Assembly: GCA_030141605.1 (NCBI GenBank)
Contig: JAQGDQ010000188.1
Span: forward strand, 326,001 to 390,000
From: Tubiluchus corallicola
Lineage: Eukaryota; Priapulida; Priapulimorpha; Priapulimorphida; Tubiluchidae
Length of the DNA: 64,000 bases
Direction of reading: 5' to 3'
Shown here piece by piece: positions 1 to 64,000 of the stretch. The notes under the pieces are model-generated. The model worked only from the letters and a program-made list of their open reading frames with translations. It had not been told where the DNA came from and did no database searches. The first letter of the stretch is position 1. Every line of letters starts with the position of its first letter. Position numbers and translations under genes: made by a program.

Positions 1-1365
1 ATTAAAAACGCATTATACGACACGGTATTTGACGCCGCCAAAAAAGAAACTATACAATAATTGATAATTATACAATAATTTAGTAATGCGAACCAAAAAA
101 CTAAAAAACAAAGCATGAAAAATGTACATTGAAAGAAATTAAAACATTACTGCTGACCTGTGAAAATTAAACAAGCTTTGATATTCCTCGATTTAGCTTT
201 AAACATTCAAAAACCTTTAAAAAAATTTCAAAAAATTTTCCTCCTGCCTTACTGACATCTCTTGAGTCTTGTGCTCATTTCGTATCTACCATAAAAATTC
301 TTTTTACTGTCATTTAAATAACATGAATTTGTGATGACCGTGGTGGTCAGTATTTACTTAATATATCAGTAGCCTAGTCATTTTGAGTATGTTCATTTGT
401 GTAGTAATTGATTTGTTTGGATCATAGATTTGGAGACACAATTTGTGATATTGGCGCAAGCCACACTTTCATCAAAACTATTACTTTGAGACTGAAAGTA
501 TATCAATTAAAGAACAAAAACTAGGCATTAAAAATCGATTTTTAAATAAATGGGCAAATTTAATTCAACTCGATTCAATGGTAAAATCAGCATATTCAAC
601 CCAATTTGAGTTCGAAAAATGAAAACTCTATTAGAATTTTTTCAACATTTTGCCCAACATTAGTGATGAACTATTTTTTCCAGCACTGTTTCTGTGTTTT
701 GAAATGAAATTTTGTGATATTCATAATAATAATTTTATGAGCAATTATTCTGATGGCAAAACAGCTCACATGACTGCTCTTTGTGAAGATTTTGTTTACT
801 TGGCGTAGAATGCGTATGGAACTATGCGATCAAAATAAAAAGCCATATGTCATTTTGCAATAATTATGGTAAAGAATAGTATGCAGATTAAAATTTATAA
901 GGATGAGTGCGACAACAAAAACAATGTAAGAATATGTACAAGATAATTAAAACTTACCTACTAATTAAATTGTAATCACAACTAAAAAAAGGACAAGGGC
1001 ACTTATTTACAGTCGCTGGGACAACAGACAACATTAGCCGTAGGCTACTATAAGTGACTCTTAACGAATACAACAACACTGAGATGCCACAAATAAATAA
1101 AATAGATAACAACTGTTTGCACCAATACAGGTGGTCATGAGATTTGAACTCGGGCTGCAAGCAGAAAAGCGCCCACAGTCCGTTACCTTAACCACTCAGC
1201 CACCCGTACTGACGTTGTACTGACTGTGTTGTAAATTTGCAAGAAATATTGTTTTTTATTACAAATTTTTAGTACCAAAATATAGATGAACTTTTGATTT
1301 GAATTAGATTTTGACTGTTGATTAAAGTTCGTTTCGGATATGACAGATTTTTTATGTATTTACAG
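1..1365. other. Left-edge non-coding sequence upstream of the first recognised CDC27 exon
   Basis: AT-rich sequence with no coding exon I can support. The CDC27 exon at 1366 begins in phase 0 at a residue that is about the tenth in animal CDC27, so a tiny first coding exon should lie here or left of the window. I searched for an ATG followed by a few codons and a donor encoding something like M-T-V-x-Q-E-P-V-Q and found none. The only other feature is a tRNA-like remnant near 1131-1205. Confidence 0.6.
1131..1210 (-). repeat. tRNA-like remnant (Ser/Leu-type A and B boxes)
   Basis: On the minus strand, 1187-1203 reads as a good A box (GTGGCTGAGTGGTTAAGG type) and 1141-1151 as a B box (GAGTTCAAATC). 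The spacing suits a tRNA with a long variable arm such as tRNA-Ser or tRNA-Leu. The anticodon stem does not pair and the acceptor arms fit only if extra bases are allowed, so a working tRNA is unlikely. It is best read as a tRNA pseudogene or the head of a tRNA-derived SINE. Confidence 0.5.
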
Positions 1366-4300
1366 GGCGCAGTTTGGCATGCATTGAATAACTATGCATA
1401 CATGGATGCAGTTTTTCTATCTGAGAGGCTTTTTGCTGAAGGTACTTTTTGCAGAATTTTAATTTTTCTACGGTATTATATGATATGATATAATATTTAG
1501 TCAAGTCTCTAGTATGTAATTAATTACTGCAAGGCTTGATAAACAGATGTAGGTATAAACTTTGTTTATAATGTTTATGTGTATTACTCTTGTGGTTATT
1601 GTTGTTGTGCTTGATAATAATATTAAACTTTTGGTTCTTGAAAGCAGATACAAAAAGTTATTGTAATAGGAAGAAATGGTCAACAGACAGTTTAATGTGG
1701 TAAAAATGGCAAAACAGGTTGTTGACAAGCTAGTGCTTTATGTATTTTATTTATTTTAACAGCAAAACCCATTTTGTAACTAGTGTATGGATTACGTATT
1801 TCTTTTACAATTCCAAAATTTTGCTAGTAACTGTGCACACTTTATTGCAGTTAATTCGGATGATGCCTTGTATTTGCTTGCTACCTCATATTACCGAAGT
1901 GGAAATCCTCGGAAGGCATATGCTTTGCTGCAAAAACGTGGATGTCCGACGGCTGCTTGTAAATATCTGATGGCGCGATGTTGTTTTGACTTGAACAAGT
2001 AATACACTAATTTATTTTATACCGTCAATTACAAAAAAATTGTGCAAGAAATGCAATGTGTTACATACTTATACGTATAGTATATATCTTTTATACAAAA
2101 ATTATATAGACACATTTTGTTCAAATATGGAACAAATTTTTGCTCTAAATATATATTTTCATAAAATAACTTTGCATTCCTAACACAAGCCAATTATCAT
2201 TGAGAGGGTCTTGCAGCAGGATTTCCAGATTTCAATTTTAGTTTCAACTTTAATTTCATCCGTGCTTATTTTAAATAGCTGCCTATACCGGATAAAATTT
2301 GCTCCTTTTTCCATCAAACACTATACAAAAAACCAGACTGCACCTTAGACGCTGTATGAAGAGGCTTATTGTAGGACTTAACTTTTATTGCTTACTTATG
2401 GTATGCAAATATACTAATAGCAATTGACACATCATGTGCAAAATGATTTTTAGGTCCCCTGATTGTCAAAGTCTGTGGACCTTATGCCATCACGTAACAT
2501 CCATCGACTGTCGTCTTTTCAGAATTTGAATTTAAGCCAGTTATACTTAACCCATTGGATGGGATAACTTTGGACAAGATAATAGTCGATGTCATATATC
2601 CCCGATGGCATATCCAGCATAGGAATAAAAAGATAGTAACCTCAACAGGTGCACTGCAATGGTGGGCATAATAAGATGATCAGAGCCCATGCAGTGTGAG
2701 AAACTAGGGTGGCTTGCAACATACTGATAACCCCACAAACAAAAAGAACTTTACGCTTTCTTTCATATGATTCAGGATGGTGCGTACAATATGAGAATCC
2801 GTCAGCTCGATGTGAGAAGTTAGAGTCAATTTTAACTTACTGACAATTCAACTTTGAGAAAATTATTTTAGATTGAAGTTCTTTAGCAGTTCAACTGTAG
2901 TGTTATAAAGTCAGGTTTTGTCGTGCAAAATGTGAATGTAGACGTTAGGTGATGGGTGACAACTTTTGGGGGTGACTTGAAATGACCCTCCCTATAGTGG
3001 GTATAGTGGTAGAATGCAAGTGAGCTCATTATGAAGAATCCAACATTGACAAAAATATTTTACCTTGAGCACAGATCCGAGATTCTAACAATTGTAAATA
3101 TAGTGTTATAAAGGCAGCTTTTGTCCTACAAAATGTCAAGTGTAGATGTGATGTGATGGGTGACACCTTGGGGCTATGGCCTGCAATGACTATGATGGAG
3201 GATGGTGGGTGTAGTGGGAGGATCTGAGTCAGCTCAATGCAAATTACATCGACCTGTCACCTATTGACAACCCGGCTACGACAAAAATATTTATATTCTC
3301 TTTGATCCCCCAGACATTATTTAGTTGATGTTATTTAGTTAGACAGGTATTGTCTCGTTAAATGTCTAATGTAGGTGCTGTCTGATATGGGTGAGAACTT
3401 ATGGGTGGTGGCATTCAGTGACCTTAGTACATAGGTAAAAATGCAGAATGTGACCAAAAACGCTAGCTGTACGAAATTCGGACATGAAAACATGTGACCT
3501 TGTTGACCAAGAGGTGCAGCTGGGAAATTAGTGCTCTTTGCACACCTTATTTGCAAAGCCTTTGGTAATGGGTACCAAATTATAACATACAATTGATATT
3601 TCAGATTGTCAGAAGCTGAATCATGGTTGACTTGTAGCAGTGTTACCAAATTAAAGAATAATAATGAAGACTTGCTGAATGAATTTGGTGACTCAGCTTG
3701 TTTTGCTACAGCTTTGTTAGGAAAAATTTACAGGTAAAATTTTTTTGTTCACTTTAATTGCCTATGACACACATCATTTAAGCATCTTTGTACAATAATT
3801 GTCTTGATTTAGAAACAGAAAAGTAAACCAATTTATGATTTTCTGTGTCATGTATGACAAATTTATATACAGTGTTCCCTGGCTATTTTGCGGTTCGTTT
3901 ATCGCGGACTCACTGCTTCGCGGGTTTTCAGAAATATTAATGTAAAATATTTATCTTGGTATTTTCGCTGTTTCGCGGGTTTGTGCGGTACTCCATCTAA
4001 AGTATTTTTGCACATGCGTAGTATGTATTGTACAGTAATGTATAGATTTGATAAATTTTGATAAAAAAATCACAAAATGTATAAAAATATATTAAAAATA
4101 GTAATTCTAACATTAAAAGAATATTATAAATCATAAAAAATTACCATTTACAGTAAATTGTGTATTTATTCGGCAGATGAATACACACCAAATGTAGTAC
4201 TTGCGCCCTCTTGAAATGCTACTTGTTTGGAGTTTAAAACATTTTTATGAACATTTAAGTAAAGTTTTTTAGAAGGTACATATACAGTATGGGAAAAGTT

Positions 4301-7300
4301 ATTAAGGGAATGGGAAAGGGTTATGTATAAGAGCGTGGGGAGGGTTTATAAAGACTTAAAATAAAGTATAACTACTAAAATAAGTATAGCGTTCCTTACC
4401 TCGTGGAAATTCACTTATCGCGGGTGGGCCTGGAACGGAACATCCGCGATAAGCAAGGGAATATCTGTATAATTTATAAGATCTTTAAATTGAAAATTTT
4501 GTTTAAAGAAATTTTAAAACAAAAACTTGTTTAACCAGTTAAATGTTTTTACAGCAAAACCGAAAGAATTACTAAAGCAGCTGAGCAGTTTAGAAAAAGT
4601 CTTAGACTAAATCCGTTTTTATGGAGCAGCTTTGAAGAACTTTGTAAAATCGGTCAGTGTACATTTTTCTCCTATCATCTGTTGTGCTTGAATTTGTAAC
4701 AGCATTTTTAGCAATAATAATGAATTGTTTAATTTTTTGCATGCTCCCAATAATGCTTTTCATCTGATTCGTGGTTCAACTAAAACAGTGTTAAAAACTG
4801 GTTAGTTACTAATTACTGATTGATTATGGATGATGGACCAATGATATTGTTTATTTTAAAGAAAGAAATTGCATTGTATGTTACTGTTTCTGGGTAGATC
4901 TGTCAATCTGTGTGATTTTCTGTAATAACCAAAAGAGATTTTTGACATAGAGAAGTGTATATATCACAATACCACTGAAATGTGGTAATAAGTACAACCT
5001 GTACCACTTTTTAGTCGCGATAATAGTTGTTTAATGTAACTACAAGTTTTTGGCTCATTTAAAGATTGACGTGTGCATACATTAAATTTGCATAAATTTT
5101 AACTAAGTACATTGCTGGTAACAGATGTACCTTATCTCAGCATGGAAACTTAAAAACACTAAGAGTTTACTTGTTAATCTTAATAAAAAATTTCATAGTG
5201 ATAAAATGTATTTATCATTTGCTATTTTTCTTATCATTTAGAATTAGCTCTGTCCTTATTTTTAAATTGTACAGTTGTTTGAATTTAGTGAAATATGTAG
5301 TTGTAAATCTTAACTTGTTACACTTAACTGTATCATTTTATTCTTTTTTCTTTATTTTGCTGCAACTTATTTTGAATTATTTCTGTATGCTCAGGTGAGA
5401 AACCAGATCCTAGCAAGCTATTTCAGGTGTCTAGTCTTCAAAGCTTCAACTCTTGTCAATTACCTTTACCTAATGTGATGTTAAACTCTGCAATGCATAC
5501 GCCAACAATTACTACTGACTCATCTAGTGTCACGGAAAATCAGGTAATGCAGTTTATTATCGTCTGCATCCTCAGTGAAATTTATAAGCTAAAGAAAAGC
5601 ACATTCATTGCTTTCGTTATATATCACAAGGAATTGTAATAGCTTTCATCTTGAGAGATTGTAGACAGTAATTATTGAAATTTAGCTTGTGTATGAGATG
5701 CTTAAAATGTTAAAGTAAACTAATATAACTATAACTTATATCTTATAGCTGCTGTTTTTGTGTTCTTCAGCAGTCAAACTGCATTAGCTGTTTAGTACAG
5801 CAATGGCAACATTATGCGTGTAATAATGACCACATGTATTATGTTCATTGTTTATTTAGGATTTGCCTCCTGCAAATACACAACACTTTACGCCATCAAA
5901 TAACACGAGCTTGAAGCACACACCAGATCAATCTGATATGACACCTGGAGACAATTCCTGTGACCCTGGTGCGCCGAAAGTGCGTGTGACACACCCTAGG
6001 TCTCAAATTGCGAGGAGCTTTCTACATGGCCCAGCCATCTTCAGTCCTCTTACACCAAGGTTTTTAAGCATTCATCTTTTATCGGCTTTGTCTGTTTATG
6101 TATTTTTGTTTGTTCTTTAATTTATTGTAAAAATCTTATGTCTAATCGAACCAGTTATTATCTTACCTTGCTAGTCGAGCTTGGTGTTATCTTAACTTAT
6201 TAGTCGAGCGGGGTATTACCTTAACTTGCTAGTTGAGCAGAGTATTATCTTAGCTTGCTAGTTGACTTCTGCTATCACTCTGCGTCACTTGTGAGGAAAC
6301 TAATATACAGTGTGTGCTTGTCATATGTTTAGCTTTGGCATTCTTCCATTGGATACTCCAAGTCCTGTTGAGCAAGGAATAGGAAACATAGCTTTTATTA
6401 CACCATCGCCTACAGTTATTGATTCACAACTACCAGATCCTATAGCCCCATCGAAAAAGGTGAGTGTGATTTCTAGACATTGTGTTTGTATTTGACGTAT
6501 ACATGCACATATATAGTTGAGAAGATAAAGTAATTTTGCACTTATATGTATTTTGCTGATATTTCATTATAAATCTATTTTTTTCTTTCTTTTGTATTTC
6601 TCATTGTGTGCATACCATTTGATATTTATATTAAATAACTTAAGCTAGAACTTTTTGCAGCAAAAATTTTTTTAGTGAAGAGTGGTTTTACATCAGTTGA
6701 AGCTAAGAAATTCCTTTTATGTGCTATTTCTAGGCAATGACAAGGCGGGGTACAACAATTAAACCACCAGTTTTTAGCCAGTGTGGTAACAGTGGAAAAA
6801 ACACTGCACTAACTATGCCACAACAACCAGGGTAAGTTTGCAAAAGAGATGGTCCTAATTCTGGTCGTCTCTAAATTTTGTTACAAAATCTGTTTCCTAT
6901 TGTTATAGCATCTGAATTATCATGTCTGTGAATCCAGAAAATGAACTGGTTGCACCTACACAATTACACATCGTAGTTAATATCCATGTTAATAACTAAT
7001 AACTGTGGTGATGTGCAATGAAAAACCTTCATAATGTATTACTATTGCTGACAAAGACTTTTATATTTTCAGGCTGGGTATCAGCAGTGTAGCAAACGTA
7101 AGGAGAAGTACACGTCTGTTCAGTAATGCTAGTTCTGTTAAGGTAGGTATTGGAGTAGTTATTGCTTTTATTACTTGTTGTTTAAAACATGCACTAGAAG
7201 TCTAGAATATATTAGGTGTTTCAAACATCCCTCATTATTTTTATATATTTATTAAAAGCTAACAGCACTTGCAACCAAATGGAAATTTGTTTGCTGAGTT

Positions 7301-10300
7301 TAGGATTCATGAAAATTTTGGTTCATGAGTCTGTATGGCATCACAATAAAAGGGCATGAAAATTCAAATGTATTCTAAAAAAATCCCAATTGCTGTGTAA
7401 GAGTTTTCACAAGATGAACAATGTTGGTCGCTTAACAACAAAAATAAAACTGAAATCCAAATTGGTGTGTGATATGAAACACCCTATATTTATCAAAGTC
7501 AATCATTCATTTGGAAATTTTCACGATCTGTCTCAGACTTACAATAAACAAATTTGTTCAGGAAAACAACAAGGGAAATCGATTGTCATCAAATGTTCCA
7601 AATAAGAAGAATAGGACAAGATCTAGCAAAAGCTGCATTTCACAGGCTAATTTTAATGAGCTAAATGGTCTGAACAAACCTGAAAAGCCTGAAAAACCTG
7701 AGCAGGAGAAAAGTACAACAGTTTCAGCATCCCATACTCAAGTTTTACACATGCAAAAAGTTTCAGCTGGTGAGTAATTTAAATAGTTTCATTCTTAATC
7801 ATTGTTTATTTTATTAGTATTAAAAAGTTGAGTATAACTTTAAAGTCTGCCATTAATTAAATTGTTCCCTTGCTTTGTTTAAATCAGAAAGTTGTTTTGA
7901 GTGGTACTTTTATTTTAACATTTTGTATAGAGGCATTCACAATCCATTCCAATGAAGAGTTTGTAAGTTGTTTACATGTCTGGGTTTTCTGAAGTAGAAG
8001 CTTTGAGCTATATTAAGAATTGCGTTTATCCCTCACATAACATTTGTGTTCACCGCTTAGTGCTAACATAATGGCGTAACAAGTTGATAAATCACTATAC
8101 AGCTGTGTAGTTGTTTTGCATAATGTTTATCTTTTCAGAAGGTCTAATGCAACTATTGCAGAAGATTGGAAAAGCCTATTCTTCATTATCACAATTTAAT
8201 TGTAAACAAGCTGTTGAGGAATTTAATGAATTACCAGTTCACCATCTAAACACTGGTTGGGCTTTGAGCCACCTGGCTAAAGCTTATTTTGAAATGGCTG
8301 AATATAGTCAGGTAATACTGGGAATATGAACAAGTGATATACACTAAATGTATATGTTATATATTGTATTGTTATTCTTGATGGCACAGTCATTATTACT
8401 AACCATTGCCCATATGCTTTGCTTATGCATTCTGTTTGTGCTTGAGGTCAGTAGCCATTTGTCTCAACTAGCTTTAAAGCACGCTGAAGGCATTTTAGTG
8501 TTAAGCTCAAATCGTAGTTTTGTCCACACCTGCTTCAATGCACTATGTGCGATAAATGAAAAGAATTTTAGTAACGATGTACAGCATTCAAAAGTTTTAG
8601 CATGACGTCACTAGTATCTCGCACTGAGCTGCTTTATTATTACAGCACAGTTAAATTTTCTGTTTTCCGATCATTCCTGCTTTTTAAATGTTTCGCTCAA
8701 ATAATACTTCTAACAAAGAGTGACCATTTTTTGTTTGCCAAAGGATAAAATTGTAAAAGACAATGGATTCTTGAGTGTGATCGACAACAAGAGATTTTGA
8801 GATGACGGGCAGACCAGGTGTACTGTCCGGTTCGAAAGGAAATAAATAAATCTTATTATTGTATCTTTAGTTGTGTGACTCTGTGTGTCAGTAGTAGACA
8901 AGGATGACCAGTGAAATTACAATCATTTTATTCTTTGCACAAAAGCCATGAGTTGTGTAAATCCTTACTGAAGGTGCTCCAGAAATTATAGGCTTATTTC
9001 TGAAGCACCCTTAACTGGCATCACTATTTAGATATGAAGGCTTCTCATAAGCGCACATTTCCAAGTGCACCATGCTTTCTCATAAAATAGCATAATTGAT
9101 TATCGAATTGGTTTCTTATCCAAATAGCCGATTATGAAAATGCAACCAATGTCCCACTACTAGCAAGTGTTGATGTTGTGTGCACTGAATGGTTATCGTA
9201 CAGTGCCAAATAAAAATTTATTCATATTTAACTACCCTGAGCTATCAAAATGATTTACGTTTGCGTAGTCTGAAAAGGTCTAAGGTATAGTGTATCTAAA
9301 GTGCTCACTCACCTGAGCAAAGTTTACAATTTGTACATAAACTCGATATGTTTTAAATTTTCAGGCTTGCAAATGTTTTGTTGAGGCAAGACGTTTAGAA
9401 CCGTATCACATAGGAGGCATGGAGTACTATAGCACTGCTTTGTGGCATTTGCAAAAGGAAGTTTCTTTATCTGCTCTTTCTCAGGAGTTGTGTGACTATG
9501 ATAAAAATTCTCCACAGGTATGGAACTGTCAAGTTTACAGCTTAATTTTATTCTCCTGCTACACTGAAATCCATATAAAAATGCTGTTTGGTTTACAAAC
9601 ATTTAAAATTCACAAAAATCAGCAAACCATATTTTAAAGAACACAGTTATGTAAACGCTTAAAAGACTATCCTTACTATTTTATATACACACAGATTAAA
9701 ATTACAAAAAGTTAACTAGCTCCCAAGAATAAAAATGTTTTAATTTAACGTTTGAAAACAGTGGTACTTAGGCGTTTTTGGTCTCATCTGAAAGCGTATT
9801 CCATGAACGAGGTGGCAGTACTGGAAAAAGATTTATCTTCAACTGAAACAAGACTAGTTCTAGGTTGTAATAAGATATTAGTATCATGATGATCTTGGTC
9901 GGCAGGATGGTGTGTATGTCAGTAAAAGCTCAGATAAATAATGATAGTATCATTACTGCACATTGTGTAATTATTAATTATGTTATATTTGTCCTTGGTT
10001 ATATATTCATTGTCTTTCTTTAGCTATAGCCAGACTGTGCATATATGTTGTCTTTGTAATACGTGGTATTATGTATATCATTTCAGTCAGTATTAAAATG
10101 CCTCAGACAATTTCTCATTTTACAGGCTTGGTGTGCTGTTGGCAATTGCTTTAGTTTACAGAAAGAACATGATGCCGCTGTGAAATTTTTCCATCGTGCT
10201 ATTCAGGTAAGTGTTTTTGTTTTACTTTTATTTGAAGACATTTAAGATATAGCAATTTTTTTATACTTGTAAGTGGTTATATTTTAGTTTTAAATACATG

Positions 10301-13300
10301 TATAATTTTTCCTACAGTAGAATTGTTATGTAGTTGATTAGCTGATCGACATTAACACATTATTTTAAACATAAATATACACATAATTCGTCATTAAATA
10401 AATAGTTTGGCTATATTTGCTGCAATCTATTCTTTGTCTCACATCTTGAAGTGCGAAAATCAGCTTTGTAAATGAAACATTGTACTGAAATTTCTGCACA
10501 CCTATTCGTAATGATATTTGTATTTTTTGTCCAGAATAGTTTTTATTTAAATGATTTTTTAGTTAACAACTAACTACCCTGTCTTGGTCTTTTTAAAGGG
10601 TCATCAGCTGTCACTACATTATGCACAATATATTATTTGCTAGCACTGTTTACAACAGTGGTATCACCATGTAGTAGAACTATCGTTGAACTAACACAAG
10701 ATACTGTACTCTGTGTTTTCTTACCAATGATAGGAATTTTATGTAACCCCCTAACAATTTATGCTTCAGCAAATTAATCATTTGGTGAGCACAAAAGTTT
10801 CTATTTAAAAATTAATGTAATTTTGAAACTTGATATAATATTCTTGATATCTTGGTATTTTACAAAACTTAGTGTTAGAATATTTATACTAGTGCCACTT
10901 GTACTAAGTTAAGGGAATAATTCAATTTTGGGTTCTTTTCTTAAAGTGAGTTTCTTATTTGCAGGTTAATCCAGATTTTGCTTATGCATATACACTATTA
11001 GGACACGAGTATGTCCTAACTGAAGAGTTGGACAAGGCTATGAATTGTTTCCGCAGTGCTATTCGAATAGACCCGAGACATTATAATGCGTGGTAAACCT
11101 TCTTAAGTGTACTTTGTGCATTGTCCCTGTGTTAATTTTAATCACACGAACAGCAGTTGGTTCCCTATAAATTAAATTGTTCCTTAGAGACTTTTATTTT
11201 GTTTAACTTTCAGAACTGCAGATTACTGTTTAAATTTATACACTTGTTGACTCCTCTTAAGTTAACCCAATAAAACTGAGCTGCTATAGAGATGATTAAA
11301 AGTTTTTAATCCTAATATTTCGACTCCCTTGCAGGAGTTATCATCAGGTGTACAGATATCATCAACTGATGATGGCTTCTACTAGCGGATTCGAAATATT
11401 ATGACTAAAAATTTTCAAATCACCTCTATAGCAATTAATTTTTATTTACACTTTTAAATTAGTAAGGAATTTGTGTTTTGTGTTGCAGTAGTTTAATGTT
11501 ATTGTAGGTATGGCGTTGGAAAAATTTACTACAAGCAGGAAAAATTCATGCTTGCAGAACTTCATTTTAAGAAAGCCTTAAGCATCAATCCACAAAGTTC
11601 TGTACTTATGTGTCATGTAGGTGTGGTAAGTATCATTTATTTGTATGTTATATGTTTTTAATTTTGAAAGGCAATGTTAAAAGGAAATTATAAATCAACA
11701 AAGGAGAAAAAGATAACATACTAAACAAGTAGTCATCTGCACTGAACTTGATGAGATGTTGTTTTTGTCTGACTGTACTGTGTGTCATTTACCGTAACGT
11801 CAAATTGGTGAAATGACTGTCTAGCATCCGTACTATGTAAAAGTTTCATTTTCATTTCCAGGACAAACAAGTCACGGTAATTATACGTACATGCAAGAGA
11901 CAATAATATTAATCTAAGTTACTTTCATGTTCTTTTTGCCCCACTAATGTTTTGAAAAAATGAAAATAGCTTATAAGAAAAACGGAATTGTATTTCTTTA
12001 ACCACTTTTGTTTCTATGTAAATAGAACTACTTGTTAATTTTATCAACTAATTTCAGGTACAACATGCTTTGCAAAGGTCAGAGCAGGCATTGGTTACTC
12101 TCAACAAGGCTATAGCTGCAGATCCAAAAAATCCTTTATGCAAATTTCACATGGCGTCAGTTCTGTTTGCAAGTGACAAACATCAACAAGCTCTCAGTCA
12201 ATTAGAGGATGTAAAGGAACTTGTGCCAAAAGAATCACTGGTTTATTTTCTTATTGGAAAGGTCAGTTAACTTTTCTTAAACATAAATTCAATTAATGTT
12301 CATACTTGTGGATTTTTATAACATTTCTAAATTGCAAATGGTATAGTTTTTAGTGTTTATAAAATGGCGTTTATATTATAGAATGGGGTTTATATAACAG
12401 TGCTACTACAATTATTGATTCATCTTAATCAGTAAATTAATTTTGCATCATCCTTTATTTTTTGTGTTTCTAACATCGTTTGTAATCGTCATCTTATTTA
12501 TAAATTTAATTGAAATGTTCGAGGCTTTCTAGACCGAAGTGAAATTGAAATACAGTGCTTGTCATTATGACGATATTTTCATTTAGCATAATTTCCATGC
12601 AGAAATGATAAAATGATAATAATGTTCATATGGGGCTCAGTTATTGCAGCTAAGTTATGTTGTGGTTTCTTGCGCTGTAGTCATTTGAGTTTTTCATCAG
12701 TTTCAACTAAAATACTTGTTTACAAGTTCTTGATTTAGTTTTACAGTGTTGCGAATAAAATTAAATTAAGACGCTTGACATAAAATTGTAGACATAAGAC
12801 TAACATAGACACATAAGACATGTTACAATGCAAACGAAATACATTCCTTCGATCCAAAACATTAAATCGGATACAAAAATGCCCTCATCTATTTAAAATA
12901 TTTAAAACCACTCTTTTAAGCATAGAATAATCCTAAATCGAACAGTAAGTTAAATAGAGTTTATATATATTTTGATAGTGAATTCCACAATGAAGAAGGC
13001 CAAGAGGCTGTATACAGAAAGCTATTTTTGACAGAATTAGTTTTAAGCTTCGGTAGATATAAATTCTGATTAGCAGCTCGAGTGAATTTCTCTCGGCGAA
13101 TTCACTCTAATTCACTCGACGAATTTCTTTTAATCAAACCAGTTTATTTTTTAGAGAAACAGTAACACTATTATTCATTACATATTTTGTCCTACCTTCC
13201 TATTTCTGTGTGTTCTATTTATGAAGTAATTCTTAAGTGAAAGGCATACCAAGCTGTCAAAGATAACCACTTTAATCTAGAGTGTAGGATACAGAGGTGG

Positions 13301-15060
13301 GTAAAATAATTACATTGTAAAATGATGTGAAAGGCTTTATTATACAGTATGCCCAGGAAGCATAGACACTATATAGGTTGCGTTAGTTCGCGTATGTTGC
13401 TTGTTCGCTATACAACATCAGCATATTCGAAATAAGGAAGAATTAGTTACAATTTTAGTCAAAACAGTACCGTGCATACACTGTATTACTTTTACATGAA
13501 TTGCAATAAACGTGTGCTTCATACATTCCTTATTATACTTATTTCAGCACATGCTTTGTCTACTTTTGTGTGGCAGTGTTAATTGTTGTCAAGTTTGCGC
13601 ACAAATTTAGTAACACATTCACATAGTCGAATAAAAGTAAATTTTGTCTCAAGTTTTTGCAAACCCTGGTGTCAAACTACTAGCCTTTACCGAATTTGTA
13701 AAAAAATCCCTAAGACGTTCTAGGTAGTAACTCATAATTTAGATGTTGTAACTTATATAGCGAGTAGTAGAATAGTTTGCCAAGTCATTCGTTTAACAAA
13801 TGTTTGTCCTTTTTTTTACTGAAGTAAGCATCTGTTTTAGAACAATGTAAAAATACCACATATACATATATATAAAATTATTCAAAAAGCTTCCCTTTTC
13901 TTTAAACTAGTGCTGTCTCTTCGAACACAGAGCAAGGACAAAACAACACTTATGTAATACTTATATGTAATTTATAGCAATATATAGATATGGTAATTGG
14001 TAATATATAAGATATAGTAATATATCTTAAAAACTGCAATAAAAAGTTGTCCGTAGTTTGTTGTATGCTTTGAAATTTTGTTACTCTTTAAGTACATCAA
14101 GTTTGCTTAGTCCTTGGTTCTCATGTATCTAAATTTTGTGCAGTAGCTTCAAAACTCTGCTATTTGGTGTAACTCTTGTTAATTTTTTTCAGGTTCATAA
14201 GAAACTAGGAAATACCCATCTTGCTTTAATGAATTTCTCCTGGGCAGCTGATCTTGATCCGAAAGGAGCTAATAATCAGATCAAAGAGGCTATAGATAAA
14301 CATTATGTCAATGAGGATGATGAACCCATCAATATCATTAGTGAGGCATCAGGTGATTCTTAGAACAATGTACAATACTCACAAAAATCAGTAATCAGCC
14401 TGAGTGAGGGTCAGTAACCCATTATCTGTGTAAGCTTCAGCCATTCAGTTAAAAAAAATTGTTGGGGTGGGGTCTGGCATGTCTTGTCTTTGTCCCAATT
14501 CATTGCTGCTAATTCAGCATGTGCTCTTCTAGAGTTACCCAGTTCTGATGATGATTTTTGGAATTAATTTGTCATGCCAAACAAGGTGGATTTTTCTATA
14601 AAGTGTGAAGTTTGACTTGTGTATCATGAAAAATCTTTCAGGAATAACACCAAAAGAACGTGATGGTAAAAAGCTACAAATTAGGTTTAAATTCTGAAAA
14701 AAGTATAATCCCTTTTTTGTATTCTATTAGGTGTGCTCTTAGCGCACATGGTAATAAATCATCTTCGTTGATTTACGATAGCAGTTCATACTGATGATTG
14801 CAGCTACTTTCACTCTGTAAAGGTTAAATTTTAGGTCATCGTGAATGTCGCCACAGATTCTATTTAATACGGAATACAATGCTTCTTCAATGTTTTTATT
14901 GTATTCAGAGTAGATGTACGAGTTTGGTTGTTCACACAATGAAATTTTCTTGCTAGGAGCAGACAGAAGTCTTATTAATGAAGAGGATGAAGGTGACCGT
15001 AGCATCGTTGATCCAGATGAACTGAGGTTACATGCAATGGAGAGCGATGAGAGTCTATAG
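1366..15060 (+). CDS. CDC27: CDC27/APC3, TPR subunit of the anaphase-promoting complex (5' end missing)
   Basis: Predicted coding exons: 1366-1441, 1851-1998, 3605-3733, 4555-4652, 5395-5543, 5860-6059, 6333-6459, 6734-6831, 7073-7142, 7562-7769, 8139-8311, 9365-9517, 10126-10206, 10965-11092, 11508-11625, 12058-12261, 14193-14352, 14957-15060. They total 2424 nt (807 aa plus stop), against 824 aa in human. All junctions have AG..GT borders and consistent phase. The N-terminal dimerisation TPRs are clear (NNYAYMDAVFLSERLF, EFGDSACFATALLGKIY). A low-complexity middle keeps the conserved FGILPLDTPSP segment. The C-terminal TPR superhelix starts near MQLLQKIGKAYSSL and runs through NPQSSVLMCHVGVVQHAL. 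In the family these TPRs bind the IR tails of CDC20, CDH1 and APC10 in a nuclear E3 ligase that targets cyclin B and securin. The last exon restores the acidic C terminus (RLHAMESDESL). The first coding exon is not identified. Confidence 0.95.
2770..3430. repeat. Three degenerate tandem copies of a ~200-235 bp unit in a CDC27 intron
   Basis: Similar blocks recur at about 2898, 3101 and 3336. Each starts near TAGTGTTATAAAG or TTTAGTTAGACAGG and continues through a ...TGTAGATGTGATG / GATGGGTGACA... segment into a ...TGACCT/TGACTATG... segment. Copy spacing is about 203 and 235 bp. The copies are strongly diverged. No coding potential is visible. The repeat family is not recognised. Confidence 0.6.
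3870..4467. mobile_element. Non-autonomous Tigger/pogo-like DNA transposon
   Basis: The left end reads CAGTGTTCCCTGGCTATTTT with TCGCGG-rich sequence just inside. The right end, reverse-complemented, reads CAGATATTCCCTTGCTTATC and is again followed by CGCGG. Both ends abut TA (3868-3869 and 4468-4469), the target duplication of the Tc1/mariner superfamily. The 598 bp interior has no transposase reading frame. Internal phrases such as CGCTGTTTCGCGGGTTTGTG are typical of Tigger-like ends. It lies in the CDC27 intron between exons 3605-3733 and 4555-4652. Confidence 0.8.
6138..6267. repeat. 29 bp minisatellite, about 4.5 copies, in a CDC27 intron
   Basis: Units start at about 6138, 6167, 6196, 6225 and 6254. 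The consensus resembles CTTGCTAGTCGAGC followed by a variable 4-base step and GTATTATCTTAA. The period is exactly 29 bp between the three central copies; the first copy is the most diverged. Confidence 0.8.
11284..11431. repeat. Foldback (MITE-like) element with ~41 bp inverted arms
   Basis: The left arm 11284-11324 starts CTATAGAGATGATTAAAAG. The right arm 11390-11431, reverse-complemented, starts CTATAGAGGTGATTTGAAAA. Both arms run inwards to ATATTTCGA. The ~65 bp centre is an ATCATCA/TGATGAT-rich palindromic stretch. No clear target duplication is seen. It lies in a CDC27 intron. Confidence 0.7.
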
Positions 15061-15519
15061 ATAGTGAAATATTGTATTATAAGATTATAAGAATTATACG
15101 CAAATTTTTGCAGTCTGTACAGTGTATGCAATGTTATTATTTACAGGCTTGAAAATACAAGTCAAGTTATTCTTGATAGACTTGCAAAGACAAGTCATTT
15201 ATTGTTTTTCTTTAACTTGTAACCACATTGGTGGAGAGTGTTACTAAAATTGATAAACAGTCTGCATAATTATGTTATATGCATAAGCGTATATTGGACC
15301 ACATGCAGTTAAGCAAGTGTTGAATTTAACTATTACAGTAACTAGCAAAATGCGAAACTGCATTAAAAAATAGTTTAGAAAATTCCTAACCAATGCCCTA
15401 AATCTGTTATTTAGTATAACAAGGCCATATTCAATATCAATCAAGACTGTACAATTACAGTTGCACCTACATCGGGATCCTTATGACGATACAGTTGTTA
15501 CTTTAACCAGTAAGTCGTT

Positions 15520-15525
15520 AATAAA
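15520..15525 (+). terminator. Likely CDC27 polyadenylation signal AATAAA
   Basis: This is the first canonical AATAAA I noted downstream of the CDC27 stop, 460 nt after it. A further AATAAA lies near 16079, so the true 3' end is uncertain. Confidence 0.4.
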
Positions 15526-17543
15526 ACAGTTATGTACCTCACTATTTCCTAGCAAACATGATTTTACATATAATATTTGATCTAATATCAGCATGTAAAT
15601 ATCCTGGTATTCTGGAATTTGTGAATTACTTTTTTATATGCTTATATACATTTCGATGTGTTGCTTTTTGCTTTGAAAATGGTTTCAGAAGAATGAGTTA
15701 GAAAATTTTACTCATATATGTGTAATTACTTCTACGATTTTTTTTGTATATAACAATAGTCTTACAGGAATTATTTCTGCATTGTTATGAAACAGAAACC
15801 CTTAATTTTTTGTGGCATATTGTCTTCTGGCTGGGCTGTTAAAAGTCTAAAATCAGGTGCTACATTTCTAAGACACACAAGGTCATTATGGTTTGCCTTA
15901 ATCCTAATAGCTGTCATCTCTCAAAACTGCTCCTAATATGAAAGAAAAAGGTACAACTATAATAATCACACATTGCTATTATAGTACAGTCGTGGTACAT
16001 CCTTAGCTTTTTGAAATCATGTAATTAAATGTACAGATTTGGTTCATGTGAAGGATTCATTGTTTGAGAATATATATAATAAACCTCTTCATGCTTAATA
16101 ATTCGGTTATGTATGAATTTTTATCCAACTGTGTGGAATGATAATATTTACTACTTGTTGTTCAAGTGCTTGTTTTAGCATTTTCTTTAAATACGGCAGT
16201 GGTTCAAATATTTATATGATTTTTCCAATCTCTAACCATCCAAAGTCATATTATTAACACAAGTTTTCGCTATTACGCAGTTGTAAACATCCAATCAAGT
16301 CGTTGTAATAATGATGTACTACTAACGAGCTGACCACATATATAAACTATTAAAATCGCAAGTATATGAATTTAAAATGATGAAATTGTGTCGGCCAAAA
16401 GTTATTATAAGTTTATGACTTTAAAGGCCTAGGCTATCATCATTGCTGTTGACACCAGTTTTACTCTATTTTTATTAAGTTTCAGTTTATCCAGAAGCAT
16501 TAAGCTTTTTTATTTTTTTTACCAACATTAACAAGTTTTATTTTAACAAAGTACTTATAATAGCTATTGGCCACTCGCATCTAAATGTTAATACAATCGT
16601 CTACTTATTTATTTAAAGACATGAGCTCTCTCGCTAACACATCATTTTATATTAGTAGACCTGACGAACAAATTAAATATTTTCTTCAACATTTATCGAT
16701 GGATATTTTCTGTAGCCTAGCAAAAATATGAAGTAAAACAAACCGTTTATAGATGTGCAAGCAAGAGTTTTTCTTTTGGAAACAATTCAAATCTGTCAGC
16801 ACTATCTATCTCATTTTATCAAAAAATGTACATGAAAATATGAATACATTATATTTACATTAACATTTCACATTATTTGAGGCTACTCAAATACTGATGG
16901 TGGCATTTCTTTAGTTCATGTCACAAATTCCAGCAATGTCAACAAAAGGTGAACGTATCATGGAGTATCTACACACGTGTCTCGTCTTTTGTGAGAACCA
17001 GCTCAACATCTGCAACTACTGTTTTCCAGCCTGTTTCTTCACTTTGTAATGTTCAACTGTTTCAAAACAAAGTGCCAAGGATTACCAAAATAAGGGCTCC
17101 AAGTTCAGTCACTCTTCGACTTGTAGTAAATAAATAAATAATTCACCTCAGTGAACAGTAGCTTCATTCAACCTAAAAATTGATATAAATTACAAAAAAC
17201 GTGCAGATTGAAAAGCAAGACATGAAAACTAATGTTGCTGCTGCTGTATATGGCATACAGATGAGAACTGTAGTTTTAGTGTACAAGACTATTTTGCGTA
17301 AGAGGAAGTGTTATTTTTCAACACTCTTACAAGATTGGAGGATAGTCTGCTGTACTAGTGAATGGGGCACTTGTCACGGATTCCCGTGATTGAATTCTAC
17401 TTTACAGCATTGCAAACTAGTTTATTCCGGTTCTATAACCTTTGCAAATTTATCTAGAGTCATTCAATCAGGTTAACCTTGAATTATTCATACGGGCTTC
17501 ATTCCGAAGCTATAAATTCCTTCGTCACCATTGTACAGGTGAG

Positions 17544-17582
17544 CATTTGACGTCTGCTTTTCCTACAAGCAGACGTCAAATG
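17544..17582. repeat. Perfect 16 bp inverted repeat with 7-base loop
   Basis: Arms 17544-17559 (CATTTGACGTCTGCTT) and 17567-17582 are exactly complementary, separated by TTCCTAC. TGACGT occurs once in each arm. It lies between the 3' ends of CDC27 and FAM133. Confidence 0.9.
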
Positions 17583-18080
17583 GTCCGCCTAATTCGTTAG
17601 GCTAATTTTTTCCCCTTTCTTCAATAGTTTTTTTATGGTTATGTGCTGATGTGTATCTATAATTAAGTTTACTGCTGTTATAAGTAGTAACTATGTAATT
17701 GCGACAAATCTTGTGAATTGAATAAATTTTATTTGGGTGGCCACTCCTTTTAAACCAATGGTTATGAAGTTTTTGTTAAGAGTCAAAATTTAGTCTAAAT
17801 TATATGTTTCAGTAACAGCAAAACATTCTAATTAGCAACTCGTAGACTTAAGCGTTATGTACCTTTCTCTATAAAAAATATACTAGACTATATACACTTC
17901 CACGTAATTGTTTATTTAAAAACCAGGCCGACGTCTCTCCCACAAAACTTTATGAAAAATTTTTGAGCTTTTTTCACAGCACTGATTCTGGAGCACATGG
18001 GCTTTACATTTACCTCCAGCGATCAGTCTACTGGCTAGGGTAATGCTTTAAAACAACAAAAGTTTTTTTTTGATTTAGAG

Positions 18081-18086
18081 TTTATT
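18081..18086 (-). terminator. Likely FAM133 polyadenylation signal (AATAAA on the minus strand)
   Basis: TTTATT on the + strand, about 160 nt beyond the FAM133 stop at 18247, gives a plausible short 3' UTR. Confidence 0.5.
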
Positions 18087-18246
18087 ACTTTTATAACAAC
18101 TATATTATTATTGTATTTTTGATGTGGTGGTCTGGTAGCACAAGAACATGACATGTAAAAACAGGATGCAGTATTACATTAATACCAGTAGCTATTTACT
18201 TATTTTAATTGTGTCTTAATAATTAGAATATTTTGCGCAACTTGGT

Positions 18247-22491
<4,245 letters not shown>

Positions 22492-23149
22492 AATCTCTAA
22501 TTTAGAACTTTACATTCACAGAGTAGTGGACACGGCTGATATTAAGGTGTTAACAGGAATTATTTTTAGTAAGCAGCAATCGACAGAGTTTGTTGTGAAT
22601 TTATTAGCATCAAGAGAAATTTCACCAAAACATCATCATCATATGCCCATTACGTATTGGACATTGGGCATGTACAATGCTAAAATACAATAAATCTGCC
22701 GTTAAGACACCAAAACAAACACAGTAAAATTTCACAGGCAGTCAACTCGTACAGGAATTTGGGAAATCTTCAATTTTAGCGGTTTCAGCCATTTCACACC
22801 GGCAACTCTTCCTTCAGAGAGGCACTCACCTCTAAGTGCAACTCTCCGCAAGCCTAATAATTTAAGTCTTGCAGGTTTGAAGCGCGTAGTGTCCGATTTC
22901 TATATTTTTATCTCGAATGCAAACGTCCTGAAAAATAGAATCTGTGATAGTAACTTCAATATGAATAGAGCAGACTGGGATCTAAGGTCTGTGCAAATAT
23001 AGGACGCTTAGAAAACAATTTTATATTAATGTTACGATAGTTAAGATTCGAGTTTTTACCAGTTACCATCTCCATAGTCCATGGTGTTAGTCCACGGGAC
23101 TTTAGGCTGATCATTAATAAATCGCTCTAAAAACATCAGTAACCATAAA

Positions 23150-24006
23150 ACACAAAGGTTACAAAAACACAATGTGGCAGAAACAGAAACAGCAACTAAT
23201 CATGTGTGTTATAATAGGCAAAGTCACCACGGGGTGCAGCATATTGGTTAGTAGCCCAGTGTTCTTCAAATCTATTTTTGAAATTGTTAACGTTCTGCAC
23301 TGATACAATTTATTGTGCTGAAAGTGCGTTCCAGGATTTAAGTACATGTCCCATGATTTCCAAAAAAATGCACGCACTGTGATTTAGTGTATCTACTTTT
23401 AGCTATCTTGAAACAGTTGTCCTTAGTGGTAGGTCATTCAACATTTCCAATCCTATTTGATTCCAGCAACAATGAAGCAATGGCAGCGTCATAGTATCCA
23501 TGCAAGAATCTACAAACTTCGATGAGGTCTCCATGTTCATGCTTGTACCTCATGCTAGTCATTTTGGACAGTACAAAGCCCCTTTTCATAGGACTTCTCT
23601 TTTTGTTTTGAAGCCTGGTATCCATTTGGATGGTCTATAGAGAACATTTTCGATAAGCGTGGTCGTACCAGAGCATTAAAAAAGCTTTTCATACTATCCG
23701 GTGCATCCGCATGCACCCACATACATATGTAGGGTTGGCAAATGTAAGTCCCAATATAGAGTTCGCGTTTGCAACCTGTTGTTCAGTATGTGCTGACAAC
23801 TTCAGCTGATTATCAGTTAGGACCCCTAAATTATTCTCCTCTGTTGTGGGTGATATTAAACTGCCATCCATCCAATAATCCACGTGAGCAGGGCCACACA
23901 GGCTGAGGTAGAGGGCCTTGCATTTACAAGAATTGAACTTTCCACCAATTGCACCAATAAGCCTTTTCACAGTTCCAGTGATTGATGATGATCGTGAAAA
24001 GATCAA
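23150..24006 (-). mobile_element. Decayed CR1/L2/Jockey-like LINE, 3' part of the reverse transcriptase ORF
   Basis: Reading the minus strand from 24006, a broken frame gives the C-terminal part of a non-LTR reverse transcriptase. Seen in order: C-K-C-K-A-L plus WMDGSLISPTTEENNLGVLT and ANANSILGL; then FFNALVRP near 23680; then HGDLIEVCRFLHGYYD near 23480-23550; then SWNALSAQ and VNNFKNRFEEHW near 23235-23350. These segments occur in this order in CR1/L2-type elements. Frameshifts and stops separate them, so the copy is dead. No 5' part or endonuclease was seen. Confidence 0.8.
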
Positions 24007-27000
24007 AGGTTAATTGTATCAGACAATGCTAGACAAGTTCTTATAGTTTGGTTTGCAGCACAATGATACGTTTTCCGGAATACCAATAAATCACTTAAAC
24101 TACACGCATTCTTCATGCTTTTACACTTGTTTATATACTATAGCGACTTACAGTAAGTGAGTGTTTGTGAGAGCGTGTGTTACGTGATCAAGGTGGACGG
24201 GGCTAAACGCCGCTTGCGATCTATTTATTATTTATTACATATAGTATAGCCACTTGGCCAGTTAGCCACTGTGAATCGCCTGAATCGCCAGTTGAACTGA
24301 ACGTTGCGGGAGCACACCACATCGACAAGTACAAAAATGCATGCGGCGATGCACTAACGATGAAGTTGCGCTTGGGCAAAAATAGGTCAAGTTAAAATTC
24401 ATCGAAATTGGAATTTGTGATTTTTCAAATTCAAGATCTGTTCACAAAGTTCTTTTTTCATAAATAATGCTAGCGCGTATCTAGGAAATCCAAATTTTAC
24501 ATATTTGTATAACGTCAAGAGCACGACAAAAAGAAAGGTATTGTGTAGTGTGAAATTACGGTCATCTAATATATTTTTTTATTCGTTTTATCTGAGTATG
24601 TGACTATGTCAGTGTAATGTGATACAAAATAAATTTATTTTTGTTAAAACATACCTTAACCACAAGTTTCAATGTAACATGCGGCTGCAAATAGGGCAGT
24701 TACAGGTTCATTGCTGGGTCTGATTACCTTCCAGGCCATTGAGAAATTTCAGTTTTTATACTACATAGTAAATTAGTATATTCGTTAATTCTGTTACAAT
24801 GAATATTTGCAGAAAGAAACAGTCGACGGATCCGTTAAGACCAGCTCTTAAGCTATTTAATTAATAGTCACGTTTTTATGCCGAGGTCTTTTATGGGCTT
24901 TGTACATTTTAAGCCCAATCTTCCATAGCCGAGTGTATTCTATTATGCTGTTTTCTACAGTAAATGAAGCATTTTTCATAGGGTTCTGACAGATTCTTGT
25001 CGTATAGTTAAATTATCTGAATATTTGAACAAAAACGTCCAGCATCTTCAAACAGCTAAAGAAAATATGCCACCATAATGTTATTTATAAATGCAATAGG
25101 GATATGCGGATCACCGGATTTTTTTCCCGGAATATTAGTATAATAATCCGGTCCGGTAAACCTTAGTTGTAATCTCTAAAGGTATGGTGAACCTTCATAT
25201 ACCAAATAATTGACACATTGAGTGAAAATTATATTAAACAAACCGAACATTTATCTATTATGCTTATAAAAATTCATTCGAAAAAAGTCAATGGCAAACT
25301 TCAAACATGGCATAACAGCTGACATTTTGCTTTTTGCTTGTATATGATAACTCAGAGAATGTGGCGCACTGTTGATACACATGTCTAGTAGTGTGGCAGT
25401 TCTGTTTTTGCTTACAAATAAATCAATGAGAACTCGAACTATTAACAATTATACTGTTGCAATTATGCCTAAGGCAGTGACTAAAGGTTCGGATCCATGT
25501 CCGGAACTGCTGCAACTAAAATTACGGATCCGTGTCTCGAAAACATTCACGGCAAACGATATTAACGAGAAAGCACGGATGGCCTTACCGCGAAAGATAT
25601 TGAGAAATACGGTTCGTCATTAGAGAGGGGCAATATAGCACTTTCTTGTTTATCCGCAACCTCAAACTCCACAATTGTAAATATCAGCATCCGCTAGATC
25701 CGCGGATTGAGTGAACTTGAATATCCTCATAGATATCTATATTACGAAATCCCTAAATAGGACACTCGGTGAATGTGCGCAACACTTCGTCATATTATGG
25801 TGAGTGAGTCATGCTTTATTAGTATAGAGCAAACATAGTGTCTGCCTGTTTTTGGTATGAAGGAAACATTTATCCCCATTTGTATTTGAAAAACAACAGG
25901 ATTAGATTAAAATAACATTTTTCTTATATTACGCTGAACTTTTAATTTTTTTCTGATATGAATATGTTCATATTGTCAATTGAATACATATGCATCTTCC
26001 CATTGTAACAGTTTTTTCTCACTAATTAGCATTGTTAATGCTTCAACATTTGATAGTGTAATAGATTACATAAGTTTTACGGTGCTTGCTTGACGTTAGG
26101 TAATATTTCTACTGATAAATACCTTTCAAAAGAATGTAAATATCCTATTACTGTGCATGCCCGTTTTAATTTTTAATAATTATAAAATGTTTTTTTACTG
26201 GAGTTTTGCTGCTTTACATGTAACTCTAAGGAAATTGCAACAACAGTGAACCATTGTCTGCAATGGTAGAAATTGTCAAAATCAGTATGTTTTGTAAATG
26301 TCACAAAAAGCACGGATCTGTATTTGTTGGAAAAATAGCTACGAATACTGATCCGTATTCGGTATCACAGAAAAGACGAGCATGAATCTGTACCTCTAGC
26401 CACTGCTTATGCCTAAATACTGTTTTTCTTGACTGTACAAAATAATTTTGAACAGCTTTTGAAAGGATTAGGTCTGCTTTTAAAGTATTTAGTTCAACAG
26501 CTGCATAACATTAACCATTAAGTACAAATATAGATTTAGTAATTAGGACAATTTTATACTGCTTACCAATCACCATCCACTTAAAATGATAAATCACTAT
26601 GAAGTTAATAATCCTTTTCAATTTGGAATTACAAGAAAGTTCGCTACAATTTGGCAAAAAATTCCTTTCAGTGGCATCCATGAATAAAAAAACCAGTTTC
26701 GGTTCAGTTGATGAAAATGTGCATTCGGTGTACCTTTATAATGTGTTAATATCGGTGACCATATATTTTTTTGTGCGTTAATGATATTTGTAAAAAAATT
26801 GTGTAATTTCACGCAGCCACAAGTTACACCTAGCAGGAACCATGGGTTTCCATGGTGTTTGTAACATGCAGGCCGCATTGCCCATTGTGCTGACCTCTGC
26901 CATAGCATCAAACAACACAATACAGACTGGGGCCCTGGCAAGGATGTCAATAATAGAAACCTTATGTCCGATCATGCCCGATTGCCGATTGTTCCCAATC

Positions 27001-28023
27001 CTGATCCTTTTATAAGTTACTGTAGTATTAGATATTTCATGCCTTACTCAAAACTACTGTTTCATTTGTTTGCTCGTTATGATTTTAAGTTTATATCTTT
27101 TTAGTTTGATAGTCGTTTGTCTATGCGTTTGTCCTCAGCTAATTTGTCAGTAGAAGTTTTTCAATTAATTTAACTAAAAAAGTGGCTGATTTGCTGACCT
27201 ACGTGATTTTTGCCACCCTTTCTCTGTACTCTTTTTTTGTCTATGTATTTGATATTTACTGTGTATAATTTCAGGAGATAAATAAACTTAATCTTAATCT
27301 GAATATGGGATTTACCCTTATTCTATTAAATGTCTAGTGCACTTAAAATTTTTCCTTCCTAAAAAATATAAGGTAAGCTAGACTGTTTTTTAAAAAAAGA
27401 AAAATGTTAGAGCATTTATATGTTAGAAAATGTTAGAAAATTTATATGTGAATTAAAAACTCAGTCATGCTGTGTGCTAATCTGAAACTATGTGGTAACT
27501 ACTAATTACAAGAAGCTGCTTTACCGAGTCCAAAACAAAACTAACTGCTGGAAAAAGTAAAAATTACTAGTGCACAGGTTTCCTGTTAACGAAATTAACG
27601 AATCACAAAAAGATTAGTTATCCTTATTCATCTTTAATTGTTCGTTATTGATTACTCATATTAAATATATCACATACGTGCACTCATGCACACACACACG
27701 CGCACGTGCACACCGTCTGTCGTGTTTTACGAATTAGAAATTAGACTTGTTATTCTAATAGAAAGCAGAAAACACACTTAAAGTAATTCAGGAATATAGC
27801 TGAAAGAGAAATTTAGCGTTTGGTGTATTGAATGTACTTTTTGAACAAACTTTGTCAGTCAGTTTTTTTGCGTTTCCCGATCCTGATGTTAGACAATCGG
27901 GAAGCACCTACCGCCAATTGTATGAACGGGATTGGCCATCCCTTGGCCCTGGGCATTGGCTAAGTTGACGCTGCTTTGATAACTTAGTGATTTTGTGTCT
28001 GCAGTATAGCCAGGGATGGATTA

Positions 28024-28137
28024 GCCATTAAGCCAATAAGGTTATAGCTTTAGGCCCTAAATTTTGGTAAGTGCTATGAACTCCGAGGGTTTACCAAAAT
28101 TTAGGGCCTAAGGCTATAACGTTATTTGCCTAATGGC
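28024..28137. repeat. Foldback with 47 bp arms, 43/47 paired, 20-base loop
   Basis: Arm 28024-28070 and arm 28091-28137 are inverted copies with four mismatches. The inner 21 bases (from TTAGGCCCTAAATTTTGGTA) pair perfectly. The left flank reads CAGGGATGGATTAGCC, which resembles hAT-type ends, but a matching right end and an 8 bp target duplication were not found. Confidence 0.85.
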
Positions 28138-30576
28138 AAATGGCCATTTAAACAAAGAATATGTTATTATTAACAGCTGCTTAGTAAACAGGATAACAAA
28201 ATTATGAAGGAATCGAATTCGAACTAAAAAAACATTCGATGATCACCCCGAATAAGCACGTGAGTGTCTGAGTAAGTCTGTATAAAAAACAACATTTTTA
28301 ATAGTTCCTGAAAATTTGATGGCAATCGGCCTATGCATGGGTCTGATATTTCATTTTTTAGCTAATATTTAACTAAATAGACACAGTTTTGTACTGAAAC
28401 ATTTTGTGTGAATAAATTTTAGGAACAGCAGTATAGCACAAGTAGCTGTATAGATGTGCATTGCCTACGTGGTTAGGCCCTTCATTTGTTAATTAGCCTT
28501 AGGCCTGTGAACTTTTAATCCACTTCTGCATCTAGGGACGAGTTAAAAAAGCAATGCAAGTGTGTAATTTCACTATTTGCAGTCCTATGAATTTTCAGAT
28601 CAGTTTTTCATTTTTGCTGTTTTATTATTTCTCATTTTTATAAATGATATTACTGACTGTTTCCCCTTGTTCAAGTGACCTTTTATTTGTGACTGAATTT
28701 AAGCCTATTGCCCAATCTTGGTTGAGGTAATAGGTTTAATGGTTAAAGAAACCATGTATTTTTTAAATGATCTCAATGAAATTAAACCTTTCAATGCCAG
28801 GAAACGGCAAACCTGGAGATTTTCCAACCATATAATTTCAAATCGCAAATGCAAAACCTTGTTATGATCTCCCTGGCACCAAAATTTTTTCTCAAAAAAA
28901 GGTTAAACTGATGTAGTTTAATGTTAAAACAATTTTGTAGTAACTTCAATGTTGTTAGTTAACTAAGAACAGCAGAATAGCATCACATGTTTGCTAAATT
29001 TGATTGTTAAACATGATTATTAAACTGGCTGGATGTGATGGTATTCCAAACAGGTTTCAAAATAAAAGTTTTGTATTTTTTAGTTTTATTCAGTAAAACA
29101 AAACAGAATTGCTTATCTTTTTATTTACTGTAAGTACAAGCAAGTAAGAAATGCAATTCTGAAATAAAAATTTAAAATCAAGTTTCGGTTGTACTTGAAA
29201 TAACTAGATGACATGTATCGAGATAAGCCTCCCACTTATGAAGCTTACAACTGAAATTTCTTGCTTTCGCATATAAGAAAGTAAATGTATTTACATTATG
29301 CTTAGTATTAGAGCAAAGGGCCTGCTGTCAGTTGTTATGATTTGTCAGTAAGCCCACCTTGGAATTAACAAATTTGCTTGTTGCTGGCAAGTTCCATGTA
29401 GAAACAATTGTAGCATGTAGACCGTATAACTTGCATAACTAATTTGCTAATGACTTCAATTTGATAGTGCTTCAAGCTATCTATTGATATTCCTCTTGAA
29501 GCGAGTAAAATTGTAGTTCCAGAAAAACTGTTTTACTTTTTGTAGAGAATCGCCAAAAGAAATTAGAAAGTGGAAAAAGAAACAGGCCGAGTAGAAGAAA
29601 ATTTTGTAAAATTTACTGAATTACAAGATGTGTGACTGCAGCTTATGTTATATAAGCTGTAACTCTGCAATTGTCTTATGTGTTGGCAAATGCATACTTG
29701 GAAATGCATCTAATATTTAATAGTATAACTTACCCACACCGCAAAGCGCTAGGTATCACAGTATGTTTGGCTAACACTTGTAGTCTGTGCATACAGAAGT
29801 TCACATAGGCTGGGTGTTTAATGGCTCCTAGCTGTGATCTCAATACTAGAAGCCATTCACTATGTGAAAGATCTGTGGGCTTTCTGTCCACTCTGTCGCT
29901 TCTATGGTCTTTAATAATAGCCTGCACTCAAAAGCCTGCCTCTATTTGATATTTTGAAAAACAGATATTTTGTGGTTCTTAAATTGCTGATTAAAATCTT
30001 ACTGCAGATTAAATTGACGCCTAACATAGTACTAAAACCAATCATTGATTCAATTTGAAGATTGTTGTTTAATCATGTATGACCCAATTATCAACACTAG
30101 TAATCATTCTGTCATCACTCATGTCTTTTCCCATATGAGTAAACTCAGACAATATGTCTCAAGACAAACTCAGACAGAGACTTGAGGATTTTGTTATTGA
30201 AGTGTTTATTGATGCAAAAATGTCTTCCATGATTGAAATAATTTAAAATTTTATGTTATATTTGAAAAAGTTTATATTTTAGTGGGTTAAAACATTTTGT
30301 CTGTACTTCAATTACTTGTATTTGTTTGCCATTGAGCTTATCAGCTACTAAATTGATGACTTTATAAGTAACAACAAAAAGCAGTTGCTGTGCATATCTA
30401 GGCGAACCCACAGGCAATAGCCAAGAATGTTTTTAAATGATGAGAACTTTTTTGTTCTAATATTCATTTATTGTTGCTTTCAGATATCCTTTGTGCACGT
30501 ACATTTACTTTGAACTAGAGGAAGATGAAGAAAGACTTCTTGTAAGGAATTTTGACAAGCTGTAGCCATTGTTCAT

Positions 30577-32658
30577 GTGTATGCATACACTTTCAACGCT
30601 GTACTAATGACATATGTTGGATTAACTTCTATCGGTTCTGTATCACATATAATGCCTATAGCACCACCTTCAAACAGCAGAGGACTGGGGATGTCAAAAT
30701 ACACAAGCTCTTCTTCTGGAAAGTCCTATAAATCGGGATACACTTCAAGTTATACAGGAAAACCACCACCGACTACAAGTCATTCATACACCAGCAGCAA
30801 TACCTACCGAACTGCCGCAAGTGGTATCTATAGCAGTGGTCGATTAAAAGGTTTAGCGTCTTCGGAAAGAAAAGCTTCGGATTCACGTGATATGGGCTAC
30901 CTTAAGCGAGAACCTATGTATTCAACAAGAACTCTAAGTAATAGCTTGCCTGACTATTCAAGAAAGCCACCAATACCAAGAGATTATAGTGTATCCACTG
31001 CTTTTTCAGGTAGTAGTCGTTTTCTGCACCAAAACAGCGACACAAGCAGACGACGGAATTCTGTAAGTTCAGTATATACACCATACAGTAGCCAGAAATC
31101 GTCATCGAATATTAGCAACATAAGTAGTAACTTAGATAAACTCACACTTAATGAAGATGCTAGTGCAAGAAGGTTATCTGAAAATAGATCCTACAAATGG
31201 GAAAGTGGCTATAGGTCACTTACTCCCACTCGATTTCCGTCCACTTCCCATAGTAATAATGCTCACCTGCCATCTCTCACTGGACATTCTGCTATCAGTC
31301 CATCGAGAAGACATTCTCTATTGCACGAACGAGAAATTGATAGCGATTATGTTAGTGAACGTCTTCGATCTCGTGCTCTCAGTTCTGATCGTGATAGCGA
31401 TTATGACACTCACCCTGTTGGTTCATACTTTAGGGAAAAGAAAGATATAGCAAAGGCTTCTATAGGTAACAGCATCGACAATAAAAAGTTAAGCAGCAGT
31501 TCAACTAACACTGATGATATTTCAGTCAATGCAACTTCTAATCTAGATAGTCCTGCCCGCAAATCATCTAGCTCTTTGATCATTTCGGATGCTTTAAGCA
31601 ATAAGGTTTCATCTTCTAGTCACACTGCGGCAGGACTAGTTGGTTTAAAAAATCTTGGTAATACATGCTACATGAATTCAATTTTGCAGTGTCTGAGTAA
31701 TACTAAGCCATTACTTGAGTATTGCATTAAGGAAAATTATGACATTAACAGTTCAAGTTCACAGAAAGGTGCTATCATCAGAGCATTTTCAAGTTTACTA
31801 CAGTCACTTTGGAAAGATGGGCCTAGCTCAATGGGTGCCAGTCCTAATAACTTTAAGTCGGTTTTTCAGAAGTTTGCACCAAGGTTTGCTGGTTACAGTC
31901 AACAGGATGCACAGGAATTTTTACGATATTTGTTACAGGGTTTGCATGACGATATTAATCGAGTAAAATATAGACCCAAAGCCTCTACTTGTGAAGATAA
32001 TGATTACATGAGTGATAGTCAAAAGGCTGCGACTGCATGGAAAAAGTATCTTACATATGATGATAGCAAAATTGTTGATCTCTTCGTCGGTCAGCTGAAA
32101 AGCACTTTGCGTTGCTGTGTTTGCGGATACTCCTCTGTCACATTTGATCCTTTCTGGGATCTCTCAGTTCCAATACCAAAAGGCTCAACTGAGGTAAATT
32201 TGAAAGAATGTCTAAATTTGTTCACTAGAGAAGAAATACTTGATGGAGATGAGAGACCGATGTGTGCCAAATGTAAATCAAGACAAAGATGCACGAAGAC
32301 CTTTTCGGTCTATAAATTGCCAAAAATTCTAGTCATTCACTTGAAGCGCTTTGCAATGCAAAAGTACAGGGCTAAATTAACAACAGTGGTAAATTTTCCC
32401 ACTGGCACATTTGACATGGGTTCTTTCTGTGCAGATGGTAAATTTCTACACAATGCAAGGTACTCATTATATGCTGTGTGTAACCATACAGGTTCTACCC
32501 ATTCTGGCCATTATACTGCCTATTGCAAACAGCCTTATAATGACGAATGGCATGATTTTAACGATTCACGAGTGTCTCCAGTTGCAGTTCACAACCTTGT
32601 GTCATCAATGGCTTATGTGTTGTTTTATGAATTGCATGGATCCCAGTATGGTGATTAA
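30577..32658 (+). CDS. USP2: USP2-like ubiquitin carboxyl-terminal hydrolase, intronless CDS
   Basis: One uninterrupted 693-codon frame. Residues ~1-350 are Ser/Tyr/Arg-rich and unstructured, as in the USP2 N terminus. The USP catalytic domain spans ~353-687. The Cys box GLKNLGNTCYMNSILQCLSN places the nucleophile at C364. QQDAQEFLRYLLQGLHDD is the QQD box. Two CxxC pairs (CCVCGYSS; MCAKCKSRQRC) are the zinc-binding fingers. The His box is HSGHYTAYC (H645) and the third catalytic residue is N662 in HDFNDS. FVGQLKS, FDPFWDLSVPIP and ILVIHLKRF match human USP2 closely, so USP2 is preferred over USP21. The start is uncertain: 30577 is the first in-frame ATG, but 30652 or 30691 could be used. A strong acceptor (TTTCAG before 30484) suggests the 5' UTR is spliced. 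USP2 removes ubiquitin from substrates, including cell-cycle and clock proteins in vertebrates. Confidence 0.95.
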   Translation: MYAYTFNAVLMTYVGLTSIGSVSHIMPIAPPSNSRGLGMSKYTSSSSGKSYKSGYTSSYTGKPPPTTSHSYTSSNTYRTAASGIYSSGRLKGLASSERKASDSRDMGYLKREPMYSTRTLSNSLPDYSRKPPIPRDYSVSTAFSGSSRFLHQNSDTSRRRNSVSSVYTPYSSQKSSSNISNISSNLDKLTLNEDASARRLSENRSYKWESGYRSLTPTRFPSTSHSNNAHLPSLTGHSAISPSRRHSLLHEREIDSDYVSERLRSRALSSDRDSDYDTHPVGSYFREKKDIAKASIGNSIDNKKLSSSSTNTDDISVNATSNLDSPARKSSSSLIISDALSNKVSSSSHTAAGLVGLKNLGNTCYMNSILQCLSNTKPLLEYCIKENYDINSSSSQKGAIIRAFSSLLQSLWKDGPSSMGASPNNFKSVFQKFAPRFAGYSQQDAQEFLRYLLQGLHDDINRVKYRPKASTCEDNDYMSDSQKAATAWKKYLTYDDSKIVDLFVGQLKSTLRCCVCGYSSVTFDPFWDLSVPIPKGSTEVNLKECLNLFTREEILDGDERPMCAKCKSRQRCTKTFSVYKLPKILVIHLKRFAMQKYRAKLTTVVNFPTGTFDMGSFCADGKFLHNARYSLYAVCNHTGSTHSGHYTAYCKQPYNDEWHDFNDSRVSPVAVHNLVSSMAYVLFYELHGSQYGD

Positions 32659-32689
32659 CAATGGAAAACATAGAAGCATAAGCCTGCTT

Positions 32690-32855
32690 AAATGCATATT
32701 ATGAACAGATATGCTAAAGCTACTTAGCAACATATGCACTGCATAAAATGCATGTTATGAATAAATATGTTAGAGCTACTTAGCAACATATGCATTGCAC
32801 AAATGCATATTATGAATAGATATGCAAAAGCTGCTTCTCAACATATGCACTGCAG
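32690..32855. repeat. Three tandem ~55 bp repeats in the USP2 3' UTR
   Basis: Units begin at about 32690, 32746 and 32801 (period 55-56 bp). Each reads roughly AAATGCATATTATGAA then AGATATG, then AAGCTACTTAGCAACATATG and CACTGCA. Divergence is low. The palindromes ATGCAT and CATATG recur in each copy. The array begins about 30 nt after the stop codon. Confidence 0.9.
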
Positions 32856-33918
32856 GCGCTTCATAACAAGTTACTTTTTGTACTACTGTCAGATCATTTA
32901 GCTGTTGCATGTTCACAAAAATCACTTTTTGAAATCTACTGCCTTGTTTTTGTTTTTCTTGCAAGGTACTTAAATACTCAGTTTTAAGCACTATGCCATT
33001 ATTTTACTGTAGTAACTTTGTAAATAGCACGTTCACAGCATTGACATTTTACAGTGATTTCACATTTTTGTAGGTGGAATCTCATCTATCTGCTTTTCTG
33101 TGACATTATTTTAACTGTGACGTATAGTTAAATATTGCTATGGCTTTAACAATTACTCCATTTATTTATTAGTTTACTAATGTTTCATTTTATCATTATA
33201 TTTTGTGTATGATTTGGTTATTTGTTAGTTTATTATTTGCAGTACCTGTACTATTATTTTGCCTTGTCTACAAAATACTTCAAAGGTTGCTTTACATATT
33301 ATTTATTTACTACGGTTCTTTAACTTATTAAGCTTACATATTTTATGCTAATAGTGAACGAGTAACACCAAGTGTCGTGAAACTTCATAGTGGTAGAAAC
33401 TTCACGTCATGCTAATTATAATAATATCTATTTCAAATAGTCATGTACATGTTGCTTTCTAGTCATAAGATTCCAAACAAACTAGGTGATATACTTTTAT
33501 ATTCAAAACAGTGCAATACATTGTTATTTTAGGAGGTATTGTTATGCAAGACTTTCCACATCTTTGTAGTCAGCAATAAAATTACGTACAACAGTATCAA
33601 ATCTTTTGTGTAGCAATGCAGTCTCATTTTGTGTTGTTGCCAACCCACCACCTTAAACGTGCATTATTATTTATTCCGCATGCTGCACAGGTCATTAACA
33701 GGCTGTCTTACTGTTAGATTATTAGAATTATACTCAAATTATCACAGAATTGGCATTCGAGTGCAAGTAGTACAGTATCACTGTGCATTAGTTATATCTT
33801 GGTTATATTTCCATTTTCCCAACTTCTATCTCATTAGTTGCTTATTACATATAAGTGAAGCACTATAAGTTGCTGGGTGATGTGTTATAACATTATATTA
33901 TAGGATTGTTGAATATTT

Positions 33919-33924
33919 AATAAA
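33919..33924 (+). terminator. Candidate USP2 polyadenylation signal AATAAA
   Basis: AATAAA at 33919-33924, and an earlier one at 33575-33580, lie 0.9-1.3 kb after the stop. Either could be used. They precede the converging eIF1 3' end. Confidence 0.4.
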
Positions 33925-34315
33925 AATGTTATCTAACAAGTTCTTATGCTATTTTATGTTAAAAATCATAATCGCAGTCATTAACTGGGAGACTCGCTGG
34001 CAAGGCATCAAAAACAAGGAAAGACAATGTGTAAGCTCTTTTTACGTAATCCCACAACGAAATTTTTTGCTATAAATGATGTTTCAACAACACGCTCGTT
34101 CTTCTCTTCAGATCACTATAAAAACGTTTTTGTCAATAATAACTATGGGAATTGCTTGACTTTTGACATAAATGAATTAATAGTGTGTATTAATAGTGTG
34201 TGTAAGCTTGTTATTATTGTACAAGAATATACTAAACAACTGCCAGAATCTGCACAAAAATCGGACACAAGAAACTGAAATAACTAAGGCTTTTTGCCAA
34301 TATTTTCATCTTCAT

Positions 34316-34321
34316 TTTATT
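34316..34321 (-). terminator. Candidate eIF1 polyadenylation signal (AATAAA on the minus strand)
   Basis: TTTATT on the + strand lies about 720 nt past the eIF1 stop at 35040. Not confirmed by a cleavage site. Confidence 0.35.
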
Positions 34322-35039
34322 TGACACTGTACAAAAAGTACACAGCAGTAACTTTAAAAGTAACACATAAAAATGTTTACCTACATAACTACATTATGGT
34401 CTGTACTTAGTATCTGGTTATTTATTTAAGGGTGAACTTCACTGCAAACATAAGCCTTATCTAGAAACTGAAATAATTCAATGATCAGTGGATTAAACCA
34501 ACATCAAAAACAAAATGTTGAATTATGGGCATTTTCAACTGCTATAATGAATCTAACATCCACGTCGTAAAGAATTGCAAGAAATAAATGTAACTGACAG
34601 GATTAAATTTCCAATGTCATAAACTGCAAAGTATTACACATGTTTTGTGTTTTGCACCAATTCATGTGGCAATATTATAAAGAAAACAAATACAATTTTA
34701 ATGAAGTTTCTCAAACTAATACCTGATTAGCATTAAAACAAAAAAATGTACTGCAAACAACAAAATTTAAAAACTACATGACTGAAACACAAAACCAGGC
34801 AGATGTATACACAATGAAACTTAGAATACTGTAAAAAATTTACATTTTTAGATATCAGTACAGATTAAACACAGGTTTACAGATCATAGTGAAAACGTCT
34901 ACTTGACACAAATACATACTAGCTCTTACAAATCATAAAACCAGTGAAAATGATCAGCAGGAATCAAAGTTGGTTAATTTTCATAAACATAACCTAAAAT
35001 TCTAAAAACTAACGTATTTCACCAATTTCTTCTCAACAA

Positions 35040-38000
35040 TTAGAAGCCGTGCACCTTCAACTGATCTGGTTTGGCGATGCCAACCTTTGTGAGGAACTGA
35101 CATATATTATTTCTTTGATCACCCTGCAGTTGAATAACCTCACCATACTCTGGATGCTCGACTACTGTACCATTGCATGCAAACTCCTTCCATAAAAAAA
35201 ACGATCTCATTATTACAACTATGTATGTAGTTGAGTTATTAAAAAACTAATTTAGAAAGTAGATACAAATGATAAATTTTTAAAAAAATTGCAGGCTGCA
35301 GTGAATTTTGCAATCAGTGAACTACACACTGTGACTCTACAAGAAAGTATGTCACTTCAAACAAATAACAGGAAGACAGAATTTACATTCCAAATTTGAT
35401 CGCCATTCAATGCAAAAACATTTTTTTAATTTAAAAACCAAATATTTGAAGCTGTAGCTGATCAAAATGATTTTTCACTAGAAACTCAACGAACTGTTTA
35501 GTTTGCTTGATCCAGCATTTCGATCAGGTATAGCAGTATATCAGAAAAACTGTGTACTGTCCCGTGTCGGCTCAATTATTTCCTGTAACATCTGGAAAAC
35601 TCAACTTACCGGGTTACAACGTACAACTTAAGAGGTTTATAAATGAACTATTTTCAAGTTTGTACTGTATTCTTTGCACGTTGCATTAGGTTTTTCCGTT
35701 AACTCGGCTCAACTGAGGAGCAATTACAGTAAACAACCCGTCTGGCTCAATTTAGTAGTAATACAACATATTCTTTGTGTGACTCAATCCAACAGCTTGA
35801 CAAATGCCTTATTCTTGATTCAACCCAGCTCAGCACTATTTGTAGTGACTCGTTTCGGCAAATTAGAGGCTAGTTGTATCACTACTAGGTGGTTTTTGTC
35901 ATTGTTTTAACTTCTAATTTAACCAAACCACGATAACATATTTATTAAAAAAAATCACCAATAGTTTCACGTGGAAATTTACAAAGATACAGTCAAACAA
36001 GCACTGCATAGCATTTATTTAAAATCACACATATTAGGTACAGTAACAGGCAGAGACAAACACTCAAGCATATGCAACATATAAGGGGCTGAGAACTTTG
36101 CTGCTACCCAATCACCAGGTACCAGTAGGCCTAAAATTCTTAGCAAAACGTATTTCACATTTTACCTTTTTACATGACTTGACAATCTTCTTTTTGTCGT
36201 AGTCGTCGGAAATTCCTTGCACCGTAGTCAGTGTTTTTCTACCGTTTCGCTGCTGTATTCGAATGTGTATGAGTCCCGCTTGGGCTCCAACTTGATCACC
36301 CTTTACTGCATCAGCAAAAGGGTCTGTAAAAAACATATCTTTACGTAAGCAAGGAACAATTACTACTTGCTCTGCACATTATTGATACATACTTGCAGGC
36401 AGGCAGAGTTATTAACATGCAACAGTGATATTTTAATTGATTACCTAATACCTAAGTCCTCACTTAATGACCCCCTGTTTAGCAACGTTTAGTTTTAACG
36501 ACATTAAACATTTGACACCTTTTTCACTTAACGAATGCATGTTTCATTTTAAAGACAATTTTTTACTTTGCTCGAAGCCAGTTTTTATTTTATCAACTAC
36601 TTTTTTACCTTGATGCATTAAAACAGTACGTGTTGCATTATTCTGTTGTAAAACTGTTGCATAGACTTTAATGTTAACGAAACAGAAATGGCTAGCTAGG
36701 TAAGTAAGACATATTGGTAGTTTCAAGCAAGCAGAACTAAATTAATCAGCAGAAACACAAGTAACACTGGTAAAACATTTAATTTATATGATTTAAACAG
36801 CACTGGTTTTTGCATCTGCAATTATTTTACGTTACTTTATACAGAAATCTTGCTTCATTTAACGATGTTTCACTTAACGTCGCATTTTGCTAGAACGGAT
36901 TAGCGTTTCGTCAAGTGAGGACTTACTGTACCTAAAATATCTACACTGACTGTAAAGTATCCATGTTAGCCGAATACAAAAATTTTAACTGATGCGAGCG
37001 ATGCAATGCAATTTTTTTAGCAATGTGAGAGGTGTTAAGTAGGCGCAGTTTACTGCGACAAAATCATGTGCATGCTGGCCATAATTTACAAGCATCACCG
37101 TGGAGATAGGTAAGTGTAAGATATTTTAGTTTTGTGACAGCTGATTGTCTAAACATCTAAACACTAATTTACAAGGAGTCAATTTTTTTATCGTGTATGC
37201 TTCAACGACAGCAAAATGTCTAGTGGTGCAGCCCATGATCACGAAGTGCTGCTGTTCTTTTTATATTCAAATAAAGAAACTAAAAATTAGAGAGGTTTAT
37301 AAGCTGTCAGTTTAACATTTATCCTTCGACGGTAAAGCAGTTAGTATTTCATATACTAGCACTAGCAGTTTATGACAGTATAGGCCTGTTGAAACTAAAC
37401 TATATTTACGTACTTCAAAACTGACATATTAATTAGTATAACAGCTCCAGTAGTATTAAAATTGTTAAAGAAGTTACATCCTGCTATATTATCGGGTCCT
37501 GATAACTTTAGTCCCCCCCGAGTGTTGCAGGAACTGAGGAATGAGTTGGCTGATCCACTTACTCACATTTTTCACAAGTTATTATCATTCAGAGTAGTCC
37601 CTACAGATTGGAAGCATACAAATGTCACCCCTATCTTTAACAAAGGTCAATAATATCTTTGTTCAAACTACCGTCCTATTAGCCTAACTAGAGTTGTACC
37701 TAAAATTATGGTACATAATATTTGCAGCTCTCTCATGCATCATGCTGATAGGCATAATATACTTTATCAATTACATGGTTTTTGCCCCCATCGGTCATAT
37801 GAAACACAACTGATCAAACTGGTCAACGATATAGCAACAAACATGCAGCTAGGATTACAGACAGACCTTTGTGTGCTTGACTTCTCCAAAGGATTTTCAT
37901 AAGGTAAGCCAAAGGTGTTTAACGGAGAAACTTTACTCGTATGGTGTTGTTGGTATGGTGAACACCTGGATAGGGAACTTCCTGAGTGATCAAACTCAGT

Positions 38001-39144
38001 CTATGTGGTGCCTCTTCGACTAGAGCCTCTGTTAAATCTGGAGTTCCTCAAAAACCCATACTTGGGCCATGCCTATTCCTATTTCACATAAACGACATCG
38101 GCAGAGGTTTGTGGTCTAAAGTGTACCTGTTTTCTGAACTGTCTTACTTAGCAGTAAAGAATGAAAAAGATACTAGAATGCCAAAAGAGGGTCTGGATAA
38201 TCTTGTAGCATAGTCAAGCAAAAGGAACATGGAATTTCGTCCTGACAAGTGCATGGTCATCAGTACAACAAGGAAAAGGAACCAGTGAGACACCAATATA
38301 TGCATCAGGGACATCTGCTAAAGCATGTAGACTCGGTCAAGTACCTTGATGTCGATATCTCTCGTGATCTCAGGTGGACAAACCACACAGATCAGATTAC
38401 ATGTAAATCTAACTCTACACTAGGCTTTATACTTTATGTTGAATTCAACAATATACTGATTAAAAAACGAGCATACATGAGCCTCGTATGCCTGACACTT
38501 GAGTACAGCCAGACTGTTTGAGATTCACACACCGTCGGTTTAGTAACAAAGCTGGAATCAGTTCAGAGAAGAGCTGCAAGATTTTCCTTGCTACAGGAGA
38601 ACATCAAGTGTGACTGCCATGATGACAGAGCTGAACAGGTGCTCACCAGCCAAGTGGCACAATATGGCTAGGCTCAACCACCTGATTGCTGTCGACATGT
38701 CTCTCCAGCCAAAATGTCACACTATTCCTTCACGTACGAAGAACTCATTTGCATACAACATACTACATTCTTCTACAATTATCACTTTCACTCTTTTTCC
38801 ACATACACCGGAAGGCAATCGAACAACTACATCTCAATCCGTTCAGGAGTGCCACACACTCGATCTAAACTGGATTAAAGTACTCCAACGCATGTAGATT
38901 GCGGTGTAGGGTAGGTGAAAGCCCCTGCCTTGAGGAGCTTGGGGATCATTTTTACCTTTTTTTTAATGCACCACTGTGAACTATTTTTTATTTGCAATGA
39001 ATGAACTTTCCACACTAACACGACATTTACAAGCTGAAAGCACAACCATGTGTTAGACAATTAGACTAGAGCCTTCAATTTGAAGAAGTTAACGCATTAT
39101 CATGAAGAAAACTTACCAAAAGCTTCTAAATTCTGGATGGACAT
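35040..39144 (-). CDS. EIF1: Translation initiation factor eIF1 (SUI1 family)
   Basis: Minus-strand coding exons 39117-39144, 36166-36323 and 35040-35186 total 333 nt and encode 110 aa plus stop (human eIF1 113 aa). Exon 1 gives MSIQNLEAF and ends at GTAAGT. The D of DPFADAVKGD is split across the junction. Exon 2 carries the SUI1 core HIRIQQRNGRKTLTTVQGIS and DDYDKKKIVKSCKK. Exon 3 gives EFACNGTVVEHPEYGEV, IQLQGDQRNNICQFL and ends KPDQLKVHGF, identical or nearly so to animal eIF1. eIF1 binds near the P site of the 40S subunit, keeps the scanning complex open and enforces AUG selection. Intron 1 (about 2.8 kb) contains a dead LINE and a Tigger-like element. The ATG context is TTTGCATGTC, a weak Kozak match; eIF1 start codons are known to be weak for autoregulation. 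Confidence 0.97.
36451..36928. mobile_element. Non-autonomous Tigger/mariner-like element in eIF1 intron 1
   Basis: The right end, reverse-complemented, starts CAGTAAGTCCTCACTTGACG. The left end starts CCTAAGTCCTCACTTAATGA. Both are flanked by TA (36449-36450, 36929-36930). Interior motifs such as CACTTAACG recur near both ends, as in pogo/Tigger elements. No transposase frame is present in the ~478 bp. Confidence 0.8.
37440..38930 (+). mobile_element. Dead CR1/L2/Jockey-like LINE with reverse transcriptase remnants
   Basis: Broken frames on the + strand give a reverse transcriptase in order: SGPDNFSPPRVLQELRNELA and VVPTDWKHTNVTPIF (37462-37653), then CSNYRPISLT, HADRHNILYQLHGF, TDLCVLDFSKGF, SGVPQKPILGPCLFLFHIND (about 38039), EFRPDKCMVI near 38240, and KLESVQRRAARF near 38550. 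Stops (first at 37651) and frameshifts interrupt it. The catalytic F/Y-A-D-D box expected after SKVYLF near 38130 reads S-E-L instead, so the enzyme is inactive. It sits antisense to eIF1 within intron 1. The 5' endonuclease part is absent (5' truncation). Confidence 0.9.
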
Positions 39145-39579
39145 GCAAACAATGATAGTAAGCCGTTAATACGATGAGTGTTAACACACTTGTAAGAAAT
39201 TTTCTAGCAAATGTAGTGATTTTTTAATTCGACGCACACAACGCACAAAACACAAAACAGGAAAAATGGCTACCCCAACAAGCAGTATTGCGTCACAAAT
39301 TTGGTTTGCGTCGGTTTCAGTTTATTACCTATCGAATGAATCACGGAATGGGATTAGTGTTGACAAGACATGGGCACCTCATAGCAGTATAGTCTAGTTT
39401 TTTTGCTAGATTACTGCTGTATCTTTTTTATATATTGTGTATTGTGTATTTTTTATTTTAGAATTGTGTCTGCCCAATGTTTACAACAGATGTAATGGGT
39501 CTATTATTGAGATCTGCATATAGCAGAATCTTACTGGAAATCAACCATTTATTTTTTGTTCCTCCACTACGACAGTGAA

Positions 39580-40215
39580 TAACTCCAAAACGGTTGCACC
39601 AAGGGTCACCAAACTTGAGGTTGGGGGACAGATAGCGGTATGTTATCGGTGACTCCGGGTCAAAAGGTTAAAGACACTGGACATCGGCCAGTTTGTCATT
39701 TGTCGCTCAGCTCCTCCTGCTGCTTAGTATTTAAGTCCTCCGGGGTAGATATGCATTTTGGAAATTGCATCCTAGGAAAGTTCCGAGTTAGGAGCCAAAA
39801 TGTGAAAATTAGGGCTAACGGCTTTGTCGCTGAACTTTTCTTACTATATTGGACTAGCAGTCAATGGTTATGCATGTATGCATGTGTGGGTAGGCGGTTT
39901 GGTGTAGATGTGTCTTAAGTACTTTTCGAAAAGTGGACGTGACGTGATATTGGCGAAAGTGCTAAAATGAGATCTGGTCAATGACTCCAAAAGTATAAGA
40001 TCCAGAACCACAAAACTTGCAGGGTGGGCATCTCACATAGGCGGTGAGTGACCTCGGGATCAAATGTCGCAACAGCAGGACCCAAAATATTGAAATTAGG
40101 GCAAATGACATTTTCACTCAACACCATTTATAGCATCGGACTACAAGGATATGTTATTGCACATTTGAGTAGGTGGCCAAGTGTAGATGTGTAATAAATT
40201 TTTTTCGAGAAATCA
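39580..40215. repeat. Two diverged direct copies of a ~235-350 bp repeat
   Basis: Copy 1 (~39580-39935) and copy 2 (~39981-40215) share, in order: AATxACTCCAAAA, a CACCAAACTTG / CACAAAACTTGCAGG segment, GGTGACTCCGGGTCAAA / GAGTGACCTCGGGATCAAA, AAAATxxGAAAATTAGGGC, a TATTGGACTA / ATCGGACTACA block, and GTAGGxGGxxxxGTGTAGATGTGT followed by TTTCGA. No coding frame explains both. The family is not recognised. Confidence 0.65.
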
Positions 40216-40416
40216 GCTTGGCCAAGTCACGTGACATAAGCGAAAGCGTTAAAAAGGGTTGCAATAAAATGCATTTCCTAGGTAATCAGGCACGCAGATT
40301 TCAGTAATGGCAAAATGATGATCTTGAAACAAGTACCAAGTCAGCAAAGATTTTTCACAGTCAACACTTGCATTTTTGGTCATAATGCAGAATCTTAAGT
40401 TTATGACTTCGTCATT

Positions 40417-40470
40417 ACTATTATTATTGTTGTTGTTGTTGTTGTTGTTGTTATTATTATTTTTATTATT

Positions 40471-40569
<99 letters not shown>
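40417..40569. repeat. (TTA)n/(TTG)n compound trinucleotide array
   Basis: Pure TTA and TTG runs cover about 150 bp, with the uninterrupted TTA tract at 40502-40566. The long leucine frame across it is an artefact of the repeat. Confidence 0.95.
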
Positions 40570-40997
40570 AAGTTTATTGCCTTCGCTGATTCTCCATACT
40601 ACGCACTATGGTCCAATTATAAAAGATTGAAATTCGTGACAATCTCACAATCTACAACCATAGATAATATACTATGTATATGTGTAGTGTACTATGTATG
40701 AATGAATGAAGAATTGCATCATCTAAAGCCACAGCACACTGAATAATAAAATGCATTTAAAATTCGTAGGATACATTAAAATTTAAAATACATTTTGAAA
40801 ATAAGAATTGATTCATTATAAAAGTACAAGCTATGTCGATATCAAATCAGCTTGCAATGCATGGGAGCGTCAGCAACAGGCAAGCTCTTCCAGAAACGTG
40901 CACCACAGATAGAAAAAGTTTTTTCTCCATAGAGTACTGTACGCCCTATAATAAATGAATTTGTTCATTAGCACATCTGTATCTGCATCTAAAATAA

Positions 40998-41117
40998 TAA
41001 TAAAAATCATGATAACGATTATCATCATCATCATCATCATTATCACGATCATGGTTATGATGATGATAATGATAACAATAACAACAGCAACAACGACGAT
41101 GACGATGATGATGATGA

Positions 41118-41211
<94 letters not shown>

Positions 41212-41229
41212 GAATAGTAATAATAATGT
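40998..41229. repeat. (ATC/GAT)-rich tract followed by a (TAA)n array
   Basis: 40998-41118 is cryptic ATC/ATG/GAT/ACA repeat. 41121-41229 is almost pure TAA. The asparagine and isoleucine frames over it are repeat artefacts. The TAA array is the reverse complement of the TTA array at 40502-40566. Confidence 0.95.
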
Positions 41230-41559
41230 TATTAACATTAACAGGGAAACAGCAAATTCTGATAGCTAAAATGCAATTTATTTTAAATGAACTCGACAAC
41301 AAAATACTGGGTTATAAAACTTATAATAAAAGGTCTAGTTTATCAGACAGTCATCGTTCAGATGATCTCCTTGACCAAGACGTACAACATAACTCCCATT
41401 CGTCATCCTACATTCTGGCTGCTAGTGAAGGGATAGAGTGTTACTACATGACCAAGTCATTGCGCTGATAACAGGCAATGAAACTTACATGAGCTCATAT
41501 AATTAGATAGGAAGACACGTAAATGCTTACAATGTATTGAGCATCTTCTTACAGCAGAT

Positions 41560-42520
41560 GTAGGCAGAGTGAATGCGCCAGAGTGGGCGAAAGAGGTCTG
41601 AGAAGTGCTTATGATGCTTTACAGATGGAGTCACTCAATCCAAATGAGTATGTCAACAACAAGAGAGAGCCATTCCTAGAATGTGCCCGTGAAGGCAGAC
41701 TGACGAAGGGTGGTGAAACCAGCAAGAAATATAAAGTAATGTACCTAGAGAATGGACTGATGAGTAGAGAGGAAGAGTCTTACACATTTACGCACAAAAG
41801 TAAAAAAACCTAGGTAACAGTTAACAATGGTTAATATCTGGTGCACTAAGACCCAGAACTGAGTCATTATTGGTTGCTACGCAGCATCAAGCATTGGTCA
41901 CAAAAACATATATACTCGAATATATCATGTCATTAATAATCCATTATGTGGCACAGTGTTGCCAGACAGAAAAAACAGTAGAATTGAGTAATTGTGAATA
42001 TTGACAAATAGATACTAAGTTAAAAAAAAACATCATGGCCGAGTAGCTAAACTCGTTCACTGGGCTTTGAATGGTAAATATGAATCCTAGAAGCTCATCT
42101 TGATAGGAACATCACACTGGCAAGGTTGTGGAAAGTCAAAAAGCACAAATTCTTTGGGATTATAGTCTTTTTGCAGATAAAGTAATACACCACAAATGCC
42201 CCAAAATAACTGTAATCGAGAAGAAAGACAAGAAAGAGGCATTGCTAATTGATATAACAGCACCATGGGATGTAAACATTAAGATTAAATATGTACAGAA
42301 GGATGAAAAAATATACTTATCTGGCAGTTGAGTTGAAGCAACATGGGAAAAGCCAACTAGTGTTGTACCGGTAATACCAGGATGCTTAGAATGTGCTGAG
42401 GGAACTTTGGAAAACACAGTTGAAAGACTAGGAATTACAGGAGAATGTAAGTGGCAGGAGTTACAGAAGCAAATCATTTTGAGTTCAGCATACATCCTGA
42501 GACAATATTGAATTTTGTAG
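41560..42520 (+). mobile_element. Decayed R2/NeSL-like LINE, C-terminal zinc knuckle and endonuclease-like domain
   Basis: Broken + strand frames give the 3' part of a non-LTR element ORF: GERGLRSAYDALQMESL and EYVNNKREPFLECAREG (41583-41813), then VINNPLCGTV at the zinc-knuckle position, then GRVAKLVHWALNGKYES (about 42035-42085), then AQILWDYSLFADKVIHHKCP and KEALLIDITAPWD (42128-42270), then VVPVIPGCLECAEGTLE and SSAYILRQY with a stop near 42510. The order matches the C-terminal module of R2/NeSL-type elements, whose restriction-like endonuclease has a P-D ... D motif. Here the P-D is P-K, and stops break the frame, so it is inactive. The upstream reverse transcriptase was not seen. Confidence 0.75.
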
Positions 42521-43622
42521 ACCCCGTGCAGGTTTTGTGTTAATAGTACTGCTCGGGCGTAATCTAAAAGTATAGCTTCGAATAATTCACCACTTCAACT
42601 ACATACATTCTTTATCATTAAAACGTTCGAAGCGGCATGCAATCAGCACAATTTAATGTAATTTCTGCATTAGAACAATTTTTAAACAAACTATATTAGT
42701 GTTATTACAGCACAATAAAATCAAGCCATGTGCATGATCTTTGCGAGACTGCTTTTTGTACTCGAAAATATATTCGAAAGTCTTTAAAAGTGATGTCGAT
42801 TTCGATTTTGATTCGAAGACTTGAACTTCTTTCGTTTTAGAGTTCTTCCTGTCCAATGTCTATGAGCATAATTGACATAATAGGCATTTTGATGATCATC
42901 AGTTCAAAGCCAAAACTTCGAATTGATTCAAATTCGCTTTCTGAAAGAGAATACTCACCCCTTGATGCATTATTCTGCGCTGCTACTTGTAGTTTTGTAC
43001 TACCCCCAAAAAAGATTAAGTTACTCTTGTAACACAATCACAAATTAAATGCCTGGAGGGCGCCGACGAAGTGAAGGTACTGTATAGTGTGCTTGTGCAA
43101 TAAACCGAAAATGAATTAAATTAAATCGTCTTCATTCATGTTCTTGTGAGCCTTGTTGTGTGTGGCATTAAATTTTTCGCAGGTTTTTGTGATTTTCACT
43201 GTCAGTCACTTATCAAAATGATTCTGTGAGGTATTTTTCTTGTTAGACTGGTAGTGACAATAGTATGCTAATAATTTCATGCCGAATAATTCAGTGTTTT
43301 GGTTATTTTATTGTACTTAGAGTTTAGAGATGTGCAAGCATAAAATATACTATTCGTGGCTCTAGTAAAAATTGCAGCCATGTGAGCGGCATTATAAATC
43401 GAAAACTCATTTATTTCAAGTAAATAGTAGATAGATAGGTGTGGAATAAACCAGCTTCTGAAGAGTTGTTTTTATACTATAGTGTATGCACAATGCAAAG
43501 CAGCAAAAATAATGGGGTGTAGGAGAAACTGTGGTGTAGCTAAAGTAATGGGCCTCTAGTTGCGGGCTAAGTTTAACTTATTTATAAATACATGTACAAA
43601 TACAGTGATGCGTATAAATATG

Positions 43623-44240
43623 TATATAATGTGTGTGCTTGCGTACCAAAACCGTCCATAAGTCGGCATAGTTAAAACTACGTTACGATGCTTCAAAGCA
43701 GAGTTACCCAAAAATTTTGTCAAATGTCAATTTTTCGTATTTTGTATTTTCTTGATAATTTGCATCAAATTATCGAGAAAATGTCCTAAAAAATACTAAG
43801 AATATGATTTTATAACCCAGTGCCCACTTTTCTGGCTAGAAACTAGCACTACAATTGTGAAATACTTGTTTTTTCAAACTCTGATCGTAGCTCGTAGAAG
43901 CCGTCATTTTTCTTCGGGTTTTTTCTGTTGACAAGCCCACATCTTCGTCAGGAAGAGCCATCTACTGTATTTAAACATAGCTTCAATGTGTTCTTGGAAA
44001 ATCTGTAGCAATCAACACTTTTGCAGTTGACTTTAACAGTGTTTGTCTCAAGATTACGCTTTTCAGTGCATAGCCTACACCTCAACTTCATGGTGGATTA
44101 TCTCAGCTTAGAATGAACATAGAGCAATGAGCTTGGTATCAAAATGATCGTCTTGAAATGGAGATTCAGTGTAAGTGAATAACTAGAAAAGCTTTATTGC
44201 CGACTTATGGACAATTTTGCTATGCAAACACACATATATA
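43623..44240. mobile_element. 618 bp element with ~48 bp terminal inverted repeats, no coding capacity
   Basis: The left end 43623-43671 and the right end 44194-44240 are inverted copies. Both include CCATAAGTCGGC (GCCGACTTATGG on the right), a CCAAAACCGT / GCAAAATTGT step and GTGTGTGCTTGCG / GTGTGTTTGCATA, ending in TATATA. Inside is a second hairpin, 43746-43762 against 43766-43782, with one mismatch and a CAT loop. No transposase frame is present. A target duplication is hard to call because the flanks are TA-rich. Confidence 0.75.
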
Positions 44241-44661
44241 GAAAGTATATAACTACAGTCATGCATATCTTACATAAACTGAAAAGCCTGTGCAAGAAAT
44301 CATCTGTAGATTATAAATTAATTTGTAGTTTGTTGTGAAGCATCCAGTATTAAATTTATTTGGGTATTGGAGATTTGAAATGTATCTAAGTATTAAAGTT
44401 TATTTTCTGTTCCATTTTTAAATGCCTTTTTAAATCTTTTGCTAAGCTTGATGCTTAGGCCATAATTTTACATGTATTATGTACAACAATTTATATAAAT
44501 AACATTAACAAGAGTCTTGTCCAGATACATTAGACTTGGTCTTCATTGTGTAACTTTTCAATTGCCAAAACTAGAGATTTTTTAATGTAGTTATTTAACT
44601 GCATACTTTTAGCATAGTTTCACCATGTGTAAATTTTGATGGATTTCAGCAGGCTTCTAAG

Positions 44662-47600
44662 ATGGATACAGAAGAGGAGTATGATCCAGCTTTTCCTACA
44701 GAGTAGGTATTTTGAAACTTTATACATATTTATTGTAACTTAATTAAAAAGTGGAAATTACTTCGATGATTTTCTGATTGCAGTCAAAATTTCTCAGTTT
44801 CTAATGTCCAATCAATACTGTTAAATTATTATCCATCGAATAATAATATCCATCTAAAACAGTGAATTAACAGATTATTTTGTAATAGAATCAAGAAATT
44901 GGAAAGCATTGTGAATTAAGAGCATTGTGTTTTTGATGGTATGCTTTAGTAAACTATTTTTAAAATCTGAAAATGGTATTTGGTAAATTTTGTAACTTAT
45001 TCATGTACATGTAAGCAAATTGCTGCATGTGTACTCAGAAATTATTATAGTTAGTAGATTATAGATTACTAACTAGATGTAGCAGTACAAACACGTTAAA
45101 AAATGTAAAAAAAGAAGTTATGCTACAAAATATGTTTACTGTTGAACTGATAGTAGCTCCTAGTATATGATTTATTAGAATCTTTAATTGACATTCGATG
45201 AAATTTCGAAACCAAAAAAATTTATTTGCAATAGATGGAGCTAAGTCAATAATTTGATTCTTGACAGTATCCAGCTTTGACAGATCTCGATCAGATGCCA
45301 TGCCAAAGTGATTCATTACAGTACAGTGAGTTCAGATTATGTGAAAAAAGTATCCCAGCTGATATGCTTTAGCATTAATAAAAGTGTATGCATATGTATT
45401 ATATAAAGACCCTGGTGCAAATAACGATGGTTTCAAGAGTTGAATGCCTGTTTAGTGTTAATTATATGTTAAAAGAGCTTATTTAAGAATATACCCGTTT
45501 TAATTTGCAACTAGACAGCAAAGTTGTGTTCAGGTATATTAGGAGGAGGCATCATTGTATTTCTTTTTGCATGTGATAGTAATTGCATTTAGATCTATTT
45601 TTGATTATTTCTTGCAGCGATGATGACAGAGAAATCAGAAGTCGACTTTCCACTACTGTCATTGATGATGCAAATATCCCTCTATTAAAAACATCAGCTG
45701 TTCGCAAACACTCCGAATTATTTCTACAAGGAAAGATTTTACCGGAGGCACCGATGCCAGTGGCGAAAAATGTCCTGGAATCAATTGTGCCCTATGAATT
45801 AGAATATGATTCTCAAACTAATACTCCAGCAGGAACTCCAAGAGCAAATATGCCACCATTTAATATACACAACAGTATTATTTCAGAGCTCAGAAATAAA
45901 AATGAAAAAGTAAAAATTTGCAACAAAAGTAAGGACTATGATACAAGACCAGAAAACACATTAAGTTCAGCAAAGGACAATAATGAACATATAGAGGACA
46001 TGATACAAAAGACAGCTTCCAGAAGCAGAGAAGAAGGCTTAAGCAGATCTGCCAAGTTAGCCGAAAAATTAGCTCAACGTATGAAAACTCGCTTGGAACT
46101 GTTTGACTTTGACAGTGACAGCAATGAAGGTAGTTGTGCTTCTCGGTTTTGTAACTTGCAAACTATAAATGCATACGGTAGTGTACCAGACAGTCTTTAC
46201 ATTTCTGGCAGGATCGATGATTTTGCAAACCAGACTAATGATTTACAAATCACTAGTAAGTGTACTTATTCACCCACTATCAGCACTAAACAGAAATCTT
46301 TGCCTAATAATCAGATGCCTGATTCATCGATTTTGCAATTAGAAGAGGTAAAAGGTGATGCAAAGAAAAACAATTTCAACCTTTTGGGAAACTCTTTTAA
46401 TGAAGAAAATTGTGATATTATGAGATCTAATCTACCTGCTTCTTTGTTAAACAAACACCAAAGCAAAAGTAATGAAACTGAACCTGATAGTATGTGTCAA
46501 AATGTTACTGTTGAGCCTGTAAAACCCAATGTAGAGGTAAAACCCGGAACAGAATTGCCATCTGGTGAGAGTCTGGTGGCAGATGTGTCTTTAAAGAAAA
46601 GGTTTGGAAAATTTCGCTATCTTCAGGAAGATAGAGATTCTGGATCTGAGCATGATGAAACGAAGGTTGATAAACAAGATCATAACAAACAAACAGACCT
46701 GCATTCAAATAATATTACTTTTCAGCCATTTGGAGACCATGCTAGTAGTCAAAGTACTCAAGGAATTGAGGCTGCATCTATGCCATTTGGTCCTGATGGT
46801 GATAATTCCAGTAGTATTTGTGATAGCCTACCTCTCAAGACTGAGACAGAAGAAAAAGATTTTCCAGTCTTGAAATCTAAAAAAGTGCAAAACAGACGAA
46901 GACCATCGCGATCTAGTGAGGAGAGTGAGTCCACACGACGACGTAGCAACAGAATTAAAACTCTAGAAGTGCGAAAAGAACAAGAGAAGAAACAACATGC
47001 AATAAAAATGGAAATAGAAAGAAGGAAGAAAGAAGAAGAACTTCAGCAGAAAAAGGAAGAGCCACCAAAACTAACACAGAAACTAAAACAAAAGCCTGCA
47101 GATAAACAAAGTGATGGCAAGCGTACATCAAAAAATAATAAACAAAAAGATAAAACTGTTGTACAAGCTGCAGACTCGCAAGCATTACTTCCTAAGTCAG
47201 GAAATGATGCTACAAACTTAGAAACTTCTGTTAATAATAACACATCCCCTCCGATAATTATCCCGACAGCCGTCCCTTCGCCTCCCAGACGACCCAAGCA
47301 GGAAACTACTGCATTTACTGAAGAACCACTAAAAGCAGAAAAGGTTAAATCAAGGTGGAGGCGATGGAGTGAAATGGATTTTGGCGTGAAAAGCAATACA
47401 ATTGATGCTAATGTTGTTCCTAGCTTACCTGTCTCCTCTTCTACCTCTGATGAATTGTCTATTTCCACTAGCACTGCTGTAACAGGTGCAGTGTTAGATA
47501 CTTCGCCATATTCCCAGCCTCCACAGGCAGCTTCACAACCACTTTTAGATCAACAAGAAAATTTGCCGCACTTTGAGATGTTAACAGAAAATATTTACTT

Positions 47601-50600
47601 GACAGAAAGGTATGTCATAATTTTTTATTTAGTTGGTATACAGTGCATACATCTTTTCATCATTTTTAAATGAGTCTACAGTTTAAATTATTTTGTTTTA
47701 ATGGATAGCATTGTATCAGTTTGCTTAAATTAATATTTTGTATCTTAAGGCGTATACATTCCAAGATCAGGAAGGAGATAAAACGGTACATATGTGATTG
47801 CACCACATCCCGAGAAGAGAGAAAGCGTGGGTTGTCAGCTTGTGGGACAAATTGTCTTAATCGACTATTAATGATTGAATGTACTTCGCGATGCCCAACT
47901 GGAAGCCACTGCACTAACAAAAGATTTCAAAAGGTTTGTTTTCCTTAATATTGAAGGACTTAACATAGCTTGTTAGAAGTGTTACATTTTCTTCTGCAAT
48001 GATTACAGCTAGGGCAGTGTTGAAAGAAAGCATTTGATGTTTTTTCTTTTTACTAATATTACTGTGCATTTGAACTATAGCTTAGTTTACTTTTTAAGAC
48101 CAAATATTTTGAATTTTATTCATCATTACAACACTTTATTCCTGGTCTGCAAATCAAAAATTGTTACATGTAAGTTCCTGTTTATTGAGATATACACTTT
48201 CTATAATATTTAATTGCAATTTAAGTTGTCAAGTTAATTAAGAATAGTTACGCAATGTAAAAATATGAGGTGACAATTTCCTTCCTTGAAATTCTGATAA
48301 GTTTTCTTTTCCGATGTATGATTTCGTGTAGGGTATGATCCCCGGCAAATAAATTTTGTTGCCAGTGTCAGTTAGCTAAAGTTGCCTAGATTTTACGGTA
48401 TCTGCTGTCTCTTTTTTCTTCTCCTCTCATTACACTTTTCATGCTTCCCTTTTATGTGTCTGTTAAAAGTAATTGGGTCTTACAGTCTTGCATCTCTGTG
48501 AACCAAATGAGCTCTATGTGGATTATATGTCTGGTTTCAGGTTGAAAATGCAAAAGTTGAGCCCTTTAAGACTGAGATGAAGGGTTGGGGCTTAAGGGCC
48601 ACGGAAAATATTGACAAGTAAGTTTCAGCTACTTGAATTTAATTAAACAATAAATATAATACAATGTATTGTCTCTTTTTTGTTTTTTGCTTTACATATT
48701 TTTTTTACTGTTGATGGCATTTGCAACCAGAGTAGTTTCTGAGAGCAAAATGATTGTTCTTGTACTAAGGAATTTCCAATGCAAGTCTTTTTGTTATATT
48801 AAGGGGGACGTTTGTGATGGAGTATGTTGGTGAAGTGCTAAACCATCGACAATTCAAGGAACGAGTAAAACAGTACAACAAGGAAGAAAATAAACATTTT
48901 TACTTCATGGCTCTGCAAAGTGATGAGATTATTGATGCAACTCAAAAGGGCAATATTTCTCGCTTTATTAACCATAGCTGTGATCCTAACTGCGAAACAC
49001 AAAAGGTGGGTTTAATTAATCTGCACGAGTTACTCTATATTCCATGTACATTTAAAAATTCATGTTTATTCTGTAACCTTGTTACTGCTTTAGATTAAAT
49101 CTTATCTCAATGTTTCATTCTTACAAAAATGTGTTTCTTGTGATAAAAGCTTGAGATTGCTTATATTATTCCTTGAGCTGTCTTGATAAGTAGTATGGCA
49201 ACAATCATTTAAAGAGAGTTGATTTGTTAATAACTGCTATGTGATTGAGAGTCCAAAATTTTGTTCAAATTAAAAAATATTTATGTCCTTGCCTGGTAAA
49301 CTCTATTTTTTGTTATTGTGTTCATGTAGTTTTAAATATTGTTTTTTTAAAGCCATAACACTGTATTTTTGTGATATTTCGTTATGTCAACAATTTTAGT
49401 TTGGTACACACTGGGCAAGTGCCCATTTTCATTTATTTTGACATCTTTTCTGCACCAGGACACTCATTGGCAACATTTAGTAATATATCTGATGCTGTCC
49501 TGTGAAATTATATTTTATTCATAATATTGTATTATGCCCTGCACATTTCTTCTGCATTATTTTAGTGGACAGTAAATGGAGCATTGCGTGTTGGATTTTT
49601 TACTACCAAATCTATACAAAAAAATGAAGAACTTTCATTTGACTATCAGTTCCAGAGATATGGGTATGTTTTCTTTGCTAGTACTAGTACTCTTACATAG
49701 TACTAGTTTTTGTAAACTTTTGCCTTGTGTTTTGGTTTTGAAATTATTTAAGGTTTATTTCCTATATTCATTGTAAAAACTACTCCATAGTCATTTCTTG
49801 TTCTGTATCTCGTAGTGTTGCTCCGGATATCCGATTTGTATCCGAAAATGATGGTATTCGCGAGATTCTACTGGTATTCATATTTGTTATTAACCGGTAG
49901 AGAAATGGAGGTTGTTTTAGCCTATGTTTGTGTTTTCAAGGCGAAAATTTTACACATCTTTTTTCGTTTGCGTGTGGTAATACGGTGTATCTTCGGGCTA
50001 GTACTTTAAGATGATAGCCTTTTACTAATTTTTCATTATACGAACTGATCCGCATATTCGATCGGAATTTAGCTAACCTCTCCGGTTATAATCCTTATCC
50101 GGAAGTCAATTTGAGGAAATATCTGATGATAACCGGTATTCGCTGTCCGTCAAAAAAGTGTATCCAGAATAACATTAGTATCTCGGATTTCACCACCTTT
50201 CTGCCAGTCATATCTCTCTTACAGTTAGAAGTTTTAAAATTTTGCTAACAGTTGGTGTATAAAAGGGTACTTTGCATGATCAGAAGTTTAGCATATCTGT
50301 CGATGGTGTTTCGGGCCTGGTTGTAAAGGTTATTTCAAATCTTTTAGTTTTAGTTGGTTATATTTCATCATTAAGCCTTTTCACAGTTTTTGCTCACACA
50401 TGCACTTGCTGTAGGTCAAAGGTTAAGTGTACAACAGCAATGCATCTTAAATACAACTGACACATGATGTGTGGGTAAAGCAAAGCCATCTGCTGCGTTA
50501 GTTCCGTAATGTTACTTGTTTTACTTGGCAATTACTTGTTGAGTATGCATTAGTCTGTGCGTAGAATAGGATTTTGCTTGGGAACAAAGAAAACAAACTA

Positions 50601-53600
50601 GGTAAGGTTCTAGCTAGCTGTTAAAACTGTTACTGTTACAATGGCATGGGCTGTGAGGCATTACCAAGTGTGCACAAATGCATTGTCTGGTACACTTAAC
50701 CTTTTATCTTTTCACGGTCATCATCAATTGCTGAAACTGTGAAAAGGTTTATTGTTTGAGCTAAAGTGTAAATTACACTAGTGGTTAGTAGTGAGAGAGT
50801 AAATTTCCTATTGGAATTTGATAAAATCCATCGTTGATAATTCAAAAGTCAACTGACTTTAAAATTAAATATTGCTGATTGATGTGCCATTAGTGAAACT
50901 AATTTGTATCATTTATGAATTTTTCTCTGTTATCCACATGAAATCTTATCAGAAACTCTATTTTGTTGCGTTTGAATCTGTGCGTTCATTGTTGTGATTT
51001 TAGTTTTAACTTCTCAGCTGGTGAGACGTACATTATATAAGTTTTGACTTAAGGTAAAAGAGACTTCCTAAGATTGTTAACTTGATATGATTTTTGACTT
51101 CTATGATCATCTTTTTTGTATTAAGGATCTATTTATCATTACTACATGATTATAAATGAAGAATCATTACTATATTCTTTCAGGAAAGAAGCACAGAAAT
51201 GTTACTGTGGTGCAGTCAATTGTCGTGGTTATATAGGTTCTGAAGAGAAGACTGAGATGATAAGTTTGAACAAATCTCAAAGCAAAAATGACAAAAGTGT
51301 TATTGCAAAGAGGAAGGTCAAACGGCGGGACTCATTTGAAGATATTTCAGTATGTTTTTGTGCTAAACTTAATGCCATTTCTGAGATGGCAATAATGTTT
51401 TGTTTTTCAATGAACCCCAGAAACTACTAGTCTTTGAACATGTTTTCTAACATGTTGCATAATGACAGCGGTTTTAATTAAACTCTTATTTAAAAACGTT
51501 GTGGTAACGTTACATGCATAAACTGTGTAATGCATATTCCAGAACACTTTCATGCAGTAAAATATTGCTGTCATTGATGAATTAGTATTTATGTGCACAA
51601 ATACTAACCATAGTATTTTTTAATAGTTATGTAGTACAAAGTCATACTGACAAACTAAATACATATGCCTCACTTATGAGTACATGTTTTTGCAGCTGGA
51701 CACAGAGATAAAAAGACTTCAAGAAACTGGCATCAAAAATAGGACTCACGTTTTGAATCTTGCTCGTTTAATGGTTCGAGCAGAATCCTTGCCCGATAGA
51801 CTTGCTCTCCTGAATTTATTGCAGGTAATGCCTTATGGAATTCAGAGTAAACTTGAAACTGTTGGTCGTATGCAATGAACCAGTGTTTTGTGTTGTAACC
51901 ATTGCAGTGAGCTTTTGTCGTATCCTGTAATCTAGCTTTGACTTTTTGAGGCCAATTTAAAAATTGTTATGGTTATTTAACCTACTATTGTAGTTATTAG
52001 TTAAGTTTTTAGAGTCAACAGCCATGAAAATTTGCTTGCTTTCTTTCAGTCAATTGAAGAACGTGCATGTCTGCGCAACTTCTTAGATTATCATGGTCTG
52101 AGACTTCTGTGGAGTTGGATGGTTGATGTTCCGGAAGATGGTCGAGAACTGAAATCACAGGTATCAAAGCCATAAGTTAATGTCATTAAGCTTTTAGTGG
52201 CTATTTTGGCCCAGTATCGCTAGCCTGTAACTAGATTTGCTTGTTCAATGAAGAAAACAAGGATGGTTTTTCAGACCATACGTAAGTTTGACCTGAAATA
52301 TAAACTTTGTTACCTATAATGATTGATTACCAAAAAATTTCACATAATTCAATTGTAAATTAGATGTTTAATTAATGGTTCACGAGGACAACTAGTGGTT
52401 TCATCTCCACAGGATGCTTTTTTCAATGGCAACAATTTTTTGCCTTTCCAATACCTTAGATCATAGATCATTTTGAGAAGCAATCTTAATTCGGGTGTTT
52501 TTTCCTTTAATTGCTGCTGTGTCTACTCAAAAATAGCTATGATCCTGCATCGTTTACTGTGTTACATTTGCATAATTTTATGTTTTTGTATAGGTTCTTC
52601 AAACATTAGCTCAGCTTCCTATTCCTAATCGTAACATGTTAAATGATAGCCGGGTAGCTGAAGTTGTTAAAAGGTGGGCTAAGGAGGCAGAAGAAATGAA
52701 ATCTAAGCAAATCAGTGATCAGTCTTCACAACAGCTGAAAGATGGTGCATCACCAGTGGCTACAAAGACACTTCGCAATGATACACCAAGTGTAACAGCA
52801 ACTCCTGAACATGACACGTCGAGCCCTTCATCAAAATCTTTTTTTGCACATGTTTCTAGAAAGGTTTCTAGAGATGCAGCATCTGTGCCTTCATTTTTTA
52901 CTGACTTAGACAGTGACTCTAATGAAGTGCTTGGGGGAAAATTGTGTGTATCAAAGGGAAAATTAAAACTAGCAGACAGTACCAGCGATGTATTTAATAA
53001 TGAAAACAGTTTGCATTTCCCCAGAACTTCAGCTTTTGAACATTTACAAAGTGTTAACAATATTTGTCAGGCAGTTGAAGATCAGCAGATTGACAATCTT
53101 CCCGTATTACTTGTAATATATTCCTTAGTGAATTCAGTAACCAGTTTCTTAGGAAAAGTGAATGGCGAATGTGAGTTTCCTGTGTCAGAGGATGTGTCTG
53201 CTTTGCAAGAAGCTTATAATTTAGAAATCGATGCTTTTGAAATTGCCAGTGACCATTTGGCAATAAAAGAATCAGATTTGCAACAGCTGGAGCAGTGTGA
53301 CAAATTACCTGTTTCCTCTAAGCCAGACGTAGTGAAAGGTAATGAGCAGGTGAAGTTGGAGTCATCACATGAGTCCGGAGGTACATTTGTCACACCTGCT
53401 GAGTCAGTAGATGCTAAGTCAGATGCAGTGGAAAATGGAGTGAAACAAGAATTGACAGAAAGCTCTGACACTGATTTTACTAAAACAGATGATGAATCTA
53501 GTCAAAATGATATCAAGAGTGAAGCTGAAGACTTTGAAGCAAAGAAGCTTAAAGCAGAAAACCTTGCCAAAATGGCAACACAACTATTAGATAGTTGGCA

Positions 53601-56600
53601 AGGTCTCAAGGTATGTACGTTACCCACCAACGTATATTATATACTTTTAAAAATGAAGTTTACCAGATTTTGTAGAAACAAGTTTTGTCTAATTGACACA
53701 CTTTTCATCTTCTTAAAAAATACACAATATACATAAATGGTGCAAACATTTATTTAAAACTTAGTTTTAAAGCTTTGAAGTACAAGAATGTATATTTAAA
53801 AACATAGTATTTCGATTCAAATTACAGAGTTACCAGTAGTTTATAAGAAGACCTTGTTATCAACATCTAATGATAACTCCTATTATGAGAATCAAAGTGT
53901 CGTGTTTTTAAAAATGCATTCGACATCTCTTGTACCTCTTATGTGTATTGTTTATTAAGTTTTATTTTTATAAAAATGTTGCATGTAGATGGTGCTAGTG
54001 TTGCCATTGGCTACCAAAGTCTAATTTTTCTATCTGGTTCCAACAACGAAAATGTTGACGTTATTAATTTTGTAATATGATATATTGAATTTAAATCTTA
54101 AATGCCACCTTCTGGTATGCACTTGTACAGTAGGTACCTTTTAGCAGAGTATTAACTGCTGCATTGGCAGTGTGCCAGGATAACAGCCAGCAGGGAGATG
54201 ACAGTTATTTACAAAAAAAACTGCGATTTGTTTACCTAGAAGTTAATTATCCAAATGCAATTGTTTATTAACTTTTAAAACCTACTTCAGGCCACTAACA
54301 AAGATACGAATAAACAGATTGTTAAGTTTAACAACACACAAAAAGGATAATATACATAGATTATTTCATTCTTGTAATCCCTGTGCTGTATTAATAGTAA
54401 TTTGTGCGGTAGTACTTAGGCTAACGTAGCTGACTCGCTGATTAAATGTGCAATTAAGTAATTAAGAAGTCTGGCAGATAAAAATCAGTCAAATGCCTTG
54501 TGGGGGGAACACTAACTTTAACGAAATCATGACTTACAGTTCATGTGTTCAGACTCTCAGGGTGTAATAAATGAATGCCTCTCGTTAACATAACAGTTAA
54601 AATTCACCAGTGGTTGTTTTTATTTGTGAATATAAATAATCACAGTTTCTTCATTGCTGTTGAATCTTAACAGTGGTTACCTGACACGTACAAGGAAAAG
54701 GATACCCGGGTCTGATTTTGGCTACCTGTGTAAACACTAGTTAGTGCAGCAAACAAGGTTACCAGAAAGGCTGCATTCATGAACCATGCTAACATCTGGC
54801 AGTACTAGGACTAGTATCATTTATCTAGCAGTACTTTTCTAGTACTTTTGTTCTAGTTAAGTGTTGTTTAAAATTATGTATCTTTTGAAACTATGAAGTA
54901 AGCCATTGTTTTCCACACTGCAGCATCGTCATTAAATTGAATGCATTATAGGTTGTTTGGTGGTAATAATTCTGAAAAACAATCAGACTTCCATTGATAA
55001 TGATATCGATCATTTTTATGGAATTTAGGAAATCTTTAAAATACCTCGAAAACAAGAATCCTCCAGCCATAGCCATCATGAGGAGCATCACAAAGACTCT
55101 GAGCGACATCATTCAGATAGAAATCGGCGAACGCAAGACCGACATGATAGCAGTCGAGATTATCGAGGTAAATCTGGAGGCTCGTTTTCCATGTATTAAT
55201 TAAAATTTATTGCTGTGTACAACTTTTAAAAGACAAATGTATTGTAACTGCTGGCATAATTTAATGCAAAACAATTTTATTGGCAAAAATGAGATTAAAA
55301 TGTTTAATTGCAGAAATATATTATTGTTTGCCGAAGTTGTTTTTCTCTAGGTTTTTACTAAACATTATATTATGCACTTTCGTTTTACAGTTGGGCAGTG
55401 CTTTGATTGTTTTACATTGCACACATATAGTAAGACTGACTTGTGTATCATCACCATAGCACTGTACTTTGCATAAATCTTTCTTTACATTCTTTTGTTA
55501 ATTGTCTTTTTCCTAATTAAAGTTACTGAATTGCAGATCGAGACCGAAGTTCCAGTCATGACCGACACAGCAGGGACTGGAAGAGAAGTCGACACGAATC
55601 TCCTGAAAGATATCGTAGCAGCCGAGACAAATGGAAAGATGATCCTAAACGATCATGCACTTCTGGCGTAAAAACACCTTTGCTGAAAACACCTAAAACA
55701 CCTGTTAATAAGTAAGTTTGTTGCCATAGCTCATTCATACATGAGATAATTTATGGCACTTGCTTTTCAGTAATGAGCAAGTTCTACTAAAAACGAACTT
55801 GTTCAAGTTCTATGTTTTTTAGGAGCAAAATTAAATTAGTTGAAGTTCAAGTGCTTCCTAGACAGAATGAACTTTATTCAAGCTCAAGTTCATATTTAAG
55901 TTCATGCAAAGTTCAATTTCCAAGTTGTTAGTAACTACCCAAATAGTGCCGCTAACGAGTTAAATGTGTATGTCCGCTGGTGTAGTTATTTTACTAACAT
56001 TCTGGAATTCGTCTTATGCATTATGAATTTTTTTTTTGGTTATTTTTTGCACTTGGGTTTAGAAAAAGCTGGTTGAGCTTGGCTTAATCGGAATTTGACT
56101 TACGAACGATTTTGTCATCGACAACCCTGCCTGAAGATCTTAAATATTCAGCGTTGAGCACTGACTTAAATTAATGTCGTAATTTTCCGCTATTTAAGTA
56201 ACAGAATTTTTTCTTTCAGTTTGATAGGTGGACTTGGAACTTAAATTCAAGCTCGCCTTTTCAATGAATTTACTCACATTCTAGTTAAGTTAATTTTCTT
56301 ATAATTGTTAAGTTCCATAGTTCACAAAAAAGTGAACGAGGTTCCCTGAACTCGTTCACAAATGATTGAGTTTGCCCCATCACTGCTGCTTTTGCATATT
56401 TGTTGCAATTTATAAAATTGTTTTGATTTTATTATTATTATAGAAATTTGGTGGAAATTACCAAAATTAGCAAGGAAGAGAGACGTCAGATGTTTGAAAT
56501 GGAGGTAGCCGAAGAAGAAGCCAAGAAACAATATGTAAGATACAATCTGATCTTATAATTATAATACCATGCCTATTGTACCTTGCAAAACTAGAGTAAC

Positions 56601-59600
56601 TTATCGTAATATTGTACTAATAAGCTCGATACTGGTGCATTAATGTGTTATTAATATTTTACACAAACCTTCTTTCATTAAATACATAGTTTCATATTTT
56701 GAATACTTTAATTTTATTTTGTAGGAAGAACTTATGAAGCAGCATGAAATGGATGTAACTGACACAAACTATCCAGATGCCGCTGGTCCTCCCCCTGAAT
56801 ATTACAGTTCTGGATATCCTCCAATACCAAGTGCATCGGATGCACAGTTTGCTCTTCCTGCAGCAGAAATTGATCCTGCTGCTCAGGCAGTTTATTATGG
56901 CCCTGATGGTCAACCCATTCAGTACCATGTGGTACAAGAAGGTCAACCTATTCCCTATCCAGGCCCAGTCGGTGAACCTTATGCTTATCCCTGCCCAGAT
57001 TCTCAACCTATGCAGTATCCCGATTCTAGTGGACCTCAACTTGTGCCATATATTGGTGCAGATGGCCAGCCAGTGCAGTACATTGGACCTGATGGACAGC
57101 CTATCCAGTATCATGTTGGTGCAGATGGTCAACCTGTGCAATATACAGGTCCTGATGGTCAATATTACACAGTTGCTGATCAGCCTTATATAGCTGGTAA
57201 CCAAAACTATGATGATTAAATTAAATAAGGCACTAACTGCATTTATTAACGTGATGAAAATGTGTTTGTTTTTTCTTCTGAACAGCAGTTACATGTTTTG
57301 TAATTTTATTAAAATAATTTGTTATTGCTGCTTTTTGAGCATTGTAGATGCAGTGCAAGTGAGTGAATGTCACTAAAAATTGTTTACTAGTACGTTACTA
57401 TGACAACAAATTCGTGGTAGTGTTCATTAATCATTACTGACCCACTCAACAGTGTGTGTTTCCTAGGGTCCGTAAGTTTAAAATTTATTTTCATACAGTT
57501 TAGTTCAGTTCTCCAAGAATAATTTGTATTATATATTTTCTTTAAAAGTATCAATGAATTTTGCATGTCTGACATAAAATTGTATTGATGTGAAGTGTCA
57601 ACCTGGCAGTGCAAGTAATTTACAAAATATCTCGCTTCATAATATTTTAAAGAGAAATTGGCAATCTAATGTTTTAGCGCGTCACAGTTACACCCCAGTT
57701 TTTGCCCCCAGTTGGCGAAGGTTAGCTGGTCAACCAGAAAGGGTTCGATCTTTAAGTAATAACCAGACAACACAAGTTTGATAAACTTTTGGGTCTACAT
57801 AGGGCGACTGAGAATGGTTGATATAACTCCATAGGAAAGGTCAACCTTTTCTGTTTCCCTAGTCTATATAACTATATAGTCATGAGAATGACGGGGGGGG
57901 GGGGGCGTTAAAGCAATAAATTACTTAAAAACTTTTTTTTAATTATATAGTCATCTAAGTGTAGTGAACATATTTTAACTATATGTAGTGCACAGCATTA
58001 TTGCACCATGGCAATAGAATCATAGTAAATCAAATGTCGATTATGACCAGCAATCTGTCGTAATTGTATTTCTTGGCAAAGGTGGCACACCACCATTGTT
58101 TAAGCACACACTTTTGGGATTACACAAAAGGTAAATGTTTCTTAGCAAAGACATTTTCAATTGTTATTGAGTGTATGTATTTAGAATTTAGATGCTATTT
58201 TCTTAATGAAATTCTTAAGTAGTTTACCCAAAAAGCTACATAGGATGTCAACTTTTTTGATAATCATTAGAGGATATTGTTTTTTTTCAGTTGATGCCGC
58301 GGGTCAGCCAATACAGCCTCCCACTAATTACGATTCTAATATCGGACAGCCATCTCCTGCTATAGTTGTTGGTCAACCCATTCCAACTGTACAGCATGGT
58401 CATACCCTGCCTCCAGGCCCTCCTCCACCACCCAGTTTTGAGGGTCAGCAGCCATCACCAAGTTTATCTCAAAGAGTGCTAACATATGATCAAGGCATTG
58501 CTCAAGCAGTAGAGGCTACCAGGCCTGTTGTTGCTGACCACAATCAACCTTTCCAGGTAATTTTCATGTATTGCAACAGTTGTTTGTAGTTGTTACCATG
58601 AAACCCTGTTTCATTGATGCATTGGAGGTCTGAAACTGCCCCTATTTAGCTTTTGCTTTTTTAATTTGATTAAATGTGAAACAACTGTTTATGTTCATTT
58701 GATTGTTTGGCTTTACATATTGTGATTTGTTTGGGTTGATTTTAGGTACAGCCTCAAGTTGCTGGCTATTTGAATCAACAAGGTCAGTTTGTACAAGCTC
58801 CACCCACCAGTGGTTCCAGCACCACACAGACCATGTTTTACACTACACCTCAGGGCCAGCTGGTATCGTTCCAGCAACCAGTTCAAACTGCAAGTGGCGT
58901 TTCTGCACCAGCAAGTGGACTTGTACTAACTGCTACAGAACAACAACAACAACAAATTCAGCAGTTACAACAGGTACTGCTTATTAGTGTGACTTCATAT
59001 AGTGTTCGTTAGTAGCTGACATTGAATAATGTAGGTCATAAAACATAGTCAGTGGCCATAAACAGGTTTTAAAATCTATTGTAGTGGAAGTTGTGCATGC
59101 AGGCTTCAACAACAAACACTTGTGTACTACATAATGTTTAAAGCTTCTAAAATTGTAGTGCAATTACTATTGATGTAGTAAACGTGTGTTAAACCCAAGG
59201 AATCGACATTTCTTTTCTGGAACTAAAGAATGATTTGGGTGGGTACCAGAGGTCTTCCATAGGAAAAACTGAGATGAATGAATACAAAAAAAATCAAGAT
59301 GCCCATGATTGCTAATTGCTACTCAGTTATTTATTAAAAATTGGTGTCAACTCTTATGTCTTTCTATAACTTCAAAACTATTACTTCCTGCAAACATATA
59401 CTGTTTATTTGTGAATTGAACAAACTCACAGATCCTGAACAATGCCGTGTTGCAGAAAATTTGCTATGTCTGGAATGTAAGAAGTGCAGTACAAAAAAGT
59501 TTGTGGTGTGCCTTGTTATTTGGTAATAGCTATACAAAATATGCCTTGCTTCTTGCTGTTGCACGTTTTTGCTGCTTTCGCACACCCATAACTTTGTGAA

Positions 59601-61915
59601 TTTGTCTGGAATTGCTGCTCGGTTTTTAACACAACCACAATTATTTTTTTAGGAAAATCTGTTATATTTTTTGTTGCTTCACAGTTATTAAAATGATTTT
59701 TTAATCTATGTTATCTGTTTTTTATGTTCTGTACAGCTCAGGTACCTTATGCATTTATTTGCATCACTTTCCTCTGTGTTTCATCTAAATGTATGTTTTT
59801 CATTTTATTTGAGATTTGACCAAATATGTCAAATAAGTTCATAAGTAATTACATGGCCAAATTTGGAGCAATGCACAAGAAGGCTTGGTTACCATTTTCA
59901 GAATGCAGACCAGTTAGTTTTAATTTTCTGTACATGAAAATTTTAAAGTACACGTGCATTAATCTGGGCGCTAAGTTTCATCTAAGTTTTATTCTTAAGT
60001 TGACCTGATGAATAAATATGACCTTGTATCATCACTGCATGCACCACAATTTGTTTGTGCTGCTGCTTTGTTCCAATAAATCCAGTCTGTGCTTCATCTG
60101 CATCTACATCAGTGTTTTATCTAATTATATATTTTTCAGTTTATTTGAGATTTGACCAAATATATCGAACAAGTTTTTCAGTAAATAATTCGTTGGTGGT
60201 TAACTTTATCTTTCTTGATGTTTATTTTATCTTGTTATAATTTCATTTTTTAGTAGTTGATTAAGTACTGCTAATAACAAACCATTGCTTTATTGTAAAC
60301 AGGTGCAGAAAGCATTGCAGTTACAGCAAACTTTAGCCACACTTACCAGCAGCTTAAACCTGACAAAGCCTAACACTCAAGTTGATGAAGAAGAACCGCC
60401 ACCTCCTCCTTCACCACCTAAAGCTAAGCAAGTTAAGCTTCCTCCAAATTGGAAAGCAGCTAAAGACTCTGAAGGCCAAACTTACTACTACCACATAGTC
60501 ACCAGGTAAAAAATGCACTTTTGTCGTCTTAAAATTATTAATATGTCTAATAGGTCAGTACATTTTCTTACGGGGTGTAACAATATCACAGTATTTTATA
60601 TAGACTATTTAATGTTTACTTTAATATGTTTCCTATAATGAATTTTATATTGTACATTAAAATTATTTGGAATGTACTGGTTGATCAAAACAAAATTTCT
60701 TTGACTTGTTGAGCCTTTCGCTTTTTAAAATTTAATATCTGAGAATGTTCTTTGTGGGTTGCATTATTTATTCTTGTAAAATCATCTCATGGTACTTCAT
60801 CATCCTTTCTCTAGAATTTTGTTGTCAATTTATGTGAAGCCGTTTCAAGTCTTTGCCATAAAATATCAATGCCAATCTTATTGAAAGAAGTCTAAGCATT
60901 TTGCAGTTACACAGCAACAAACAGTTGTTTTTCGGTTTTACGTGAAACTGACATTTTATTAAATTTTAGACAAACTCAATGGGATCCACCTGTATGGGAA
61001 AGTGAAAGTTCTAATGAAAAAGACGACACACCTACTGTCGATGAAGAAGTTTTAGTAAGCAAGCATAAAGAAAAGAAAAAATTAACAACTGCTGCTGCTG
61101 ATACTTCTAGTGAGGCAGCAAGAAAAATAAAAGAACAGTTCCGAGCCAAGGTAAGATGTTGCTTTGCTGCTCTAATGTACCCTTTTTTCAAGCCATTTTG
61201 ATACGTATACTTTACTACTTTTATATAAACAAAATATATGTGGTTCCGATTTCTGTGGCAAATAAAACGTATGATTCTAAATTGTTTTTTCAGATGTCAA
61301 GTCATATAGTGGCCTGTCTTAATCCGTACCGCAAACCAGACTGCAAAGTTGGATATATATCTAATACAGAGGAATTCAAACATTTAGCACGAAAGGTTAG
61401 CTTTAACCTAAAAGTCACAGTAGTACGAGCATCAATTTATGATTGTTTTTCTTTTGCATTATTCTGCTGGCTTGGGGGATAAAAAGTTCCTTTGACATCT
61501 TGAATGTACTTTGAAATTCGTTGGTTTCTACACGGTGAAATTATATTCGTTATTATAAACTATCAGCAATGGTCTAAAAATGGGTCAACCAATGGACTAA
61601 AAATAAAATGTAAAAAATTAAATAGTTTACACTGATTGCCACATGGGTTTTGTTTTAAATGAACTTTCGAGTTATTTGATCATTTAGCACTAGTTCTTTA
61701 TGCATTAGAGAATTTTACGCCTGCACATCATTGTATTTGTTGCATTATTTCAGTTAACACATGCAGTGATGAGCAAAGAAATGAAACACTGTTATACCGT
61801 GGAAGACTTGGAAGTGAACGAGAGTGTTAAGCACAAAACACGAGATTACGTTCGTAAATACATGGCCAAATTTGGAGCAGTGTACAAAAAGGCTTCGTCA
61901 CCATTTTTAGAATAG
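44662..61915 (+). CDS. SETD2: SETD2, histone H3 lysine-36 trimethyltransferase
   Basis: Coding exons: 44662-44702, 45618-47609, 47750-47933, 48541-48617, 48804-49005, 49566-49663, 51184-51349, 51696-51824, 52050-52160, 52594-53610, 55029-55167, 55537-55711, 56444-56534, 56725-57196, 58291-58556, 58746-58973, 60303-60505, 60970-61150, 61294-61395, 61754-61915. They total 6036 nt, 2011 aa (human 2564). The N-terminal third is disordered with a K/E-rich coil near residues 440-520. AWS spans 690-739 (CDC, CGTNCLNRLLMIEC). SET spans 740-864 with GWGLRA, RFINHSCDPNCE (NHSC 821-824) and FDYQF (Y859). Post-SET has Cys 871, 873 and 878. Next come a helical region (EIKRLQETGIKNRTHVLNLA) and an RS/H-rich stretch. 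Pro/Gln-rich repeats precede the WW domain, about 1842-1874 (LPPNWKAAKDSEGQTYYYHI). The SRI domain, 1925-2011 (CLNPYRKPDCKVG), binds phosphorylated RNA polymerase II CTD in the family. The start is the first in-frame ATG of its exon; upstream coding exons cannot be excluded. Confidence 0.96.
49813..50165. repeat. Possible DNA-transposon remnant in a SETD2 intron
   Basis: A block unlike the surrounding AT-rich intron has repeated TCCGGATATCCG, TATCCGAAAATG, ATCCGCATATTCG, TTATCCGGAAG and AACCGGTATTCG motifs. Similar ATCCG-rich words occur at 25090-25160 and 25480-25730. I could not define terminal repeats or target duplications, so the class is open; hAT-like is a guess. Confidence 0.35.
56899..57177 (+). 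repeat. In-frame G-x-D-G-Q-P-x-Q-Y repeats in SETD2
   Basis: The exon at 56725-57196 encodes repeats of about 11-13 residues: YGPDGQPIQYHV, EGQPIPYPGPVG, GADGQPVQYIG, GPDGQPIQYHV, GADGQPVQYTG, GPDGQYYT. Codon use varies between copies (GGTCAACCC, GGCCAGCCA, GGACAGCCT), so the repeat is old or kept by selection on protein rather than freshly expanded DNA. Confidence 0.85.
57893..57905. repeat. G13 homopolymer in a SETD2 intron
   Basis: An uninterrupted run of 13 G in an otherwise AT-rich intron. The exact length may be affected by sequencing error. Confidence 0.8.
59783..60190 (+). pseudogene. Partial duplicate of the SETD2 last exon and 3' UTR within a SETD2 intron
   Basis: From about 59836 to 60090 the sequence parallels the true last exon and 3' UTR (about 61847-62045). 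ACATGGCCAAATTTGGAGCA occurs in both. The translation YMAKFGAMHKKAWLPFSE matches the genuine YMAKFGAVYKKASSPFLE. The following 3' UTR words CAGTTAGTTTT, CTGTACATGAAAATTTT and CTGCATGCA also match in order. The stop codon of the original is lost in the copy (TGC replaces it). The copy is bracketed by direct repeats of about 75 bp (59783-59850 and 60116-60190) sharing TTTATTTGAGATTTGACCAA. No convincing acceptor precedes it, so it is unlikely to be used as an exon. Confidence 0.85.
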
Positions 61916-64000
61916 ATCAGTTAGTTTTGATTGTCTGTACATGAAAATTTTTAAATTACATGCATATTAAACTGAGCCCTAAACTTCAGCTTAATTAATT
62001 TTATGTACTGTATGCATCCTGACTGCATGCATCCAGTCTGTAAATATAGGAATTTAAGTAAGGTGAGACATTTCTTTCAAGGTGAGACAAATAGTTTTAC
62101 CTATCTAACTGACCTAGTTCGTAAGCAATGTACTGTAGAAATTCAACAATACACCAAATTTTTGACCTACAATGCTTTATTCTGAGGAGATTGACTGACG
62201 ATATGCACTCTCTTTTTCCTCAAAGAGTTTTTACTGTGCTTGCAGCTAGAATCTGTTCAATCAATAATGCTTCAGCTCATGTTGCCTGGTGGTTTAGTTT
62301 TACAAAAAACTAAAACCCAAAGGTTACACACTAAAACAACTGATTGTAAACTACCTTGCATCACATTGTAAATATAACCTAGTGTAGTCACCCTACAAGT
62401 ATAAATAAAATCAATTGAATTAATTATTAAATAAAACTAATTATAGTGTGGTTAGTTACTTTTAGAAATGTACATGAAACTACTGCATTTAAAGAAATAA
62501 GTTCAAAATCGTTGAAAATTGTACATAGATTACTGCATCGTGTCTGTTCTAGTTAAATTTAGACTGCAGTGCTTGTATAGTGCTTGAATAGCCTTTCAGA
62601 TTGTAAATAATGACACTAGTTAAATTTGATTATTTGTACACGATCGTGTATTTTACCTTCAACGTTTTTATCAGTGTTGGTTGAATATTGATGTGTTTGT
62701 ATAGTGTTGATTGAATGTTTTATTGGTTATTATTATAAATGTTTTAACATGGTAATATTTGGCAAGAAGTAAAAGCAGTTATACACTAATATCTTTTGCC
62801 TAAAGTGTACTAGAAAGCTGAAAATAGTGTGGTTCATAAGAACAAAAAACAAATTCATCACAAGTTTTTCTTATCTCATTGTAAATTAACACGTTAATAT
62901 GCAGAGATAAAAACTGGTTTTTGCCTTCATATTCTAGCTGATGTGAATTCACTTGTATAATCTAGGCTGTACTAAAGTGAATATAAATGTGCACAATTTG
63001 CTGTGCTTGAGCACAATTAGACCTGGACAAATTACTCTAATGATGTATAACACTATATAATTCTGTATTCATAAAACAATAGGAAAATGACAACAGTTTA
63101 TTTCTAAATGACAACATCATTAGCTAATGAGGACTGTCTGTCCCGAAATTTGAACAAACGTCAATGCATAACTTGAATATGAATATGTACTAATCAGTGA
63201 AATACCTCACATTGTGTTTGTCGTTTAGAAATGAAATGTGATCTTGCCATATTTGTAAATTGTAATGTAATGTGTTCTGTGGACAGCATTTAATGTCTGT
63301 AGTTGTTTTTTATAATTTAACTGTTTACTTGTTTGAATTTGCACAGTTGTAGTTGAATTAGTCAATAACAGCTTTTTCAAACCCAAATTTAAATTTCAAA
63401 GAACATATTTCAGTAAATATTCCAAAACAGAACATTCATTTAACTTAACTGCTTAGTTGTTATAAATTCCTTAAATTATGTTCCTATAATTGAAAGAATT
63501 TGGGAGATGTCGTTAAGCCTTTAAAATTAATAGTGCATGTAATTTTACCACTGTGAAAAATAATAATATACATTGTGTTACAATTATTATGTGTGTTTAT
63601 TATATATAATAATGGATTTCACTTACTCAAACTTACTAATTAAAAAGATGTTGATTGACCCCTATGGATTGATCATATGGCAAGCTATGTTAATTTTCTG
63701 CTACTTAACTGAACTTTCTGGCTTCCATGTAAAACTTTTTTCATGGAAATTAGTTATTTTCTGTCCATTTGCATGTGGACTCAAGTGCATTCCCTGTGTT
63801 ACTTGACATCAGCAAAATCAAAATTTGTGTTGAGCATGCGGCCCTGCATACTTCCTTATGTTAAGTAACTGTAACTCTGTAAGCTGTTTGATATGAAGCT
63901 TCAACAAATTTTATGAATGTCTGTGTTCCTCTTAGACTGGTAATGTTCAACAATGTTTCTTTGTGATCAGTTGCTACTTAAGACTAAACTGTCATTCACA
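61916..64000. other. SETD2 3' UTR and downstream sequence
   Basis: AT-rich sequence with no coding gene recognised. AATAAA at 62404-62409, and another about 30 bp later, are plausible SETD2 polyadenylation signals, giving a 3' UTR of roughly 500 nt. The frame at 63573-63806 has no domain I recognise. Confidence 0.6.

Follow-up and report, generated by a model that had tools for sequence, protein, structure and literature searches.

An intron of a SETD2-like gene in Tubiluchus corallicola holds a decayed copy of the end of that gene's own last exon and of the 3' UTR behind it, set between two direct repeats that abut it on both sides. In all likelihood this repeat-insert-repeat arrangement was made by a single, old and local event of DNA repair or of template switching in replication. 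It spans about 59754-60187 within intron 58974-60302 of the window, meaning the whole stretch of 64,000 nucleotides that was analysed, and the parts of this structure and of its source located below lie on the plus strand.

The host gene and the copied segment

By its domains the host gene is classed as SETD2-like: four last exons (60303-60505, 60970-61150, 61294-61395 and 61754-61915) join in frame, and together they give Pfam matches to WW (7.6e-13) and SRI (2.2e-24). Most of the WW match is carried by exon 60303-60505, immediately preceded by the intron, while exon 61294-61395 holds most of the first half of SRI and the terminal coding exon 61754..61915, closed by TAG at 61913-61915, holds its end. 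In the 215 aa translated from the joined exons, the SRI match covers residues 127-207 (81 residues), and the exon match was recorded at G000:C1173:387751-387891. The best PDB matches of the SRI part are 2a7o (E 1.3e-37), deposited as Huntingtin interacting protein B, which we take to be another name for SETD2, and the SETD2 chain of 9egz (E 3.5e-36); a third match, to multicystatin (E 0.00075), was taken as chance. A SET domain lies upstream in open frame 48769-49095 (Pfam 2.2e-14), and its order and strand suggest that it belongs to the same SETD2-like gene. The exon upstream of the intron ends at 58973 on a codon boundary. Between 55000 and 64000, an Rfam scan gave 0 matches and Tandem Repeats Finder 0 rows. 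A second SRI match in the genome, at G000:C1743:345450-345563 (L024, 47.9 bits), lies within an 875-aa open frame; its protein is possibly RECQL5, which has an SRI domain.

Segment 59845-60091 aligns with 61854-62042 at 89.4% identity over 180 gap-free columns, with 76 gap columns, most of them in the right half; the BLAST core, 59845-59983 against 61854-61991, reaches 82.9% over 140 columns with an E value of 8e-35 (blastn). The template begins at 61854 inside the terminal exon, and its 3' UTR portion covers 61916..62042 in an alignment of the UTR alone. The inserted part, 59852..60091, represents the last 19 codons (the 7-nt overlap at the junction included) and the proximal 3' UTR, with the stop codon lost. 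Copy and source have the same orientation, the copy upstream, and their start points are 2,009 bp apart. A decayed second copy of the terminal exon and 3' UTR in an upstream intron, in the original order and orientation about 2 kb away, was what the sequence-only reading had claimed, and this is borne out; the extent it gave, 59783..60190, marked the right locus but has to be redrawn, with the whole structure at about 59754-60187 and the source reaching about 62042.

The alignment of copy and exon has a score of 168, where the highest of 500 dinucleotide shuffles gives 38. The similarity continues far past the 20-base core, so that the first refuting condition named beforehand, a match no better than shuffles outside that core, fails, with a score of 123 to the right of that core (shuffle maximum 37), 86 for the 3' UTR alone (36) and 85 for the coding part alone (28), each against 1000 shuffles. 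Similarity to the exon left of the 61854 boundary scores 12, a value reached by 960 of 1000 shuffles, and the left edge of the copy looks sharp. One alignment runs 7 letters further left across a 4-base gap (6/7 alike), an extension taken as chance or extra pre-existing homology. A larger tandem duplication with a period of about 2,009 bp was rejected, because nothing upstream of 61854 is copied above the level of shuffles.

The 19 copied codons differ from the exon by 6 non-synonymous changes and 1 synonymous change; the first of the six sits in the junction overlap and may derive from the repeat. Since the GAVYK of the real exon is also read in both SETD2 PDB chains, the V-to-M and Y-to-H changes most likely arose in the copy, which appears to have decayed since the event without detectable constraint. 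The copy measures 247 bp and the source 189 bp, the 7-nt overlap included in both, so that the copy is 58 bp longer net. In the alignment both AATAAA-bearing blocks of the copy are absent from the present source, all but the last base of the second hexamer; the nearest AATAAA hexamers of the source now stand at 62404 and 62430, with an ATTAAA at 61966. An early poly(A) signal may thus have disappeared from the SETD2 3' UTR (61961-62042, compared with 59963-60091 of the copy) after the event, or alternatively the blocks may have been gained by the copy. A second donor for the extra blocks 60040-60082 and 59995-60022 was sought in the 8 kb to the left and in everything to the right as far as the window end and was rejected, the best scores being reached by 26/200 and 108/200 shuffles, respectively.

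Flanking repeats and local duplications

The left repeat, DR1, occupies 59754..59851 and the right one, DR2, 60093..60187, and pairwise alignment extends them to 59750 and 60090; they are regarded as the two copies of a duplicated target site. Their identity is 79.6% over 98 columns (blastn), or 82% over 95 gap-free columns, and their score of 100 is reached by 0 of 1000 shuffles (maximum 43). Flanking direct repeats had been noticed before at about 75 bp; they are indeed present and abut the insert, and their length is corrected to 95-98 bp. A third, weak repeat copy at 59403-59424 (E 0.35) was taken as chance.

A search of the 343.5-Mb assembly found insert and exon at two places, the source and the copy, and the direct repeat at its own two places and nowhere else. 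Very common words and simple repeats are passed over by this search; what it rules out is a family whose copies can still be recognised, rather than every conceivable remnant. A dispersed repeat was therefore rejected for insert, exon and repeats alike, and the second refuting condition named beforehand, dispersal of the segment as a repeat family, fails as well. The same result bears on a TRIM (terminal-repeat retrotransposon in miniature) or another element that captured a SETD2 fragment, an origin with next to no probability. Direct repeats of about 98 bp around an interior of about 240 bp have the outline of such an element, and a repeat extended to 59750 / 60090 would start with TG. LTR elements and TRIMs are marked by a short target-site duplication and by repeat ends of the form TG...CA. 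By eye, the flanks here (...TACCTTA / ATTCGTT...) are without a short target-site duplication and the right repeat ends in ...AAATA, not CA; the interior starts directly with SETD2 coding sequence, and the repeat is found at this locus only, not in multiple copies.

The two pairs of sequences can also be compared by their divergence. The K2P distance is 0.206 for the repeat pair (0.114-0.326, 17 mismatches in 95 columns) and 0.114 for copy and source (0.070-0.169, 19 mismatches in 180 columns), a difference that is not significant (Fisher p = 0.09). A lower divergence of copy and source is also to be expected if the source is constrained, and the values are consistent with, short of proving, a single event followed by constraint on the source. 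The somewhat greater divergence of the repeats would also suit two events, an ordinary tandem duplication of about 98 bp in the intron and a later templated insertion exactly at the copy boundary. Other local duplications do occur nearby and account for 4 of 13 direct pairs with a spacing of up to 5 kb in the 213.5 kb surveyed. However, the insertion would have had to hit the repeat junction to within about a base, and one event accounts for repeat and insert together; the two-step history is given a small probability.

Those counts come from a survey of 213,499 bp of contig C1173. At E 1e-5 the 13 direct pairs within 5 kb comprise 7 from one tandem array, 2 from the SETD2 locus and the 4 others just mentioned, beside 4 inverted pairs. 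At E 1e-8 there are 11 direct pairs within 20 kb, and among the 8/11 listed no pair besides the SETD2 copy has a flanking repeat pair; the other 3/11 have more than 3 overlapping matches and were left out, and flanking repeats too short for detection at E 1e-8 are missed. Two tandem duplications of the contig, at ~224518-224886 and 413449-413746, have periods of 184 and 148 bp and identities of 99.5% and 97.3%; they are apparently young and suggest that local duplication is ongoing in this genome. A repeat-filler-repeat candidate at 32668-32854 resolved into three tandem copies with a period of about 56, located just after the open frame of a UCH-type ubiquitin protease (30556-32658). At 40249-41311 the window has long trinucleotide microsatellites, which yield open frames of poly-N, poly-L and poly-I on both strands.

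Junctions and the proposed repair event

At the left edge, the repeat ends in ...TTTCAGTAAATA and the exon reads ...GTTCGTAAATACATGG, with 7 nt in common. This junction microhomology lies at 59845..59851; GTAAATA stands in DR2 (60181-60187) and in the exon (61854-61860), and DR1 reads GTAATTA. With one base skipped, the match at the left edge becomes 10/11 by eye, and 7-nt identity has a frequency of 0.00019 among 200,000 random position pairs of the window. At the right edge TG alone is shared, about 2 nt by eye. No poly(A) is seen at this right insert edge, where the insert ends in ...TCCAGTCTG directly before DR2.

The right edge is where a LINE-mediated retrocopy of a 5'-truncated SETD2 mRNA would have to show itself. 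Such a retrocopy, with a long target-site duplication and with the AATAAA at 60075 as its old poly(A) signal, would explain the 5' truncation and the flanking direct repeats; the AATAAA is about 11 nt before the right insert edge, and the copied segment comes from a single exon, so that intron loss is uninformative. The missing poly(A), the repeats of about 98 bp and the 7 nt that the 5' edge shares with the exon speak against it. So does the place of landing, 2 kb away from the source with orientation unchanged, and the search of 343.5 Mb turned up no further copy. This origin is considered very improbable. The sequence-only reading had already preferred local duplication or template switching to a classical retrocopy, and its choice stands: the copy starts inside the exon, has no poly(A) tail and belongs to no dispersed family that was found.

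Repair synthesis from a nearby template is favored because the insert is next to its donor, shares microhomology with it, lacks poly(A) and comes with a target duplication. That copy and source lie 2,009 bp apart in the same orientation, and are the two places found in the genome search, supports a local event. We infer a single event, a staggered break and a direction of copying as follows. Either a break whose ends were offset by about 98 bp or a fork that had stalled would have arisen in SETD2 intron 58974-60302. A free 3' end finishing in GTAAATA would have paired with the identical 7-mer of the terminal exon, 2 kb further downstream. Copying to the right would then have taken in about 190-250 bp, past the stop codon and on into the 3' UTR, after which the new strand would have joined up with the opposite end of the break, about 98 bp upstream of its point of departure, over an overlap of about 2 nt (TG). 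The outcome would be repeat-insert-repeat, with about 98 bp of the landing site duplicated. Two routes fit this scheme alike, namely SDSA, or a template switch by a replication fork that came back 98 bp behind its start. Priming of the left 3' end on the exon with copying to the right is the simple reading, and copying may also have run in the opposite direction.

The excerpted text of PMC2671141 (Pace et al. 2009) describes proximal repair-mediated duplications by SDSA in vertebrates, with the donor within 5 kb in 824/1,136, a mean length of 162 bp, a maximum of 619 bp and microhomology of 2-9 nt. Poly(A)/T is absent in 39/39 of the proximal cases inspected there, and this tally of 0/39 also weighs against the retrocopy. 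As far as that text defines the class, the SETD2 copy has its features: a donor within 5 kb and more than 50 bp away (2,009 bp start-to-start), a length between 50 and about 619 bp (247 bp now, 189 bp of source), breakpoint microhomology (7 nt left, about 2 nt right) and no poly(A)/T. Copy and source make two places in 343.5 Mb, and the copy was found outside any known transposon. One case in the same excerpts is ACSBG2, where an intron received a copy of one of the gene's own exons in opposite orientation, whereas the SETD2 copy has the orientation of its donor. Target duplications are given for 6/39 proximal cases (the sum of Table 1 rows) at 4-21 nt; the 95-98 bp found here fall outside this span, which is a reported range and not a requirement. 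The SETD2 event is thus of an ordinary, known kind, a repair-mediated proximal duplication, and its unusual part is the long target duplication.

Three points count against the single event. The duplication of about 98 bp is far above the published 4-21 nt and 4-12 bp, one point estimate of divergence is almost twice the other (p = 0.09, as given above), and the copy holds 58 bp net that are now missing from the source. For the first of these, PMC8355091 offers a parallel, in which small tandem duplications arise where the 3' overhangs of a break are complementary; when the staggered ends are filled in, the sequence between the two nicks is doubled, and the insertions are small (<100 bp). The long SETD2 repeat fits the fill-in of a widely staggered break of this kind, but, unlike those cases, about 240 bp of templated sequence lie between the two repeat copies. 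The Daphnia neointrons of PMC4202315 are likewise staggered-break insertions flanked by direct repeats, of 4-12 bp, whereas the SETD2 insert went into an intron that was already there, and from a template that can be named. Class 2 of the templated sequence insertion polymorphisms, proposed to be RNA-derived in the excerpt of PMC5110952, shares a patch copied from elsewhere, microhomology and the lack of poly(A); in contrast to the SETD2 copy, the class is described there with distant templates and without target-site duplication. Vaughn & Bennetzen 2014 is cited by PMC6097286 and PMC4812662, and in their excerpts the relevance of both is that citation. Among the papers listed by a search on repair-mediated or templated duplication in invertebrates, none was on such an event by its title and the start of its abstract, from which absence from print is not claimed.

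Possible use of the copy as a gene end

A repair origin is compatible with later use of the copy as a working alternative terminal exon or an intronic poly(A) site, giving SETD2 without WW and SRI. Such use is rated very unlikely, and equally so its putative steps, a splice from 58973 to the copy or cleavage at the copy's AATAAA. The earlier expectation of an alternative SRI end, if the copy were spliced in, does not hold: the copy lies upstream of the WW exon and of the exons that hold most of SRI, so that its use would shorten SETD2; a splice from 58973 would lose WW and retain, of the 81 residues in the Pfam SRI match, about the last 11.

A candidate cryptic terminal exon can nevertheless be drawn at 59820..60008, in sense orientation. 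Its AG at 59836-59837 fits the phase of the exon end at 58973, and the frame stays open through the copy to 60008; two AATAAA hexamers follow at 60011-60016 and 60075-60080, and another AG, at 59812-59813, is preceded by 15/20 pyrimidines. Yet the in-phase AG has 10/20 pyrimidines against 11-14/20 at 4 real SETD2 acceptors, the AG at 59812-59813 meets TGA at the second codon, the 6 non-synonymous and 1 synonymous differences in 19 codons give no hint of coding constraint, and AATAAA, here read from sequence only, is common in DNA of 34% GC. In a weaker form of the idea, the copy may keep poly(A) signals that have since been lost from the real SETD2 3' UTR. If the idea were true, it would mean a regulated SETD2 isoform, a methyltransferase uncoupled from elongating Pol II through an internal terminator that repair had made.

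In itself the SETD2 copy is probably a decayed repair scar. It is nonetheless an old and clear case: donor, microhomology and long target duplication are all still legible at one site. It illustrates how the terminal exon and 3' UTR of a gene can come to lie in one of that gene's introns, which would offer a possible route to internal poly(A) sites.
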